DNA from: Dongia deserti | GTDB taxonomy: Bacteria > Pseudomonadota > Alphaproteobacteria > Dongiales > Dongiaceae | DNA length: 64,000 nucleotides | Direction: 5' to 3' | Assembly (NCBI RefSeq): GCF_003574735.1 | Contig: NZ_QORW01000007.1 | Span: 248,001 to 312,000 of the forward strand | In this document: one piece after another, positions 1 to 64,000 of the stretch | How positions within the stretch are numbered: the stretch's first letter is position 1 | Layout: the number at the start of each line of letters is the position of its first letter | Translations under genes and position numbers: made by a program | Notes under the pieces: generated by a model | What the model saw: only the letters and a program-made list of their open reading frames with translations | The model's database searches: none | Told to the model about the DNA's origin: nothing

Positions 1-360
1 GTGATCGAGGGCGGACTCGGCGCCGACCTGTTAAGCGGCGGCACGGGCAATGACCTCTTCCGCTATCGCCTGGACACCAAGGCGGATCTGGACAACATCG
101 GCGGCGATCTCATCACTGACTTCGAAGTTGGCAAGGACAAGCTCGACCTCTACGACCTGTTCACAGACTTCAACATCAGGGTGGACGATCCGCTCACCGC
201 TGGATTCCTGAGCTTCCAGGTAAGCGGCAACGATACGCTCCTGCTATTCGACAAGGATGGCGGCGGCAACAGCTTCGTCAACCTGGCGACGCTGCAGAAC
301 GTGACCGATGTGACCCTCTCCGACGTGATCTATCAGCAGGGGGGCGGATCAATCTCGTAG
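1..360 (+). CDS. RTX-type secreted protein, C-terminal fragment (5' end outside window)
   Basis: Only the last 119 residues are visible and the frame is open at base 1, so the real start lies upstream. Residues 4-20 contain two glycine-rich nonapeptide units (GGLGADLLS, GGTGNDLF) of the hemolysin-type calcium-binding repeat. They are followed by the acidic segment ITDFEVGKDKLDLYDLF, typical of the C-terminal target region of type I-secreted proteins (VC_A0849/serralysin-C style). In this family calcium folds the repeats outside the cell after export through an ABC-MFP-TolC channel. The effector part is not visible, so the activity (adhesin, protease, lipase) is unknown. Confidence 0.85.
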   Translation: MIEGGLGADLLSGGTGNDLFRYRLDTKADLDNIGGDLITDFEVGKDKLDLYDLFTDFNIRVDDPLTAGFLSFQVSGNDTLLLFDKDGGGNSFVNLATLQNVTDVTLSDVIYQQGGGSIS

Positions 361-402
361 GCTTGGGCGGCGCGCCTTGTTCAGCCCTCGGCGCGTCGCC
401 CT

Positions 403-501
403 CTCCCCGTCACGCCCGGATCCACGCGACCAGGCGTCCACGAGTTTAACCACGCAGACGCTCGTGGAAGGCCGGCACCCCAAGCTGGCCGTGACGGGGA
501 G
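403..501. repeat. nested inverted repeat in the intergenic region
   Basis: A 13-base arm ending at 414 (TCTCCCCGTCACG) is the reverse complement of an arm starting at 490 (CGTGACGGGGAGA). Inside it an 8-base dyad, TCCACGAG (437-444) and CTCGTGGA (461-468), can form a second stem. The structure lies between the RTX stop and the next gene at 628. No T-run follows, so a classical terminator is not supported. It could be a structured transcript end or the remnant of a mobile element. The rest of 361-627 shows nothing else. Confidence 0.4.
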
Positions 502-627
502 AAAAGATACCGACCGAAACGACTCCAAGGCATAAGATCGAGAACACCGCAAACCTATGAGCGGCCAAAGAAGCCCACATAGGTCAACAAACATAGGCAG
601 GTAGGTCAAAATACGAGGAAGCGAGCA

Positions 628-1401
628 ATGCTGCCGTGCAACGTTGTTGGGCGAACCAGAATCAATGAACAAGCCGCATACGAGGCGGCGAGATGGCTTG
701 CGAACATGAGCCACGAGCTGCGCACGCCGTTGAACGCCATCATCGGCTTCTCGGAGCTGATGCTCAGAAGCATGGATGGGCTCAGTGAGCGCCAAATAGC
801 TTATGCAGGTGACATACACCGCAGCGGACGCCATCTGCTCGAGATCGTGGGGGACGTTCTTACTCTGACGGGGCTGGAAACCGGCTCCCTGCCTCTTGTT
901 ATAGAGCCCGTGGACCTGGCTGCTCTCATGGAGCTCTGCGCAGACAGATTAAGGACGGCCGAGAGGCCGATGAAGGTGCGCCTGGAGATCACTCAAATTG
1001 GGGAACCTTTCTCCGTCCTCGGGGACCCGAACGCCTTTCGGGAGATGTTCTGCAAGCTGATTGCAAACGCAGCGAGATCCGGCCCTGCGAATGCACCGGT
1101 ACAGGTCGTCCTATCCGGCAGTAAAGATGGCGGGGCTATGGTCGCAATTTCCAACACCGGCTCAGCCGCACGGCGGGAGACCATCACTCACACGCTACGG
1201 CCGCTCGAATGCAGAGATGCAACCATCGCACAGGAGTTCTGTAATTCCGGAATTGGTTTAATTCTCGTGAAGAAGCTCGTGGAGCTTCATGACGGGGTGC
1301 TTTCCGTGCACAACTCGGCCGACAACGGGACCACGGTCGGCGTCGAGTTTCCTAGCAAGCGCGTGCTCGCCCTGGAGCCGGCGAGCAAGGCAGCCGGCTA
1401 G
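628..1401 (+). CDS. sensor histidine kinase-like protein with degenerate ATPase domain
   Basis: This 257-residue protein has no membrane segment or sensor domain. The HisKA dimerisation helix is canonical, with the phospho-acceptor His29 in NMSHELRTPLNAIIGF. The HATPase part is degenerate. The N-box reads KLIANAARSG instead of the usual N-A-x-K-F/H-T, the G1 box reads NTGSA instead of DTGIG, and only a G2-like GIGLILVKKL remains. ATP binding may therefore be weak or lost, which would make it a phosphatase or phosphotransfer partner. The start is supported by GAGGA eight bases upstream. A PilZ gene follows 10 bases downstream, and the two probably share a transcript. Confidence 0.75.
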   Translation: MLPCNVVGRTRINEQAAYEAARWLANMSHELRTPLNAIIGFSELMLRSMDGLSERQIAYAGDIHRSGRHLLEIVGDVLTLTGLETGSLPLVIEPVDLAALMELCADRLRTAERPMKVRLEITQIGEPFSVLGDPNAFREMFCKLIANAARSGPANAPVQVVLSGSKDGGAMVAISNTGSAARRETITHTLRPLECRDATIAQEFCNSGIGLILVKKLVELHDGVLSVHNSADNGTTVGVEFPSKRVLALEPASKAAG

Positions 1402-1411
1402 TTCATCCCAT

Positions 1412-2020
1412 ATGCAAAGCAAAAGAACTTCCATTTGCGCCCGGCCTGATAGCGCCCAGGAGCAAGGATCGCGCGCGCGGCAGGTCGAGGCGGTGGAGCA
1501 TCGGCTGCAGGATAACGATTTCTCGCATTCAATGAGTGCACCCGCGTCCCTTCTCGAAACAGCTGCCAGGCGCGCACTTGGAAGACGCAGTCGCGGCGAT
1601 CCATCGGCAACAGGCAGCCCTGACCACAAGATCGCGGAAAGGGTCGCTCGACACATCGAGAAGGTCTATCTCGAGTCCGTCTTCGGACCGACGCTTCATG
1701 GACTGCTGGAGCTTGCGGGTGGCGCAAAGCGTGACGGCCGCGATCGCCGCGTGCGCAGAAGAATTCCCACCGTACTATCAGGTGCAGTATCGATAGACGC
1801 GAATGTGATCGCGAGTTGTGTGGTCAGGAACGTCTCGCAAGACGGTGTCTTGATAATTCTTCACGAACCGCTGCTCGTTCCCGATCAGTTCGAGCTCATC
1901 ATTTCCGGAGCCAGCCCAATTGGCTGCCGCAAAGTTCGCCAGCAGGGCTGTCGGATTGGTGCCGCCTTCTCTCCAAGCTCGCCTTTGATAGCGCCCTCGC
2001 AAGTAAAAAGGCCTGATTGA
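1412..2020 (+). CDS. PilZ domain protein
   Basis: About 202 residues. The C-terminal half carries a PilZ fold: the RxxxR-like arginine cluster (RRVRRRIP) and, about 25 residues later, NVSQDG, matching the (D/N)xSxxG half of the c-di-GMP binding signature. The N-terminal about 85 residues are Arg/Ser-rich and unrecognised. The start is uncertain: ATG 1412 directly follows the kinase gene, but ATG 1532 would also preserve the whole PilZ domain. PilZ proteins bind cyclic di-GMP and tune motility, polysaccharide synthesis or enzyme partners. Adjacency to the kinase suggests a shared signalling role, but no diguanylate cyclase is visible nearby. Confidence 0.7.
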   Translation: MQSKRTSICARPDSAQEQGSRARQVEAVEHRLQDNDFSHSMSAPASLLETAARRALGRRSRGDPSATGSPDHKIAERVARHIEKVYLESVFGPTLHGLLELAGGAKRDGRDRRVRRRIPTVLSGAVSIDANVIASCVVRNVSQDGVLIILHEPLLVPDQFELIISGASPIGCRKVRQQGCRIGAAFSPSSPLIAPSQVKRPD

Positions 2021-2078
2021 GGCGTACCCGTATTCAAGCGGTAGGCGGCTTGGCGGCCGACCCTTTGGTGATCAGGCA

Positions 2079-2399
2079 ATGAACCAAGTCATCCCGACGA
2101 AGCCCCTCGATATCGTTACAAGGCTGCGGTTCTTCGTGAACGGCGAAGCGCCGATTGACCTTGTCATCCGCGATGCGGCGCGCGAGATCGAAACCTTGCG
2201 GTCGGCGCACAGCGAACTCCTTACCGCCGTTGATGTGCTGACCAAGTACCTTCCGGCTCCGAAAGACGCCGTCGATTCGCAACAACGTGCCTCGCTGCTC
2301 GCGGTAATGACGCGCTATCATGAGTGGCAAGCTGGGATGGTCCACCCGGATTGCCACCAGTCGGCAAGCCGGGATTACCCACTAAACGAAGTGCGATAG
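2079..2399 (+). CDS. conserved-looking small hypothetical protein
   Basis: 106 residues, soluble and predicted helical in the middle (DLVIRDAAREIETLRSAHSE). No signal peptide, no cysteine motif, and I do not recognise a family. It starts 58 bases after the PilZ gene on the same strand, with weak ribosome binding (AGGCA) before ATG 2079. The middle helix resembles a short dimerising coil. The last about 25 residues (from AGMVHPDC) look less constrained. It is probably a real gene in the same run as its neighbours, but function cannot be assigned. Confidence 0.5.
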   Translation: MNQVIPTKPLDIVTRLRFFVNGEAPIDLVIRDAAREIETLRSAHSELLTAVDVLTKYLPAPKDAVDSQQRASLLAVMTRYHEWQAGMVHPDCHQSASRDYPLNEVR

Positions 2400-2428
2400 C
2401 AAATATAAGGATCCGCAGCGGCGCACAA

Positions 2429-3484
2429 ATGTCGTCTGACTCTTCGAAAATCAACCCAGGCCGGAGCACATTTGGGGAGCGTCTTCGTACTTGGTGGAAC
2501 GGAGATATTCTGCCTAACGTGCATCAGCCGGCTCCAACGAGTCTGGGGGACCGTTTCCGTGCTTGGTGGAACGGAGACATTCTGCCTGATGTGCATCAGC
2601 CGGCTCCAACGAATGCAAAGGCGACAATTCGGCAGAGCCATTCCAAGTCGGTCACAGTAGCGTCGCGCACCGAGGCGAAATCCAGGCGGCCTCCGCTGGT
2701 CAATGGAGAGTCGGTCGAGATCCGGCTGGCTCAATTGCTCTGGGGTGACGGCTGCTCGAAGCCGGGGGGACCGGACTATATCGTGGAGCTGGCAAGGCCT
2801 CTCATGCTCAGCGCGGGCAAGGAAGTGCTCGAGTTCGGATGCGGTCTCGGGGGAGGAGCCAGAGCCTTGCACAGGGCGTATTCGACCTGGGTTACAGGCT
2901 ACGAACCAAGCGCACAGCTTTCAGCTGCGGCAGCCGTGCTCTCCAGAGTAGCCAGACTGGAGAGGTCAGTAAACATCATGCACTTCGCCTCGTATCCTCT
3001 GCAATTACGGACGAACTTCTTTGATTGCGCCATCTCGACCGATACTCTGTTTCAGATGGAGTACAAGAAGGAGCTGATCAGTGGCATGATCCGCGGCCTG
3101 AAGGTACATGGGCAGCTTCTGATTACCGATTTTGTCAGGCGAGAGGGTTCCGAATCCTATAGCAAGTGGCTTGCCGCGTTCGGTCCAACCCCAGCCCACG
3201 TCTGGAGCGCCGAGGATTACATGCGGTGCCTGCGGGCGACCAATCTCGAGCTGCAAACGATCAAGGACATCACCGAAATGTACCGTCGAATGGTGCTGGA
3301 GCACATGGCGCGACTTGCGGTAAAGGCTGAGCTGTCCATGTATGCAAGAGCCTTTCCGCACGCAGTCACGGCCCTGCTGAATCTCTGGGAGGCGCGCGTT
3401 GCCGCGTTGGAAAAGGGCGCCGTCAAAGTGATGCAGTTCGTTGCATCCAAGCGGCGTGAGGTCAGGCTCCTTTCGGACTGGTAG
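2429..3484 (+). CDS. SAM-dependent class I methyltransferase
   Basis: 351 residues from ATG 2429; a longer frame from 2324 would overlap the preceding gene and adds no recognisable sequence. The glycine-rich motif I of class I methyltransferases is VLEFGCGLGGGA, with later strands FDCAISTDTLFQ and GQLLITDFV (motifs IV/V) in the right order, followed by a helical C-terminal region. The N-terminal extension holds two 24-residue tandem copies containing WWNGDILP-VHQPAPT, produced by a DNA duplication. The acceptor substrate is unknown. Order and spacing resemble small-molecule or ubiquinone/sterol-type methyltransferases rather than DNA methylases. No operon partner is obvious downstream. Confidence 0.75.
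   Translation: MSSDSSKINPGRSTFGERLRTWWNGDILPNVHQPAPTSLGDRFRAWWNGDILPDVHQPAPTNAKATIRQSHSKSVTVASRTEAKSRRPPLVNGESVEIRLAQLLWGDGCSKPGGPDYIVELARPLMLSAGKEVLEFGCGLGGGARALHRAYSTWVTGYEPSAQLSAAAAVLSRVARLERSVNIMHFASYPLQLRTNFFDCAISTDTLFQMEYKKELISGMIRGLKVHGQLLITDFVRREGSESYSKWLAAFGPTPAHVWSAEDYMRCLRATNLELQTIKDITEMYRRMVLEHMARLAVKAELSMYARAFPHAVTALLNLWEARVAALEKGAVKVMQFVASKRREVRLLSDW
2471..2614 (+). repeat. 72-bp in-frame tandem duplication inside the methyltransferase gene
   Basis: Bases 2471-2542 and 2543-2614 are two adjacent 72-bp copies that differ at only a handful of positions. Each encodes a 24-residue unit with the core WWNGDILP and the tail HQPAPT. The length is a multiple of three, so the frame is kept. 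It lies in the N-terminal extension before the catalytic domain. Confidence 0.9.
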
Positions 3485-3636
3485 CGATCGCGACCGTGAT
3501 CGCCGACGTGCTCTCGAATCCCATCGAGCTTGATCATGCAATGCCGGGGATCATTCTGTCCAGAACACGCGCATTGGCCGCCAGATCCAGAAACGTATAT
3601 CGGTTACGAATCTTTCGCGCGTTTCGGACCGCTTGC

Positions 3637-4055
3637 TCATGGCGTACGGGGCGCGTCTGCCTCCTTCAGGATCACTGCGAGCATCTCCGCATGCAAGGAA
3701 ATTGCAACGATTGCAGCACAAATGTTATCCCATTTAGCAGCGATCCGCTGGTTGATGCTGTCGGCCTTCTCTTCCGTCAGGCGCTTCTGGCTGAAATCCT
3801 TCCAGCAGGACGGACCGAGGGTGGGGCCAAATCCGGCAATCAAGTCATACTCATCGTGTGGTCGGCTGAAACGACAGGCGGTGGTCCATCAATCATCCTG
3901 CCTTGCAGGCGTGCCATCGTCAGCGTGGTCACGGCGATCTGCTCGCCATGGAACGCGAACGGGCGGCTCGGATCCGGCAACATGTCCCCGTAATGGCTGA
4001 TCAGATGCTCGCCCTGGCTCGCGGCAGGACGCAATTTGCATAGAGAACCGGCCAT
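3637..4055 (-). other. two overlapping small minus-strand ORFs of doubtful status (3840-4055, then TTG-started 3637-3843)
   Basis: Two short minus-strand frames abut with a TTGA overlap at 3840-3843. The first (71 codons) reads like coding sequence, with GEHLISHYGDMLPDPSRPF. The second (68 codons) is helical, with EEKADSINQRIAAKWDNI. I recognise neither. They could be a translationally coupled pair or the two halves of one frameshifted gene. No good ribosome binding site precedes the first. The surrounding stretch 3485-4512 shows no other coding signal on either strand. Confidence 0.25.
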
Positions 4056-4512
4056 CCGGACGGGGAGGAGTCGGCTTTCGGCACATTTCGGCCTTCGGAT
4101 TTCGCTCGCGCGGAATCTCCTTACTGGTATCGAACTTGCCTCGAGTTCAGCTCAGCTTTGGGCACGCAATGGGCGCAAATGCACCTAACTCATTGAAGCT
4201 GCGTGCAGCGAGATCGAGCTGACTTGATCAATAACACTCTGGATCTCTTAGCTTTCTGCTTCTAGGCTGCCCGCTCATAACGGTGTTGTGGGGAGTTCAG
4301 GTTTCCGAGCGGGACCTCTCTCGCAATACTGATGCAGATGCACGGCAGCTTTGGCACTGCGGCTGCATTACGGGCAGTCAAATCAGCATTGTGAGCGAAC
4401 TTCGGTCTCAGTGGTCGTAAGCCCCAGCCTACTCAGACGATCACAACCAGCGGGTTTGGCTCTGGATGGCCTGCTGCCACCGACGGTCCAACTTGGCTCT
4501 CCGGAAGCCTGA

Positions 4513-4697
4513 TCTCGGATGACAAGGCCGGGTTTTCGTTTTGTGCTCCCGAGTATGGCTCTCGGTGGCTGTGCTTCCCCGCAACCACTGACGACCAAAC
4601 TCGATGGTCGGCAAACCCGGTCTCGGATGACGAGGCCGGGTTTTCGTTTTGTGCTCCCGAGTATGGCTCTCGGTGGCTGTGCCTCCCCGCAACCACT
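4513..4697 (+). repeat. 108-bp-period tandem repeat, two clear copies
   Basis: A 77-base core at 4513-4589 recurs at 4621-4697 with about two mismatches, giving a period of 108 bp. The spacers before each core are also related, so the true unit is about 108 bp. A more degenerate third copy may precede them at about 4440-4510. Each unit contains CCGGGTTTTCGTTTTGTGCTC and the phrase GAGTATGGCTCTCGGTGGC. It lies downstream of the convergent end of the GH15 gene. Confidence 0.85.
4613..4650 (+). terminator. terminator-like hairpin in second repeat copy
   Basis: AAACCCGGTCTCG (4613-4625) pairs with CGAGGCCGGGTTT (4631-4643) around a GATGA loop, giving 13 pairs including one G-T. It is followed by a T-rich tail to 4650. 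This has the architecture of a rho-independent terminator reading rightwards. The corresponding position in the first repeat copy is mutated and forms a much poorer stem. Confidence 0.55.
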
Positions 4698-4728
4698 CTT
4701 TCATTCGATTTCCCACGACAATCTGCGC

Positions 4729-6552
4729 TCATCTACGCTTGAGTACGCGAAAATCCAATAGGTTCAAATCAGGCCACCTAATCAGCTTGGCGGTCTTGGT
4801 CAGCCGCCAGGCCGAATCGGCCAGCGCCACGTGGCTGAAGACGTGAGGGAAGTTTCCCTGCTGGCGGCGCGTTCTCGGGTCATACTCTTCCGCCAGGAGA
4901 CCGACATCGTTGCGGAGATCGAGTAGCCGATCAAATAGTTCGCAGGCCTCGTCATGGCGGCCGAGCATCGCGAGGTTATCTACGAGCCAAAAGCTGCAGG
5001 CCAGAAACGCCCCTTCACCCGGCGGCAATCCATCCCTCGTCACGGTGGAATCGTATCTCAGCACGAGAGCGTCCACCTTCAGCCGCTGCCGAATTGCATC
5101 GACCGTGTGCCGTACGCGGGGATCCTCTGCTGGAAGAAAGCCGACGATCGGAATCAGCAGCAGGCTGGCATCCAGCGTCTTGCCACCATAACATTGCACG
5201 AAGGAACCGATTTCGGCGTTGTATCCGTTTCGACAGGCGTCCTCATGGATCTGTCTGCGGATCCGCCGCCAATGCTCGAGCGGCGCATCGAGATGACACG
5301 TTTCGGCACTTCGGATAGCCCGGTCCATGGCAACCCAGGCCATAACCTTGGAATGCGTGAATTGATGGCGTCCGCTCCGCACTTCCCAGATGCCTTCGTC
5401 CGGCTCCTGCCAGATCGTCTCCAGATGCGCGATCAGCGCACGTTGCAGGGCCCATGCATTGTGATCCAGGTCCAAGCCACCGCATCGCGCTTGATGGAGG
5501 GTGTCCATCACTTCACCGAAGACGTCGAGCTGAAGCTGGTTATGGGCGGCGTTGCCGATCCGCACGGGTCTGCACCCCTGATAGCCGGGCAGCCAGGGCA
5601 ATTCCAGTTCTGTGAGACGTCGCTCGCCGGCGATTCCATACATGACCTGGATCTGCGATGGGCTACCCGCGACCGCGCGCAGGAGCCAATCTCGCCACGC
5701 TTTCGCCTCGTCGTAATAGCCGGCATTCATCAAGGAAAGTAGGGAGAAGGTCGCGTCACGCAGCCAGCAGAAGCGGTAGTCCCAGTTCCGGATCCCTCCA
5801 ATCCGCTCCGGCAATGACGTGGTGGGCGCCGCCACGATTCCGCCTGTAGACGCATGGGTGAGCGCCTTGAGCACGATATGGGAGTGGACGACGGCGTCCG
5901 CCCAGGGTCCATGGTAGCCGCAACGCTTCGCCCATTTCGCCCAGAACGACTCGGTGTCGCGGAGAGCTCTTTGAGGATCGATCGGTACAGGTGTTATATC
6001 ATGCGATGACGCGTAGCTTAGGACAAAGGGGACGGTATCGCCGGGGCCGATTGTGAAGTCCGCGACGGACTTCAGGTCCTCGCCTTTGTGCGAAACGGCC
6101 GAGCGAAGAATGAGCTGGTCGGGTCCGGCGACAGCGCGCGTACCGCCATCTTCCATGCGGGTGACCCACGGCACGACGACGCCGTAACCCAGGCGCAGCA
6201 CCAGTTCGGAGCGCATGGGCACACGGCCGTGGAGCCCCTTCGCGATCCGGATCAGGGCAGGGCAGTCGCCACCCAGATCCATGAGGTCAATAAGCCTGAC
6301 CGCGCCGTCTTCGACTTCGAAATCCGTCTCAAGCACCAGCGTCTTGTCACGGTACCGCCGCTGAATCCGGCTCACCGCGGCCGTCGGTGCCACTAACCAT
6401 CGCCCGTGCTCCGGCTCTCCAAGCAGCGCGGCGAAGCAGGCATCGGAATCGAACCGTGGCCAGCATAGCCAGTCTATCGAGCCGTCCCGCCCCACGAGTG
6501 CCGCGCTCCGACAGTCGCCAATCAATGCATAGTCTTCGATGCGGCCCGGCAT
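4729..6552 (-). CDS. glycoside hydrolase family 15 (glucoamylase/trehalase-like)
   Basis: 607 residues, the normal length for bacterial cytoplasmic GH15 enzymes. The N-terminal beta domain starts with the typical IEDYALIGDCRSAALV and GSIDWLCWPRFDS. The (alpha/alpha)6 barrel contains GGIRNWDYRFCWLRDATF, GERRLTELEL and GLLAEEYDP, the last two carrying the family's acidic catalytic candidates. GH15 enzymes release glucose from alpha-glucans or, in some actinobacterial/proteobacterial members, cleave trehalose. There is no signal peptide, so it acts inside the cell. It is the last gene of a tight minus-strand operon (nine bases after the SDR), whose other members (SPW fusion, SDR) suggest stress or carbohydrate-reserve metabolism. 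Confidence 0.9.
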   Translation of the reverse strand: MPGRIEDYALIGDCRSAALVGRDGSIDWLCWPRFDSDACFAALLGEPEHGRWLVAPTAAVSRIQRRYRDKTLVLETDFEVEDGAVRLIDLMDLGGDCPALIRIAKGLHGRVPMRSELVLRLGYGVVVPWVTRMEDGGTRAVAGPDQLILRSAVSHKGEDLKSVADFTIGPGDTVPFVLSYASSHDITPVPIDPQRALRDTESFWAKWAKRCGYHGPWADAVVHSHIVLKALTHASTGGIVAAPTTSLPERIGGIRNWDYRFCWLRDATFSLLSLMNAGYYDEAKAWRDWLLRAVAGSPSQIQVMYGIAGERRLTELELPWLPGYQGCRPVRIGNAAHNQLQLDVFGEVMDTLHQARCGGLDLDHNAWALQRALIAHLETIWQEPDEGIWEVRSGRHQFTHSKVMAWVAMDRAIRSAETCHLDAPLEHWRRIRRQIHEDACRNGYNAEIGSFVQCYGGKTLDASLLLIPIVGFLPAEDPRVRHTVDAIRQRLKVDALVLRYDSTVTRDGLPPGEGAFLACSFWLVDNLAMLGRHDEACELFDRLLDLRNDVGLLAEEYDPRTRRQQGNFPHVFSHVALADSAWRLTKTAKLIRWPDLNLLDFRVLKRR

Positions 6553-6561
6553 GCGAATGCC

Positions 6562-7374
6562 TCATCCGCCAGCACGGAAAGCGGGGTAGAGCGCCATCCC
6601 GCCATCGATGAACAATGTGGTCCCAGTCACATAGTCGGACAGATCCGATGCAAGCCAGAGGGCAGCTTCCGCCACGTCGGCACGTTCTCCGATCCGGCCA
6701 TAGGGGATCAGCCGCAGGAGCGCAGCCTCCGCTTCCGGCGTCTCCCAGGTCGCGCGATTGATCTCTGTCCTGATCGCCCCCGGCGCTATGCCGTTCACCC
6801 GGATCCGCTTCCCCGCCAGTTCCTGTGCCAGGGTCTTCATCATCAGCAGCACGCCGCCCTTGGAGGCGGCATAGTTGACATGACCGGCCCACGGGATCGC
6901 TTCGTGCACCGAACTCATGCAGATGATCTTCCCGCGCGCGCGTGAGTGAGGCGTGGGTTCCTGCATCTCGAACTGCCAGATGGCTTCGCGCGCGCAGAGG
7001 AATTGTCCCGTGAGGTTGACCGCGAGCACGCGTTGCCACTGCTCGAGCGACATCTCGCCGATAGCCGCGTCCATCTGGATGCCAGCATTCGCGACAAGAG
7101 TGTCGATCCGTCCGAACGCAGCCACGAACGCCGCCACCATGGCTCGCACCTCATCCTCGCGCGATACGTCTGCTTTCAGGGCGATCGCCTGGCCACCCTG
7201 CGAAGAGAGATCCTTCGCGATCTGCTCGGCCGCGTCGGGCTTCGAATGGTAATTGATCCCGACCGCGGCCCCAGCGGCCGCAAATCGCCGAGCAATTGCC
7301 TCGCCGATGCCCGAGCTGGCGCCGGTGATCAACGCGGTTTGGCCTAGCAGAAGCTGGCGAGGATCGATGTCCAT
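6562..7374 (-). CDS. SDR family oxidoreductase (glucose 1-dehydrogenase-like)
   Basis: 270 residues from ATG 7374. GAGGG sits five bases upstream of this ATG and only two from the ATG at 7377; a longer frame would run into the upstream gene. The Rossmann signature is TGASSGIG, NAG is present (ANAGI), the catalytic Ser is in ICMSSVHE, and the YxxxK pair is in YAASKGG. The C-terminus ends in the SDR-typical GTTLFIDGGMALYP. Overall it resembles NAD(P)-dependent glucose 1-dehydrogenases of the Bacillus type. It is encoded between a GH15 glucan hydrolase and an epimerase fusion, which suggests sugar oxidation, but substrate is not provable from sequence. Confidence 0.88.
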   Translation of the reverse strand: MDIDPRQLLLGQTALITGASSGIGEAIARRFAAAGAAVGINYHSKPDAAEQIAKDLSSQGGQAIALKADVSREDEVRAMVAAFVAAFGRIDTLVANAGIQMDAAIGEMSLEQWQRVLAVNLTGQFLCAREAIWQFEMQEPTPHSRARGKIICMSSVHEAIPWAGHVNYAASKGGVLLMMKTLAQELAGKRIRVNGIAPGAIRTEINRATWETPEAEAALLRLIPYGRIGERADVAEAALWLASDLSDYVTGTTLFIDGGMALYPAFRAGG

Positions 7375-7381
7375 CATGCCC

Positions 7382-9919
7382 TCAGACCACGAATCGATCC
7401 CACGCGCCATAATGCTCGGCGCTGCGGCTTCCGCGCGGCAGGCTCATTACGATGATCAAGAGGCCGGCCACGGTATCATTCCACGCGGCTCCCGTGCTGG
7501 CCCCCTCCAGCAGCCATGGCGCGGCCAGCAGCCACAATCCGAACAGCAGGTTGATGAAGCGCAGCGCGCGAGTCACCTCGGCCATGGCACAGACCGCAAC
7601 GGTGATGATGAGAGACCCGACCAGATGGTCACTGTCCGCGATGCCGGCTTCGGTTCCGAAGATCAGGGGTGAGAACATCAGCCACGCACCGAGCGCGCAA
7701 CTCACAAGCAGTGGCCATGGAGCGGTGACGCCGCGGACTGCAGCGATGATCTGGCCCCGAATGGGAGCGGAGAAGCCGGGGTCCTTCTCATCCTTGCCAC
7801 CCAGCGGTTCGGGGCCGCCCTGGAAGAAGGTCCGCCAGAATGGCCGCCCCGCTTTCACGCTGCGCCACATATATTGCGCCATCGCCACCACCTCATCCAG
7901 CGTCAGAGGAATCATGATCAGCATCGCCAGCGCAGCGATCAAGCAGAGCGTGCAATAGGTGCCGATCGTGATAGGCTGGATGATGATGAAGAAGATCGAG
8001 ACGCCGCCCAGCGGAACCACCAGGATGAAGAAGAACGTCACCATCCATGGCATCGTGCGCCAGCGCGTGGACGTGCCCATCGCGCCCATGAGCGCCTCGA
8101 GCATGTAACTGGTGGCGCCCAAGCCCCCATCCGGGATCGGCCAGGCGCGCGATGTTGCCGAGGTGATGATGTGCTCGGTCCCGTTCTTTTCCGCCTCACC
8201 GGCGAAGAACGGTTCCCAGACTGCATGGACATGGCCCATCTGATAGGCGGCGAGGTCGCGGGCGATGAAAAAGCCAAAGAGGCCAAGCGCGATGATCGGC
8301 AGCCGCTGTAGCCAGGAAGACGGCGAATAGCTCCAGCCCGGGGGCACCGTGCTTTCGTCCATCATGCCCTCGTGACTCATGCCCGGCATCATGGGTATCA
8401 GCACGGACAAGGCGATCGCGAATGCACCGACGATGGTGTCGTTCATGTAGGCAGCCCCGTTCGGGGTCCAGAAGAATAGCGGTGCAAACAGCAGCCAGAG
8501 CCCGACGCTGGTCGTACCCCATTGCGCCCACGCGAAGCGGGGCGAGATCGCGAGGGCGCCGAACGTCACCAGAAGCAGGCCGCTGACGATATCGCTCCAG
8601 CCCGTGAGCGCATTACGCAGCGCGGGTTCCCACAGATCGCGCTCCGCACTGATGTCGCGCAGCGGCCCTGCAGCCGCCGGATCGAATAAGCTGAACTGGA
8701 ATGGACTGGTAAGAAGCCATGTCCCTAGGGCGATGATCAGGAAATGTGCCCAGAGCGTCATGGTGTGCATCTCGGCCATGCTTTCCATGTGTCGACGCAT
8801 GGGCTCGCCCTGCTTCGCGTGCTCTGCCGCGGCGACCTTTGCCTCGGCGGCCTTGCCTCGGTCAGCGACCTTGGCTGCATTCAGCTTGTTGGCTCGGTAC
8901 CAGTCAGCCGCCTTGGCTTTGAGGGCCGTGATCATCCGGGGCAGGGTCGTGCGCAGGGAATGCCTCGGGTCCCAGCCGAGCAGGCGCCGCGCGCGGCTGA
9001 TGTCGATTTCGTAGTGGTCTTCTGCGATGTCGACCATCCAGGATCGGATGAACGGGTCCTCGCCCAGCACGTCCTCCTCGACCCAAGCGCCGGCCTTCGC
9101 GAGTGGCTTCGGAATCTCCCAGGTCTGCCAATCCTCCCCGCGAATCAGGCGCCCGATCTCGCGCTGCAGTTCGCCGTAGCCGATCGCCTCTGGCTCACCG
9201 AGGAGGATTGCTGTTTCGGCACCCAATTCCTTGCGCCGCTCAACGATCCGAACGACGGCATCGACAAGATCATCGAGATGAAGGAATGACTGCCCGGTAC
9301 GCAGGTCGCCCGGGTAGACATGGCCTTTCGGATCCTGCTCATAGATCCGCGCGATCTGCTGCGCGATGAACGGATTGCGGCACATGTCATCATAGACGCC
9401 GGCGGGGCGCATGTACACGACCGGGATCGCCCCGCGCTTGTCGTGAATCAGGCGCTCGGTTTTGATCTTCGAATCGCGATAGGGCAGCTTGGATTCGAGC
9501 GGCCATTCCTCGCTGATCGTTTCGCCGGGGCGCCCAGGCTTATGCGCCAGCATGGAGCTTGCAAAGATGAACTGCTCGACCTCGAGTGCTTGTAGCGCGC
9601 GCAGCAGCCGTTCGGTCCCGTCGATTGTGATCTGGTCGTACTTCGGATTTGGCTCGCCGGTCAGGTCAAAATAGGCGGCGAGATGGATCACGGATGCGAT
9701 CTTGCTACCATGGCTCTGGCGGACGCTGTGCAAGGCCTGTCGAACGCTGTCTTCGGACGTGAGATCGACGTGTGCAAAGGTGGCGTTGTCGGGCATCGAT
9801 TTCGGCGGAGAAAGATCGAAGCCGATGACCTTATAGGTGTCTGCGAGCGTCTTTGTGAGCGCTCTCCCGATGAATCCCGCCGCGCCGGTGACGATGACCG
9901 TGTCTCTCTGCTCAGGCAT
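7382..9919 (-). CDS. NAD-dependent epimerase fused to SPW-repeat / VKOR-like membrane domains
   Basis: 845 residues from ATG 9919. Residues 1-345 form a complete extended-SDR epimerase: VTGAAGFIGRA binds NAD, and YRDSK carries the Tyr/Lys pair. A charged Ala/Lys linker follows (about 350-390). The rest is membrane-embedded: an SPW-type four-helix unit (about 395-530), a middle segment with CTLC at 656-659 resembling the CxxC of vitamin K epoxide reductases, and a second SPW unit (about 730-825). Redox coupling between the NAD domain and the thiol motif is conceivable but is inference. It is the second gene of the minus-strand operon and is followed eight bases later by the SDR. Confidence 0.82.
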   Translation of the reverse strand: MPEQRDTVIVTGAAGFIGRALTKTLADTYKVIGFDLSPPKSMPDNATFAHVDLTSEDSVRQALHSVRQSHGSKIASVIHLAAYFDLTGEPNPKYDQITIDGTERLLRALQALEVEQFIFASSMLAHKPGRPGETISEEWPLESKLPYRDSKIKTERLIHDKRGAIPVVYMRPAGVYDDMCRNPFIAQQIARIYEQDPKGHVYPGDLRTGQSFLHLDDLVDAVVRIVERRKELGAETAILLGEPEAIGYGELQREIGRLIRGEDWQTWEIPKPLAKAGAWVEEDVLGEDPFIRSWMVDIAEDHYEIDISRARRLLGWDPRHSLRTTLPRMITALKAKAADWYRANKLNAAKVADRGKAAEAKVAAAEHAKQGEPMRRHMESMAEMHTMTLWAHFLIIALGTWLLTSPFQFSLFDPAAAGPLRDISAERDLWEPALRNALTGWSDIVSGLLLVTFGALAISPRFAWAQWGTTSVGLWLLFAPLFFWTPNGAAYMNDTIVGAFAIALSVLIPMMPGMSHEGMMDESTVPPGWSYSPSSWLQRLPIIALGLFGFFIARDLAAYQMGHVHAVWEPFFAGEAEKNGTEHIITSATSRAWPIPDGGLGATSYMLEALMGAMGTSTRWRTMPWMVTFFFILVVPLGGVSIFFIIIQPITIGTYCTLCLIAALAMLIMIPLTLDEVVAMAQYMWRSVKAGRPFWRTFFQGGPEPLGGKDEKDPGFSAPIRGQIIAAVRGVTAPWPLLVSCALGAWLMFSPLIFGTEAGIADSDHLVGSLIITVAVCAMAEVTRALRFINLLFGLWLLAAPWLLEGASTGAAWNDTVAGLLIIVMSLPRGSRSAEHYGAWDRFVV

Positions 9920-9930
9920 CCGGAGCCATC

Positions 9931-10048
9931 TTACTTGTGTGACCGCAGATATTTGATCAGAGCGGCAATTCCCAGGATCAGAACGACAATGACCAGGAGA
10001 CCGATTAACCCCCATGCCACCGCCCATCCAGCCCATGTCGTGCATCAT
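9931..10048 (-). pseudogene. 38-residue single-helix membrane protein gene, frameshifted by one base in a G5 run
   Basis: From ATG 10048 (GAGG about eight bases upstream) the frame reads a Met/Gly-rich head, MMHDMGWMGGGMG, then shifts. One base over, the sequence continues as a perfect hydrophobic helix (LIGLLVIVVLILGIAALI) ending KYLRSHK and TAA at 9931. Removing one G from the five-G run (plus-strand C's at 10009-10013) restores one 38-residue protein resembling the small Met-rich, single-helix proteins often found with SPW or copper genes. The unshifted frame instead runs into the epimerase gene. Whether the extra G is real, phase-variable or a base-calling error cannot be told here. Confidence 0.6.
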
Positions 10049-10296
10049 GGTCGTGCCTCGTTTAGGATCGCGCAGACCCGCTCGAAATTCGGCTGCAGCT
10101 CACGGCATCACGTGTTGCTCGCCGCTATAAACATGGGGTCCATGAGCCCCGTTGCGCATTGCAGCGGCCGGCTGCACCCGCGAACGTTGACACATGGGAA
10201 GCTCTGGGGCCGTAATCGGACATCCGCAGAACCGGTTGCCGGTTCCGGTGAGGCTCGACTTGGCAGCCCGTTAGGATGTGGGATTGGCTGTGGCGC

Positions 10297-10313
10297 CTGT
10301 AGGGTTTCTACAG
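10297..10313. promoter_or_regulatory. perfect dyad in divergent intergenic region
   Basis: CTGTAG and CTACAG flank a five-base centre, giving a 17-base dyad. It lies between the minus-strand operon starting at 10048 and the plus-strand exported protein at 10381. The position suits an operator controlling one or both, and the downstream multicopper oxidase makes a metal-responsive regulator plausible. No regulator gene is adjacent. The rest of 10049-10380 shows no coding signal. Confidence 0.35.
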
Positions 10314-10380
10314 CGGCCAGTGGTCACAGACCCGTGATGCCCGCTTGTGTCCGGCCTCCTGTTTCGCCAAACTATCGGGG

Positions 10381-10728
10381 ATGAAACGCTGGCGGCAGGC
10401 ATTTGTGCTGGCGCTCGGGCTTCTCGTGGCCCTGGGTATGGGCCTGTCTGCGGTCCATGCGAGCAACATGGCTGCGAAGATGGCCATTTCCGGTGAGGAG
10501 ATGGCGTCCGGTTCCAGCGACTGCAGCAGCTGCAATGGCGATATGGGCGGGACAAAGGCCATGGCGTGTGACGCGGTCTGCGTTGCGCCTGTTACAGCCA
10601 CTGTGCCGCAAGCTTCTGCCTTGCAGATCGATCGGCCGGTCGATCGACCTCTGATGCGTGCCCCAGTTCTATCGAGCTGGGCAGCCTCACCCAATCCTCA
10701 CCCTCCAAAGTTCATCGCTTATATCTGA
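10381..10728 (+). CDS. small exported Cys/Met-containing protein
   Basis: 115 residues. The start is ATG 10381, which gives a clean signal peptide (KRWRQ, then a hydrophobic stretch ending SAVHA). The mature part carries SSDCSSCNGDMG and MACDAVC plus several methionines, a composition common in small periplasmic metal-related proteins next to multicopper oxidases (DUF2946-like context). I do not recognise an exact family. Its position 130 bases before a multicopper oxidase on the same strand suggests copper handling. A strong GC hairpin at 10772-10801 separates the two. Confidence 0.6.
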   Translation: MKRWRQAFVLALGLLVALGMGLSAVHASNMAAKMAISGEEMASGSSDCSSCNGDMGGTKAMACDAVCVAPVTATVPQASALQIDRPVDRPLMRAPVLSSWAASPNPHPPKFIAYI

Positions 10729-10771
10729 CGCCTTGTCGTTCGCTGCGGGCTGATAGAGGCGTCTGAGCGCG

Positions 10772-10801
10772 CTCGCGCGCGTCCCTGAGCACGCGCGCGA
10801 G
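10772..10801 (+). terminator. GC-rich hairpin between exported protein and multicopper oxidase
   Basis: CTCGCGCGCGT (10772-10782) pairs perfectly over 11 bases with ACGCGCGCGAG (10791-10801) around an eight-base loop. There is no T-run, so it may attenuate, protect RNA ends, or terminate in a factor-dependent way. Confidence 0.4.
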
Positions 10802-10858
10802 GGTTCCAGGATTTGCGGTTCGCCACGGCTGCCACGCGGTGGATTTGGAGGCCAACGA

Positions 10859-12142
10859 GTGAAGATGAATTCCAGTCTAATTGTGTCCGGCCGCAGCGTT
10901 CTGCTGGCCGGTGCCGGCGTGGCTTTGACGGTCGTTACGCCTTGGGCGACGCACGCTGATGGCGTCCGCGAGATTCGGCTTGCCGCGATGCCGGGGCAGG
11001 CGTCCTTGGTCGGCGAGGACTACCCGCAAACCAATGTGCTGGGTTACGACGGAAAGGTGCCCGGTCCGACATTGCGCCTGAAACAAGGCGCGCCGGTGCG
11101 CATCATCGTCGAGAACAAGCTCGACCAGGATACTACCGTGCACTGGCACGGCATCCGGCTGCCCAATGCGATGGACGGCGTGCTTGGCCTCACGCAACCG
11201 CCGATCAAGCCCGGCGAGAGTTTCACCTACGAATTCACGCCGCCCGATGCCGGAACGTTCTGGTACCACCCACATGCCAGCAGCCTGCAACAGCTCGGGC
11301 GCGGCATGGCCGGCGCCCTCATCGTGGAGGAACGGCACCCGGTCGGTTTCGATCGCGAAGTCCTGTGGATGATCAACGACTGGCGGCTGAAGCGCGATGC
11401 GCAGATCGCCGCCGGGTTCGGCAATGGCATGGAAGCCGCGATGTCGGGTCGCGTCGGCAATACCGTGACGATCAACGGGACGTTGCCAACCGCCGAGCCC
11501 GTGCGTGCGGGTGAGCGTGTCCGCCTTCGCCTCGTCAACGGCGCGCTCGCCCGCATCATGGCTCTGCGTTTCGAGGGGCATTATCCCGTCATTATTGCGA
11601 TCGACGGGCAACCCTGCGATCCCCATGAACCGGAGGGGAGTCGTGTGGTGCTGGGCCCAGCCATGCGCGTTGACGTCGCGCTCGACATGGCGGGCGAGCC
11701 CGACCAGCGCTACCGCGTGGTCGACGATTTCTACGACGACCTCGCCTACACGCTCACCCACCTGTCTTACGACGCGCAAGCGGCCGTGCGCGCCAATCCG
11801 CTTGAAGCGACCAGCAGCCTGCCGCGCAACCCGTTGCCCGAGCCCGACCTTGCAACCGCCGAACGCCATCAGCTTGCCCTGCAGGGCGGCATGATGAGCG
11901 GAATGATGATGGGAGGAATGATGGGCGATGGGCGAGTGTACCGGACCTATTTTCTCAATGGTCGCGGCATCGAGGACATAGGATCGACTTTCTCATTGCT
12001 CGATCTAACACCTCTGGGCCGACAGGAACAGTGGCAAGACGTTCCGTCGGGTCGGCCGCAAGGTGAACCATACACTTGGTGGCGGCTTCATGATCACTAT
12101 GGGCAAGTTGCCGCGTCCCATCCCCGTTGCGCGGAAGGTTGA
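10859..12142 (+). CDS. multicopper oxidase, truncated at the 3' end
   Basis: 427 codons from GTG 10859 (GGAGG eight bases upstream), with an N-terminal signal sequence ending near ATHA. The first cupredoxin domain has HWHGIR and WYHPHAS, two of the four copper motifs of laccase-like oxidases; the second domain follows. After the Met-rich segment MMSGMMMGGMMGD (about residue 350) the sequence stops resembling the family. The third domain, with the HPxHLHGH and HCHxxxH motifs that complete the type 1 and trinuclear copper sites, is absent. The last about 60 codons look like out-of-family sequence. A recombinase remnant lies just downstream, so the 3' end was probably lost by rearrangement. It is likely inactive as an oxidase. 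Confidence 0.75.
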   Translation: MKMNSSLIVSGRSVLLAGAGVALTVVTPWATHADGVREIRLAAMPGQASLVGEDYPQTNVLGYDGKVPGPTLRLKQGAPVRIIVENKLDQDTTVHWHGIRLPNAMDGVLGLTQPPIKPGESFTYEFTPPDAGTFWYHPHASSLQQLGRGMAGALIVEERHPVGFDREVLWMINDWRLKRDAQIAAGFGNGMEAAMSGRVGNTVTINGTLPTAEPVRAGERVRLRLVNGALARIMALRFEGHYPVIIAIDGQPCDPHEPEGSRVVLGPAMRVDVALDMAGEPDQRYRVVDDFYDDLAYTLTHLSYDAQAAVRANPLEATSSLPRNPLPEPDLATAERHQLALQGGMMSGMMMGGMMGDGRVYRTYFLNGRGIEDIGSTFSLLDLTPLGRQEQWQDVPSGRPQGEPYTWWRLHDHYGQVAASHPRCAEG

Positions 12143-12422
12143 CAACTGGGGCTTCTTTAAGACCGGCTAGGCCAGATCGCGACTGAATTGCGAACGGCCG
12201 CAGTGGACCACTGTACATCTGCCAATTGGCGATCGTTCTCGGCGGATGTCCCAGCTGGAACTGGCCTAGCCTTAGACGGCTCGAAGCGTCCACGCGCCAT
12301 CTGCATCCACGCAAATGCTGAGCTGTCCGCCTGAACCACCCACGAAAGCTCGTCCGGAGGATGTCGGCTGCTGGCACGACTCTGCATTGAGTAGGGAGAG
12401 CGAGTCCGCTCTGCCCGGTAAT

Positions 12423-12870
12423 TCAGATATCGATCTGCTCGGCAATCGTGAGAGCGTCATCGACCTCGATGCCTAGGTATCGGACCGCGCTTTCGATCTT
12501 CGTGTGGCCAGGCAAGAGCTGAACCGCGCGCAGATTGCCTGTCCGACGGTATATCAGCGTGGCCCTTGGTTCGACGGAGCGAGTGCGCTCCGAATAGTCG
12601 CGGAGCCAGGCCAATACCGGCTATCCAGCTCGAGACCAGGCGAGAGTATTGTCGGGCCGAGATGCAACGGTCTGGCTGACCCCGGCTCTCAAACAGGTAG
12701 TCGCCCAGGTGCTTCTGGTTGGTCTTGAGGAAGGCATCGACCGCCTCCTGAGCCTGTTCCGTCAATTCAAACTTCACGGGATGTCCGGTTTTGCGCTGGT
12801 GGACGCACCCTCGATCGGCCGTCATGCCGCGAGGGGCGACGTCCTCGACCTTGATGTGGCCAAGCGGACT
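12423..12870 (-). pseudogene. tyrosine recombinase/integrase remnant
   Basis: Minus-strand sequence first reads KTGHPVKFELTEQAQEAVDAF and later FGAHSLRRTK, the box of phage-integrase-type recombinases containing an active-site Arg. After a frameshift near 12550 it continues in another frame as TLIYRRTGNLRAVQLL, GHTKIESAVRYLGIE and VDDALTIAEQ, the box with the catalytic His and Tyr. The upstream part (about 12826-12870) also seems shifted. These short integrases are often scattered as single genes in alphaproteobacteria. The copy is broken and lies at the junction of the truncated oxidase and the sugar-acid island. The 12143-12422 stretch between shows nothing recognisable. Confidence 0.7.
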
Positions 12871-12907
12871 CTGCGCCGCGACTCGCCCGTGGACCCCGAT
12901 ATGGGTC

Positions 12908-13801
12908 CTATTGTGCTGTGGCGGCGATCGGGCGCCCTAAAGACAAAAGGGCGCTTTTCAGCTCAGTTACTTGCGATTCAGGCAGTGGCAGTGCCGGCTT
13001 GCGGCAGATTCCGACATTGCCCCCCAGCAGGTTGGTCGCTGCCTTGACCGAAGAGTTGTAGTCATGTGTCCAGTAGAATAGCTGCGCAGGAAGCAACGCT
13101 TTCCATAGCGCGGCCGCCGCATCGAGGTCACGTTTCGTAACCAAGTCATATAGCCGGACGGCTTCATTCGGAGTTGCGTTAGCGCCACCCCAGATCAGCC
13201 CAGGGCACCCCGCGAGCAGCGCCGGGAAAGCGAGCGTATCGCCGCCGTTCAACACTTTGCCGCCCGTTGCGACCAGTTGCTGTATCCTGGTGAAGTCGCC
13301 GGTGCTGTCCTTGATGTACTGAATGTTCTCGATCTGGAGGAGACGGCTGAAGAGATCGGGCGTGATGTCACGGTTTGTGTTCTGAGGTATGTTGTAGACG
13401 ATGATCGGCGTTTTGATCGCGCGGGCTACGGCTTCAAAGTGCCACATCACGCCGTCCATGATCGGACCCTCGAAATAGGGCGGCAGGATCATGAGCGCGT
13501 CCGCGCCGAGACCTTCCGCAAACTTCGCGTTCTCGATGGTGTCCCGCGTGCTGACTGCGGACGACTGCGCCACGAATCGGGCTCTGCCGCGAACCTGCTT
13601 TGCAACGAGCTGATGGATCTGACGGCGCTCTGCCTCGCTGAGATACGCGAACTCGCCAGTGCCGCCGCACGAGACCACCGCATGGACGCCGGCTTCGAGC
13701 AGCCGCTCGATATGACTCGATAACGCCTTCTCGTTCAGATTGTCGCCGGTACTGTCGAACGGCGTGCAAGTCGGAACGCAGATCCCTTTGATTTCAGCCA
13801 T
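12908..13801 (-). CDS. dihydrodipicolinate synthase family aldolase/dehydratase
   Basis: 297 residues, full length for the DapA/NAL (beta/alpha)8 family. The carbonyl-binding GGTGEFAYLSEAER, the catalytic Tyr region VYNIPQNTN, and the Schiff-base Lys in YIKDSTGD are all present. The start is supported by AAGGAG seven bases upstream. It lies 13 bases after a second member of the same family on the same strand. Context (GntR regulator, altronate-type dehydratase, lactonase fragment) points to a 2-keto-3-deoxy sugar acid aldolase or dehydratase, not lysine biosynthesis. That assignment is inference. Confidence 0.88.
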   Translation of the reverse strand: MAEIKGICVPTCTPFDSTGDNLNEKALSSHIERLLEAGVHAVVSCGGTGEFAYLSEAERRQIHQLVAKQVRGRARFVAQSSAVSTRDTIENAKFAEGLGADALMILPPYFEGPIMDGVMWHFEAVARAIKTPIIVYNIPQNTNRDITPDLFSRLLQIENIQYIKDSTGDFTRIQQLVATGGKVLNGGDTLAFPALLAGCPGLIWGGANATPNEAVRLYDLVTKRDLDAAAALWKALLPAQLFYWTHDYNSSVKAATNLLGGNVGICRKPALPLPESQVTELKSALLSLGRPIAATAQ

Positions 13802-13814
13802 TGCTTTGCTCCTT

Positions 13815-14795
13815 CTAGCCTCGCCGCAGCGAGACGACCTTCGGATCGGACTCCATATCTGCAGGATAGAGACTGCGCTCTGCCTGCGGCAACGTTGACT
13901 CCCAGCGCCGGAAATCTGCGATCATGCGCTGCTCCTCCAGGACCGGCAGCTCCGACATCGGCGGCAGTACGCGGCGCCATGCCGCAACCCCGGTGCTGTC
14001 CGCCACCAGCGCCTTGAGCGAGGCGATGAACGGACGGCGTGACAGCACGACGTCCGCCCTCAGCATCTGCTGGATGTGGCGGCGGCGCTCGAACTGGTTC
14101 GGCGCGTCGAACATCGCCCGCAGTAGCCGCGGCATCACGTTCGCGAGCCCGCAGATCGTGCCACGCCCACCGCTTGCGAGCAGCTGCGGCACATGCGTTT
14201 CGGTGCCGGTGAAGACCGACAGGTGAGAGAAGCGCCGGAGCAGCGCCTCTGTGAAATCGAGATCGCCGCCGCTGTCCTTGATGCCGACGACCTTGTCCGA
14301 ATACCGTTCGTCGAGCCGCCGGACCACCGTTGGCGTGATGGGTACGCCGCTGATATCAGGAAAATGGTACAGATAAAGGCGCAGGTCCGGCCGGCCGATG
14401 GCGTCGATGACCGAGGCATAGAATCGGAACGTGCCGTCTTCGGTGATGCCGCCGCGATAGACGCATGGTGGCATCAACAACACGCCATCGACCTTCTGAT
14501 CGATGGCGTGGCGCGCTAGTGCGACGATATCGGGCATCGACAAGGCGCCGACCGAGACGATGATCCGATCGGCGGGAATGCCAGCGGCAATCACGCGCTC
14601 GAGCGTCGCTGTGCGATCGGCCACGCTGAACTCGGCGCCTTCGCCGGTCGTGCCGAACAGAGTCACGCCGTCGCAGCCATCATGCATCAGCTTCCGGCAG
14701 CGCTCGACCAGCAGATCGATGTCGGGCCGGAACGAAGCCGTAATGGGCGTGGCGACCGCCACCACAAGGCAATCGCGCTGAGGAAGACCACTCAT
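13815..14795 (-). CDS. dihydrodipicolinate synthase family protein (second paralogue)
   Basis: About 326 residues from ATG 14795, preceded by AAAGGGGAG; a longer frame lacks a ribosome site. DapA-family motifs are FGTTGEGAEFSV, the Tyr in LYLYHFPDISG and the Schiff-base Lys in GIKDSGGD. It is clearly diverged from its neighbour at 12908, so the two are unlikely to be recent duplicates. They may act on different keto-deoxy acids or form consecutive steps. Divergent transcription from the GntR gene at 15034, with a palindrome in between, suggests direct control by that regulator. Confidence 0.87.
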   Translation of the reverse strand: MSGLPQRDCLVVAVATPITASFRPDIDLLVERCRKLMHDGCDGVTLFGTTGEGAEFSVADRTATLERVIAAGIPADRIIVSVGALSMPDIVALARHAIDQKVDGVLLMPPCVYRGGITEDGTFRFYASVIDAIGRPDLRLYLYHFPDISGVPITPTVVRRLDERYSDKVVGIKDSGGDLDFTEALLRRFSHLSVFTGTETHVPQLLASGGRGTICGLANVMPRLLRAMFDAPNQFERRRHIQQMLRADVVLSRRPFIASLKALVADSTGVAAWRRVLPPMSELPVLEEQRMIADFRRWESTLPQAERSLYPADMESDPKVVSLRRG

Positions 14796-14895
14796 GCCGG
14801 CAAGCTCCCCTTTGATGACCATCCCCGGTAGCCCGGTGCGCCGCTCGCTCGGAGCGGTTCCGCAGCTGTCGCCCGATCATCCACCCGGATTGATA

Positions 14896-14907
14896 ATTGT
14901 CAACAAT
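14896..14907. promoter_or_regulatory. GntR/FCD-type operator candidate
   Basis: ATTGTCAACAAT is a palindrome with five-base arms. Its core TTGTCAACAA fits the TNGT-n-ACNA pattern described for FadR-subfamily GntR regulators. It sits in the divergent region between a DapA-family gene (start 14795) and the GntR/FCD gene (start about 15034). On the minus strand it overlaps a TTGACA hexamer that could serve as a -35 element. Confidence 0.5.
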
Positions 14908-15033
14908 CTCCCTTGACGCGATGCGCTGCGGATGAGAGCATTTCGGTAAGCAAGGGGCGATCCGGCGGCCGCAGAGGACCGGCGGCCGCCGTTGAAGGAA
15001 GCCGCAAGGCACGGCCAAAGGCGGGCAACAGGG

Positions 15034-15798
15034 GTGAAATCCGTAGGTTCCGTGAAAGTCGAACGTCGCTCGCTCGATTCGCGCGCGGCCGATGTGCTGC
15101 GCGAACAGATCCTGAGCGGCAATCTGGTACCCGGCCAGCGGGTGACGGAAACGGCACTCGCCGCCCAGCTGGAGGTGAGCCGTGGCACCTTGCGCGCCGC
15201 GCTCCGTGCCCTGGCACATGAAGGCCTGATCCAGCAGGTGGCGTACACCAAGTGGATGCTGCCGGAATTTTCGCACGCGGACGCGTGGGAACTCTACACG
15301 TTGCGTGGCACGCTCGAGGGCATGGCGGCACGGCTCGCGGCCGAGCACCGCACGAGGGACTGCGTTGCGACCTTGGAAGCCGCATTCGAGCGACTGGTGG
15401 CGGCGGTGGGATCCCGCAAGCACGGCCGGGTGGCTGAGGCCGATCTCGCTTTGCACAAGACCATCGTTGCGATCACCGGGCATCAGCGCCTGATCGACCA
15501 ATACCGGCTGCTGGAGCAGCAGGTGCGGCACTATATCATCTCGTCCAACGCGCTGATCATGGACCTCAACCAGATCGTCGCCGAGCACCAGCCGATCGTG
15601 CGCGCAATCGTCGCCGGCGAGCCGGAGAAGGCCGAGCGCCTGGCGCGACAGCACAACGCGCCGGAAGTCGAGCGCGCGGCCGAGGCGCTGGTGCGCGAGC
15701 GGGCCGCCGCCAAGGCGTCACCAGGTAAGCCGGCAACGAAAGCAGCCGCGCGCCGAGGCGCCGGCAGTCAGAAGGAGCCAGTCAAGGCCAACGCATAA
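15034..15798 (+). CDS. GntR family transcriptional regulator (FCD domain)
   Basis: About 254 residues from GTG 15034; a TTG at 14992 is also in frame. The N-terminal winged helix reads SRAADVLREQIL, then LAAQLEVSRGTLRAALRAL, the GntR recognition helix. The C-terminal all-helical FCD domain follows, with TLEGMAARLAAEH and a metal/ligand-binding His/Asp pattern (DLALHKTIV, EHQPIVRAI). A lysine/alanine-rich tail ends the protein. FCD regulators usually sense sugar acids or other carboxylates and repress neighbouring catabolic genes, which fits this island. It probably controls both the divergent DapA pair and the downstream genes. Confidence 0.9.
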   Translation: MKSVGSVKVERRSLDSRAADVLREQILSGNLVPGQRVTETALAAQLEVSRGTLRAALRALAHEGLIQQVAYTKWMLPEFSHADAWELYTLRGTLEGMAARLAAEHRTRDCVATLEAAFERLVAAVGSRKHGRVAEADLALHKTIVAITGHQRLIDQYRLLEQQVRHYIISSNALIMDLNQIVAEHQPIVRAIVAGEPEKAERLARQHNAPEVERAAEALVRERAAAKASPGKPATKAAARRGAGSQKEPVKANA

Positions 15799-15821
15799 CG
15801 TCAACGAAAGGGGAGGGTCAC

Positions 15822-16160
15822 ATGAACACGATCACCGACAACCGGATGGCGATCATGCAGGACGAGGTCTTTGGGCCCGTCATCCCGCTCATGACCGTCA
15901 CAGATTTCGACGAGGGGCTGCGTCTTGCCAACGAGTCGCGCTATGGGCTTTCCGCCTATGTCTTCACCAAGGACATGCGCCGCCTGATGCGCCTCATCCG
16001 CGAGCTGAAGTTCGGCGAGATCTATGTGAACCGGCCGGGTGGCGATGCCGTCCACGCGCATCATGCCGGCCTGCGGCACAGCGGCATCGGCGGTGAGGAC
16101 GGCAAATACGGCCTGGATGCGTACTTCCAGAAAAAAACCATCTACGTCAACTACGCGTGA
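15822..16160 (+). pseudogene. aldehyde dehydrogenase, C-terminal fragment with its own start
   Basis: 112 codons. After only about seven residues (MNTITDN) the sequence enters the C-terminal part of lactaldehyde-type aldehyde dehydrogenases: MQDEVFGPVIPLM, NESRYGLSAYVFTKD, then GEIYVNRPGG. The NAD-binding and catalytic Cys/Glu regions are missing, about 370 residues short. A strong GGGGAGGG lies just upstream of the ATG, so a small protein could still be made. The simplest reading is a large internal deletion that joined the original start to the 3' part of the gene. It can only be a catalytically dead remnant. Confidence 0.8.
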
Positions 16161-16197
16161 TCAGCTGAAGATCAGGGCCACGCCACAGGAGCAGGCG

Positions 16198-17723
16198 ATG
16201 AGCGAAAGACGCAACCAACCGCCGGTGCTGCGCTTGGACCCGAGCGATCCCTTGGTGATTGCGACGCGGGACCTTGCACCGGGGGAGGCGGTGGGGCTAG
16301 GCGGGCTGGCACCGGTGGAGCCGATCGCGCGCGGGCACAAGATGGCGGTCACGCCGATCGCAGCGGGCGCGCCGGTGCGCAAGCTGGGCCAGATCATCGG
16401 CATCGCCACCCGGCCAATCGCGCCGGGCCAGCACGTCCACGTGCACAATGTCGAGTTCCGCCCGAGCGCGGCCGATCACGGCATCGGCGCGCATCGCAGC
16501 AACCTGGCGGTTCTGCCCGACACCCAGGCGGCGACGTTCGAGGGCGTCGTGCGGGCGGACGGATCGGTGGCGACCCGCAACTATATCGGCGTGCTGACGA
16601 CGGTGAACTGCTCGGCCCAAGTGGCGCGGATGATCTCCGACCATTTCCGCCTGTCGGGCGAGTTGAAAGACTACCCGAATGTCGGCGGCGTCGTGGCACT
16701 CACCCACAAGAGCGGCTGCGCCGGCGGAGAGGAGACGGAGGGGAATTATACGCTGCGCCGTACGGTGGCGGGCTATGCGCGGCACCCGAACTTCGCAGCC
16801 GTCCTGGGTGCGAATCGAACCAGCTTCCCCGATTGATCGCGGAGGAGCATCTGGAGGCCGACGGCCGCCTGCATCCCCTGATCATCCAGGAGAGCGGCGG
16901 CACTCGGGACACGGTGCAGGCGGGCATCGCGAAGATCCGGGAGCTGCTGCCCCAGGCCAACGCGGTCCAGCGCCGGGCAGTGCCCGCCAAGCACCTCATC
17001 CTCGGCATGCAATGCGGCGGGTCCGACGGCTTCTCCGCCATCACTGCCAATCCCGCGCTGGGCGTTGCCGCCGACCTCCTGGTGCGCAACGGCGGCACGG
17101 CGATCCTGAGCGAGACGCCAGAGATCTACGGCGCCGAGCACATGCTGCTCGGCCGTGCAGTAAGCGAGGAGGTCGGCCGCAAGCTGCTCGACCTGCTGCG
17201 CTGGTGGGAAGCGTACGCAGAGCGCAACGGGGAGTCGCTGGACAACAACCCGTCGCCCGGCAACAAGGCCGGCGGGCTCACCACCATCCTGGAGAAGTCG
17301 CTGGGCGCGGCGGCGAAGGGCGGGCGCAGCGACCTGATCGACGTCTATCGCTATGCCGAGCCGGTCACCAGGCGCGGTTTCGTGTTCATGGACACGCCGG
17401 GCTATGACCCTGTCTCGGTCACTGGACAGGTGGCGGGCGGGGCAAACATCATCTGCTTCACCACCGGGCGCGGCTCGTGCTTCGGCTGCAAGCCGGCACC
17501 GAGCCTGAAGCTCGCGACCAACACCCCGATGTTTCACCGCATGGCCGACGACATGGACATCAATTGCGGCGAGATCCTCGACGGGGGCGCCAGCGTCGAG
17601 GAGATGGGCGAACACATCTTCCGAATGATCCTCGCCACCGCATCGGGCCAACGGACCAAGAGCGAGCTGCTGGGCTACGGCGAGGACGAGTTCGCGCCAT
17701 GGCATCTCGGCGCGACGTTGTGA
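16198..17723 (+). pseudogene. altronate/galactarate dehydratase (UxaA/GarD family), frameshifted
   Basis: The ATG at 16198 (AGGAG six bases upstream) opens a frame with the SAF-like N-terminal domain and the start of the dehydratase domain (ATRNYIGVLTTVNCSAQVA, HKSGCAG), ending at 16836. From about 16810 the homologous sequence continues one frame over (CESNQ, LIAEEHLEADG) to 17723, with LGMQCGGSDGFSA and GRGSCFGCKPAPSLKL. The break sits where relatives read AAVL-VGLGCE, consistent with loss of about 10 bases between G-rich repeats. The family dehydrates altronate, galactarate or similar acids using iron. Unless the shift is a sequence error or the halves assemble, the product is inactive. 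Confidence 0.85.
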
Positions 17724-18412
17724 GCAAATGGCCACCCGAGAGGGGGCTGCGATCAATCCTGGCCGACTATCTCGGCAAGTTACGGCTATCGCTATATGGT
17801 ATGCACTGCATCCCGAGTTGGGAAGCGCTGCGTTCGGAACTAGGCCATCGGGATGCCATCTTGTGCCTCGGCAACGGCCCATCCTCCGAGGATTCCCGGA
17901 TCGACGCTCTCGAATTCGACTGTCTGTTCCGGGTTAACTGGATTTGGGCACAGCGCAGCCGTCCTGCCGACCCCACTCTTGTTTTCACGGCCGATCCTGA
18001 TTTGCCACCGCCAGCCACCAATCCGATCGTCTGCTTTCCTACCCGGGAGGACGCAAATCGCGTGCTCGCTGGATATGGCATGTCTCGAAGAACGGCATGC
18101 AAGATCTACTTCGTCTTTACTGAGATCGAGCCGGCGGAGAGAAGTCTGCCATATCGGCCGACGAACGGAGCATTGATGATAGCGGCGGCCGTACGCCTTC
18201 GGCCGAGCCGCCTGATCATCGCGGGGGTCGATCTCTACCTGCATCCGGATGGAAAGTATCCCGGCTTGTCTGACGAGCCAAACGACTACGACGCAATGCA
18301 TCATCGCGACGTTGATCTCGCCTTCATCCGCGACGCGCTGAACCGATACGAAGGTCGAATCGAGATACTGAGCGACCAGCTCCGGTTGGCGCTGGAAAGC
18401 CACTCGTGTTAG
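17720..18412 (+). CDS. glycosyltransferase family 29-like (sialyltransferase-like) protein
   Basis: 230 residues from GTG 17720, overlapping the dehydratase stop by four bases (GTGA), which suggests translational coupling. LCLGNGPSSEDSRIDAL and CLFRVNW resemble the GT29 L-motif (nucleotide-sugar binding). RPTNGALMIAAAV with SRLIIAGVDLY resembles the S-motif, and HHRDVDLAFIRDAL supplies the late His element. Bacterial GT29-like proteins exist but are little studied. There is no signal peptide or membrane segment. It is an odd partner for a sugar-acid operon and may have arrived separately. The family call is a motif-level judgement. Confidence 0.6.
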   Translation: MSKWPPERGLRSILADYLGKLRLSLYGMHCIPSWEALRSELGHRDAILCLGNGPSSEDSRIDALEFDCLFRVNWIWAQRSRPADPTLVFTADPDLPPPATNPIVCFPTREDANRVLAGYGMSRRTACKIYFVFTEIEPAERSLPYRPTNGALMIAAAVRLRPSRLIIAGVDLYLHPDGKYPGLSDEPNDYDAMHHRDVDLAFIRDALNRYEGRIEILSDQLRLALESHSC

Positions 18413-18459
18413 CGCCCATGTGAGCGCCGCACAGTGGAGATCGGCATCAGGCCCGCTAG

Positions 18460-18861
18460 TGATGCTGTGGACGGCTCCCCTCGACCGGCGCGTATGTGCC
18501 ATTGAAGTGACCGCCGCTGGGGCGGTCGCGGTGATGGGGAGCCAACCATGCAAGCGATCACGACAGTCGGTCTTGGCATTGCTAAGTCGGTGTTTCAGGT
18601 CCACCGCGTCGATGCGGCGGGGAAGGTGATCATCCGCCGTCAGCTGAACGCCGACACGTTCTGCCGTTCTTTCAGAGGCTACTGGCCTGCGTCGTGGGCA
18701 TGGAGGCCTGCGCCACATCGCATCATTGGTCGCGTACGCTCCGAGCGCTCGGGCATACGGTGCGGCTGATGCCGCCGGCCTACGTGAAGCCCTATGTCCA
18801 GCGGCGGAAGAACGATGCCGTCGACGCTGAGGCCATCTGTGAAGCAGTGACCAGGGCGAAC
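18460..18861 (+). mobile_element. IS110-family element fragment with broken transposase
   Basis: ATG 18548 starts an IS110-type transposase: TTVGLGIAKSVFQVH, where family members have GLDIAKxVFQVH, so the first catalytic Asp is replaced by Gly. The frame shifts near 18660 and the family sequence resumes at 18694 (MEACATSHHWSRTLRALGH, VKPYVQRRKNDAVDAEAIC). Similarity ends at about 18861, where a permease remnant begins. The upstream 18460-18547 contains GGCTCCCC/GGGGAGCC and GACCGCC/GGCGGTC dyads, the place where IS110 elements encode their non-coding end (the bridge RNA region in characterised members). The element is 3'-truncated and dead. Confidence 0.8.
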
Positions 18862-18879
18862 GCTACAAGGAACCCGCCG

Positions 18880-19541
18880 CGCTGGCAGCGTGACCGAGAT
18901 CACGCCGGCAACCGGTTCGGCCTGGTCAATGGCTTCGGTATCGCCATGCTCGGCATCTCGCCGATCGTGATGACGCTGGCCATGAACGGCATCCTGCAGG
19001 GCATCGCGCTGCTCTATTCGCAGGGCACGCCGGCAGGCTTCTCGGCGCCGTTATGCGCTGGTTCATGACTTCCAGGACGGAGTTCGTGACACCGGTCGTC
19101 GTATTTGTCCTGCTGTTCGTCGTCGCAGCGGTGATCCTGCATCGGAGGACACCGTTCGGCCGACGGATCTATGCCCTCGGCAATGGTGAGCGGGTGGCGG
19201 CCCTGTCCGGCATTGCCGTCAACCGCACCACCTTGCTGGTCTACATGCTGTCTGGTTTCTGCTCAGCCCTGGTCGGCTCGATGCTGACCGGCTTCTCGGG
19301 CCAGGCCAGCCTCGGCATGGGCGATGAATATCTGCTGCCATCGGTCGCGGTCGTGGTGCTCGGCGGAACCTTGATCACCGGCGGGCGCGGCACCTTTCTC
19401 GGCATGGTCGGTGGCGTCTTGCTGCTGACCGCCTTGCAGATTCTGCTGGCCGGAGCGACGCTGCCCTATGCTACGCGAGTCATCATCTTTGGATTGGTCG
19501 TGCTGGCGGCCATGGTGGCTTTGCGCGAGCGAAACAACTAG
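18880..19541 (+). pseudogene. sugar ABC transporter permease (RbsC-like), 5'-truncated and frameshifted
   Basis: From about 18900 the frame downstream of the IS110 fragment reads GLVNGFGIAMLGISPIVMTL, a typical ribose/xylose-type permease interior, until a stop near 19066. The rest continues in another frame from 19053: RWFMTSRTEF, PFGRRIYALGNGERVAALSGI (the conserved EAA-like loop), then GGTLITGGRGTF to 19541. Loss of one G at about 19051 explains the shift. The first half of the gene is replaced by the IS fragment. No cognate ATPase or binding protein remains in the window, so uptake by this system is lost. Confidence 0.8.
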
Positions 19542-19551
19542 GAGACGCAGC

Positions 19552-20352
19552 ATGGGGACGCCTGTCGGTCGCAAGATCATAGAGAGCATCAAGCCTGGAT
19601 TGCGCGTGTTCGTGTCGGCCGGCGCCTCTGGGATTGGCCGCGCCATTGCTGACATGCTGATCCTGCATGGTGCGCGTGTTCACATTTGCGATGTGTCCCA
19701 GGATTTCCTGGCAGAGTTCCGCCGCGCACATCCGCAGCATGGCGCTACCTTGGCTGATGTCTCGAAAGAGGCGGACGTCGCGAAGGCCTTCGAGGAGCTT
19801 CGCGCGAAGCTCGGCGGGCTCGATGCGTTGGTCAACAATGCCGGCATTGCCGGCCCGACCGGCGGGGTGGAAGAGATCGCGATCGAAGACTGGCGGCGCT
19901 GCATCGACATCGGCCTGACCGGGCAGTTCCTGTGCGCCCATCATGCCGTGCCGCTGCTGAAGCAGGCCGGCGGGGGCGCGATCATCAACATGTCGTCCGC
20001 CGCCGGCCGCCACGGCTATGCCTTCCGCACGCCCTATGCCGCAGCGAAGTTCGGCGTCGTCGGCTTCACCCAGAGCCTCGCCAAAGAGCTGGGTCCGCAC
20101 AACATCCGTGTCAACGCGATCCTGCCCGGCATTGTCGAGGGGCCGCGCATCGAATCCGTCATCCGCGCGCGCGCCGGCCAGCTCGGCATCAGCTATGAGG
20201 AAATGGAGAAACAGTATCTGGAGAAGGTCTCGCTGCGCCGCATGGTGAGCCCGCACGACGTGGCTGCGATGGTGCTGTTCCTGGTATCACCGATGGGTGA
20301 CAATATGTCCGGCCAGTCGCTCGGGGTCGATGGCAATGTGGAAACGCTTTAG
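19552..20352 (+). CDS. SDR family oxidoreductase
   Basis: 266 residues from ATG 19552, with AGGAGA upstream. The cofactor motif is SAGASGIGRA (unusual SAGxxxGIG instead of TGxxxGIG). NNAG, the catalytic Ser in NMSSAAGR, and YAAAK are intact, and the C-terminus reads GQSLGVDGNVETL. It resembles NAD-dependent sugar or hydroxy-acid dehydrogenases in sugar-acid operons. It starts 10 bases after the permease remnant and 11 bases before a dehydrogenase remnant, so it is a member of the original island operon. It appears intact, unlike its neighbours. Confidence 0.85.
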   Translation: MGTPVGRKIIESIKPGLRVFVSAGASGIGRAIADMLILHGARVHICDVSQDFLAEFRRAHPQHGATLADVSKEADVAKAFEELRAKLGGLDALVNNAGIAGPTGGVEEIAIEDWRRCIDIGLTGQFLCAHHAVPLLKQAGGGAIINMSSAAGRHGYAFRTPYAAAKFGVVGFTQSLAKELGPHNIRVNAILPGIVEGPRIESVIRARAGQLGISYEEMEKQYLEKVSLRRMVSPHDVAAMVLFLVSPMGDNMSGQSLGVDGNVETL

Positions 20353-20363
20353 GAGTATCTGAA

Positions 20364-20855
20364 ATGGCGGTCATTGCCATCGTGGGGGCTGGACTCATCG
20401 GTCGCGCATGGGCGATCGCTTTTGCGCGCGGCGGGCATGAAGTCCGCGTTTATGACGGCGTGGCCGGCGCCGCGGAAAAAGCCGTGCAGTTCGCCACAAA
20501 CGTCTTGCCGGCTTTGGCGGAAGAGGGGCTGCTGGACGGCCAGTCGCCGTCCCATGTTGCCCGGCGATTGCGAGTTATGGATACGCTGCCGGCGGCCGTG
20601 TCGGGGGCCAGTCACGTTCAGGAGAACACTCCCGAAAACCTCGAAACCAAGCAGCGCGTGTTTGCCCAGCTGGATGACATAGCCGCGCCCGACGCGGTTC
20701 TCGCCAGCTCGGGGGACGTGATCGAGACGATCGAGCGCGAACGGCGCACGAAGCTGCCGGAAGCGGAGCTCCAGCGCCGGCAGGTGTGGCGCGACCGTCG
20801 CCTCATGGGGCTGGCGGCGCACAAACGCAAAGCCAGCCGCGACATCGGTTCATAA
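20364..20855 (+). pseudogene. L-gulonate/3-hydroxyacyl-CoA dehydrogenase family, internal deletion
   Basis: 163 codons. Residues 1-115 are the Rossmann half of 3-hydroxyacyl-CoA dehydrogenase family enzymes (VIAIVGAGLIGRAWAI, then VQENTPENLETKQRVF and DAVLASS). The sequence then jumps directly, in frame near base 20712, to the family's extreme C-terminus (GDVIETIERERR, then RQVWRDRRLMGLAAHKR). About 150 residues, including the catalytic His and most of the helical dimer domain, are missing. The frame is preserved so a stable protein could form, but it cannot be active. In sugar-acid operons the intact relative oxidises gulonate-like hydroxyacids. Confidence 0.8.
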
Positions 20856-20870
20856 GAGAAGAGAATTGCA

Positions 20871-21803
20871 ATGGCTCAGAAACGCAAAGTCATCATTACG
20901 TGTGCCGTTACCGGCTCTATTCATACGCCCTCGATGTCACCGCATCTGCCGGTAACGGGCGAAGAGATCGCTGATGCGGCGATCGGCGCTGCCGAGGCCG
21001 GCGCCGCGATCGTGCATCTCCATGCACGCAATCCGAAGGACGGCAGGCCGGATCAGAGCCCCGAGGCCTTCGAGCCTTTCCTCAAAGTGATCAAGCAGCG
21101 CTCCGCGTGCGTGGTGAACATCACCACCGGCGGCGGACAGGGCATGACGTTGGAGCAGCGCGTCGCACCGGCCGCCAAGTTCAAGCCGGAGGTCGCTTCA
21201 CTCAACATGGGCTCGATGAATTTCGGCCTCTACCCCATGCTCAACCGCTTCAAGGAATTCAAGCACGAGTGGGAGCGCGCGCATCTCGAAGGCTCCCGCG
21301 ACGCGGTCTTCCGCAACACCTTCAAGGACATCGAATATGTGCTGACGACCTTGGGCAATGCCGGGACCAGGTTCGAGTTCGAATGCTACGACACGTCGCA
21401 TCTCTACAATCTGCATCACTTCCTGCAGCGCGGCCTGGTAAAGCCGCCCTTGTTCGTCCAGACGGTGTTCGGAATCCTGGGCGGCATAGGGTCGCATCCT
21501 GAAGACGTTATGCACATGAAGCGCACGGCGGATCGGCTGTTCGGCGACCAGTACCACTGGTCGGTGCTGGGCGCCGGCCGAGCCCAGATGCAGATCGCGG
21601 CGATGGCGGCCGCGAACGGCGGCAACGTGCGTGTCGGCCTCGAGGACTCCTTGTGGGCCGGCCCGGGCAAGCTCGCGGCGTCCAATGCCGAGCAGGTGCG
21701 GCTGGCGCGCCAGATCATCGAAGGGCTCAATCTGGAGGTCGCGACGCCGGACGAGGCACGTGAGATTCTGAATCTCAAAGGGGCCGACAAGGTCGAGTTC
21801 TAA
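20871..21803 (+). CDS. BKACE (3-keto-5-aminohexanoate cleavage enzyme family, DUF849)
   Basis: 310 residues, the family's normal length. VIITCAVTGSIHTPSMSPHLPVT opens the TIM barrel, and the metal-binding HLHAR follows (IVHLHARNPKDGRP). Later strands NITTGGGQGMT, ASLNMGSMNFG and NVRVGLEDSLW are family-typical. BKACE enzymes condense or cleave beta-keto acids with acetyl-CoA using a zinc ion; the substrate varies widely. The start follows a good ribosome site (AGAAGAGAATTGCA). It is one of the few intact enzymes of the island. A 3-keto acid produced by the adjacent dehydrogenase would be its natural substrate. Confidence 0.92.
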   Translation: MAQKRKVIITCAVTGSIHTPSMSPHLPVTGEEIADAAIGAAEAGAAIVHLHARNPKDGRPDQSPEAFEPFLKVIKQRSACVVNITTGGGQGMTLEQRVAPAAKFKPEVASLNMGSMNFGLYPMLNRFKEFKHEWERAHLEGSRDAVFRNTFKDIEYVLTTLGNAGTRFEFECYDTSHLYNLHHFLQRGLVKPPLFVQTVFGILGGIGSHPEDVMHMKRTADRLFGDQYHWSVLGAGRAQMQIAAMAAANGGNVRVGLEDSLWAGPGKLAASNAEQVRLARQIIEGLNLEVATPDEAREILNLKGADKVEF

Positions 21804-21818
21804 GACGGGAGTGCTTTT

Positions 21819-21896
21819 ATGTTGCGGATCGAGATCTTCAGCGAGCGCCGGGAGGCGCTCGGGGAGGGGCCGCTCTGGGACGTACAGGAAGAGCGA
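21819..21896 (+). pseudogene. SMP-30/gluconolactonase N-terminal fragment
   Basis: ATG 21819 (GGGAG eight bases upstream) opens LRIEIFSERREALGEGPLWD, the diagnostic start of SMP-30/gluconolaconase/LRE-family lactonases. After about 26 codons the similarity ends abruptly at about 21896, where a recombinase remnant on the other strand begins. An intact enzyme would hydrolyse a sugar-acid lactone, matching the island. The rest of the gene has been lost. Confidence 0.7.
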
Positions 21897-22075
21897 CTCT
21901 CGGTCTTGCGGCTTTCCAGACGCTTTATGTCGGCGACGATAGTCTCCATCGGTCCGCCGGCCTTTAGCTAGTGCGTTGAGTAGCTTGTTCAGGTCTCGAT
22001 CGATCCTCCGAAGCTCCGACTGCCAAGCGGCTTGGTCCGCACGTTTCGATATCAGCGCGCGATTGATTTATCGCG
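21897..22075 (-). pseudogene. large serine recombinase C-terminal remnant
   Basis: The minus strand reads KRADQAAWQSELRRIDRDLN, KLLNALAK, then, after a one-base shift, GGPMETIVADIKRLESRKTE. This is the coiled-coil C-terminal region of resolvase/invertase-type site-specific recombinases. Only about 55 residues survive; no catalytic domain is present. It abuts the truncated lactonase and probably marks the event that cut it. Confidence 0.55.
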
Positions 22076-22131
22076 TAAGCGCGACCGGCAGATGACGTTG
22101 CCGATCGCGCTACATCGGACTATCCGACTAA

Positions 22132-22281
22132 CGGCGGCAGATCACTGTCGCCACCGACCTACGCGTGGCGACGGGCGAAACAGCCGGCATCATCGGCGAA
22201 TCCGGCTCGGGCATGTCGATGACGGACAAGGCCTTCATCCGGCTGCTTCCCGCCAACGTATGGGGCCGATGGCCGCGCTAA
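22132..22281 (+). pseudogene. oligopeptide-type ABC ATPase remnant with mutated Walker A
   Basis: Fifty codons read TDLRVATGETAGIIGESGSG followed by MSMT, then KAFIRLLPAN. This is the Walker A region of Opp/Dpp-type ATPases, in which the invariant GSGKS lysine is replaced by methionine. There is no start, no ribosome site and no downstream Walker B, so it is a dead fragment. Confidence 0.6.
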
Positions 22282-22354
22282 TAGGCAATGGGTCCCATCG
22301 GCTCCGCTGCCCGGATGGAACGATCCATGCGAGGTTAGTCGGGCCATGCTGCCC

Positions 22355-22580
22355 AGAAATCGACGGCTGCGGTCAGCTTGGATAGCAACGGTACATCGTA
22401 CGATGCCACCCGGGCTTCGATATCGGCGAGGCCGTCGCCGTGCTGTACGACCCTCCAACCCGCGCGACGCGCGCATCGACAGCTTCTTTCAGCTCTGGTT
22501 CGTGCCCCTCATCCTAGGATCCCTGGGGCTCGTGTTCACCGCTGTCGGCGGCACCATCATCGCCTTATGCGCTCGACCGA
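22355..22580 (+). pseudogene. DUF3592 family remnant
   Basis: Two frames together give GFDIGEAVAVLYDP and SNPRDARIDSFFQLWFVPLI followed by a hydrophobic helix with GLVFTAVGG. This is the C-terminal part of DUF3592 membrane proteins. A single base is missing at about 22455. Nothing else is recognisable in 22282-22773. Confidence 0.5.
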
Positions 22581-22773
22581 CAGAGCGCCGCTGCCGGGGC
22601 CGAGTAGCCGGCGCCTTCGTGACTCGAGGCGGATGACGCTAGAGCCAGTGATGGTGTATTAAAGCGCCTCTCGTTGTCCGAGACGCCGTCGAGGGATCCC
22701 AGGACGACGCTGGAGTGCGCCGGGAGCGAGTGCTATTGTTCACCAAGCGCCTCGACCAGACGGAAAGCTTCAG

Positions 22774-25700
22774 ATGGAGTTTCGCGTCCTCGGATCCCGG
22801 CCGGCCGTAACGGAAGCGCGGGATCCTGCGCTAGACGTCCGCAAGACGGTTACGATTCTTTTCATCGACATCGTCGACTCGTCGCGGCTCAGCCTCGCCC
22901 TCGATCCGGAAGCGTTACGGAACCTGCTCGCGCGTTACTTCGACGAACTGAGCGCCGTCATCCGACGGCACGGCGGGGTCGTGGAGACGTACATCGGCGA
23001 CGCGATCATGGCGGTGTTCGGCGTGCCGATCCTGCACGAGGACGATGCGTTGCGCGCAGTGCGGGCGGCCGTCGAGATGCGCGACACACTCGCCATCCTG
23101 AACCGCGAGTTCGAAGCGGGCTGGGGCGTCCGCCTGGCCAGCCGGACCGGCATCAACACCGGCGAGGTAATCGCCGGCGCGCAGGGACATTTGTCCGTTA
23201 CCGGAGAGGCCATCAATGTCGCCAAGCGCCTCGAGGAGGCGGCGGCGGCGAATGAGATCCTGATCGGGGAGCCGACGTACCGCCTCGTCCGCGACGCCGT
23301 GGTCGTCGAGCCGAGCGGGCAGCGCGCGCTCAAGCACGGTAAGACAATCCACGCCCTGGTCGTGGTAGACGTCCGGACCCGCGTCCCCGGTAGTGTGCGC
23401 CGCTTCGACTCACCTTTCGTCGGTCGCGTACGCGAGCGTGCCTTGCTCGAAACCACGCTCCGCGACGTGGTCCGCGATAGGACCTGCCATCTGCTGACCG
23501 TGCTGGGCGGTGCGGGAGTGGGCAAGTCGCGATTCGTGTCGGAATTCGCGGGCGTGTTAGCCGGCGACGTGACGGTCTTGCGCGGCCGCTGCCTGCCCTA
23601 CGGCAAGGGCATCACCTACTGGCCGCTGGCCGAGATTGTCCGGCAGATTGCGCGCGCAGAGGGGCGGGATCCCGGCGAGCAGACCGAGTCTGCGATCTCG
23701 GCACGGCTCGTCGGAGAGGAGAAGGCTGAGCTGATCGTCGAACGCTTGAGCAATGCACTCGGGCTCGGCGGCCCGGGAGGAGCAACGAGCGAGGAGACCT
23801 TCTGGGCCGTCCGCAGATTGCTCGAGGCGCTCGCGCGCGCAGGGCCGCTCGTCATCGTGATAGATGACCTCCACTGGGCCGAGCCGACATTTCTCGACCT
23901 GATCGAGCACCTCGTCAAATTCTCGCGCGATTTTCCGATCCTGCTCGTGTGCATCGCCCGACCGCAGCTGCTTGACACGCGGCCGGGCTGGGGTGGCGAC
24001 AAGCTCAAAGCGACGTCGATCGTCCTCGAGCCACTCAGCGACGCTGAGTGCCGCGAGCTGATCACGAACCTGCTCGGCCGCGCGCCCCTTCCCCCTACCG
24101 CAGAGTCAAGGATTGCCGGCGCGGCCGAGGGCAACCCGCTTTTCGCGGAGGAGTTTGTGGCGAAGCTCGTCGACGACGCGCTGCTCACGCGCGAGGGCGA
24201 CCACTGGGCCGCCTCGTCGGACCTTTCCGAGCTGCCCGTTCCATCGACGATCCACGCGCTCCTCGCCGCCCGTCTTGAAGGCCTCCCGGCCGACGAACGC
24301 GCGATCCTGATGACCGCGGCGGTCGAGGGCTTGGTGTTTCACCTCGGCGCAGTCGGTGAACTTCACCCAACGCTCGACACACTGCTCGAGGACGGCCTGC
24401 GGGCTCTCGTCAGCCGGGATCTGATCCGCCCGGACACCGGGAACTTCGCCGGCGAGAAGGCCTTCCGCTTCCGCCATGGCCTGATCCGCGACGCCGCTTA
24501 TCGCTCGCTGCCGAAGAGCGCGCGGGCCGATCTGCACGAGCGCTTAGCCGCCTGGCTCGAGCGAACGGCCGGGGACAGGCTCGGCGAATTCGAAGAGATC
24601 GTCGGCTATCACCTGGAGCAGGCCTTCCAGTGCCGTGCCGCAATCGGACCGCTCGACTCGCGCGCCGCCCTCCTCGCCGCCCAGGCATCCAACCGGCTCG
24701 AGGCGGCAGGGCGGCGGGCGCTCGTCCGCAGCGACCTGCCCGCGGCGATCAGCCTGCTCCAGCGGGTTTCCCGGCTGCTCCCCACTGAGGATCCGCGGCG
24801 CATCGCACTGCTCGTCGAGCTGGGCGCCGCGCTGATCGAACGCGGCCGGCTGGCCGAGGCTGCGCCCGCGCTCGAGGAGGCGGCGCGGCTGGCTAACGCC
24901 GCGAACGACCAGCGCCTGATGTCGCATGTGCTCATTCAGCGGCAGTTCCTCCGGTCCCTCCACGGCGAGGAAGGCGGGTTGGAGGAGGCGGCACGCGCGG
25001 CGGCCATGGCGGTCCCGGTTTTCGAGCGCTTCGGGGACGATCTCGGCCTGTGCCGCGCACGGCGGCTCGAGGCGTGGTTCTTCTTTAACGAGGCCCGCGG
25101 CGAGGCGGCGGCCGCGGCATGGGAGCGCGCGGCCGCACATGCGCGGCGGGCAGGGGATCGGCATGAGTACTACGAGATTCTCACTTGGATCGCGGCCGCG
25201 CTCTGGTTCGGGCCGACACCGGCGGTCGAGGGCATCCGCCGCTGCGAGGCGATGCGCGCGGAGGTACGCGAGAGCCGCGAGTCCGAGGCCGCGATCCTCC
25301 GCCAGCTCGCATGCCTCAACGCGATTGTCGGCCAGTTCGCACTCGCCCGCGAGCTGATCGCGACGAGCAATGCCACCTACGCCGACCTCGGCCTCACGCT
25401 CTACGTAGCATCCTCCGAGCACGAGGCCGTCGTCGAGCTACTCGCCGGGAACCCGGCTGCAGCCGAGAAGAGCGCGCGTGCGGCGTGTCGCGCGCTCGAG
25501 GAGATGGGCGAGCGCGCGTTCCGCTCGACGATGGCGGCGACCCTCGGCCTTGTGATCCTCGAACAGGGACGCGACGAGGAGGCCGAGGCCTTCGCTGAGG
25601 TCAGCGCCCGGCTGGCTGCGAGCGGCGATCTGACGACGCAGGTCCGCTGGCGCCGGGTGCGTGCGCGCGTGCTCGCGCGGCGGGGAGAGAACCGTGTGGC

Positions 25701-25923
25701 GGAGGCGCTCGCGCGCGAAGCATTGGCGATCGCCGAAGCGACCGACTTTGTCAACGATCGGGCGGATGCACTGATCGATCTGTCGCACGTGCTTGAAGAG
25801 TCCCGCCGATGCGGCGAGGCGGTCGCCGCTGCATCGGGAGCGCTGCATCTCTACGAGCTGAAGGGAAATGTGGTCGCCGCGGCCGCGACCCGGCTCCGCA
25901 TAGGTAAACTCGCCAGGACATGA
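22774..25923 (+). CDS. class III nucleotide cyclase fused to STAND-type AAA ATPase with TPR-like tail
   Basis: 1049 residues. Residues 25-200 form a class III cyclase domain with both metal aspartates (FIDIVDSS Asp32, GDAIMAVFG Asp76) and the transition-state Asn148/Arg152 pair (INVAKR). An AAA_16/STAND ATPase follows, with Walker A GGAGVGKSRF (Lys251) and Walker B VIVIDDLHW. The rest to residue 1049 is an alanine-rich superhelix of TPR-like repeats. Such proteins make cAMP or cGMP, or use the cyclase fold for sensing, in response to a ligand bound by the repeats. The style (long, Ala/Arg-rich, actinobacteria-like) and the flanking remnants on both sides suggest transfer. The start is supported by GGAAAG before ATG 22774. 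Confidence 0.85.
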   Translation: MEFRVLGSRPAVTEARDPALDVRKTVTILFIDIVDSSRLSLALDPEALRNLLARYFDELSAVIRRHGGVVETYIGDAIMAVFGVPILHEDDALRAVRAAVEMRDTLAILNREFEAGWGVRLASRTGINTGEVIAGAQGHLSVTGEAINVAKRLEEAAAANEILIGEPTYRLVRDAVVVEPSGQRALKHGKTIHALVVVDVRTRVPGSVRRFDSPFVGRVRERALLETTLRDVVRDRTCHLLTVLGGAGVGKSRFVSEFAGVLAGDVTVLRGRCLPYGKGITYWPLAEIVRQIARAEGRDPGEQTESAISARLVGEEKAELIVERLSNALGLGGPGGATSEETFWAVRRLLEALARAGPLVIVIDDLHWAEPTFLDLIEHLVKFSRDFPILLVCIARPQLLDTRPGWGGDKLKATSIVLEPLSDAECRELITNLLGRAPLPPTAESRIAGAAEGNPLFAEEFVAKLVDDALLTREGDHWAASSDLSELPVPSTIHALLAARLEGLPADERAILMTAAVEGLVFHLGAVGELHPTLDTLLEDGLRALVSRDLIRPDTGNFAGEKAFRFRHGLIRDAAYRSLPKSARADLHERLAAWLERTAGDRLGEFEEIVGYHLEQAFQCRAAIGPLDSRAALLAAQASNRLEAAGRRALVRSDLPAAISLLQRVSRLLPTEDPRRIALLVELGAALIERGRLAEAAPALEEAARLANAANDQRLMSHVLIQRQFLRSLHGEEGGLEEAARAAAMAVPVFERFGDDLGLCRARRLEAWFFFNEARGEAAAAAWERAAAHARRAGDRHEYYEILTWIAAALWFGPTPAVEGIRRCEAMRAEVRESRESEAAILRQLACLNAIVGQFALARELIATSNATYADLGLTLYVASSEHEAVVELLAGNPAAAEKSARAACRALEEMGERAFRSTMAATLGLVILEQGRDEEAEAFAEVSARLAASGDLTTQVRWRRVRARVLARRGENRVAEALAREALAIAEATDFVNDRADALIDLSHVLEESRRCGEAVAAASGALHLYELKGNVVAAAATRLRIGKLART

Positions 25924-25930
25924 CACTGTA

Positions 25931-25960
25931 GTGCGGCGGCATGAGCGGGTTCCGCCGCAC
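25931..25960 (+). terminator. hairpin after the cyclase gene
   Basis: GTGCGGCGG (25931-25939) pairs perfectly with CCGCCGCAC (25952-25960) around a 12-base loop, eight bases after the cyclase stop. No T-run follows, so termination strength is uncertain. Confidence 0.45.
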
Positions 25961-25993
25961 ACCCTGTGAACCGCTCAGACTGGAGGTGATGCG

Positions 25994-26314
25994 ATGCCCC
26001 CCAACTTCGACGATAAGCTGACGATCAACGACCATGGATGTCTAACACCTAAAGGCCCCCTGGGGCTCGCCGCCGATGAGACGGCGTTGAGGCTCGATAT
26101 TTGGATCTTCCAGGATCGCGCCGCCTGCATGGGCTTCCTACTCAACCCCACGGGGGCTACGTGGACGATAAACTCGGACCCCCATGAAGATCACTTTGGA
26201 AACCCGTTCCAGCCCGGTGCGGCGATCGGGATGGGGTTGTTGGTCAAAAAAAATACCGCGGGACAGGCTATCGTGGAGCAGTGGAATAGACCTATTACCC
26301 TGGTTGGCAAGTAA
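25994..26314 (+). CDS. small hypothetical protein
   Basis: 106 residues, with an almost ideal ribosome site (GGAGGTGAT) before ATG 25994. It is soluble and beta-rich by appearance, with GATWTINSDPHEDHFG and QPGAAIGMGLLVKKN; no signal peptide and no family I recognise. It lies between the cyclase gene and a region of remnants, with lower GC than its surroundings. The good start signal and clean stop argue that it is expressed. It may be a target or partner of the upstream cyclase/ATPase, or part of an imported segment. Confidence 0.6.
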   Translation: MPPNFDDKLTINDHGCLTPKGPLGLAADETALRLDIWIFQDRAACMGFLLNPTGATWTINSDPHEDHFGNPFQPGAAIGMGLLVKKNTAGQAIVEQWNRPITLVGK

Positions 26315-26355
26315 AGTCGGTCCAGACCACCAGACGCGGGGTCCGAACTGAAGAA

Positions 26356-27165
26356 TCAGTTGATGTCGGCGTACGTGATCGCGTCGGAAGCGGGGCGATC
26401 GACAGTGCGCAGGGTGCCGCCTGACTGCGCCACCCAGCCGAGCGCCCGCCACTCCGCCCGAATCTTCGCCACATCCTCGCACGTCGTGCCGACGAAATCG
26501 GCTAGATCGGCTGTGAGATGGGCACACCGCGAAGAGCGGTGCCGACGTTGCTGCCGGTAAGACCGACTTCGATTCTCACACCGTCGATTTGCGCAAGAAG
26601 GTAGACGCGGTGTGGATCGACACGCAGCGCCCCAATGGTCCGAACGACAAATCGCCGCTTTTAGAAGCTTTTTATGTTGCGCCCATGTTGCGTCGAAAAC
26701 GCCGTCTCGGAGGCTCTCATTCGCCTCGATCTGTTCGCGCTGGTCGACTGCGACCGCCAGCATCAGCCAGCGCGCTCCTTGCGGTGCCGGGAATTGGATG
26801 CGGCGCAGCGCCACGCGCAGGGTCGACTTCTGCGGGCCGGACACATCGGCTGCAGCGATATCCGAGTGGGATCCGTCCTCCGGTTCATCAGGCAGATCGA
26901 GCTCCTGGTCCCACAGCGAGCGCGAGCGCAGTATCTGCGCCGTTCAGGATCCGCGATCTGCCAATAAAGGCCGCCATACGGCTGGTCGAAGCGCGGGTCG
27001 GCCGGTTCACCGTCGAGATCTACGCCGCCGGCGTTGTCAAACACGATCAGACCGGCGAGTTGCCGCACACCACCAGCTCGGCCAGATCGTGCGCGATCTC
27101 GCCGCGCGATATCCGCATTTGCTGTCGCCGCGCTGGCCCGAGCCCCGCTGGGCGCATGGCAAGGC
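26356..27165 (-). pseudogene. mosaic remnant: sensor histidine kinase periplasmic domain and unidentified tail
   Basis: The minus strand at 27090-26900 reads DGEPADPRFDQPYGGLYWQI. After a shift it continues LRSRSLWDQELDLPDEPEDG, and then VALRRIQFPAPQGARWLMLA, the sensor part of PhoQ-like two-component kinases. No HisKA or ATPase follows. Downstream pieces in alternating frames (LRVDPHRVYLLAQIDGVRIE; LTADLADFVGTTCEDVAKI) look like other gene fragments, the last resembling a Crp-type helix-turn-helix. At least three frameshifts are needed, so nothing functional is encoded. Confidence 0.5.
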
Positions 27166-27857
27166 AACGCGCCACCTGTGGCTGGAAGGCGAGATCCTCA
27201 GTTGGCTCGGCGCCTTGGGCGGCAGGCTGGCGGCGCGCAAGGGCATTGGCCTCCCCGAGCAATACAGGGCCTTGCACCGCCTTGCTTTCGATTATCGGCT
27301 GGAGCCGCGCGCGCCTACTACCTGCAGGAACTGCATCGCGCGCCGCTGGACCTGACCGCGCCGCCGGTGCTGGGCCGCTACGAGACGAAGAACTGGCTGT
27401 TCAAGGCGCTGAATCGGTATCGCCGACGCCTGCGCGGGGACTAACCGCCTTATCGCAGCTTAGGCGACAAGAGGGAGTTCGCCCAGCATTGCGCCGCGCT
27501 TGGCGTGCCGACGCCACCCGTGCTGCTGAGCGCGTCGGATGGCGTCGTCAGCTGGCATGCGACGAGGGCTGAGCTCGATCGCGATCTGTTCGCGAAGCTG
27601 CAGCGCAGCAAGGGCGCACGGAAAACCGTCACGCTGCGACGAGTCAGCAACTTGGTTTCCGCGATTCCAACGGCCGCCATCATACGCTAAGGCAAGTGAT
27701 GCGGAAGCTGGCTGAACGATCACGCCCCGACAAGCTGATCGTGCAGCCGTGCATCGCCAACCACCCACTCCTATCCGACGTGGCCGACGACTCCCTGGCC
27801 GTCGTGCGGGTCGTCACCTGTCTGGATCAGCATGACCGGCCGGTCGTTACCCAGGGC
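27080..27857 (+). pseudogene. ATP-grasp-like protein remnant, multiple frameshifts
   Basis: Successive frames read RYPHLLSPRWPEPRWAHG, WLEGEILSWLGALGGRLAAR, YYLQELHRAPLDLTAPPVLG, then KREFAQHCAALGVPTPPVLL, and finally RPDKLIVQPCIANHPLLSD with VVRVVTCLDQ. The order (substrate entry, KREF start of the ATP-binding part, LIVQP, VVRVVT) matches sugar-transfer-associated ATP-grasp proteins. Three or more frame changes and internal stops separate the parts. The 3' end was replaced by a group II intron fragment at about 27858. Confidence 0.55.
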
Positions 27858-28190
27858 ATGCACGATCTGATCGCGCAGACCGGAGCGTGGGTGTACAGCG
27901 TGCTCAAGGGGCACCTGAACTACTTCGCCGTCTCGGGCAACGACCCGAGCCTGTGGTGGTTCTTCAACCAGGTGAAATGGCACTGGCTACGCTCGCTCCG
28001 GCGGCGCAGTCAGCGGGCCTACATCAACTGGGAGAGATACATCCGGCTCGTTGACCGCTTCTTGCCGCCAATCAGGATATTGCACCCGTTACGCTATCAC
28101 CGCTTCGACGCCAGAACCCGAGGGAGGAGCCCGGTGCGTTAGCAGCGCACGCCGGGATCTGCGCGGGGGGCGGCCGGCGACGGTCGTCTC
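27858..28190 (+). mobile_element. group II intron 3' remnant (maturase C-terminus and domain V-like sequence)
   Basis: From 27858 the frame reads MHDLIAQTGAWV, LKGHLNYFAV, LRRRSQRAYINWERY and FLPPIRILHP, ending TRGRSPVR at 28142. This is the diagnostic C-terminus of group II intron-encoded reverse transcriptase/maturases. The bases after the stop (CACGCCGGGATCTGCGCGGG) resemble the 3' half of intron domain V. The reverse-transcriptase motifs are missing, so only the 3' end is left. Nothing recognisable follows in 28191-28496 except the promoter region of the next gene. Confidence 0.75.
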
Positions 28191-28496
28191 TACCGCGACC
28201 TTTCCTTGTGTGCCAGGCAGGCTTCCGAGGGCGTGCCTTCATACAGAATGAGGATCACACCTTGTAGTGTCGAAGTTGCCGAATATTGAGTCGCAACTCA
28301 ACTGGCCTGAATCTGGGTGGATTGTGCCAAAAGACGAACCAGATCAACGCAGTCGTGCATAGCGCTGCGATTCCATGGAGCGGAATGTTTCACGCCCGCC
28401 CGCAGCTGAATAGGACCATTGATCTATCCGCCGCATGCCATCATTATTTGAGTGCTGCGAGGTCATTAACCTGCGGCTTGGGGAGGGGCATTTCCC

Positions 28497-30281
28497 ATGG
28501 ACAGCGCAGGAAACGCCGAGACCGGATTGGACACGGCTCTCGTTCTGGAGCAGTTGCAGCGTATCATCGACAGCAAGGATTTTGATGCGTCCGAGCGCAA
28601 TCGGCGCTTCCTTCGATATGTAGTGGAGGAAATGCTCGCCGGACGCGGTGAGCGGATCAAAGCGTACAATATCGCCACGTCTGTGTTCGGTCGCGATGAG
28701 AGCTTTGATCCACAATCGGATCCGATCGTCCGGATTGAAGCAAGCCGCTTGCGGCGATCGCTCGATCGCTATTACCTGACCGCTGGTCGCGATGACGTCA
28801 TTCGGATCACGATCCCGAAAGGCTCCTATGCTCCGAGCGTGGAAGGATCTGTCGAGGAGGTACCGCGGGATTCAGCCACGCCGACGCATGAAGTGCCGGG
28901 AGGACAGGCACCAGCGAATGAGGTTTCACGCAAGCCGTCTATGACTATCGCCGCCGCGGCGGGCTTAGCTGTACTTGCCGTGATGGTGTCTGGGGTCCTG
29001 TGGGCTACCGGATATATCCCGCAGCCCGCCGATTCGGTTCAGGCTGAGTCGTCTCGCCGCGGGCCCGCGATACTGGTCGCCCCGTTCGAGAACGACGGCG
29101 GTTCGCACCAGCAGAGTGAATTCGCACGTGGCTTCACGCGAGAAGTCATCACGGGCCTGACCCGTTTCAACGATCTGTTCGTCTTCGGGCCGGAAACAAG
29201 CTTCCTCTATAATGGAGGTACAGATATCTCGAAGATCGCCACGGAGTTGGGCGTTGATTTCATCCTTACCGGTGGCGTGACGACGACACCGACCAACTTC
29301 CGCATTACCACCTCGCTGCTGGATGCCAACAACGGTCAATATGTGTGGTCAGATCGATTCGTCGGCGACCTTGCCGCTGTCGATGTCCACGCTGTGCGGG
29401 ACAAGATTGCCGACCAGGTAATCCAAAAGCTGGCGCAACCCTATGGCGTGATCTTCAACAAAAAGGCAAGGGAGATCGAAGGCAAGCCGGCGGAATCCAT
29501 GACATCCTACGAATGCGTCCTGCGCTTCTATCAGTATTGGCGTTCCTATCGAGTGGAACTCCATGAACCAGTTCGCGAATGTCTCGAACGCACAGTCACC
29601 ACTGATCAAAGCTACGCGGACGCCTATGCAAGTCTGGCCATCGTGTACGTCGATGCCTATCGCTTCAACTTCGGCAGGGAATCACTCTCCTTCGATCCGA
29701 TGGTGCGGGCGCATGAACTGGCGCAGCGCGCCATCGAACTGGCACCCGATTCCTCCTTCTCCTATCACGCCCTGCACCTTGTCTACTGGTTGATGAACGA
29801 AGTCGATCTGAGCTTAGCCGCCGGTGAGCGTGGCCTGCAGCTCAACCCCAACAACAGCAGTCTAATGGCCGACCTCGGCCTGCGCTATGGAGACAGAACC
29901 CAATGGGACAAGGGCCTGCCGCTGCTTGAAGAGGCCTATGCTCGCAATCCGGGCCAGCCGGGCCAGTACCGGATTGCATTCGTCCTCAAGCATTATGTCG
30001 AAGGCGACTATGAAGAAGCACTTGCCCAGGCAAAGCAACTCGATGCTCCCAACGTCGCAATCGCGTATGTGGCACTCGCCATGTGCTACGGCCAGCTCGG
30101 GCGCGCCGAAGAGGCGAAGGCCGCCGTGGCGCAGATCCTGGCCATCGACCCCACCTACGGGGCTCGTGCGCTCGATGATCTCAGGATGCGCAACGTCCAC
30201 GAAGACTACATCCCGCTGATACTGGACGGTTTGGCCAAGGCGGGAATGGTGATACCTGGATACCCGCGTGATGCTTCCTAG
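28497..30281 (+). CDS. membrane protein with N-terminal winged-helix-like, TolB-like and TPR regions
   Basis: 594 residues; GGGGAGGGG lies eight bases before the ATG. Residues 15-115 resemble the cytoplasmic region found in many proteins annotated as adenylate cyclase/TPR (NRRFLRYVVEEML, then DPIVRIEASRLRRSLDRYY). A single membrane helix spans about 150-172. A TolB-N-like module follows (ILVAPFEN, LGVDFILTGGV, about 190-320), then TPR repeats to the end. No cyclase catalytic motifs are present. It likely senses or scaffolds on the periplasmic side and may regulate transcription through the N-terminal part. It opens the exported-protein/sulfatase cluster. Confidence 0.75.
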   Translation: MDSAGNAETGLDTALVLEQLQRIIDSKDFDASERNRRFLRYVVEEMLAGRGERIKAYNIATSVFGRDESFDPQSDPIVRIEASRLRRSLDRYYLTAGRDDVIRITIPKGSYAPSVEGSVEEVPRDSATPTHEVPGGQAPANEVSRKPSMTIAAAAGLAVLAVMVSGVLWATGYIPQPADSVQAESSRRGPAILVAPFENDGGSHQQSEFARGFTREVITGLTRFNDLFVFGPETSFLYNGGTDISKIATELGVDFILTGGVTTTPTNFRITTSLLDANNGQYVWSDRFVGDLAAVDVHAVRDKIADQVIQKLAQPYGVIFNKKAREIEGKPAESMTSYECVLRFYQYWRSYRVELHEPVRECLERTVTTDQSYADAYASLAIVYVDAYRFNFGRESLSFDPMVRAHELAQRAIELAPDSSFSYHALHLVYWLMNEVDLSLAAGERGLQLNPNNSSLMADLGLRYGDRTQWDKGLPLLEEAYARNPGQPGQYRIAFVLKHYVEGDYEEALAQAKQLDAPNVAIAYVALAMCYGQLGRAEEAKAAVAQILAIDPTYGARALDDLRMRNVHEDYIPLILDGLAKAGMVIPGYPRDAS

Positions 30282-30486
30282 ACAGGCTGTGGCAGAGCGT
30301 GCGCACCCGGTTTCTTAACGTTGCTTAAGACGCAAAGCGGTGTGTTTGAGGCAGAGTTGCCGCGATCCCTTGCCGTCCTGTTTGTCGATGGCGCTCTCAA
30401 AGAATGACGTTCCATAGCGTACTGATGCCTTGCGTTCATGAGGACGAGGCGAATCTTCCATGACATCCGTGGGTTACTGAGGCGCC

Positions 30487-30499
30487 CGTTACCGTAACG
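30487..30499. promoter_or_regulatory. 13-base palindrome upstream of the envelope genes
   Basis: CGTTAC-C-GTAACG is a perfect dyad about 95 bases before the probable start of the next gene, in a 311-base intergenic stretch (30282-30592) with no coding signal. It could be an operator for the run of exported proteins downstream. Confidence 0.25.
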
Positions 30500-30592
30500 T
30501 GCTTCCCTTCGCCGTGCGTGCGACCTCAAGCTGCTGGGTGCCGGCATCGCTGGATTGACCAGCAATCGGGGCATGCGGAGGTGGTCCGCGAC

Positions 30593-30856
30593 TTGTCGAA
30601 CAGTCCCCCATACCTGGCGCTGGTTGTTCGTCGGTTCCCCGATCGCGCCAACGCTGTGGCGCGATTGATGGCAACCAGCGAGCAGTTCCAATCCCTGTGC
30701 GAGGACTACGAGCTGGCGGTCAACACCCTCCAGGGCCTTGAAGAACGGAACCGCCTGGAGGACGTCCAAAGGATCATGGAATACCGCGTGTTGATTGCGG
30801 ATTTGGAACGCGAGCTGGAAGCGTGCCTGGGGGAAAGACCAAGTGAACGGCATTAA
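30593..30856 (+). CDS. small coiled-coil protein (YdcH/DUF465-like)
   Basis: 87 residues from TTG 30593, chosen because GGAGGTGG lies nine bases upstream; a GTG at 30518 is in frame but its extra residues look non-coding. The sequence is almost fully helical (ALVVRRFPDRANAVARLM, then CEDYELAVNTLQGLEERN and EYRVLIADLERELEACL). It resembles DUF465/YdcH-like small proteins but is not an exact match. Its end overlaps the start of the outer-membrane-like gene by 14 bases, suggesting translational coupling. Confidence 0.6.
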   Translation: MSNSPPYLALVVRRFPDRANAVARLMATSEQFQSLCEDYELAVNTLQGLEERNRLEDVQRIMEYRVLIADLERELEACLGERPSERH

Positions 30857-31649
30857 TCACAAGCGCGGAACCCCACGGCGGGCAGCCGCAATCCTCCTGG
30901 CCCTAACGGGAGCGATTGCGGCGGCCACTCCCGCCTGGCCGGAGAACCCAAGGTCGTCGCTTGCGAATGACGACTGGTCGCTGAGTATCTCACCCTATGT
31001 CTGGGGCGCCGGGATGGAAGGCAGCATCGCCTCGTTCCCCGGCGCACTGGCTGCCGACGTCGACGTCAGCTTCAACGACATCCTTGATCACCTTGATCTG
31101 GCGGGCATGGCCATCGTCCAGCTGCGCTATCAGCGCTTCGCCGCCTACATGGATCTGATCTACACGTCCGTCAGCGCCGACCAGGAGACGCCGCTCGGCA
31201 TCCTGTTCGACGATGTCGAGCTGGAGAACGAAATCTTCATTGGCACCTTCGGGGGCGCATATCGCGCAATCGAAACCGAACACGCGACGTTGGATCTGCT
31301 TGCCGGGGTGCGTGTCTGGTCTGTCGATACCGTGCTCAAGCTAGAAGGCGGCGTGCTGCAGGACCAGGAGTTCGAGCACGGCGAGAACTGGATCGACCCG
31401 ATCATCGGTCTTCATGGCCATTATCAGTTCGAGAACGGCATCTTCCTGACCAGCCTGTCCCAGGTCGGCGGGTTCGGAGTCAGTTCCGACCTCACCTGGG
31501 ACAGCTTCGCGGGCATCGGCTACCGCTTCAACGCCACGGTATCGGCGATCGCAGGATACCGGCACCTCGAGGTCGACTACGAAAACGATGGTTTCATCTT
31601 CGATGTCGAGATGTCAGGCCCCGTGATTGGCATGACGATCCGTCTATGA
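30843..31649 (+). CDS. outer-membrane beta-barrel-like exported protein
   Basis: 268 residues from GTG 30843. A basic stretch (HKRGTPRR) and hydrophobic core ending PAWP form a signal peptide. The mature chain alternates aromatic and polar residues in beta strands (WSLSISPYVWGAGMEG, FAAYMDLIYTSV, TFGGAYRAIE, ATVSAIAGYRHLEV) and ends in GPVIGMTIRL, with a hydrophobic penultimate pattern. This is the look of an eight- to twelve-strand outer-membrane barrel. No specific family is recognised. It overlaps the small coiled-coil gene and precedes a Tat-signal protein by 16 bases. Confidence 0.7.
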   Translation: MNGINHKRGTPRRAAAILLALTGAIAAATPAWPENPRSSLANDDWSLSISPYVWGAGMEGSIASFPGALAADVDVSFNDILDHLDLAGMAIVQLRYQRFAAYMDLIYTSVSADQETPLGILFDDVELENEIFIGTFGGAYRAIETEHATLDLLAGVRVWSVDTVLKLEGGVLQDQEFEHGENWIDPIIGLHGHYQFENGIFLTSLSQVGGFGVSSDLTWDSFAGIGYRFNATVSAIAGYRHLEVDYENDGFIFDVEMSGPVIGMTIRL

Positions 31650-31665
31650 GCTCTCGGGAGGGATC

Positions 31666-32121
31666 ATGACGCACGACGTGATCACGAGACGGCAGTTTTC
31701 GCTGAGCCTGCTCGCGGGCATCGGTGTGGGTCTGGTCCCGGTCATTGCCGCTGCCGACTACGTCGAATCCGGCACGGTCACCCTCGAACAGGTGCAGATC
31801 GCCTTCATCGGCAGCGGAAACCTGGGTGGCGGCACGCTGATATTCGGCGGAAGGAAGTACGGTTTCACCGTGGGCGGCCTGGGCGTTGGCGGGATCGGCG
31901 TCTCGAAGATGGAAGCGCAGGGGACTGTCTATAATCTGCGCAGTCCGGCCGATTTCTCGGGCGGCTACTTCCAGGCTCGCTATGGATTGGCCGTGGGGCA
32001 GCTGAGCGCGGGCGAGCTGTGGCTCGAGAATGCGCACGGCGTCGCAATCCATCTCAAGGCCGAGCGGACAGGCCTCGCGCTCTCCCTGGGCGGCGATGCG
32101 GTCTACATCGATCTGGATTGA
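31666..32121 (+). CDS. exported protein with probable Tat signal
   Basis: 151 residues; GGGAGG precedes the ATG. The N-terminus ITRRQFSLSLLAGIGVG has the twin-arginine pattern (S/T-R-R-x-F), with cleavage likely after IAAA. The mature part is glycine-rich and beta-like (QIAFIGSGNLGGGTLIFGG, KYGFTVGGLGVGGIGVS), ending GGDAVYIDLD. I do not recognise a named family. The C-terminal half (GELWLENAHGVAIHLKAE) suggests a small ligand-free beta sandwich. It is the third gene of the envelope run, 12 bases before the next exported protein. Confidence 0.7.
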   Translation: MTHDVITRRQFSLSLLAGIGVGLVPVIAAADYVESGTVTLEQVQIAFIGSGNLGGGTLIFGGRKYGFTVGGLGVGGIGVSKMEAQGTVYNLRSPADFSGGYFQARYGLAVGQLSAGELWLENAHGVAIHLKAERTGLALSLGGDAVYIDLD

Positions 32122-32133
32122 GGGGAGAACATC

Positions 32134-32685
32134 ATGATGCGCACCAATCGGGCGGCTATCGCACTTGCTCTGCTCGGCGCAGCGCTTGGAGCTTCGTCGA
32201 CAGTTCTGGCGGACCAGGAGCAGACGATCAAGGCCTTCGCCGCCTGGCAGGGCCGCGGCCAGATGTACGAAACAGGCGTCAACCGCGCAACCTTCGTCGG
32301 TTCGTTCTCCGGCATGATATTCGTCGAGACAGACAAGGGGCCGCTGGATTCCGGATTCATGATCTGCCCGGCAATCGTCGACGTGAATCTGTCCGATGCC
32401 ACGCAAGAGGGCAGAGGCCGCTGCACCATTTCGGCGAAAGATGGATCGCGCGCCTATGGCGAGATCACGTGCAAGGGCGTCCACCTGGTCGGCTGTGACG
32501 GTGACTTCACCTTCACCGGTGGAACGGATCGCTTCGCCGGAATTTCCGGTGGTGGGCCGATCACGATCCGCAGCGGTCTGCAGGAGTTCGCGGCGACCGG
32601 CGGGAATACCGTCCATGAATCGGCCGGCGGAATCATCTTTTGGCCGAAGCTGACCTACAAGCTCCCCGAAGCGCCGCAGCAATAG
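32134..32685 (+). CDS. exported protein of unknown function
   Basis: 183 residues with a classic signal peptide (RTNRAAIALALLGAALGAS, cleavage near LADQ); AGGGGAG lies upstream. The mature part contains a likely disulfide-bearing beta domain (four cysteines: MICPA, GRCTIS, ITCKG, VGCDG) and ends with WPKLTYKLPE. The pattern GDFTFTGGTDRFAGISGGG looks like a small lipocalin-like or allene-oxide-cyclase-like barrel, an impression only. It is followed eight bases later by the glycine-zipper gene on the same transcript. Confidence 0.65.
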   Translation: MMRTNRAAIALALLGAALGASSTVLADQEQTIKAFAAWQGRGQMYETGVNRATFVGSFSGMIFVETDKGPLDSGFMICPAIVDVNLSDATQEGRGRCTISAKDGSRAYGEITCKGVHLVGCDGDFTFTGGTDRFAGISGGGPITIRSGLQEFAATGGNTVHESAGGIIFWPKLTYKLPEAPQQ

Positions 32686-32693
32686 GTGCCACG

Positions 32694-33194
32694 ATGAAAC
32701 AACGCGTGAACAGGCGCAGGCCGATCGCGCTCCTGATTGTGGTTACTGCGTGCTCGATCGCCATCGGATCGCCGGCATGGCCGCAATCGGCGCCGATCAT
32801 TTATCCGAGTGCGGGCCAGTCCCTCGAGCAGCAATCCAGCGACGAAGCGGCGTGCCGTACCTGGGCGCAGCAGCAGACAGGCGTCTATCCCGGACAATCG
32901 GCACCCAACTACTACGGCAATCCGTACGCGCAACAAGGCGCGCCGGTGTTGGGCGGCGCCGCGCGCGGCGCTGCGCTCGGCGCGATCGGTGGTGCGATCG
33001 CCGGGGATGCTGGAGAAGGCGCGGCAATCGGTGCAGCCGTGGGCGGGACCGCAGGCCTGATGCGCCGCAACCAGCAGCGCCGGCAACAGGCCTACGCCAA
33101 CGAGCAAGCCATGACGCAGTACCAAGCCGATCTCGGCCGCTACAACCAAGCCTTCGCTGCCTGCATGCAGGGGCGCGGATATGTCGTCAGGTAG
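32694..33194 (+). CDS. glycine-zipper exported protein
   Basis: 166 residues from ATG 32694 (AGGTG six bases upstream). A signal peptide ends near PAWPQ. Mid-protein is a glycine-zipper hairpin (GGAARGAALGAIGGAIAGDA, then GAAIGAAVGGTAG) of the kind that inserts into or oligomerises on membranes (Gly-zipper/OmpA-like families). A QRR-rich helix and a conserved-looking tail NQAFAACMQGRGYVV follow, and the two cysteines (ACRTW and ACMQ) may bridge. This is typical of small envelope-stress proteins. It belongs to the same run as its neighbours. Confidence 0.75.
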   Translation: MKQRVNRRRPIALLIVVTACSIAIGSPAWPQSAPIIYPSAGQSLEQQSSDEAACRTWAQQQTGVYPGQSAPNYYGNPYAQQGAPVLGGAARGAALGAIGGAIAGDAGEGAAIGAAVGGTAGLMRRNQQRRQQAYANEQAMTQYQADLGRYNQAFAACMQGRGYVVR

Positions 33195-33237
33195 AGATTG
33201 AGGCAAGACATACGCGGCCTTGGAACAAGAGCGGCCC

Positions 33238-33300
33238 GTGACCCTGCCCTCGGGTCACCGCCGGTCCTCTTCCGATCGCCACCCCCAAGGCGATCGGAAG
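33238..33300 (+). terminator. two tandem hairpins
   Basis: GTGACCC/GGGTCAC (33238-33258) and, 10 bases on, CTTCCGATCGCC/GGCGATCGGAAG (33269-33300, perfect 12-bp stem, eight-base loop). They lie between the glycine-zipper gene and the lipoprotein gene. There is no T-run; they could attenuate transcription or stabilise the upstream mRNA. Confidence 0.4.
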
Positions 33301-33378
33301 CGGGCTGCCGATCAATGTGGATCGCCAGCCGCAAAGAGGGGCAACAGGCTGCAACGGGCATTTTGAAGGGAACTTGCC

Positions 33379-34086
33379 ATGAACATTACTCATTCTTCCG
33401 CCGCGTGGCTATTCATCGCTTTCGTCGTGTCCAGCTGCGCATCGACCGACGTGACCCAGCGCCAGCAATATCAGGGCGAGAAGCTTGCGCAGCCCGGCCG
33501 GGTCATCATTCATGACTTCACCGCCAACCCCGCCGACGTGCCGGCCGAATCGGCTTTCGCGGCTCAGAACGCCGTCGCGAACACCATCCCGACGGCGGAA
33601 CAACTCGCAGCGACCAGCAGGCTGGGTGCGGAGATCGCGCGGCAGGTTACGGCACAGCTGCGCGGTGCTGGCCTGCCGGCCGTGCAGGCAACGGGCCAAC
33701 CTGCACCTCAGGTCAATGACATCGCTATCAGGGGCTATTTCGTTTCGGCGGAAGAGGGCAGCGCCGCCAAGCGTATGCTGGTCGGATTCGGCTCCGGCAA
33801 TGCGGAATTGATGACCGCGGTCGAAGGGTTCCAGATGACACCACAGGGCCTGCGCTTGCTCGGCAGCGGCCATGTCGAATCCGGCGGTAACAAGGCGCCG
33901 GGTGTGATTCTGCCGCTTGCGGTCATGGCGGCCACTGCAAACCCGATCGGGCTGGCGGTCGCCGGGACAGTGAAGGTGGCCGGCGAAGCGACGGGCTCAT
34001 CCACCATCGAGGGCGCGGCCAAGAGGACCGCGGACGAGATTTCAGAACAGTTGATAGACGCAGCCGAGCGGCAGGGCTGGCTGTGA
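33379..34086 (+). CDS. DUF4410 lipoprotein
   Basis: 235 residues. The N-terminus IAFVVSSCAS holds a lipobox-like cysteine after a hydrophobic stretch. The body is typical of DUF4410: VIIHDFTANPADVP, then a helix with LGAEIARQVTAQLRGAGLPA, IRGYFVSAEEGSAAKRMLVG, and a late region LAVMAATANPIGLAVAG, with DEISEQLIDAAERQGW at the end. DUF4410 lipoproteins sit in the outer-membrane inner leaflet; their role is not established. GAAGGGAA supports the start. It precedes a second lipoprotein, the patatin. Confidence 0.85.
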   Translation: MNITHSSAAWLFIAFVVSSCASTDVTQRQQYQGEKLAQPGRVIIHDFTANPADVPAESAFAAQNAVANTIPTAEQLAATSRLGAEIARQVTAQLRGAGLPAVQATGQPAPQVNDIAIRGYFVSAEEGSAAKRMLVGFGSGNAELMTAVEGFQMTPQGLRLLGSGHVESGGNKAPGVILPLAVMAATANPIGLAVAGTVKVAGEATGSSTIEGAAKRTADEISEQLIDAAERQGWL

Positions 34087-34143
34087 GGCTGCGCGGCTGA
34101 GCGTGAGCTTCTGCAACAAAGATCTGCGAGATGGAGGGCTAGG

Positions 34144-35376
34144 TTGGCACGTATCGGACTACGAAACATAAGCGTACTGGCAGGAGCTGCAATGCTGTGC
34201 GCCTGCAGCACGCTCACGCGCGAACCCGCTGCCGAGCCGCCGATCTCGCGGGCGACTGTGGCTGACATCGATTCGAGCACGATCCGCTATCTGCCGTTCG
34301 AGGATGTCTCGGGTTTCCAACGGGACATTGCCGAGGCTTTCCGCACGGAAACGGAAGACAGCTACCACGTGGGCCCCAGTGGCGAGCGCATCTACAACTA
34401 TCTCGCCGTGTCGGGCGGCGGTTCGGACGGAGCCTTCGGCGCTGGTCTGCTGAACGGCTGGACAGAAGCAGGCGGCCGTCCGAAGTTCAAGATCGTGACC
34501 GGTGTCAGCACCGGATCCCTGATCGCTCCCTTTGCCTTCCTCGGGCCAGATTATGACGACGAGCTGAAGGCGGCATACACCACGATCGATGCGAGCAGGA
34601 TCTTCATTGCGCGTGGCCTGCTGCCGCTGCTCTGGTCGGAAGCCGTGGCTTCTACGGAACCGCTCCAGGACCTGATCGGCACATACGTCGACGAAAAGCT
34701 CCTGGATGCTATCGCAGCCGAACACGCGAAGGGTCGTCGGCTCTATGTCGCCTCCACCAACCTTGACGCGGAGCAGCCCGTCATATGGGACATGGGCGCC
34801 ATCGCGGCCAGTGGCAAACCTGATCGTTTGGCGCTGTTCCGCCAGGCGCTCCTGGCTTCCGCATCGATCCCTTCGATCTTTCCTCCGGTACTGATCGATG
34901 TATCGGCCGACGGCAAGAAGCATCAGGAGATGCATGTCGATGGCGGCGTCTTCTTCCAGGCCTTTTTCATCGGCGCCGCGACCGACCTGCCGGCGAACAT
35001 TCGCGCCGCTCATCCGGAGTTCCAGGGCAAAGTCCAGCAGAACCTCTATGTCATCCGGAACGGCTGGCTGACCCCCAGCTTCGAGCCGGTGGACCGCGCG
35101 CTCACCAGCATAACCATGCGGGCGATCCACTCGATGCTCAAGGTGTCCGGCATCAACGACCTCTGGCGTCTCTACCTCGGCGCAAAGGACGATGAGGTTG
35201 CCTTTCACTACGTAGCCATACCGGCCGCCTATGTGCCATCGACGACCGACCAATTCAACCAGGCTGAGATGAACCGGGAGTTCGATTTCGGACGCCAAAT
35301 GGCGCTCGACGGGATCGAGTGGCAAGTGACGCCGCCGGGCTACACGGCGCCTCAAAGCCAGATCACGCAGCAATAA
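34144..35376 (+). CDS. patatin-like phospholipase lipoprotein
   Basis: 410 residues from TTG 34144 with GGAGGG upstream. The lipobox LCAC puts the lipidated Cys at 21. The patatin core has the oxyanion loop SGGGSDGAFGAGLL, the nucleophile elbow GVSTG (Ser122), and the catalytic dyad Asp in VDGGVF. It is therefore a serine acyl hydrolase anchored on the periplasmic face. Substrates are likely phospholipids or lipoproteins. Its position directly upstream of the FGE/sulfatase pair suggests joint remodelling of envelope or imported lipids, possibly sulfolipids; that link is inference. Confidence 0.88.
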   Translation: MARIGLRNISVLAGAAMLCACSTLTREPAAEPPISRATVADIDSSTIRYLPFEDVSGFQRDIAEAFRTETEDSYHVGPSGERIYNYLAVSGGGSDGAFGAGLLNGWTEAGGRPKFKIVTGVSTGSLIAPFAFLGPDYDDELKAAYTTIDASRIFIARGLLPLLWSEAVASTEPLQDLIGTYVDEKLLDAIAAEHAKGRRLYVASTNLDAEQPVIWDMGAIAASGKPDRLALFRQALLASASIPSIFPPVLIDVSADGKKHQEMHVDGGVFFQAFFIGAATDLPANIRAAHPEFQGKVQQNLYVIRNGWLTPSFEPVDRALTSITMRAIHSMLKVSGINDLWRLYLGAKDDEVAFHYVAIPAAYVPSTTDQFNQAEMNREFDFGRQMALDGIEWQVTPPGYTAPQSQITQQ

Positions 35377-35401
35377 GCGCAGGTTCGACAGGAGCAGATC
35401 G

Positions 35402-36382
35402 ATGAGGCTGCTGAAAGGGCAAGAGCTGCGTGAGCCTGCACGAGAAGGCATGGTATTTGTGCGCGGTGGAACCTTCTTGATGGGTTCAGATCGACACTAC
35501 CCAGAAGAAGGGCCAGTGCATCGCGTCCATGTGGACGGCTTTCTTATCGACGAGACGCCCGTCACGAATGCACAGTTCTCGGAGTTCGTTTCGGCCACCG
35601 GGTATCGCACATTCGCGGAATCTCCGCCCAATCCAAGAGACTATCCAGGCATTCTGCCGGAGATGGTGTATGCGGGGTCACTGGTATTCCAGTCGCCGGA
35701 TGGAAGTGTCGATCTTACCGACTGGGCTCAATGGTGGACATTTCTGAAGGGCGCGTGCTGGCGTCATCCATACGGTCCGAACAGCGACATCCATGGGTTG
35801 GACGAGCATCCCGTCGTACATGTTTGCTACCATGACGCGCTCGCCTATGCCCGGTGGAGCGGCAAGGATCTTCCGACAGAAGCAGAATGGGAGTTCGCAG
35901 CTAGAGGCGGACTCGATGAAGCAGAGTTTGCCTGGGGCTCGGATTTTACGCCGGCGGGCCGCCACATGGCCAACACCTGGCAGGGGAGCTTTCCGACGGT
36001 GAACGAGGCGCGAGACGGGTACGTACGCACCTCATCCGTCAAGGTCTTTCCACCGAACGGATACGCCATCTACGACATGATCGGGAACGTCTGGGAATGG
36101 ACGTCCGACTGGTTCGCTCCGCGGCACGAGGCGAACGCACAGAAAGCCTGCTGTATCCCGAAAAACCCTCACGGCGGTCGCGAAACCGACAGCTATGACC
36201 CGTGCCAGCCCGAGATCAGGATTCCACGCAAGGTCTTAAAAGGCGGCTCGCACCTCTGCGCGCCCAACTACTGCCGCCGCTACCGTCCCGCAGCGAGGCA
36301 CGCGGAGCCCGTGGATACCTCGACGTGTCATGTAGGATTCAGATGTGTTGTAAGGCCAGGAGGATCAGATGAAGTCGCTTAG
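35402..36382 (+). CDS. formylglycine-generating enzyme (SUMF1 family)
   Basis: 326 residues; CAGGAGC precedes ATG 35402. FGE-fold landmarks: FVRGGTFLMGSD near the start, DETPVTNAQFSEFV, LPTEAEWEFAARGG, and the active-site stretch LKGGSHLCAPNYCRRYRP, with the copper-binding cysteine pair five apart, then HVGFRCV. The enzyme oxidises the sulfatase Cys to formylglycine. There is no signal peptide, so it acts in the cytoplasm before export. The stop overlaps the sulfatase start by 14 bases, which couples enzyme and substrate. All key residues are present, so it should be active. Confidence 0.93.
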   Translation: MRLLKGQELREPAREGMVFVRGGTFLMGSDRHYPEEGPVHRVHVDGFLIDETPVTNAQFSEFVSATGYRTFAESPPNPRDYPGILPEMVYAGSLVFQSPDGSVDLTDWAQWWTFLKGACWRHPYGPNSDIHGLDEHPVVHVCYHDALAYARWSGKDLPTEAEWEFAARGGLDEAEFAWGSDFTPAGRHMANTWQGSFPTVNEARDGYVRTSSVKVFPPNGYAIYDMIGNVWEWTSDWFAPRHEANAQKACCIPKNPHGGRETDSYDPCQPEIRIPRKVLKGGSHLCAPNYCRRYRPAARHAEPVDTSTCHVGFRCVVRPGGSDEVA

Positions 36383-38747
36383 GCATTTGAGGGCACGCTG
36401 GTTGGGAGCGAGCACGATGGTCCTGCTGTTGTGTGCTCCCGCAATCGCCCAAGAATCGCTGCCTTTTCCGCCGAAGTCCTCGGGGAGCAAGGCTGGTCCG
36501 ACGATCGCAGAGTCGACCTATAATCCGTTGCCGGCGCAGTCGCACCTGCCGGCCGATGCCCCGAACATTCTCGTCATCATGCTCGACGATGTTGGTCCGG
36601 CGCTGCCGGACACTTTTGGCGGCGTGATCGAAACACCCACGTTGAGCCGTCTTGCGGAGGAAGGAGTCTCCTACAATCGCTTCCACAATGCCGCTATGTG
36701 CTCCCCCACGCGGGCGGCTTTGCTCACGGGGCGTAATCATCACCGCGTCGGGAACGGCCAGATCGCGGAACTTGCAAACGATTGGGACGGGTATACCGGC
36801 CGTATTCCGCGCACATCTGCGACCGTCGCAAAGGTTCTTGGCTATTACGGCTACGCGACCGCGGCATTCGGGAAATGGCACAACACCCCAGCGAATGAAA
36901 CGACGGCTATCGGCCCCTACACCGACTGGCCGGCGGGGGAAGGAATCGGCTTCGACTACTTCTATGGCTTTCTTGCCGGTGAATCGTCGCAGTGGGAGCC
37001 GGCCGTCGTCGAGAACACGGTCCGCCTCGACCCTTCCCACGGAAGAGAAGGCTACCATTTTACCGAGGACATGACAGACAAGGCCGTCGCTTGGATGAAG
37101 CAGGTTCGCGCACTGACGCCGGATCGGCCATTCTTCATGTATTGGGCTCCCGGCGCATCCCATGGTCCGCATCACATCTTCAAGGAGTGGGCCGACAAGT
37201 ACAAAGGCAAGTTCGATGATGGCTGGGATTCCATGCGCGAACGCATCTTCGCCCATCAGAAGGAACTCGGATGGATCCCGGAGAACACAGAACTGACGCC
37301 CCGTCCGGATACCCTGGCGGCATGGCAGGACATTCCGGAGGACGAGAAGCCGTTACAGCGGCGCCTCATGGAAGTGTTCGCAGGCTACACCGAACACGCG
37401 GATACGCAAGCAGGTCGTCTGCTGGACGCCCTTGATGAGCTTGGCATGCGCGACAATACGCTCATCTTCTATGTCTGGGGCGATAACGGATCCAGCGCGG
37501 AAGGCCAGAATGGCACGATCAGCGAGCTTCTGGCACAGAACGGCATCCGTACGGAGATCAAGGACCATATCCGTGCGATGAATGAGCTGGGAGGTCTGGA
37601 CGTACTCGGCTCACCGAAAGCCGACAATATGTACCATGCCGGTTGGGCTTGGGCCGGTTCGACACCACATCGGTCCACAAAGCTGGTCGCAGCGCATTTC
37701 GGCGGGACGCGCACACCGCTCGTGGTCTCCTGGCCCAGCAAGATCAAGCCCGACACGACGCCGCGTTCCCAGTTTCATCATGTCAACGACATCGTGCCGA
37801 CGATCTACGACGTCCTGGATATCCAGCCGCCAAAGCTCGTCGACGGCATAACCCAGGATCCTCTTGATGGCGTTAGCATGACCTACACCTTCGACTCCGC
37901 CCGCGCGCCGGGGCAGAAGACGGAGCAGTATTTCGAGATCATGGGTAGCCGCGCCCACTACAAGGATGAATGGATAGCGTCGGTATTTGGCCCCCGGATA
38001 CCGTGGAAGGCAGGCCTCGATCCGGCGATCTTCAAATGGTCGCCGAACAATGACGTTTGGGAGCTGCACGATCTCAGCAAGGACTATTCTCAAGCCACCG
38101 ACGTCGCGGTCGATCACCCTGATAAAGTTGAGGAGCTCAGGAAAGCCTTCGGCGTCAGCGCGGAAGCGAACAAGGTGTACCCTGTCGGTGGCGGGCTGTG
38201 GTCTGCCGTCCTCCATCCGGAGGATGCGCCATCGAATCCGGCGACAGAGTTCGAGTTCACGCAAGAGGTCGTCGGCGTTCCGGAGTTCACCGCGCCAAAA
38301 GTCGGAGCGCGGAGCAATCTGGTTACCATCGAGGCGGAACTGAAGTCGGACTCGGAAGGTGTGCTTTACGCCCTGGGCGCCTTTTCGGGAGGTGTCGCCT
38401 TGTGGGTGGATAAGGGTAGGCTGACCTACGAGTACAATCTGTTTGAGGTCGAACGGACGCGTCTTGAATCATCCGACCCGTTGCCCAGCGGCAAGGTCAA
38501 GATAGAGGTCGAGACACGCAAGGCCAACAACGATCACGCGGCGCCGCTTGACGTCGTCGTCCGCGTTGATGGCAAGGAAGTGGCGAAAGGTCGCGTGCCA
38601 CGCTCGGCTCCGCTCACCTTTACCGCCAATGACGCTTTCGATGTGGGCAGAGACAGCTACTCGCCAGTCTCGCTCGCATATTTCGACCGAAAGCCGTTTG
38701 CGTTCAATGGCGAGATTCAACGCCTGAAAGTCCAGTATTTGAAGTGA
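36369..38747 (+). CDS. arylsulfatase (Cys-type, exported)
   Basis: 792 residues. Signal peptide MVLLLCAPAIAQ. The alkaline-phosphatase-like sulfatase domain has the metal-binding LDDVG (Asp73/74) and the modification motif CSPTR with Cys111, the residue converted to formylglycine by the upstream enzyme. TGRNHHRVG and the later GDNGSSAEGQ are also family-typical. The C-terminal 200 residues form an extra beta domain, usual in large bacterial arylsulfatases that act on aromatic or steroid sulfates. The start overlaps the FGE gene by 14 bases. It is likely periplasmic. Confidence 0.95.
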   Translation: MKSLRHLRARWLGASTMVLLLCAPAIAQESLPFPPKSSGSKAGPTIAESTYNPLPAQSHLPADAPNILVIMLDDVGPALPDTFGGVIETPTLSRLAEEGVSYNRFHNAAMCSPTRAALLTGRNHHRVGNGQIAELANDWDGYTGRIPRTSATVAKVLGYYGYATAAFGKWHNTPANETTAIGPYTDWPAGEGIGFDYFYGFLAGESSQWEPAVVENTVRLDPSHGREGYHFTEDMTDKAVAWMKQVRALTPDRPFFMYWAPGASHGPHHIFKEWADKYKGKFDDGWDSMRERIFAHQKELGWIPENTELTPRPDTLAAWQDIPEDEKPLQRRLMEVFAGYTEHADTQAGRLLDALDELGMRDNTLIFYVWGDNGSSAEGQNGTISELLAQNGIRTEIKDHIRAMNELGGLDVLGSPKADNMYHAGWAWAGSTPHRSTKLVAAHFGGTRTPLVVSWPSKIKPDTTPRSQFHHVNDIVPTIYDVLDIQPPKLVDGITQDPLDGVSMTYTFDSARAPGQKTEQYFEIMGSRAHYKDEWIASVFGPRIPWKAGLDPAIFKWSPNNDVWELHDLSKDYSQATDVAVDHPDKVEELRKAFGVSAEANKVYPVGGGLWSAVLHPEDAPSNPATEFEFTQEVVGVPEFTAPKVGARSNLVTIEAELKSDSEGVLYALGAFSGGVALWVDKGRLTYEYNLFEVERTRLESSDPLPSGKVKIEVETRKANNDHAAPLDVVVRVDGKEVAKGRVPRSAPLTFTANDAFDVGRDSYSPVSLAYFDRKPFAFNGEIQRLKVQYLK

Positions 38748-38830
38748 GCGGCAGAAGCGGTGATCGCTATGCGTGGCCGATCCCACGCCGGCTCAGCACT
38801 ACCAGGCGATCTTATTCCGGGAGGAATTGT

Positions 38831-39620
38831 ATGATGTCGAAGACTTTTGGGCGGACGGCGCTTGCGGCAGTTGCCGTTGCGATCCTGTCCTTAGGCCTGA
38901 TGCCGGGCATTGCCGCGGCAGAGGGCACGGTCATTTCGTTGCCAAGCGCAGATCAGGAGGAAATCGAAAAGCTCCTTGGCAAGGGCGTTGTCGGCGACGC
39001 GCAGCCGGCCATGCCGCTAGGCTCGCCTGAGAGCTATCTGCTGCCCAAGGGCTCTTCGATGAGCTACCAGGTCATCGAGAAGGACAAGAAGAGGGCGGAA
39101 GCCCATAAGCTGGAGGACACCACTGACGCATCTTTGGCGCCGGGCTGGCACTATTCGGTGGAGAAGGCGGGCGCTGCCTTCTTCCAGAAGTCGTCCGACG
39201 GCAGCCTGCATACGGTGGCCGAGCAGGATCTCGGCAATAAGGTGCTATCTCGCTTCGTGCCTGGCGAGCCGATGATCGTCCAGGGTCTAAAGCCTGGAGA
39301 GAGCCGCACGTCAACCCTGCAGGTCTCGGTCTACGATTTGTCCGATCTCAAAAAGGTGACGCATTCGGGATCGCTCGATGTGACCTACACATATATCGGC
39401 GCCTATCGCCGTGACCGTTCCAGCGGGCACCTACGACGCCGTGCTCATCCGCTGGACCTATGACGGTAAGATCGGCCCGGCGAGCATCAAGGATTCGCAA
39501 TACCGGTTTCTTGCCCCGAACGCCGGCATGGTCGCCATGGCACAGATCCGCAGCATCTCCGCCATGCTGATCTATAACGACCACACGAAGCACGGAAAGG
39601 TCCTGCAACAGATCCACTGA
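38831..39620 (+). pseudogene. exported protein of unknown function, frameshifted near its 3' end
   Basis: GGAGGAATTGT precedes ATG 38831; a signal peptide ends near GIAAAEG. The frame runs through SYQVIEKDKKRAEAHKLED and the repeated-looking GLKPGESRTSTLQVSVYDL to a stop at 39463. The homologous continuation, TVPAGTYDAVLIRWTYDGKI to NDHTKHGKVLQQIH, is one frame over from 39411 to 39620. One extra C at about 39407 explains it. The family is unknown to me. It is the last member of the sulfatase run, 83 bases after the arylsulfatase. If the shift is a sequencing error the intact protein would have about 262 residues. Confidence 0.7.
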
Positions 39621-39669
39621 CATCGTTCGCAACGAGATTGCGCAGGGGTCGGAGTGCGAGGGAACATGA

Positions 39670-40185
39670 TCATGGATGGCCGGCATTCCGCTGAGGCCAG
39701 CCAAGAAAAACCTTCCTGATTCCTGCGCCGAGATGCGTATCGAGCTCGACGACAGCTGCGTAGAGCACCAATGCGATCAGCAGCCAGATCTGAAGGACCC
39801 AGAAATGAGGCCAGGACACCTCTTCCAGGAAATGCTGCAGCGCCGCCGTCATGCCACCGTGCTTGGTCGCGAGCGGCATGAGCTCCTCGACTAGGCGGAA
39901 CACGAGGCAGAGCAGCGCGTAAAGCGCGGCCTTCCACAAGACGCTGATCAGGAGCGGCTTGCTTTCGAGGCGGCCGACCCAGGGCAGCTTGTCCGCGATC
40001 AGAATCGCCTTCGCGACGATCAGTGCTCCGATGGTGGCCACCGACGCCGTCGCGACGGTGATGCCATAGGATTCCAGCATCAGGGCCTTCGTGAATGCGG
40101 CGAGGTGGAAGAGCAGCAGGAAGAAGGTGGTCGGCGCCAGCGCCTCCTTGAGTTCTTTGCCAATGAACCGGAAGACCTTCCGCAT
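39670..40185 (-). CDS. hydrophobic membrane protein of unknown function
   Basis: 171 residues from ATG 40185, preceded by GGGGGAG. Three or four membrane helices (TTFFLLLFHLAAFTKALM, ISVLWKAALYALLCLVF, FWVLQIWLLIALVLYAAVV) separated by a basic loop (RLESKP); the C-terminus is cytoplasmic-looking with RKVFLGWPQRN. No family recognised. It is convergent with the sulfatase cluster (stop 50 bases from its end) and divergent from the tiny membrane protein at 40407. Confidence 0.65.
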   Translation of the reverse strand: MRKVFRFIGKELKEALAPTTFFLLLFHLAAFTKALMLESYGITVATASVATIGALIVAKAILIADKLPWVGRLESKPLLISVLWKAALYALLCLVFRLVEELMPLATKHGGMTAALQHFLEEVSWPHFWVLQIWLLIALVLYAAVVELDTHLGAGIRKVFLGWPQRNAGHP

Positions 40186-40406
40186 TGCCACAGCTCCCCC
40201 GTTTTGAAGCGCTTCGCCGCTTCGGCGAGAGCAAGCTTGGGACAACGGCATGCGGCATTCAATCCGCTTCTTCCGGCATGGCCGGGACGCCGATTGCCAT
40301 ACCACGTGTGGCCCTCTCGATAGATCTGGAAGAACTGGAGTCCCATCATCCGATCTCGATGGCCGCGTGAACATCAGTCGCCACGTATGTCGGCGCGCGG
40401 ACAGCA

Positions 40407-40613
40407 ATGAACAGATTGCTCCTGATAGTCTGGCTCGCCACGAGCGCGCTCCTGCTGCTCCTCGCCGTCGCGCTCGCCTACATGAGCCTGATGATGGGGG
40501 CGGCGCATTGGGATTGGTGGCTTTCGTTCGGCCTCGGCGCTGGTCTGCTCGCGATTGCCATCGGCTGCCTCTGGATGTGCCGGCGGGCTTGGCGGCTGCT
40601 CAAGACGCCGTGA
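40407..40613 (+). CDS. small two-helix membrane protein
   Basis: 68 residues: MNRLLLIVWLATSALLLLLA forms the first helix, GLGAGLLAIAIGCLWM the second, and the tail CRRAWRLLKTP is basic. Ribosome binding is weak. The composition and spacing look like a genuine small inner-membrane protein rather than noise, but no family or partner is evident. It lies alone between divergent and downstream genes. Confidence 0.5.
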   Translation: MNRLLLIVWLATSALLLLLAVALAYMSLMMGAAHWDWWLSFGLGAGLLAIAIGCLWMCRRAWRLLKTP

Positions 40614-40722
40614 AAGCTCCCATCGGCCGTTTGGCTTAGACTGCTTGGCCTGCGGCACCGCAACCGGCGTTCCACTGCAGATCGTAAAGGTCGATTAACG
40701 CAGCCTCAGCTATGGTCACGTG

Positions 40723-41304
40723 ATGGACTCGCAATGGCGCATCGCGCGTGACACGTTTTTCGCCTTCAACCCGGACCGTGAGCTCAGTGACGTGCTCGCA
40801 CGCGTCCGCTCGCCGAAGGTCGCGCAGGTGCTGCGGTACTGGAATCGTCTGCGCCAGGGCAGGCGTTTCCCGGAGCGCCCCGATATCGATCCGGCCGCGA
40901 TCAAGGCGGCATTGACGCATGTAATGATCACCGGCATCGAGTATCGGCCGTTCCGGGTGCTCTATCGCCTGGTGGGCACCGAGATCGTGCATTGGGCGCG
41001 CGTCGACTTCACCAATCGGTACGCTGACGAGCTGATCTTCGATGACGAGGGCCGCGACTGGACGGACTACTACCGCGCCGTAATCGACGCGCGCAAACCG
41101 GCCTACGGGCTGACGGACTGGGTCGATGGGGACCGGACGCCGTTGTGGGCGGAATGCATCATTTGTCCGCTTTCGGAAGATGGCGAGGTGATCGATCGCT
41201 GCCTGGCGGTTGAGGATTACGAGCCGATGAGCGCCGCCGAGATCGAGACCTTGCCGCCGGTCGGCGAGCGGCGGGCGCAGCCGCTCAAGAAGGCGTCCGA
41301 ATAG
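40723..41304 (+). CDS. PAS_5 (DUF1457) domain protein
   Basis: 193 residues from ATG 40723 (a GTG directly before it is also possible). Single PAS-like domain of the DUF1457 type: RYWNRLRQGRRFPERPDIDP, then VLYRLVGTEIVHWARVDFT, NRYADELIFDDEG, and EDGEVIDRCLAVEDYEP. Such proteins are common, often multi-copy, in Rhodospirillales and Rhizobiales; their ligand and output are mostly unknown. There is no catalytic domain. It ends three bases before the stop of the convergent protease gene. Confidence 0.85.
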   Translation: MDSQWRIARDTFFAFNPDRELSDVLARVRSPKVAQVLRYWNRLRQGRRFPERPDIDPAAIKAALTHVMITGIEYRPFRVLYRLVGTEIVHWARVDFTNRYADELIFDDEGRDWTDYYRAVIDARKPAYGLTDWVDGDRTPLWAECIICPLSEDGEVIDRCLAVEDYEPMSAAEIETLPPVGERRAQPLKKASE

Positions 41305-41307
41305 CGT

Positions 41308-42282
41308 TCACCGCTTCTGCCGCACTACCCAACCCACGATCATCGCGAAAATGGGGGCGGCAAAGCCGACGGCGTAGAGCAATGCAGCGCCGAGGTCCGG
41401 TCTTTCGGCTGCCTGCGGTGGTCCCGCATAGACGCCTGCGGCAATGGCCGCGATCAGGCCGACAATACCGAGCAGCAACAGGATGTTTCCGCTCCAGCGC
41501 CAGCGCCGGACAACGTCCTGATGCCCCGGCTCCGCACTGATCAAATCCTCCTCCGCGGCACGGCGGGTGGCATGGCGCAGAGACCACAGGCCGGTCACCA
41601 GCACCAGCGCGATGCCGATCACGACAACGGGGAGCGCGCTGACCATGGTCGGCATGCTCACGTTCTTGGTCCGCACAAACTCGCTGAGGATCGGCAGCAT
41701 GCCGGTATCGTAGGCGGCGTGGAATCCCACTGCGACCAGGTAGCCGATGATCAAGACGTGCCAGTCCCGCCAGCCGCGCGCGGCGAAACGCATGAGAAAC
41801 AGGCCGAAGATCATCGCGAGCAGGCTATGCGTGAAGGTCGCCAGGAAGCCGCGGCCGAACGCCATGAGCATGGCATGCTGGCCGAAGGCGGTCGCGTAGC
41901 CTTGGTTCTCGACGATCGCGAACCCGACCGCGACGAACAATGAGGTCTGGAACGCCTGCGCCGGCGTCACACGCCGCCAGAACGGCAACAGCGCGAGAAT
42001 CGTGGCCAGCGACTTCGCCGCTTCCTCCGGCAAGCCGATGCGCCAGATGGCGAAGGGCAAAGCCGCGGCGACGGTCGTCAAGCGGTCGAAGCTCGCGAGG
42101 CCGGCCCCGACGAAGCGATGCAGGATCAAGGCCAGCAGGAACGTGCATATGATGCTGGTCAACAGCGAAGTCCCGACCAGCCTCCACGGTGCCGGCCGCG
42201 GGAAGAGATACTGGAACAACAGAATGAAAAGCGCGGCGCAGAACAGGACCGCCACGAGAGCAGGGATGGGGGCCAGGATCAT
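41308..42282 (-). CDS. PrsW family intramembrane metalloprotease
   Basis: 324 residues with about nine membrane helices. The PrsW glutamates are present in GLPEEAAKSLA, the second acidic site in GFAIVENQGYA, and the metal His in FTHSLLAMIFG and VGFHAAYDTG. These form the proposed metal site of the family. The C-terminal third adds two further helices and a charged linker (RRAAEEDLI). PrsW-type proteases cleave anti-sigma factors or other membrane substrates. It is the last gene of the transporter operon, 43 bases after the serine hydrolase, and its target is unknown. Confidence 0.85.
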   Translation of the reverse strand: MILAPIPALVAVLFCAALFILLFQYLFPRPAPWRLVGTSLLTSIICTFLLALILHRFVGAGLASFDRLTTVAAALPFAIWRIGLPEEAAKSLATILALLPFWRRVTPAQAFQTSLFVAVGFAIVENQGYATAFGQHAMLMAFGRGFLATFTHSLLAMIFGLFLMRFAARGWRDWHVLIIGYLVAVGFHAAYDTGMLPILSEFVRTKNVSMPTMVSALPVVVIGIALVLVTGLWSLRHATRRAAEEDLISAEPGHQDVVRRWRWSGNILLLLGIVGLIAAIAAGVYAGPPQAAERPDLGAALLYAVGFAAPIFAMIVGWVVRQKR

Positions 42283-42325
42283 GCGTGCGCGCGGTCCATC
42301 GATCGAGTCAGAGCCAGAGCATCGG

Positions 42326-43501
42326 TCATGCGCGGAGCGCGTCTGCGATGGCGGCGAATGCTGCCAGCAGCAGGTGGTCCGTCGCCTCGTCGAGCGGCAA
42401 AGGCTGCGAGGAGAGCTTGGCGATCACCATTTCCGCCACGGGATCAATGTAGATCCATTGGCCATGAATCCCGACAGCGCAATGGGCGCCGCTGGGGTTG
42501 CCGATCATGTACCACTGCGTGCGATAGCGGCCTTGGGGCAGGAACCTCGCCGCCGTTTCCGTCGCGAGCCAGGCGCCCTGATCGCCGTTCTGCAGGATAT
42601 CCTCGATCCACCGGCGCGGCACGATCTGCTGATCGCCGACCCGGCCGAAATTCCGCACCATCTCGCCAAAGCGCGCGAGGTCGCGCAATGCCACGCAGAT
42701 ACCACCGGCCGAGCGTGCGGCGCCCAGCCGGTCGACGGTCACGTGCGCATCGGCCTCGGTGCCGAGCCGGCTCCAGAGCAGCTCGGTCAAAAGCCGCGCA
42801 TAGGGCAGGCCGCCGGCGCGCTCCAGGATCCAACCCAGCAGGTCGGAATTCGGCGATACATAGTGGAACTTGGCGCCGTGGGGATTGGCGTCGCGCCGCA
42901 ACGTGACCAGAAAGGTGCGCAGATCCATGGCCAGCGCCGGGTTGTCCAGAGGGTTCCAGCCGGTCGCCGCGCGATAGCGCGCGAAGTCGCCGGTCAGATC
43001 GAGATAGTCCTCCGCGAATGCGATGCCGACGGTCATGTCGAGCACATGGCGCACTGTGCAATCGCCGTAAGCAGACCCGAGCGCTTCCGGGATGTAGCGC
43101 GCGGCCGGCGCATCGGGGTCGAGCTGCCCGCGTTCCACCAGGATGCCGGCAAGAATGCCGGTGATGGACTTGCTGACCGAGAAGACGATATGCGGATCGC
43201 TTGGCGTAAGGCCGTTGCCGTACCACTCGAAAGCGATGCGGCCCTTGTGCAGGACGAGGAAGCCATCGGTTGCAGTCTCCGGTAGCAGGCTTGCAGTCGT
43301 CCGCTGCGCACCGTCCGGTCCCGTGAACGCGAGCGCACCGATGTCGCGTGGGGCCTTCGGTAGAACGGAGACGCGCGCCGGGTCGTGTGCGATGCGCATG
43401 ACCGGGAGGACCTCCGGCACATGATGGAAGGCCCACCTGTTCCATGGCGCCTGACGCCAGTTGGCAAGCGTGACGCCCGCGCCTTGTGTGCTGTCGTTCA
43501 A
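42326..43501 (-). CDS. class C beta-lactamase family serine hydrolase (NylB-like)
   Basis: 391 residues from TTG 43501, which overlaps the ATPase stop; GGGAG lies about 10 bases upstream. The family nucleophile is in SVSK (FSVSKSITG). The second motif region is YVSPNSDLLG, and the third is replaced by HGQWIYIDP. Length and the pattern ARYIPEAL, VLDMTVGI, LDLTGDFARY match 6-aminohexanoate-dimer hydrolase-like enzymes. Placement inside an amide/branched-chain-type transporter operon suggests it hydrolyses the imported amide or ester. There is no signal peptide, so it is cytoplasmic. Confidence 0.8.
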   Translation of the reverse strand: MNDSTQGAGVTLANWRQAPWNRWAFHHVPEVLPVMRIAHDPARVSVLPKAPRDIGALAFTGPDGAQRTTASLLPETATDGFLVLHKGRIAFEWYGNGLTPSDPHIVFSVSKSITGILAGILVERGQLDPDAPAARYIPEALGSAYGDCTVRHVLDMTVGIAFAEDYLDLTGDFARYRAATGWNPLDNPALAMDLRTFLVTLRRDANPHGAKFHYVSPNSDLLGWILERAGGLPYARLLTELLWSRLGTEADAHVTVDRLGAARSAGGICVALRDLARFGEMVRNFGRVGDQQIVPRRWIEDILQNGDQGAWLATETAARFLPQGRYRTQWYMIGNPSGAHCAVGIHGQWIYIDPVAEMVIAKLSSQPLPLDEATDHLLLAAFAAIADALRA

Positions 43502-44229
43502 GATCTCTGCACTCCCAGTCTTTCCCGCTTCACCCCGACGCCGACATAGTGATGCAACAGCCGCGGATCGTCGCGCAGAACATCCGGTGCCACGCTCTCG
43601 CAGCTGCGTCCATTCTCGATGAACAGGATGCGGTCGGCGACAGTCAGCGCCGCTTCCACGCGCTGCTCCACCAGGATAGTTGCGACGCCTTCTGCCTTCA
43701 GCCGTCTGACGGTGTTGAGGATGGTGGTGATCGCGCTCGGCATCAAACCCTCGGTCGGCTCGTCCAGTAGCAGCGCCTTGGGCTCCAGGCAAAGCGCACG
43801 CGCGGTTGCCAGCATCTGTTGCTCGCCGCCGCTTAGGGTACCAGCGCGCTGGCGCATGCGCTCGCGGAGCACCGGAAACAAGATCAGCACGCGCTCCAAC
43901 GTGGCGGCGCCACGATCACGCGCCATCAGGCCGATCTGGAGGTTCTCCTCGACCGTCAGCTCGGAGAACAAGCGCCGCCCTTGCGGGCAATACCCGATGC
44001 CTTGCCTCGGCACGGCGTGGGCGGGTAGGGCTGAGAGTTCGGCGTCGTCCAGCGTCAGGCGCCCGGATCGGGCCCGCACCAAGCCCATGATCGCCTTGAG
44101 CAGCGTGGTCTTGCCAGCGCCGTTGCGGCCGAGCAGGCACAGAACTTCGCCCCCCTTTAGCTCCAATGCGAAGTCGCGCAGCACCTGCACATTGCCATAG
44201 AAGCAGTTGAGCCCTTCGACCCGCAGCAT
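43498..44229 (-). CDS. livF: branched-chain/amide ABC transporter ATP-binding protein (LivF type)
   Basis: 243 residues from ATG 44229, which shares one base with the stop of the preceding ATPase (TGATG). Walker A GRNGAGKTT, Q-loop YCPQGRRLFSELTVEENL, signature LSGGEQQMLATARAL, Walker B ALLLDEPTEGL, and the LivF-typical ILVEQRVEAAL. It powers import with the LivG partner and the two permeases. The start and overlaps show a single translationally coupled operon. Substrate specificity is carried by the binding protein at the operon head, probably amino acids, urea or short-chain amides. Confidence 0.93.
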   Translation of the reverse strand: MLRVEGLNCFYGNVQVLRDFALELKGGEVLCLLGRNGAGKTTLLKAIMGLVRARSGRLTLDDAELSALPAHAVPRQGIGYCPQGRRLFSELTVEENLQIGLMARDRGAATLERVLILFPVLRERMRQRAGTLSGGEQQMLATARALCLEPKALLLDEPTEGLMPSAITTILNTVRRLKAEGVATILVEQRVEAALTVADRILFIENGRSCESVAPDVLRDDPRLLHHYVGVGVKRERLGVQRS

Positions 44230-44963
44230 CACGCCCCCAGATAGGCTTGCTGAACGGCCGCATTGGCGGTGATCTCGGCCGGCGTGCCTTCCGCCAGGAT
44301 CGCGCCATTGCTCATGACCGTGATGCGCTCGGCCAGCTCCATCACGACATCCATGTTGTGCTCGATGAGGAGAATGGTCGCATCCGCCGCGATCTCGCGC
44401 ACCAGGCTGCAGAAATCGGTGATCTCCGCCTCGGACAAGCCCTGGGTCGGCTCGTCCAGCACCAGCAGCTTGGGCTTCAGCGCCAGGCTCATCGCGACCT
44501 CCAGCAGGCGCTGGTGGCCATACGGCAGGTTGGCGGCCGGTGTGTCGCTGCGCTCGTGCAGATGCACGCGCGCGAGCGCATCCGTGACGGATGACGCGAG
44601 TGCTGACGAATCGACGGTATGCCACGGCGCCTTGCCTAGGGTTAACGCACGCTGGGCCGCCAGGGCCACATTCTCGAAGCAGGAGAGATTACGGAATACG
44701 CTGGTGATCTGGAAGGTGTAGACGATGCCGCGCGCGACCCGCTCCCATGGCGGCAGATGCGTGATCTCTGTGCCGTCGAACAGGATCGTGCCATCGCTCG
44801 GGGCCAGGCGGCCGCAGATCATGCTGACGAGCGTGGTCTTGCCAGCGCCATTGGGCCCGATGACGGCGCGGATTTCGCCCGCTTCTAGCCGGAAGTCGAC
44901 TGTGTCGACCGCCGTTAATCCGCCGAAGCGCCGGCTCAATGCCTTGGTCTCGAGGAAACTCAT
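44229..44963 (-). CDS. livG: branched-chain/amide ABC transporter ATP-binding protein (LivG type)
   Basis: 244 residues from ATG 44963, overlapping the permease stop as ATGA (an in-frame ATG at 44972 is an alternative). Walker A GPNGAGKTT, LivG-style YTFQITSVFRNLSCFENVAL, signature-like LPYGHQRLLEVAMSLAL (a divergent form usual for LivG), Walker B LLVLDEPTQGL, and IEHNMDVVMELAERI. It is the second ATPase of the heterodimer. Neighbours on both sides are components of the same importer. Confidence 0.93.
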   Translation of the reverse strand: MSFLETKALSRRFGGLTAVDTVDFRLEAGEIRAVIGPNGAGKTTLVSMICGRLAPSDGTILFDGTEITHLPPWERVARGIVYTFQITSVFRNLSCFENVALAAQRALTLGKAPWHTVDSSALASSVTDALARVHLHERSDTPAANLPYGHQRLLEVAMSLALKPKLLVLDEPTQGLSEAEITDFCSLVREIAADATILLIEHNMDVVMELAERITVMSNGAILAEGTPAEITANAAVQQAYLGA

Positions 44964-45901
44964 GGCAGCCATCTCAGGCGCTTCTCGCGCAGGGTGCCGA
45001 GAATGCCCTTTGGGAAGAACAGGGTCAGCAGCACGAGCGCGGCGCCCACCACGATGCGATAGCTCTGGGTCACCTCGCTGGTCCATTCGACCAGGTAGAA
45101 CATCAGCAAGGCCCCGATGATGGGACCAAGCACGGTTCCTGCGCCGCCCAGCAGCACCCACAGCAGGGCGAAGATCGAATACTCGATGGAGGCGAAGGTT
45201 GCGCCGACATAGCCGAACATCAGTGCGTAGGAGGCTCCCGCCGCACCCGACAGCAGGCCGGAGAGGGCGAGCGCCAGCAGCTTGTAGCGGAAGGTGTGGT
45301 AACCCAGCATCTTCACCCGCTCCTCGTTCTCACGGATCGCGACCAGGACGCGGCCGACGCGCGAGCGGATCAGGATGTAGCAGAGCACGAGTGCGCCGGT
45401 GAACAAGGCGAGCGCGAGATTATAGCGGAAGGTTGGGTTGGTCAGGCTGAGACCGCCGATCTGGCGAGCGGCACCGCTCAGCACGAGGCCTTCATCGCCA
45501 CGCGTCACCTGGTTGAAATAGAGAATGAGCAGGAAGCAGGCCTGCGCGAACATCATGGTCACGATCATGAAGGACACACCCGTGGTGCGCAGGGCGACCA
45601 GCCCGACGGCGGTCGCGAAGGCAAGGGCGGCTGCGGCACCCAGAATGAAGGCGCTGATCGGATCGATATTGAAGTAATGCACCGTAAGTCCGGCGGCATA
45701 GAGGCCGGCAGCGAAGAACATCGCGTGGCCAAGGCTGAGCAGACCAGTATAGCCGATCAGGATGTTGTAGCCGATGCCATAGGTGGCCAGCACCATGATG
45801 CTGGTGAAGTTGGTGTGATGATAGGGCGGCAGCACGAATTGCAGCAGGAAGAGCAGTGCGAGCGCGCCGCCATGGAATGCGAGCGAGCGATGACGGTCCA
45901 T
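44960..45901 (-). CDS. livM: branched-chain/amide ABC transporter permease (LivM type)
   Basis: 313 residues with about nine membrane helices. LivM landmarks: GLLSLGHAMFFAAGLYAAG, the EAA-type loop GRVLVAIRENEERVKMLGY, and GGAGTVLGPIIGALL near the end. ATG 45901 shares a base with the LivH stop. The C-terminal FFPKGILGTLREKR is typical. It forms the channel with LivH. Confidence 0.92.
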   Translation of the reverse strand: MDRHRSLAFHGGALALLFLLQFVLPPYHHTNFTSIMVLATYGIGYNILIGYTGLLSLGHAMFFAAGLYAAGLTVHYFNIDPISAFILGAAAALAFATAVGLVALRTTGVSFMIVTMMFAQACFLLILYFNQVTRGDEGLVLSGAARQIGGLSLTNPTFRYNLALALFTGALVLCYILIRSRVGRVLVAIRENEERVKMLGYHTFRYKLLALALSGLLSGAAGASYALMFGYVGATFASIEYSIFALLWVLLGGAGTVLGPIIGALLMFYLVEWTSEVTQSYRIVVGAALVLLTLFFPKGILGTLREKRLRWLP

Positions 45902-46779
45902 CAGCGCGCCTTTCCGCCGAACAGGCCTTCCGGCCGGAAGATCAACACAAGGGCGACCAGCAAGGTCGCCAGGATCTTCGACAGATTGGGCGAGAAAAAT
46001 ACCGAGATCACGCCGTCGCTGATGCCGATCACGAACGCGGCGATGATGGCGCCGCGCAGGCTGCCCAGCCCGCCGATGATGACGACGATGAAGGAGAGCA
46101 GCAGCGGATCAAGGCCCATCAGGTAATAGGCCTGCTTGATCGGCACGATCAGCACGCCAGCGATGGCGGCGAGCATGGCACCGAGCGCGAACACGGCCGC
46201 ATAGACCCGGTCGACAGGAATACCGAAGGCCTGTGCCGTCTCGCTGTCGAACTGGGTTGCGCGCATCACGAGACCGAGCTTGGTCTTGGCGATGCCGTAC
46301 CAGGTCGCCAGCAGCAGCAATGCAGCAATGCCGGCGACCACCAGCTTGTAGCCGGAATAGCCGAACCAGGGGAGCTGGACGCGGAAGTTGATCGGCGCCT
46401 CGACCGAGCGTGCATCGGGTCCGTAGAAGATGAGCACGAGCTGCTGGATGATGTAGAGCAGGCCGATGGTCGCGACGATGGTTGCCTCGGGCTGATAATT
46501 GAATCGTCGCAGGATCGCACGGTCGATCACCAGCGCCGCACCGCCGACGACGATCGGGCTCGCGATGACTGCGACCAGGAAGCCAAGCGCCGGATTGCCG
46601 ACCAGGTGCGCGAAGGCCCAGGCGAACACCGCTCCCAGCATGAAGAACTCGCCGTGCGCCACGTTCACGATGCGCATGACGCCGAACACCAGTGTCAGGC
46701 CCAACGCCGTCAACGCCAGCACGAACGCGGCCACGGTGCCTTCCATCAGGGCGAGGAGGAGGTGAGGGCCGAGGCTCAT
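45901..46779 (-). CDS. livH: branched-chain/amide ABC transporter permease (LivH type)
   Basis: 292 residues from ATG 46779 (a longer frame adds non-family sequence). Landmarks: GLTLVFGVMRIVNVAHGEFF near the N-terminus, then MRATQFDSETAQAFGIPVDR (cytoplasmic loop), GGLGSLRGAIIAAFVIG, and LIFRPEGLFG at the end. It is the first permease after the binding protein, separated by a palindromic intergenic element that may tune relative expression. Confidence 0.92.
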   Translation of the reverse strand: MSLGPHLLLALMEGTVAAFVLALTALGLTLVFGVMRIVNVAHGEFFMLGAVFAWAFAHLVGNPALGFLVAVIASPIVVGGAALVIDRAILRRFNYQPEATIVATIGLLYIIQQLVLIFYGPDARSVEAPINFRVQLPWFGYSGYKLVVAGIAALLLLATWYGIAKTKLGLVMRATQFDSETAQAFGIPVDRVYAAVFALGAMLAAIAGVLIVPIKQAYYLMGLDPLLLSFIVVIIGGLGSLRGAIIAAFVIGISDGVISVFFSPNLSKILATLLVALVLIFRPEGLFGGKAR

Positions 46780-46813
46780 AGAATTCGCATCGATGGAGTT
46801 AGCATCACACTCT

Positions 46814-46926
46814 CCCTCCCCCAAGCTGGGGGAGGGTCGGGGCGGGGGTTAGTCTATCGTGCGAAGATTGAGTCGAGCTGAAGCGCCGGCGCCCCCACCC
46901 TAACCCTCCCCCGGCTCGGGGGAGGG
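46814..46926. repeat. 113-bp composite palindromic repeat
   Basis: Two 23-base hairpins, CCCTCCCCC-AAGCT-GGGGGAGGG (46814-46836) and CCCTCCCCC-GGCTC-GGGGGAGGG (46904-46926), stand 67 bases apart. The sequence after the left one (GGGTCGGGGCGGGGG) is complementary to the sequence before the right one, so the whole element can fold as one long stem. This is the layout of a BIME/REP-type intergenic element. It sits between the binding protein and the permease genes. Confidence 0.8.
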
Positions 46927-46955
46927 AATTCCACCGCGAATCCAGCATTGCGCTC

Positions 46956-48281
46956 TTACAGCGCCATCTTCGTGTAGTCGGTCTCGGGCTCGTAGGTGCC
47001 GTCGGCGATCTCGGTCTTGTGCACCACCTCCAGCTTGCCGCCCGCGACCTTCGAGATGAACTGGTGGCCGAAGCACTGATGGATCTGGCCGACGAAGGTC
47101 TTGTCGCCCTGCGGGTGCTCGTTGCCTTCCTTCCAGCCTTTCATGGCCTCGGTCGCCTCAACCAGCTTCTTCTTGTCGGCGGCGGTGGCGGATTGATAGC
47201 CGCTCGCCTCGACCGCTTCCTTGATGATGTAGAGCGTCTCCCAGCAGCCGAACATGTGGGAGTAGGTGGCGACATCCTTTGAATCCTCAAGGCTCGCGCC
47301 GTTGTTGTCGACGCCGACGGCGGCGCGATAGAACTTGTCCGCCTCGCTCTGGTTGGCCTGGGCATAGCGCGGGTAGGCCTCCCAGAAATAGGTGCCGTCG
47401 AGGAACTCGAGGCCCGGACTCGCGATATCGACCGCTTCGAGCGAGTCGATGAAGCCGAAGATCTGTGGCCGGTTGGAACCGTAGAACTCGCCCATCTCCT
47501 TGACGAAGGTCAGCACGCCGGGTCCTACCATGACGTGGTAGAGCACTTCGGTATCGCTCGGAATCTGCGGGAAATACTTGGTGTAGGAGGTTTCCGTCGC
47601 CGGGATCGGCAGGAGCTTCAGAACCTGGCCGCCCTGCTTCTCGATCGCCGCGCTGAAATAGTCGCGATGGTCATAGCCGAAGGCATAGTCCGGGAAGATC
47701 ATCGTGATCTTCTTGCCGAGATTGCCGGCAATCCACGGGGCCATGGAGCTGACCTGCGCCTTTACGTCGGTAATGCCGGGCTGGAACGTGTAGCGATTGA
47801 GTGCGCCGGAAGCGACGTGATGGCCCTCGCTCACCACATAGTACGGCATCTTGAGCTCGCCGGCCCGCGGCGCCGAGCCCATCACCACGTGCGAGAACAA
47901 CGTGCCGAACGTGATGTCGACCTTGTGCTGGGAGGCGAACTTCTCGACCACTTCCGAGCCGCGCTTGGGATCCGTGCCGTCATCCTCGGTGATCAGCTGG
48001 ATCGGTCGCCCTGCAATGCCGCCCGCATCGTTGATGAGCTTCACCGCGGCGTTGGTGGTGCGCTCATACCAGCGGCCGTAGGCGGCGCCGATACCGGTCC
48101 GATGCGCCTGGAATCCGATCTTAAGGGGCTCGGCTGCGCTGACCTGGATATAGCGCACGAAGCCTGGTGCAAGGCCAAGTGCGGCGCTGCCACCCGCCAC
48201 CGCGCCAAGGCCTTTCAGAGCGGCGCGGCGCGAGATCAAGCTCTTCTGATTATTGGATTTTGGAGTCTTGGAACGAGTCAT
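46956..48281 (-). CDS. ABC transporter substrate-binding protein (branched-chain amino acid/amide type)
   Basis: 441 residues; GGGAGG precedes ATG 48281. Twin-arginine signal SRRAALKGLGAVAGGS. The periplasmic binding protein family 6 domain starts KIGFQAHRTGIGAAYGRW, with NDAGGIAGRPIQLITEDDGT (typical hinge region) and VVEKFASQHKVDI. Features fit Liv/Urt-type proteins binding amino acids, urea or short-chain amides. The operon it heads encodes two permeases, two ATPases, a NylB-like hydrolase and a PrsW protease. A 14-base palindrome lies 70 bases upstream of the start. Confidence 0.92.
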   Translation of the reverse strand: MTRSKTPKSNNQKSLISRRAALKGLGAVAGGSAALGLAPGFVRYIQVSAAEPLKIGFQAHRTGIGAAYGRWYERTTNAAVKLINDAGGIAGRPIQLITEDDGTDPKRGSEVVEKFASQHKVDITFGTLFSHVVMGSAPRAGELKMPYYVVSEGHHVASGALNRYTFQPGITDVKAQVSSMAPWIAGNLGKKITMIFPDYAFGYDHRDYFSAAIEKQGGQVLKLLPIPATETSYTKYFPQIPSDTEVLYHVMVGPGVLTFVKEMGEFYGSNRPQIFGFIDSLEAVDIASPGLEFLDGTYFWEAYPRYAQANQSEADKFYRAAVGVDNNGASLEDSKDVATYSHMFGCWETLYIIKEAVEASGYQSATAADKKKLVEATEAMKGWKEGNEHPQGDKTFVGQIHQCFGHQFISKVAGGKLEVVHKTEIADGTYEPETDYTKMAL

Positions 48282-48350
48282 CGCAAACCTCCCCCAGTTA
48301 AGTGGAATCCCTGTTTAGGCGGTGCCGCGCCAGCCGGCGACTTCTAGATC

Positions 48351-48364
48351 GTTCGTATACGAAC
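48351..48364. promoter_or_regulatory. perfect 14-base palindrome upstream of the Liv-type operon
   Basis: GTTCGTATACGAAC is a perfect palindrome without spacer, 70 bases upstream of the binding-protein start and 23 bases downstream of the membrane-protein stop. The core TCGTATACGA resembles GntR- or TetR-family operators. No regulator gene is adjacent; candidates in the window are the two TetR genes. Confidence 0.5.
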
Positions 48365-48386
48365 TTTATCACGGGGCGGCCAAAAC

Positions 48387-49802
48387 TCAACCGGCTGCCG
48401 GCGTCGAGAGCAGCCACAAGCCGAACAACGTGTAGGCTACCATCAGTACGGCCAGCGGCGCTTGGCTCAGCAGTGTCGTCATGCGGTCGGCTCCCGCTCG
48501 CAACGTCACGAGATGCGCGACCAGCACGGCGATGATGTGACCGATCACGATGCCGGCCGCCTGCAGGTTCCAGATCAGCGTGACGCCGGCGCGGTGCGAC
48601 AGGAATGAGGTCGTGATGCGGTGCATCCGCTCTTCCGAATTGAACCAGCCAAGTGCAAACGGATCGGTCAGCGCGATCGCGGCGTATTGGCCGTTCACCA
48701 GGAATGCAGTCAGGTAATGCGCGAACTGGTAGCCGACAGAGATCGGCAGGATTGAAGCGGCGAGGGCGCCGGCCCTCGGCCAGAACGGATCGCGGCTACC
48801 CGCGAGCGCACGTCCGATCCAGATGCACGCGAGGAACGCCGCGCCGAGCACGCCCCAGAGGGCGACAAGACCGATGCTGTTGACACTCATCACGGCGCTG
48901 CGGCCCGGGAACTCCAGCGGATTGATACCATTGAGGCCGAGCCACCAGAAGGTCTTGCTGAGCCCATCGAACGACACCGCCGCGAGGGTGAGGAGCACGA
49001 ACAGGACGCCGCTCGGTGGCAGGGGCGCGAGGTCGACAAGCGCGCGTCCGGGAATAAGCAACTTGAACTGTCGTAGCGCGGTTGCGGCAGGCTCGGATTG
49101 CAGCGGCGCAATGCGTGCGATCAGGGAAAAGAACACCGAGAAAGTCTCGGCCCGGCTCAGCCACGCCTCCTCGCCGAACAGCGCCATGCCGATCCACGTG
49201 GCGATGGTGTAGAGGATGATCGCTTGCGCCAGGACAGCGGGATCATTCGGGGCGAGATGGACCAGCTCGAACCAGGCAAACGCGAGCAACCCGATGATTG
49301 CCGGCCAATAGCCGAGGTGATAGGGCAGCGGCGCCTTTCGCAGTCCGAGCAGTCGGAATGGCCCGGCCCACGGATTGAGATAGCGCCAGAGGTTACCGAA
49401 CAGGGCATGGGCGATCGTCAGGCCGATCCACCAGATCGTCCACACCGTGAGCGGCAACGGGTTGTCCAGCGGATCCCGGCTGCCGACATAGCCGGCGGTC
49501 AGCAGCACCACGAGAATGGCGAAGGACGCGAGACTAGCGCCGGTTTCATTCGGGACACGGAGGCGCCCCAATGTCCATCGCGCATCCGACCAACGCTTCA
49601 GCCGCTCGGCCGGCAGGGCAAGCAGGATCATGAAAGAGCCCGCCACAGCCAGCGCACCGCCGAGCAGGTAATAACCCGTCGGCAACAGCAGGATGAAAGC
49701 ACGCTCGGTCGTGTGGGCGAAGGCTGGAGTTGTCGAGGCGGCGACGAAACCGAGCGCGCAGGGGGCGCTCCATCTCGCGCTCCCCCGAGCGTCGCCCCTC
49801 AT
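48387..49802 (-). CDS. polytopic membrane protein
   Basis: 471 residues. N-terminal signal-like segment ending AFAHTTERA, then about 11 helices (GYYLLGGALAVAGSFMILLA, ASFAILVVLLTAGYVGS, WPAIIGLLAFAWFELVHLA, and others). The opening H-T-T-E-R-A-F-I-L-L-L-P-T-G-Y-Y style occurs in membrane proteins that databases label fenitrothion hydrolase, but no hydrolase motif is visible and that label should be treated as historical. It follows the SDR gene by six bases and is probably cotranscribed. Function unknown. Confidence 0.7.
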   Translation of the reverse strand: MRGDARGSARWSAPCALGFVAASTTPAFAHTTERAFILLLPTGYYLLGGALAVAGSFMILLALPAERLKRWSDARWTLGRLRVPNETGASLASFAILVVLLTAGYVGSRDPLDNPLPLTVWTIWWIGLTIAHALFGNLWRYLNPWAGPFRLLGLRKAPLPYHLGYWPAIIGLLAFAWFELVHLAPNDPAVLAQAIILYTIATWIGMALFGEEAWLSRAETFSVFFSLIARIAPLQSEPAATALRQFKLLIPGRALVDLAPLPPSGVLFVLLTLAAVSFDGLSKTFWWLGLNGINPLEFPGRSAVMSVNSIGLVALWGVLGAAFLACIWIGRALAGSRDPFWPRAGALAASILPISVGYQFAHYLTAFLVNGQYAAIALTDPFALGWFNSEERMHRITTSFLSHRAGVTLIWNLQAAGIVIGHIIAVLVAHLVTLRAGADRMTTLLSQAPLAVLMVAYTLFGLWLLSTPAAG

Positions 49803-49808
49803 AAAGAT

Positions 49809-50555
49809 CTACCGCCCGCCCGACACGTTGAACAAGGTCGCCGTCACATAGCTTGCCTTGTCCGACAGCAACCACAGCACCGCCTCCGCCACTTCTGCGG
49901 CGGAGCCGCCGCGGCCTATGGGGATGTTGGCAGCGAGCTTCGTGATGCGGTTCTCGATGCCGGTGTCGTCCTGCATGTCGGTGTCGATGAGGCCGGGCCG
50001 CAAGCCGTTCACGCGGATGCCGTCGCCCGCAACCTCCTTCCCAAGGCCCGTGGTCAACACGTCGATTCCACCCTTGGCCGCGGCATAGGGCACGAAGCCG
50101 CCGATGCCGTGGAGCTCCGATGCCATGGAGGAGATGGTGACGATCGCGCCTCCTTTGCCGCCGCGCGACTTGCCCATGCGCCGCACCGCTTCCCGCAAGC
50201 AGACGAGATGCGCGGCCAGGTCCACCTCGATGACGCGCTTGATCTCCTCGACGGCAATGTCGGCGAGTGGCGAGGCCTTGTGAATGATACCAGCATTGCT
50301 GACGAAGGCATCGATGTAGCCGAGCTCCCTCGCCGCCTGGTCGAACAGCGAGGCGACCTGAGCTGGGTCGGCCACTTCCGACTTGATCGCGACCGCTTTG
50401 CGGCCAAGACCGTGGATTTCCGCGAGGACTGTCTTGGCGGCATCGGCCCGGCCGGCATAGCTGAAAGCCACCTCATAGCCTTCACGGGCGGCCAGCCGGC
50501 ACACCGCCGCGCCGATGCCGCGCGATCCGCCGGTCACCAGAAGGGTCTTGGCCAT
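49809..50555 (-). CDS. SDR family oxidoreductase
   Basis: 248 residues, full length. VTGGSRGIGAAV binds the cofactor; SNAGI, ISSMASEL with the catalytic Ser, and YAAAKGG with the Tyr/Lys pair are intact; the end reads VTATLFNVSGGR. GAAAGGACGAGG precedes the ATG. It resembles 3-oxoacyl-ACP reductase/glucose dehydrogenase-type SDRs. It is the first gene of a pair with the membrane protein and is divergent from the aminotransferase at 50644 across 88 bases. Substrate unknown. Confidence 0.88.
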   Translation of the reverse strand: MAKTLLVTGGSRGIGAAVCRLAAREGYEVAFSYAGRADAAKTVLAEIHGLGRKAVAIKSEVADPAQVASLFDQAARELGYIDAFVSNAGIIHKASPLADIAVEEIKRVIEVDLAAHLVCLREAVRRMGKSRGGKGGAIVTISSMASELHGIGGFVPYAAAKGGIDVLTTGLGKEVAGDGIRVNGLRPGLIDTDMQDDTGIENRITKLAANIPIGRGGSAAEVAEAVLWLLSDKASYVTATLFNVSGGR

Positions 50556-50643
50556 GTCGTCCTCGTCCTTTCCCGATTGTGCCGACCACGGCTAACATTG
50601 CCCCGGCCTTCCGGCAAGCTTCTACCAGGATCAGGAAACGCGC

Positions 50644-51747
50644 ATGTCTCTCCCGCCCTATGCCACCATCGTCCAGGACCTGCCGTCGACCGTGCCATTC
50701 GTCGGCCCCGAGGCGCAGGAGCGCAAACGTGGTCGCTTGTTCCGCGCGCGCATCGGCGCCAACGAAAGCGTGTTTGGCCCGTCGCCCCATGCGATCGAGG
50801 CCATGCGCCAAGAGGCGGCCGAAGCCTGGAAATATTGCGACCCGGAGAACCACGACCTGAAGCACGCGCTTGCCGTGAAGCATGGCGTGAAGCCGGAGAA
50901 CATCGTGGTGGGCGAGGGGATCGACGGACTGTTCGGCTATGTCGTGCGCCTGTTCGTGGACCCGGGCGTGACCGTCGCCACCTCGCTCGGCGCCTATCCC
51001 ACCTTCAACTTCCACGTCGCCGGGTATGGCGGTCGGCTGGTGACGACGCCTTATGTGAACGACCGCGAAGATCCGGACTCATTGCTGGCGCTGGCGACCA
51101 GGGAGCAAGCGCGCTTGGTGTTCCTCGCCAATCCGGACAATCCCATGGGCTCCTGGTGGGATGGCGCGACCGTGCAGGCGATGATCAAGCGGCTACCCGC
51201 AGACTGCCTGCTCTGCCTGGACGAGGCCTATTGCGAGTTTGCGCCGGACGGCACCACGCCGCTGATCGATGTCTCGAACCCGCAAGTGATCCGTTTCCGC
51301 ACCTTTTCGAAAGCGTATGGCATGGCCGGGGCGCGCATCGGCTACGCGATCGGCGAGGAGAGCGTGATCAAGAGCTTCGACAAAATCCGCAACCACTTCG
51401 GTGTCAACCGCGTCGCCCAAGCGGGCGCGCTGGCCGCGCTCGCCGACGACGCTCACCTCAAATGGGTGCTGGAGCAGGTCGCAGCGTCACGTGACCGCAT
51501 CGCCGCGATCGCCCGCGCCAGCGGCCTGACATCGCTGCCCTCCGCCACCAACTTTGTGACCATGGATTGCGGCCGCGACGGTGCCCATGCCCGCCGCATC
51601 CTGGCGGAGCTTATCAACCGGGATGTCTTCGTCCGCATGCCCGGAGTCCCGCCGCTCGACCGCTGCATCCGGGTGAGCGCCGGCACAAAGGCCGATGTGG
51701 AGGTGTTCGAAGAGATGCTGCCCGAAGCCCTGAAGGCGGCTCAGTAG
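50644..51747 (+). CDS. PLP-dependent aminotransferase (histidinol-phosphate aminotransferase-like)
   Basis: 367 residues. Fold type I class I/II aminotransferase: RIGANESVFGPSPHAIEAM near the N-terminus, NIVVGEGIDGLF, FLANPDNPMGSWW (cofactor phosphate side), CLLCLDEAYCEF, and the PLP lysine in FSKAYGMAGARIGYAIG. The pattern matches HisC-like enzymes that also act on aromatic or other amino acids; a histidine-operon context is absent. It ends overlapping, by seven bases, the stop of the convergent membrane protein gene. Likely an amino acid catabolic or specialised aminotransferase. Confidence 0.9.
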   Translation: MSLPPYATIVQDLPSTVPFVGPEAQERKRGRLFRARIGANESVFGPSPHAIEAMRQEAAEAWKYCDPENHDLKHALAVKHGVKPENIVVGEGIDGLFGYVVRLFVDPGVTVATSLGAYPTFNFHVAGYGGRLVTTPYVNDREDPDSLLALATREQARLVFLANPDNPMGSWWDGATVQAMIKRLPADCLLCLDEAYCEFAPDGTTPLIDVSNPQVIRFRTFSKAYGMAGARIGYAIGEESVIKSFDKIRNHFGVNRVAQAGALAALADDAHLKWVLEQVAASRDRIAAIARASGLTSLPSATNFVTMDCGRDGAHARRILAELINRDVFVRMPGVPPLDRCIRVSAGTKADVEVFEEMLPEALKAAQ

Positions 51748-52589
51748 AGCATGGCGAGGAACGGTCGGCCGGAGAGCGCTTCCACAAAGGTATAGCCGGT
51801 CCAGCCAACGAACAGTCCTGCGAAGCCGAGCACGGCGCGTCCGGCAAGATGCGGCTCCAGCAGTCGGCTGACGACGAAGCCGAAGGCTGGAATGAAATGC
51901 ATCGCGTGCGTCGCGAAGAAATGCGCCACGCGCAGGTCGCCGCCGTCACGCGCCCAGCCCATCAAGGCCAAGCCTTCCGCGTCCGACTGATTGCCCCCGA
52001 CGAAATGGCTGTCGGTGGTCGACATGTAGCCCGCGAATGCGACGGTCAGGATGAAGGTCGCGATGAGCCCAATGCCCACCGACAGCCGGAAAGCTGGATC
52101 AAGCCGACTTGCCCGGTCGCGCAGGATGATGATTCCGTAGACCAGCGTGGCCGAGGTCAGCAGGACTGCGAGTGCGCCCATAAGGCCATAGATGCCGATC
52201 ATGGCCGACGAGCTGTCGTTAAAATGGGAGGCGACGCCGAAGGCCGCCGCGCCGGCGATCCAGATCATCTCGAGCGTGATGGCCAGGACGACGATGCCGG
52301 AGAACACGCGATGCCACCACGCGTCTGCGACGGCGCGCGGCAGCCAACCGGCGAACCAGGCGAGAGTCGCAAGATAGGCCGTCAGCGCGAGTTCGAACTT
52401 CAACGGCTTCATCCAGACGTTGATGCCCAGGAACGTGCGCTGCTCGATCGCCATCGCGAACAGGGTCGGAGCCATCAGGATGAGCAGGCACAAAGCCGCT
52501 CCGGCGAAGAGGGGATGGCGCGAAGAGAATTCCGCTATTAGTGGCCGTGCGCCATGTTGCGGCTGCGCAAAAAGAATATCCGTGGTCAT
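51741..52589 (-). CDS. polytopic membrane protein
   Basis: 282 residues from ATG 52589, overlapping the ABA4-like stop as ATGA. Six to seven helices (PLFAGAALCLLILMAPTLFA, ELALTAYLATLAWFAGWLP, FSGIVVLAITLEMIWIAG, MIGIYGLMGALAVLLTSATL, and others), with conserved-looking polar positions MWARD-like GWARDGGDLRVAHFFATHA. The histidines in AHFFATHAMHF could bind metal or heme. No family name is certain. Coupling to the ABA4-like gene suggests the two act together. Confidence 0.75.
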   Translation of the reverse strand: MTTDILFAQPQHGARPLIAEFSSRHPLFAGAALCLLILMAPTLFAMAIEQRTFLGINVWMKPLKFELALTAYLATLAWFAGWLPRAVADAWWHRVFSGIVVLAITLEMIWIAGAAAFGVASHFNDSSSAMIGIYGLMGALAVLLTSATLVYGIIILRDRASRLDPAFRLSVGIGLIATFILTVAFAGYMSTTDSHFVGGNQSDAEGLALMGWARDGGDLRVAHFFATHAMHFIPAFGFVVSRLLEPHLAGRAVLGFAGLFVGWTGYTFVEALSGRPFLAMLY

Positions 52590-53038
52590 TGTGATGCTCC
52601 GTGGATCACGTGCGCGTTGGACCGTATCATCCTCCGTGCCGCACGCAGGCCGGTGAAGGCCAGATAGCCCGCTGGTCCGAACAGGAACGTCAAGGCGAGG
52701 CAGGGAATGGCGAGCAGGAATGGAATGCGCTCCGCCCTGGCGGTCCGCACCTCCCAAGCACCGATCAGAAGATCGAAAGCGAGATAGTGTATCCACCCGG
52801 CCAGCACGATCTCCCGCTGGGTGAAGAGGAGCATGACGCTCGGCAGACTATCGAAGCCGCCCTCGGCGCCGGACCAGTGGGCCAGGATCAGGCCGGTATA
52901 GGCGATCGCCAGCAGCACGGGCACGACCAGCGTCGAGATGCGATCCGCCAGTTTCGGAATGAAAGGCGATGCCAGCAGCACCAGCCAGCCGGCCAGGGCG
53001 ATCATGTTGCAGATCCGGAATATGACTTCGGGGCTCAT
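52586..53038 (-). CDS. ABA4-like (DUF4281) membrane protein
   Basis: 150 residues, four helices. The motif order matches the ABA4/DUF4281 family: FRICNMIALAGWLVLLASPF, LILAHWSGAEGGFDSLPSVM, EIVLAGWIHYLAFDLLIGAW, then FLFGPAGYLAFTGLR. Plant ABA4 is needed for neoxanthin formation; the bacterial relatives are uncharacterised. It is translationally coupled to a second membrane protein and divergently transcribed from a TetR regulator whose operator-like repeats lie in the 105-base intergenic region. Confidence 0.82.
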   Translation of the reverse strand: MSPEVIFRICNMIALAGWLVLLASPFIPKLADRISTLVVPVLLAIAYTGLILAHWSGAEGGFDSLPSVMLLFTQREIVLAGWIHYLAFDLLIGAWEVRTARAERIPFLLAIPCLALTFLFGPAGYLAFTGLRAARRMIRSNAHVIHGASQ

Positions 53039-53054
53039 GGCGGGCCGCTCAATC

Positions 53055-53137
53055 TTGACAGTGGCTAGATTATTCTTCGTCAGGATCTAGGCAGTGTCAA
53101 GATGAAATTTGACACTGTCTAGATTGCGCGATAGATC
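53055..53137 (+). promoter_or_regulatory. TetR operator array and promoter
   Basis: Three copies of one 16-base motif: TTGACAGTGGCTAGAT (53055-53070), its inverse ATCTAGGCAGTGTCAA (53085-53100), and TTGACACTGTCTAGAT (53109-53124). The last two form a dyad. The third also supplies a -35 TTGACA (53109-53114), with TAGATC (53132-53137) 17 bases on as a -10. The TetR ATG is at 53144, so the transcript would be nearly leaderless and a bound regulator would block it. Confidence 0.75.
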
Positions 53138-53143
53138 AACTGC

Positions 53144-53770
53144 ATGACAGTCCATCGACCGAGTCGGCCGGTGCGCCGCGTGGGCTCCTACCATCACGGC
53201 GACCTCCGTGCCGTGCTACTGCAGGCAGGCGAGGCGGAGCTGGCCGCCCGCGGCATCGAAGGGTTCTCGCTGAGAGGCGTAGCGAAGCGGGCGGGCGTCA
53301 GCCATGCCGCGCCCGCGCATCATTTCCGTGACGTGAACGGGTTACTGACCGCCCTTGCGGCGGTGGGGTTCCGGCGCTTCGTCCAGAGCCAGGAAGCGCG
53401 ACAGAAAAGGGCTGAAACGGATGCGCTATCCCAGCTGGTCGCGGCGGGCCTGGGTTACATTGATTTTGCCATGGCAAATCCAGCTTTGTTCCGCCTCATG
53501 TTCTCGTCGGATCGGCCGGATCGGGAATCGGAAGAGTTGCACGCGGCTGCCGCAGCCGCTCATCGCAAGCTGATCGAGGACGTTGCACGATTGCACGAGG
53601 CGCACTCCAGCCGGTCCGAGCCCGATCAGGCCGAGGTCATGCGGACCTGGGCCATCGCACACGGCTTCGCGGATCTCATGAATTCCAAGCGCCTCAAGCC
53701 GCTGCTGGCCATGCGCAAGGCGGATCGTGACGCCATGCTCGCCGACATGCTGCGGCGGAGCTTGGACTGA
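53144..53770 (+). CDS. TetR/AcrR family transcriptional regulator
   Basis: 208 residues. N-terminal helix-turn-helix YHHGDLRAVLLQAGEAELAA, then GFSLRGVAKRAGVSHAAPAHHF, the TetR recognition helix. The C-terminal ligand domain is the WHG type (LGYIDFAMANPALFRLMFSS). It lies between divergent ABA4-like genes and its own operator array, so autoregulation plus control of the two membrane proteins is likely. It stops three bases before the convergent ABC ATPase gene. The ligand is not predictable. Confidence 0.9.
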   Translation: MTVHRPSRPVRRVGSYHHGDLRAVLLQAGEAELAARGIEGFSLRGVAKRAGVSHAAPAHHFRDVNGLLTALAAVGFRRFVQSQEARQKRAETDALSQLVAAGLGYIDFAMANPALFRLMFSSDRPDRESEELHAAAAAAHRKLIEDVARLHEAHSSRSEPDQAEVMRTWAIAHGFADLMNSKRLKPLLAMRKADRDAMLADMLRRSLD

Positions 53771-53772
53771 AG

Positions 53773-54873
53773 CTACGCCGGCAACAGCACCGCTGAATCC
53801 GGCTCCCAGCTCAGCCACACCGGCTTCCCGACGAGGTCACTGCCATCGAGACGGCGCTCGCCGTTCTGCAGGGCGACGGCCAGCGGCTTCTCGCACCCCT
53901 CGACGTCCACATAGAAATGGCTGCGGTCCCCGAAATAGGCGACGGCGCCCACTTTCCCGGCGAGCGAATTGACGCTCAAGCCCGGCCGCTCCCACGACAT
54001 CTGCAGCTTCTCAGGCCGGATCGCGATCAGGACGGGTGTGCCCGGACGCGGTGCGCTACCATCTGTGCGCGCTTCGAAGGCGCCGTGTGTGCCCGCCGCA
54101 ACGTTCGCCCGCCCGTGCGAGACCTCGCCGATAGTGCCGGGCAGGATGTTCATGGTTCCAATGAATTCCGCGACCTCCCTGCAGTTCGGCGCCTCGTAGA
54201 GTCGGGTCGAATGATCGATCTGCAGCACCTTGCCGCGCGACATGACGGCGATGCGGTCGGAGAGCGTCAGCGCCTCCTCCTGGTCGTGCGTGACGAATAC
54301 GAACGTGATGCCCACGGTGCGCTGGATCTGCCGCAGCTCGATCTGCATCTCCTCGCGCAGCTTCTTGTCGAGCGCGCCCAGCGGCTCATCCAGCAACAGC
54401 ACCTTGGGCTGGCAGACGAGGGCGCGGGCGAGGGCGACCCGCTGCCGCTGGCCGCCCGAAAGCTGGTCCGACCGGCGCTCGCCATAGCCCGGCATTTTGA
54501 TGAGTTCCAGAGCCTGTTCGACGATGCGCGCCGTCTCCGCCTTGCCGAGCCTCCGTTTGCGCAGCCCATAGGCGATGTTCTCGCGGACGTTCAAGTGCGG
54601 GAAGATGGCGTAGCTCTGGAATACCATGTTGGTCGGCCGCGCATGCGGCGGCACGGTCGACATCGGCTGGCCGTCGATCGTCACTTCGCCTGACGTCGGC
54701 AGCTCGAAGCCGGCGAGAATGCGCAGCAACGTAGTCTTGCCGCAGCCCGACGGACCGAGCAGAGAAAAGAACTCGCCGCGCTTGATGTTGAAGGAGGTAT
54801 CATCAACCGCTTTCACCGGTCCGAAGTGCTTGGAGACGCTCTGGATCGAGATAATGTTGTCGCCTTGCGTCAT
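53773..54873 (-). CDS. polyamine-type ABC transporter ATP-binding protein (PotA-like)
   Basis: 366 residues. Walker A GPSGCGKTT, Q-loop MVFQSYAIFPHLNVRENIAYG, signature LSGGQRQRVALARAL, Walker B VLLLDEPLGALD, then the C-terminal TOBE domain (IRPEKLQMS, GAVAYFGDRSHFYVDVEG). This is the single ATPase of a PotABCD-type importer for spermidine/putrescine or related compounds. It is the last of three minus-strand genes, three bases after the second permease. Confidence 0.93.
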   Translation of the reverse strand: MTQGDNIISIQSVSKHFGPVKAVDDTSFNIKRGEFFSLLGPSGCGKTTLLRILAGFELPTSGEVTIDGQPMSTVPPHARPTNMVFQSYAIFPHLNVRENIAYGLRKRRLGKAETARIVEQALELIKMPGYGERRSDQLSGGQRQRVALARALVCQPKVLLLDEPLGALDKKLREEMQIELRQIQRTVGITFVFVTHDQEEALTLSDRIAVMSRGKVLQIDHSTRLYEAPNCREVAEFIGTMNILPGTIGEVSHGRANVAAGTHGAFEARTDGSAPRPGTPVLIAIRPEKLQMSWERPGLSVNSLAGKVGAVAYFGDRSHFYVDVEGCEKPLAVALQNGERRLDGSDLVGKPVWLSWEPDSAVLLPA

Positions 54874-54876
54874 GGG

Positions 54877-55683
54877 TCAGAATGCTCCGGGCTTGTTGCT
54901 CTGCACGCCAAAACGGCGCAGCCATTCCGACACCAGCACGATCACGACCGACACCGCGAGAATGGAGCTGCCGAGCGCCAAAGTGGGTGGCAGGCGCTGC
55001 GGAAAGCGCAACTGGCTGTAGAGGAACACCGGAAGAGTCTGGTCGGTGCCGCTCAGGAAGAACGCCATCACGAACTCGTCGAATGAGATGGTGAAGCACA
55101 TCAGCAGGCTGGCGATGATCCCAGGCAAGGCGATCGGGAAGGTCACGCGCCAGAAGGTCATCCAGGCGTTCTCGCCCAGGTCGTTCGATGCTTCCTCCAG
55201 GCCCTTGTCGAAACCCTCCAGCCGGGACATCAGCACCAGCATCGAGAATGGCACGCACACCAGCACGTGACCGGCTGCCACCGTCCACAGGGTCAATGGA
55301 ATGTCGAACACCTGGCGCAGGATGACGAGCAGCGCGATCGCCAGGATCAGGCTCGGTACCACGAGCGGCAGCATGATGGTTCCCATCACCGGGCTCTTGC
55401 CAGGCATTGCATACCGTGTCGCACCCATGGCGGCGAGCAGTCCAAGCGCAGTGCTGACGATGGATACGCCGATGCCGACCATGAGGCTGTTCTTGAGCGC
55501 ATTGATGAGCGATGCGTCGGCGGCCATGCCGCGATAGCCATTCAGAGTGAAGCCCTTCATCGGGAAAGTGGCCACGGTGCTGTCGTTGAAGGAGAACAGC
55601 GGGATGAGCAGCACCGGCACGTAGAGGAAAAGGACGAAGAAGATGGCATAGGCCGTCGCTGGATCGATCCTGAGGCGCACCAT
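54877..55683 (-). CDS. ABC transporter permease (PotC-like)
   Basis: 268 residues from ATG 55683, which shares one base with the stop of the first permease (TGATG). Six helices. The EAA loop of MalF/PotBC permeases is GLEEASNDLGENAWMTFWRVTFPIALPG; FSFNDSTVATFPMKGFTLNGY is PotC-typical. The last residues are GVQSNKPGAF. It is coupled to PotB upstream and the ATPase downstream. Confidence 0.92.
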   Translation of the reverse strand: MVRLRIDPATAYAIFFVLFLYVPVLLIPLFSFNDSTVATFPMKGFTLNGYRGMAADASLINALKNSLMVGIGVSIVSTALGLLAAMGATRYAMPGKSPVMGTIMLPLVVPSLILAIALLVILRQVFDIPLTLWTVAAGHVLVCVPFSMLVLMSRLEGFDKGLEEASNDLGENAWMTFWRVTFPIALPGIIASLLMCFTISFDEFVMAFFLSGTDQTLPVFLYSQLRFPQRLPPTLALGSSILAVSVVIVLVSEWLRRFGVQSNKPGAF

Positions 55684-56669
55684 CAAGCGATGCTCCGCTG
55701 CATCTTGCGATAGCCGACGGCCCATAGGAACAGGCAAACGATCAACGTGACGGACAGCATCATCACGAGCGACAAGGCCGAGCCGAGCGGAATCTCGTTC
55801 ATCTTCCCGAACAGGGACTGGATGGAGTTGCCGATCATGATGCCGGTGGGGCCGCCGACCAGCGTCGGCGTCACGTAATCGCCGACAGTCGGGATAAAGA
55901 CCAGGAGCGAGGACGCGATCACGCCTGGTGCCGACAAGGGCAAGGTGACGCGGAAGAATCGCGTGATGGCGCGATCGCCCAGGTCGCTCGCCGCCTCCAG
56001 CAGCGATCGATCGATCTTCTCCAGCGAGACATAGATCGGCAGGATCGCGAAGGCGACCCACGCGTGTGCCAGCGTGATCACCACCGCGATCGGATTGTAG
56101 AGCAGGAACTCCAGGGGCTGGTCGATCAGGCCCAGCTTCATCAGGCCAGAATTGATGACGCCCCCGAATCCCAGCATCAGCTTCCAGGCGAAGACCCGCA
56201 ACAGATAGCTGGTCCAGAACGGCAAGGTGATTGCCATCAGCCAGATCATCTTGTGCTGCTTGACCCGGAAGGCCAGGAAATAGGCCATCGGATAGGCAAG
56301 CAGGATGACGGCCACAGTCGCGGTGAAGGACATCAAGATCGATTTGAGCAGGAGGACAATGTAGACAGCGCGTTTGAACGGGAACGGGATGCCCAGCCAA
56401 TAGGCGGTCTCATCATCCGGGCCTGCCGGCTCGATCAGGTGCCAGTAGTTGGCGAGGGTAGGCGTGCGATCGATCTCGAGGACGTGTTGAGTCCAGAAAC
56501 TCATCACGACCAGCGCTACAATCGGCGCGACTAGCATCGCCAGCATCACGAGGATGGTGGGAGACATCAACAGATAGCCGCGCGCCCATTCGTGCCGGCG
56601 CAGCCACCGGTTCCACTGGTCACCTGATGCCGTCCATCCCAGCCTTTGGCCAGGCTCGGCAACTGCCAT
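55683..56669 (-). CDS. ABC transporter permease (PotB-like)
   Basis: 328 residues, six helices. The EAA loop is LLEAASDLGDRAITRFFRVTLPLSAPG; the N-terminus WARGYLLMSPTILVMLAML and FVSWTQ-like helices are PotB-typical. It heads the minus-strand transporter operon, with a good promoter at 56733-56760 and a palindrome upstream, divergent from the binding protein at 56865. Confidence 0.92.
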   Translation of the reverse strand: MAVAEPGQRLGWTASGDQWNRWLRRHEWARGYLLMSPTILVMLAMLVAPIVALVVMSFWTQHVLEIDRTPTLANYWHLIEPAGPDDETAYWLGIPFPFKRAVYIVLLLKSILMSFTATVAVILLAYPMAYFLAFRVKQHKMIWLMAITLPFWTSYLLRVFAWKLMLGFGGVINSGLMKLGLIDQPLEFLLYNPIAVVITLAHAWVAFAILPIYVSLEKIDRSLLEAASDLGDRAITRFFRVTLPLSAPGVIASSLLVFIPTVGDYVTPTLVGGPTGIMIGNSIQSLFGKMNEIPLGSALSLVMMLSVTLIVCLFLWAVGYRKMQRSIA

Positions 56670-56732
56670 GTCCCACGCCCCCTGCTTGCGGCGCCGGCTC
56701 TGTCTCGGCCAGCGTCCAAATCCGGTTTGCAG

Positions 56733-56760
56733 TAGATACGCAGCCCTTTAACCCTGTCAA
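56733..56760 (-). promoter_or_regulatory. sigma-70-type promoter of the permease/ATPase operon
   Basis: Reading leftwards, TTGACA (56755-56760) and TATCTA (56733-56738) are separated by 16 bases. Both hexamers are close to consensus. The start of the first permease lies about 64 bases downstream. The palindrome at 56764-56781 abuts the -35 element. Confidence 0.6.
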
Positions 56761-56763
56761 CTT

Positions 56764-56781
56764 CATGAACGACAGTTCATG
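56764..56781. promoter_or_regulatory. 18-base palindrome in the Pot divergent promoter
   Basis: CATGAAC-GACA-GTTCATG has perfect seven-base arms. It lies between the leftward -35 (56755-56760) and a rightward TTGACA (56785-56790). One bound protein could control both the permease operon and the binding protein. A BetI-like TetR gene lies at 60712. Confidence 0.6.
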
Positions 56782-56864
56782 GCATTGACATCGCCCGCGA
56801 TCTGGCACCCAATTCTCTCAACGCTCGATCCATACAAGCACAACATCGGACAGGGAGAGCAGCC

Positions 56865-57968
56865 ATGAATCGGATCAAGTTCATCGACCGCATGTCTCAA
56901 GGCAAGGTGACGCGGCGCCAGATGATGGCAGGCGCCGGCGCCTTTGGCGTCGGCTTGACGTTCATGTCGCGCGCGGCCAAGGCGGACCCGCTCGTCTGCC
57001 TGGAGTGGGCCGGCTACGATACGCCCGATCACTTCGGTTCCTACGTGGCGAAGCACGGATCTCCGCCAAGCTTCTCGATCTTTGCCAACGAACAGGAAGC
57101 GGTGCAGAAGGTGCGTGCAGGATTCAATGCCGACATCATGCACCCGTGCACCTATTCGGTCGTGCGCTTCACCGAAGCGAAGCTGACCACGCCGATCGAC
57201 ACGTCGAAGCTCAGCAATTGGCCGGATGTCATTCCCGCGCTGCAGACCGCGGAAGGCGTGGTAGTCGATGGGAACGTTGTCATGGCGCCGGCGGATTGGG
57301 GGAACTCCAGCATCGCCTACCGCACCGATATGGTCGAAGGGGACGACGGCGAGTCCTGGGGCATTTTCTTCGGAGACAAATATTCCGGCAAGCTGGCGTT
57401 CACAGACAGCGAAGTGGCGGTCGAGATTGCTGGGCTGATGCTCGGCTATTCGCCGCAGAAGATCTGGGAAATGTCCGACGAGGAACTGGCCGCGACAAAG
57501 CCGCTGGTGCAGAAACTGGTGAAGAACAGCCGGTTCATTTGGAGCGATCCCACGGAGCTGAATCAGGCGCTCGCGTCAGGCGAGATCGTGGCGGGCTATG
57601 CTTGGAACGAGACCGTAAAGACCCTGGGGGCCGAAGGCGTGCCGGTGAAATACGCGGTTCCCAAGGAGGGCATCTTCACGTGGCTCTGTGGTCTTACGCT
57701 GCTGAATGTCGGCAAGGCCGATCGGGCCGCCGCCTACGATTTCATCGATGCCTGGATCTCGCCCGAGACCGGCAAATATCTCATCGAGAACACCGGCTAT
57801 GGCCATAGCAACCGCAAAGCGTTCGAGATCGCAGGGCCGGAGCATGTGGCCGCGCTCGGCGTGACCGATCCGGTCAAGCACTTGGCGAACGGCATCTTCT
57901 TCCAGCCGGTCGAGGCCGAGCGCGAGGGGAAGTATGTGAAGCTGTGGGAAGAGTGCAAAGCCCTGTAG
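56865..57968 (+). CDS. ABC transporter substrate-binding protein (PotD-like, Tat-exported)
   Basis: 367 residues; AGGGAGAGCAGCC precedes the ATG. N-terminal twin-arginine signal TRRQMMAGAGAFGVGL. The mature part has the PotD/F fold: EWAGYDTPDHFGSYVAKHG, PADWGNSSIAYRTDM, SGKLAFTDSEVAVEIAGLML, FIDAWISPETGKYLIE. It is encoded divergently from its permeases and ATPase. The ligand is probably a polyamine or another cationic compound. A stable hairpin follows the gene. Confidence 0.93.
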   Translation: MNRIKFIDRMSQGKVTRRQMMAGAGAFGVGLTFMSRAAKADPLVCLEWAGYDTPDHFGSYVAKHGSPPSFSIFANEQEAVQKVRAGFNADIMHPCTYSVVRFTEAKLTTPIDTSKLSNWPDVIPALQTAEGVVVDGNVVMAPADWGNSSIAYRTDMVEGDDGESWGIFFGDKYSGKLAFTDSEVAVEIAGLMLGYSPQKIWEMSDEELAATKPLVQKLVKNSRFIWSDPTELNQALASGEIVAGYAWNETVKTLGAEGVPVKYAVPKEGIFTWLCGLTLLNVGKADRAAAYDFIDAWISPETGKYLIENTGYGHSNRKAFEIAGPEHVAALGVTDPVKHLANGIFFQPVEAEREGKYVKLWEECKAL

Positions 57969-57996
57969 CAGACCTTCACTGCAATTCTATCGTGCG

Positions 57997-58030
57997 CCGT
58001 GTCTCCCAGAACGAACCAGGGGAGACACGG
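57997..58030 (+). terminator. hairpin after the PotD-like gene
   Basis: CCGTGTCTCCC (57997-58007) pairs with GGGAGACACGG (58020-58030), an 11-bp perfect stem with a 12-base loop, 29 bases after the stop. No T-run follows. Confidence 0.5.
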
Positions 58031-58181
58031 CCGTGCTGCGCTGGACTGAGACTTATCTCTCACACCTGTAGGTGTGGCATCCTGTCTTCGGTTATTTTTT
58101 GTTAACTGCGGCAATGCTTTATTGACCTTGTCCGCTGGCGGCTTCAAGGGAAGCGCGTGCCGGTGTAGATCGAGGCGTGCC

Positions 58182-59480
58182 GTGGCAGTTGACCTAACGC
58201 AAAATGAACGCAGACTGGGTCTGTGGCAGCGGTTCTGCGCGGTCGGAGTGCCGCTGTTCTCCTTGCGCGCTCGTCGGATGCCGGCGTCGGTGGCCGCGTC
58301 AAAGGCAGTGCCAATGGCTGCTGTTCCCGCGCTGCCCCACGCGCGCGGCGCAGTGAGCCAGGACGCGCTGGTCAATCTCATTATCGATCATGTCGATGCG
58401 GCGATCACGGTCTACGATGCCGCTGGCAACCTCATTCGCGTCAACAAATGCGCCGAGCGCTTCAGCGGTTTCTCCTACGCGGAGATGTGCGACCCCGCAA
58501 CGTGGCGTCATATTATCCCTGGCGATGATCATCGCCGTGTGATGGCGATCCTCGGCCGGCGGCGGCTCGAGGACTTCCCGATCATCAATGTCAATCCCTG
58601 GCAGCACAAAGACGGCACGAAACGTCTGCTGCGCTGGTCGAACGTCGCGCTGCCCGATGTGGAAGGCAACGTCGCGCTCATCGTGTGCATCGGTTTCGAT
58701 ATCACCGAGCAGCACCACTTCGAAATGACGCTGACCAAGGCGAAGAACGAAGCGGAGCAGGCGAACCGCGCCAAGTCCGAGTTTCTCGCCAACATGAGTC
58801 ATGAGCTGCGCACACCGCTGAACGCCATCCTCGGCTTTTCGCAAGTGATCCGCGACCGGCACTTCGGCGACGATGAGGCGCGCTACAGCGAATACGCCGC
58901 CAACATCTACGATAGCGGCGAGATGCTGCTGGCCATCATCAGCGACATCCTCGAAATGTCGAAGCTGGAAGCCGGCAAGCTGACTCTGACGGAAGAGATC
59001 GTGGAACTGGCGCAGGTGGTGGAGAGCTGCCGCACCATGGTGGCTGGCCGTGCACAGGACGGCGGCATCAGGCTGACCGCCACGCTGCCGGCGGGGCCCA
59101 TCAAGCTGAAAGCCGATCAGCGCGCGTTGAAGCAGATTCTGCTCAACCTCCTTTCCAACGCCATCAAGTTCACTCACGCCGGCGGCACCGTCTCGGTGAC
59201 GGTCAGGGGAGCAGAGAGCGGGGGCATCCAGTTGATCGTCACCGACACCGGTATCGGCATCCATTCCTCCGCCGTATCGAAGCTGTTCCAGCCTTTTTTC
59301 CAAATCGATCACACCGCCACCCGAGCGAAAGGTGGAACCGGGCTCGGCCTTGCGATCAGCAAGCACCTGGCCGAGCTCCATGACGGCACGATTGGGATCG
59401 ACTCCACGCCCGGAATCGGCACTACTGTCACAGTGACCTTACCCGCGTCGCGCAGGATCAACCGGGACAGTGCCGCATGA
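58182..59480 (+). CDS. PAS-domain sensor histidine kinase
   Basis: 432 residues from GTG 58182, chosen for GAGG seven bases upstream; the open frame reaches back to 58074 through AT-rich, promoter-like sequence. PAS domain about 60-175 (NLIIDHVDAAITVYDAAGNL, then IVCIGFDITEQHHF), HisKA with His207 (NMSHELRTPLNAILGFSQV), and an intact HATPase: LLSNAIKFTHAGG, DTGIGI and GGTGLGLAISKHLAELHDG. It has no membrane segments, so it is cytoplasmic. The stop overlaps the cupin start as ATGA. No response regulator is adjacent. Confidence 0.9.
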   Translation: MAVDLTQNERRLGLWQRFCAVGVPLFSLRARRMPASVAASKAVPMAAVPALPHARGAVSQDALVNLIIDHVDAAITVYDAAGNLIRVNKCAERFSGFSYAEMCDPATWRHIIPGDDHRRVMAILGRRRLEDFPIINVNPWQHKDGTKRLLRWSNVALPDVEGNVALIVCIGFDITEQHHFEMTLTKAKNEAEQANRAKSEFLANMSHELRTPLNAILGFSQVIRDRHFGDDEARYSEYAANIYDSGEMLLAIISDILEMSKLEAGKLTLTEEIVELAQVVESCRTMVAGRAQDGGIRLTATLPAGPIKLKADQRALKQILLNLLSNAIKFTHAGGTVSVTVRGAESGGIQLIVTDTGIGIHSSAVSKLFQPFFQIDHTATRAKGGTGLGLAISKHLAELHDGTIGIDSTPGIGTTVTVTLPASRRINRDSAA

Positions 59481-59812
59481 GCCGCAGTATCACCTCCATT
59501 GCCACTACGCCTTTCAAGCCGTACGATCTCGAGGGACCGGTGCAGCCGGAAATGTCCTGGCTGCCCATCAGCTTCCGCAAGGAGACCGGCGTCGGCAGCT
59601 ATGTCATGCGGATGCAACCGGGCGCGCAGACCATGGCGCACGACCATCCCGGTTACGAAGAGTTTCTGGTCCTGGAAGGCGAACTGATCGATTCCGACGG
59701 GACCGTCTTCAGGAAAGGCGACTTCGTCTCCTTCGCCCCCGGCTCGCACCACTCGTCGCGTACCGAAACCGGCTGCCTCCTCGCCGTGTTCGAGTGGCGT
59801 CCCAAAAGCTGA
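59477..59812 (+). CDS. cupin domain protein (ChrR-like)
   Basis: 111 residues, overlapping the kinase stop (ATGA). Single cupin barrel: the first metal motif HDHPGYEEFLVLEGEL, the second GSHHSSRTETGCLLAVFEW. ChrR-like anti-sigma cupins and dioxygenase-like sensors share this pattern. Coupling with a sensor kinase suggests that it senses a small molecule or oxidant for that pathway. A 10-bp hairpin follows and can terminate transcripts from both sides. Confidence 0.85.
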   Translation: MSRSITSIATTPFKPYDLEGPVQPEMSWLPISFRKETGVGSYVMRMQPGAQTMAHDHPGYEEFLVLEGELIDSDGTVFRKGDFVSFAPGSHHSSRTETGCLLAVFEWRPKS

Positions 59813-59820
59813 AAGACAAA

Positions 59821-59843
59821 CCCCTCCTCGAAGCGAGGAGGGG
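59821..59843 (-). terminator. hairpin between convergent cupin and phasin genes
   Basis: CCCCTCCTCG (59821-59830) and CGAGGAGGGG (59834-59843) form a perfect 10-bp stem with an AAG loop. On the minus strand it is followed by TTTGTCTTT, so it best fits termination of the phasin transcript, and may also stop the cupin transcript. Confidence 0.7.
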
Positions 59844-59865
59844 CGTCTCGATATCAAGCTGGATT

Positions 59866-60276
59866 CTACGCTGCTTCCTTGATTTCCTCTGCCGCCCGGT
59901 GGCCAGAGTGCTTGCGCTCGGTCACCGGCTTTCCGGCCTCAGCCCTTGGCTGCGCTGATTCCGTTATGTCGCCGGCGGCCTGGCGGCAGCTTTCGAGAAC
60001 GCGATTGCCTTGCTCCACGTACTGCTCGACCGCGCATTGCACCCAGCGCTGCTGCAGCGCGACGGCGTCATTGAAGCTGCGGCATTCGGACCATTCGCGC
60101 ATGGTCGTGATGTTGGCGTCCAGCCGGCGCTGCACGAAGCCGGTAAATTCATCGCGCATCGCGGAGAACAGCCTGCCGAAGCTCTCGCCCGAGCGGCCAA
60201 ATTGCTGGCTCCAGGCGTCGGCCAAATGAGCTTGGAGATCGGCAGCGCCGCGCGTTGCCTTTTCGGATTTCCGCAT
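59866..60276 (-). CDS. phasin family protein
   Basis: 136 residues from ATG 60276 with GGGAGG upstream. Helical throughout: SGESFGRLFSAMRDEFTGFV, RLDANITTMREWSECRSFND, VALQQRWVQCAVEQYVEQGN. This is the phasin_2 pattern of granule-associated or related cytoplasmic proteins. The charged C-terminal tail (ERKHSGHRAAEEIKEA) is usual. It may coat polyhydroxybutyrate granules, but no biosynthetic gene is visible here. Confidence 0.82.
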   Translation of the reverse strand: MRKSEKATRGAADLQAHLADAWSQQFGRSGESFGRLFSAMRDEFTGFVQRRLDANITTMREWSECRSFNDAVALQQRWVQCAVEQYVEQGNRVLESCRQAAGDITESAQPRAEAGKPVTERKHSGHRAAEEIKEAA

Positions 60277-60584
60277 TACTACCTCCCAATAAGAAACCAC
60301 TCCGGTCGTTGCCGGTCGGTCGTATTGCGGCAGTGCCCGCCCTCGGGGGATGCCGCTTTACCTGGCAGCGTTTGCGCGTCGTTGCGCGCTTCAGTCCGCG
60401 GTGGCGATTACGAAATATTTCGCGGCCAATGGCGCGAAGCGTCGAATATGTTGCTCGCTTCGTGGTGCGGAACGAGACCATGCTAGCCGAACCATATTGG
60501 ATCGTGCGAGTCCAAACTGTATCGGCGTCGCGTGAATCTGTGATGACGATCGGCACGCGCGCCAAACGATTGGCTCGCCAGATC

Positions 60585-60602
60585 CGTGAATCGATTTTCA
60601 CG
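60585..60602. promoter_or_regulatory. operator-like dyad upstream of the TetR gene
   Basis: CGTGAA-TCGATT-TTCACG has six-base arms and lies 110 bases before the TetR start at 60712. A second CGTGAATC stands about 50 bases earlier. The rest of 60277-60711 has no convincing coding signal. Confidence 0.35.
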
Positions 60603-60711
60603 AACCGTTTGTTCCGGATCGTCCGAGAGCGTGCAAAAAAGATTCCGCCTTGGCCCGGTGACCGTGGCTTCGTTATGGTGAGCGACCATAAAATCTGACC
60701 TGCGCAAGTCC

Positions 60712-61362
60712 GTGCCGAAAACAGAGCGTTCCAACACACCCCGCAAACCACGCAACACCTTGAAAGTCGCCCGTAAAGCCGTTCGTGACATCCGGCGCGA
60801 GCAGTTGATCGAGGCTGCCATTCGCGCCATCAGCCAGCACGGCATCGGCGAAACCACCATTGCCGACGTGGTGAAAGAGGCAGGCATGGCCAACGGCGCA
60901 GTCAACCAATATTTCGCCAGCAAGGACGTGCTGCTGCTGGAAGCCTTGCGGGCGGTGACCGGGGAGTTCCGCGAGATCTGGCATCAGGCGCGGGACAAGG
61001 CAGGCGAGGATCCGGCCGCCGTGCTGGAAGCGGTCGCCATGGCGCAGTTTCACACGAAGGTGTGCCGGCACGAGCGCATCTCGGTCTGGGTCGCCTATTG
61101 GAGCGAGACGCGTTTCCGCCCCAAATACATGGAAGTCTGTACCGAGAGCGACGCCGAATACGGGGAAGCGCTGATGATGGCCTGCCGAGGCTTGGCCCAG
61201 TCAGGGCGCTACAAGGCGCTCGATTCGGAAAAGGCGGGGCAATTCCTGCTGGCCGCCGGCGACGGGCTGTGGGTCAACATCATGCTCGGCCTCATCACCC
61301 GCGAGCGCGCCGTCGACCTGATGCGTGCGCACCTGAAAAGTGTTTTTCCGCGCCACTACTAG
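60712..61362 (+). CDS. TetR/AcrR family regulator (BetI-like)
   Basis: 216 residues from GTG 60712. The N-terminal helix-turn-helix is REQLIEAAIRAISQHGIGE, then TTIADVVKEAGMANGAVNQYF, close to BetI-type repressors. The ligand domain contains ICMACRG-like MMACRGLAQSGRYKALDSEK and a hydrophobic C-terminus (GLWVNIMLGLITRERAVDLM), matching TetR_C_6 of BetI. BetI represses choline/glycine-betaine genes; no bet genes are present, so here it may instead control the Pot-type transporter. A dyad lies 110 bases upstream. Confidence 0.85.
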   Translation: MPKTERSNTPRKPRNTLKVARKAVRDIRREQLIEAAIRAISQHGIGETTIADVVKEAGMANGAVNQYFASKDVLLLEALRAVTGEFREIWHQARDKAGEDPAAVLEAVAMAQFHTKVCRHERISVWVAYWSETRFRPKYMEVCTESDAEYGEALMMACRGLAQSGRYKALDSEKAGQFLLAAGDGLWVNIMLGLITRERAVDLMRAHLKSVFPRHY

Positions 61363-61503
61363 ATCAGACAGCGATTCTAACAAAGGACAATTATCCCTTT
61401 TGAAATAAACTGTTAATGCTTCGACTTCAGCCGGTTACAACGCAATCTTAACCACTCCCGTTCAGGATTCCCCACGCCTTTCCGACCTCGCCTGGCGAAA
61501 GGG

Positions 61504-64000
61504 ATGAACTGGTCATTCCTACATGAAAGAGTGCGCTTCGATTCCTGGTCCCTGCCATACTGGATGGCTGTGGGGCTGGGCGCGCTCGGCTATTACGCGC
61601 TCGCCAGGCTTGGCCTCCAGTTCTACAGCCCCGAACTTGGCGTTTCTCCAGTCTGGCCGGCGTCGGGCCTCGCCGTCGCGCTGATCCGCTTCTTCGGCCC
61701 GCGCCTGTGGCCGGCGGTTTTCATCGGCGCGCTTTCAGCGAGCATTTTCGGTGAAAGCCAGATCGTTGCGATCATCAGCGCGACCGGCAGTACGCTGGAG
61801 GGTCTGGTCGGCGGCCTGATCGTGCACCGCCTGGTGGGGCGATACGGCGACAACTTCATTGTCGCGCGCGTCCTCGGCATCGTGCTCGCCGCTTTGTGGG
61901 CGACATTGGTCGGTACGGCACTCGGCGTCGGCGCCGCGTTCTTCTTTGGCGGACTATCGGTCGATCGACTGGCCAGCGCCTGGTTCACCTGGTGGGTCGG
62001 CGATGCGCTCGGCATCCTGATCATCACGCCCGCCTTGGTCGCATTGCGGGCCCGCCACGCAAGCCAGCTCGGGCTGCGGGCGACGCTGCTGCGCCTGGCT
62101 GTGCTGGCGCTCGCGATAACGTTCGTTCTGGTGCTCAGTCGTGCTGGCGGCGATGCCTCGGTCGCGATCTTCCTCGCCTTTCCGGCGGTGATCCTGGCTG
62201 GCCACTGGTTCGGTCTGCGCGGGGCGGCTTGGAGCCTCCTCGCCATCGCGGTTCCGTTGACTGCCATCACCGTAACCGGCGTCGGCGCCTTCGTCGAAGA
62301 GAACCTGAACGACGCCATGCTCAACATGCAGGCGTTCCTCGCGGTCCTGGCACTGGTCTCCCTGTTGTTCGCCGACTTGAAGCCACTGAAGCTCCAGCTT
62401 CCGGTGGTGGTGCTGATGGTGGGAGTCGCGGTGGCGGCTGGCGCCTTTGTCGTGGAGCGGCGAGAGCTGAACCACCTGGACGATGTTCGGTTCGAACAAT
62501 TGATCCAGACCGCGTCGGACCGCGTGCGCGAGCGCATGACCATCTACACCAACGCCTTGCGCGCCGGCGCCAGCATGTATCAGGCGAGCGAGCGCGTGAC
62601 GCGCAACGAGTGGCGCGAGTTCTCTGCTTCCATGTCGTTGATGGAGCACTACCCGGGGGTGATGGGGCTGGGCCTCGTTGTGCCGGTTCAACCGGATCAT
62701 CTGCAGGAGTTCCTGATCTGGGAGCGTTTCGACAGTGCGCCGAACCTGGAGCTGAAATCCTATCCCGACGTCGTCAATACGCGCGCGCCGCAAGATGAGC
62801 ACTTCATCGTTCTTTATCTCGAGCCCGCAGCGCAGAACGCCGGCATGATTGGCGTCGACGTCTCATCAGAACCAGCGCGCCGCGCCGCCGCCATCAACGC
62901 GCGCGATAGCGGACTCCCTGCCATCACGACGCAGCTCCAGTTGCTGCAGGATCCGCTCCGCCGCCCGGGTTTTCTCTACTTCTTGCCGGTCTACAAGGGG
63001 GTGGGGCCGATCACGACGGTTGAAGAGCGGCGGGCGCGGTTCCGCGGCTGGGTCTTCGCTCCGTTCATGACCGCCGACTTCTTCCGCTCCGCGCTCGGCG
63101 GACTGTCGGACCAAATCTATGCCGAGATTTTCGAAGGCGCGTCCGTCGATCCTGATCGTTTCCTGCTGTCGACCATTTCCGGCGGTGCCTACCATGCGGC
63201 AGGCGCGGGCTGGCGCAAAGTGACGACGCTGCCACTGGTTGACCAGCCTTTCACGATGCGCTGGCATGTCGGCCCGCACTTCCCCGCGGAGAGCCGCAGA
63301 GTGCCTGTTCTCGTCAGCTGCACGATCGTGTTGCTGGCGACGCTGCTCGCCGCGCTGATCGCGAACCTGCAGTCGCTGCGCGAGCGCGCGACCGGTATCG
63401 CCGAACACATGACAAAGGCGTTGGCGGCCAGCAACGAGCGGCTGCATGCCGCCATCAGCGTCATGGAGGACGGCTTCGCTCTGTTCGATCCCGAGGACCG
63501 CGTCCTTGTCTATAACGATGGCTTCCTCGACGACGGCACGCGAAAAGTCCTGGGCAGCAACGTCACCGGGCGCAAGTTCGAGGAGATCGTGCGCGCCTTC
63601 GCCTATCACGGGGGAATCGCGACCAGGGAGCCCGGCTTCGACGCGGAAGCCTGGATCGCGCGCCGCATGGAGCTGCACCGCAACCCACCGGTCTCACCCC
63701 TGGAGGTTCAGTGGAACGGCGGCCGCTGGATGCGCATCAGCGAACGGCGCACGTCGGATGGCGGCTATGTCGGCATCTGGAGCGACGTGACCAAGATCAA
63801 GCTGGCGGAGCAGAGGCTGACCACGGCCATCAGCGCGATGGATAGCGGCTTTGCTCTGTTCGATGCCGAGGATCGCCTGGTCCTGTGCAACCAGGGCTTC
63901 CTGCACCGCGACATGCAGGTGGGACTCGGCGATCCGGTCGGCCGCACGTTCGAAGAGATCATGCAGGTGCTGGCGGATTCGGAGCATGCGCCGAAGGAGT
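61504..64000 (+). CDS. MASE1-CHASE-PAS sensor protein, 3' end outside window
   Basis: 832 residues are visible from ATG 61504 and the frame is still open at 64000. Residues 1-300 are a MASE1 membrane sensor (GVSPVWPASGLAVALIRFFG, FIGALSASIFGESQIV, about eight helices). Residues about 320-560 form a CHASE domain (VERRELNHLDDVRFEQLIQT, MSLMEHYPGVMGLGLV). Residues about 640-760 are a PAS_7-like domain (ISVMEDGFALFDPEDRVLVY), and a second near-identical PAS unit begins (ISAMDSGFALFDAEDRLVL). The output domain, probably kinase or GGDEF/EAL, is beyond the window. The gene follows the BetI-like regulator by 141 bases. Confidence 0.88.
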   Translation, partial: MNWSFLHERVRFDSWSLPYWMAVGLGALGYYALARLGLQFYSPELGVSPVWPASGLAVALIRFFGPRLWPAVFIGALSASIFGESQIVAIISATGSTLEGLVGGLIVHRLVGRYGDNFIVARVLGIVLAALWATLVGTALGVGAAFFFGGLSVDRLASAWFTWWVGDALGILIITPALVALRARHASQLGLRATLLRLAVLALAITFVLVLSRAGGDASVAIFLAFPAVILAGHWFGLRGAAWSLLAIAVPLTAITVTGVGAFVEENLNDAMLNMQAFLAVLALVSLLFADLKPLKLQLPVVVLMVGVAVAAGAFVVERRELNHLDDVRFEQLIQTASDRVRERMTIYTNALRAGASMYQASERVTRNEWREFSASMSLMEHYPGVMGLGLVVPVQPDHLQEFLIWERFDSAPNLELKSYPDVVNTRAPQDEHFIVLYLEPAAQNAGMIGVDVSSEPARRAAAINARDSGLPAITTQLQLLQDPLRRPGFLYFLPVYKGVGPITTVEERRARFRGWVFAPFMTADFFRSALGGLSDQIYAEIFEGASVDPDRFLLSTISGGAYHAAGAGWRKVTTLPLVDQPFTMRWHVGPHFPAESRRVPVLVSCTIVLLATLLAALIANLQSLRERATGIAEHMTKALAASNERLHAAISVMEDGFALFDPEDRVLVYNDGFLDDGTRKVLGSNVTGRKFEEIVRAFAYHGGIATREPGFDAEAWIARRMELHRNPPVSPLEVQWNGGRWMRISERRTSDGGYVGIWSDVTKIKLAEQRLTTAISAMDSGFALFDAEDRLVLCNQGFLHRDMQVGLGDPVGRTFEEIMQVLADSEHAPKE

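Follow-up and report, generated by a model that had tools for sequence, protein, structure and literature searches.

The block at 28.5-39.6 kb of the window (the whole 64,000-nucleotide stretch of Dongia deserti DNA analysed here, from the 6.1-Mb genome of this alphaproteobacterium) is a real, cohesive envelope operon, and its control probably lies with the membrane regulator encoded next to it, acting through a conserved operator. On balance we favour the reading that Dongia-type bacteria have a family of regulator-controlled envelope operons, of which this block is one version and in which each copy would add a different cargo to a constant core; in the present copy the cargo is a formylglycine-generating enzyme (FGE), a sulfatase and an exported protein of the DUF3108 type.

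All the genes named in an earlier sequence-only reading of this DNA are present at their positions on the plus strand (Table 1), with family E-values of 1.7e-17 for DUF4410, 1.7e-21 for patatin, 1.1e-79 for the FGE, 3.7e-58 for the sulfatase and 1.3e-08 for the Gly-zipper protein. That reading had counted ten genes, but there are eleven, because a further small gene, g1b, lies before the outer-membrane (OM) barrel gene. Its description of the products as almost all exported or membrane-anchored applies to most of them but not to the FGE, which has no signal peptide and is thus predicted to be cytosolic rather than exported. In the congener G002, g1 to g10 are all kept in the same order with about 68-93% protein identity, in line with the conserved arrangement that had been proposed. 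Nucleotide similarity between the window and G002 is first seen at 28538 and last at 39622, and the flanking genes of the window on both sides have no counterpart beside the block in G002. Because the similarity ends near these two positions and the flanks are unrelated on both sides, the block is a cohesive unit, and the limits first assigned to it (28497-39620) are almost exact.

Table 1. Features of the envelope block, in positions of the window.
Feature	Positions	Strand	Basis
g1, regulator candidate, 594 aa	28497..30281	+	TPR and weak TolB match, one TM
operator-like motif TTACCGTAACGTGCTTC	30489..30505	+	gap between g1 and g1b
g1b, small conserved protein	30518..30856 (start 30518 or 30581)	+	conserved in 8 modules
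g2, outer-membrane beta-barrel-type protein	30843..31649	+	weak TIGR04219 match, below cut-off
g3, exported small beta-barrel, distant EipA relative	31666..32121	+	family matches, predicted fold
g4, exported 8-strand barrel, allene oxide cyclase/dirigent-like	32134..32685	+	predicted fold
g5, exported Gly-zipper protein	32694..33194	+	Gly-zipper match
g6, DUF4410 protein	33379..34086	+	DUF4410 match; lipobox-like VSSC
g7, patatin-like lipoprotein	34144..35376	+	patatin match; lipobox-like LCAC
g8, formylglycine-generating enzyme	35402..36382	+	FGE domain; Cys286/Cys291
g9, exported type I sulfatase, AtsA-like	36369..38747	+	PF00884; CSPTR from residue 111
g10, exported DUF3108-like protein	38831..about 39620	+	frameshifted near 39400

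The DNA upstream of g1 (26000-28200) contains only short, fragment-like ORFs and appears degraded. A group II intron remnant at 27.0-28.2 kb was considered and found unsupported, with only a weak match to a sugar-transfer ATP-grasp family and no Rfam match there; the Rfam search of the window from 24 to 44 kb returned zero matches. In a scan for sigma-70 promoters and terminators, matches were no commoner than in shuffled sequences. A locus for the use of sulfated polysaccharides was also rejected, as no SusC/SusD, glycoside hydrolase or lyase match was found among the block genes. Our literature search for patatin together with FGE and arylsulfatase, or for DUF1254 with arylsulfatase, found nothing relevant.

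We searched for relatives of the block with patatin, g3 and g4 as queries and then read the neighbourhoods. The order g1b-(OM barrel)-g3-g4-g5-patatin recurred, with g1 alongside and either divergent or codirectional. Copies of this core are present in the window, at three places in G002, in a paralogous module of Dongia deserti itself (G000:C9), and in G003, G001 and Dongia mobilis (G011), the last without patatin. We take g1b, g3, g4 and g5 as the constant core, joined in most copies by patatin and sometimes by the OM barrel or DUF4410. What stands behind the core is exchanged between copies: the FGE, the sulfatase and g10 in the window and in G002:C11; two DUF1254/DUF1214 proteins in G000:C9 and, by similarity, in G002:C9; and a small protein with membrane fusion protein (MFP) and RND pump genes in G003 and Dongia mobilis. 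The FGE-sulfatase pair, around which the sequence-only reading had built the system, is not part of the conserved core, since the core stands without it in the paralogous module of Dongia deserti and in most of the copies found in relatives. Loci of the block type holding g3 and g4 were also found in an uncultured Dongia and in several unplaced MAGs as well as in Dongia mobilis, and the g3-g4 pair occurs more widely than the Dongia family. It adjoins MFP/RND genes in five loci (L042, L096, L097, L107 and L142), and it adjoins patatin at two loci (L101 and L141) of a second family, labelled f66. In f66 (L101, L137/L138, L141 and L142, in G200 and G467), clusters are made up of changing combinations of patatin, g3, g4, the OM barrel, the sulfatase, DUF2092 and a multihaem cytochrome-TPR protein. 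In many f66 genomes (L103, L104, L147-L152), g3, mostly with g4, lies beside SDR and other metabolic genes in a conserved neighbourhood.

Of the core products, the small beta-barrels would be exported and the lipolytic lipoprotein anchored in a membrane, and together they may bind lipids or other amphiphiles at the envelope and trim them. The g3 protein is predicted to form a small beta-barrel (pLDDT 79) whose best fold matches, to Rhodococcus Vap proteins, are weak (best E 3.4e-3). Three of 35 members of the g3 family have a distant match to EipA (PF06577, DUF1134; best 1.1e-6); the g3 of the window has none at the gathering score, and no canonical EipA was found in the Dongia deserti genome. 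EipA of Brucella is a periplasmic barrel that is linked to LPS, affects envelope integrity and has been suggested to interact with lipids (PMC10787603). The g3 family resembles it as an exported small beta-barrel and in these few distant sequence matches, but differs in its setting: g4 is the usual partner of g3, and the eipA gene of Brucella is found close to ctrA/chpT (PMC10787603). For the g4 protein, whose alignment has four invariant Cys, an 8-strand barrel is predicted (pLDDT 87), and its matches to the allene oxide cyclase/dirigent fold are borderline (probability up to 1.00, E 5e-4 or weaker, TM about 0.3-0.4). No credible match came from searching PDB sequences with profiles of g3 and g4. 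The predicted folds of both proteins suggest the binding of hydrophobic ligands. Among the other proteins of the block, g1b has no match in Pfam, and relatives of g2 also lie near sulfatases (L101, L118, L119, L137 and L173).

The catalytic motifs of the patatin-like lipoprotein are intact, with a GVSTG nucleophile elbow from residue 120 and the Asp of a DGG motif. An anti-phage (CBASS-type) patatin was considered and rejected: the scores against NF041079 and NF053870 are 30.6 and 19.3 bits, versus cut-offs of 200 and 400, and there is no nucleotidyltransferase match among the block genes. Relatives of g6 also occur in loci that bear the motif described below (L041, L198 and L201). The reading frame of g10 is shifted by one base, and its homologue in G002 (L032) is one intact ORF; the shift could be either an assembly error or real.

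The sulfatase and the FGE also have intact catalytic motifs. The g9 protein scores 197.7 bits against PF00884 (cut-off 25) and has metal and active-site motifs besides CSPTR, so that by sequence it is of type I (FGly), like AtsA of Pseudomonas (PDB 1hdh), and its neighbour g8 has both active-site cysteines of an FGE, which align with the GGSxLC...YC motif of 6s07. The g9 protein differs from AtsA in its length of 792 aa with an extra C-terminal part and in being embedded in a patatin/EipA-like operon. In the favoured reading, the cytosolic FGE would turn Cys111 into formylglycine while the sulfatase is still nascent, and after export the sulfatase would strip sulfate from a compound reaching the periplasm; sulfatase and patatin would act on linked substrates. 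No other FGE was found in the Dongia deserti genome, which holds at least two further sulfatases that are apparently of the Cys type; with a sole FGE copy and these other sulfatases, g8 is unlikely to be dedicated to g9 and probably serves the others too.

The sequence-only reading had proposed a dedicated system in which an envelope lipid or an imported one, here taken as a single sulfolipid, loses both its sulfate and its acyl groups. The close packing of the three genes speaks for it, with a gap of 25 bp between patatin and FGE, an overlap of 14 bp between the FGE and sulfatase ORFs, and an order that is kept in G002. So does the neighbourhood of the sulfatase in another family, where a close relative of g9 (71-73%) shares a 10-20 kb neighbourhood with an OM barrel, patatin, g3 and g4 (G200, L101; G467, L137/L138). 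However, most core copies with patatin have no sulfatase, G370 (L114) has sulfatase relatives away from any core, and the sole FGE copy does not fit a dedicated pair. A lipid-desulfation pathway of this kind is possible and is not required by the data, and we consider it quite unlikely.

Relatives of the sulfatase at about 55% identity or more were found only in G000, G002, G200, G467, G370 and G432 among the genomes searched and the loci read (the search left out G001 and G003; the contig of G432 is too short to judge the neighbourhood). In the tree, the sulfatase of the window falls within a clade that is otherwise of f66 (100/99), and the best FGE matches outside the genus, in the 12 genomes searched, are also from f66; the placement of the sulfatase fits transfer between families and is not proof of it. 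G200, a nearly complete genome, has the Cys-type sulfatase (L101) but no strong FGE was found in it. A contig end of G003 brings together DUF4410, an FGE, an OM barrel (61% to g2), a relative of g10 and a different sulfatase, and the patatin core is absent in view up to that end. Because the sulfatase/FGE link recurs apart from the patatin core in this way, the block of the window looks like a join of two units. One could go further and take the FGE and sulfatase as an independent unit for scavenging sulfur from aryl or alkyl sulfates that landed in the operon and has only the promoter in common with it, which would agree with the f66 affinities of both genes and with related FGEs adjoining other sulfatases elsewhere. 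We regard this as rather unlikely, since the closest f66 sulfatases also lie near the OM barrel, patatin, g3 and g4, and G002 keeps the pair inside the block.

For the control of the core-plus-cargo operon, the candidate is g1, which adjoins the module in the window and at L032, L036, L039, L042, L043 and L097. It has a conserved N-terminal domain, one transmembrane segment at about 150-168 (a single hydrophobic 19-mer at 150, with none at the N-terminus; the orientation is predicted) and a predicted periplasmic part that is TolB-like and carries TPRs. Membrane one-component regulators of the ToxR/CadC type have a cytosolic DNA-binding domain, one transmembrane segment and a periplasmic sensor. 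The predicted order in g1 is the same, and a candidate site lies upstream of the operon that adjoins it, but its periplasmic part is TolB-like with TPRs, and its N-terminal domain has no Pfam family. The 'wHTH' label earlier given to this domain is a sequence-based assignment, as searches of Pfam and the PDB gave no match supporting it.

The candidate site is a 17-bp motif with the pattern TTACNGTAACGTRCYTC. In the window it stands at 30489-30505 as TTACCGTAACGTGCTTC, for which 0.05 matches would be expected in the window at three or fewer mismatches. This sequence or near variants of it occur in the g1-g1b gap of every one of the eight modules that have a g1 homologue close by, versus none (at three or fewer mismatches) of the six family g3-g4 loci without g1 nearby (L095, L096, two in L105, L106 and L107). 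A simple Fisher test gives 3.3e-4 for this association, a value that ignores kinship and the choice of the motif from the positive set: the motif was discovered by reading the same eight gaps, and the modules are not independent observations because they are related by descent. An independent genome-wide check gave 17 near-exact matches to TTACNGTAACGTNCYNC in 17 family genomes versus 1 for the reversed pattern; the Dongia deserti genome has three matches, all beside g1 genes. We infer from these data that the motif is a binding site of g1 or its paralogues; as a regulator, g1 would span the membrane once, with its DNA-binding-like domain in the cytosol and its TolB/TPR sensor in the periplasm, and act on this operator in front of the operon. 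The proposed control by the membrane TPR protein thus appears likely from the conserved operator-like motif, with the binding itself, like the direction of the regulation, being what we infer.

The motif could instead be bound by another regulator, or be a promoter element, with g1 a mere neighbour. The lack of any family or structure match for DNA binding by g1 agrees with this, as do three sites without g1 in the surrounding stretches read (G003:C1:327371, G003:C5:247666 and G009:C27:121289). However, the association of motif and g1 at the g3-g4 loci, the several g1 paralogues interspersed with motif sites in G002:C30, and the form of the motif, an imperfect palindrome that is not followed by a conserved -10-like element, argue against it, and we find a role without g1 improbable. 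Searching the literature for the motif strings returned unrelated papers only.

Further sites, in part looser matches, are found before DUF3300-DUF2950-DUF1254, porin, DUF4410, PPK2, AI-2E transporter and DUF3302-HlyD genes, and some of the genes at sites outside the modules stand upstream of arginine-deiminase genes. The sites at L041, L199, L200 and L201 (G002:C30 and G009:C27) lie before porin, PPK2, AI-2E and DUF3302-HlyD genes, some of which lead into DUF4410, arginine-deiminase or DUF3300-DUF2950 genes; they form a candidate regulon. DUF3300-DUF2950 is a conserved gene pair with no function assigned (PMC4653623). In Dongia deserti the pair adjoins the paralogous module, with the same motif before it, and is linked there to a candidate operator and regulator. 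These sites also bear on a further explanation, defence against amphiphiles or xenobiotics, in which toxic amphiphiles would be captured by the core and then be made harmless or expelled by cargo enzymes or RND pumps. The five g3-g4 loci beside MFP/RND pump genes favour it, and the predicted barrel folds would fit hydrophobic ligands, but the motif also stands before PPK2, porin and arginine-deiminase-linked genes, which points to a broader stress or energy response. We hold such a defence to be somewhat unlikely.

Tentatively, and at just short of even chances, we propose that the core-plus-cargo operons belong to an undescribed regulon, in which a new class of membrane-spanning TolB/TPR transcription factors would recognise TTACNGTAACGTRCYTC and control modular EipA-like/AOC-like/patatin operons with exchangeable cargo (FGE-sulfatase, DUF1254/1214 or RND pumps) as well as DUF3300/2950, porin, arginine-deiminase and polyphosphate kinase genes, as a periplasm-sensing stress response. 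One candidate regulator and one short motif link DUF4410, DUF1254/1214, DUF2950, DUF3300, DUF3302, the EipA-like and AOC-like barrels and the lipoprotein patatins, all widespread, uncharacterised envelope families, whose function becomes directly testable because they are tied to this one regulator and motif. The block of Dongia deserti also gives an example of the way in which an envelope operon of this kind can take up a sulfatase.
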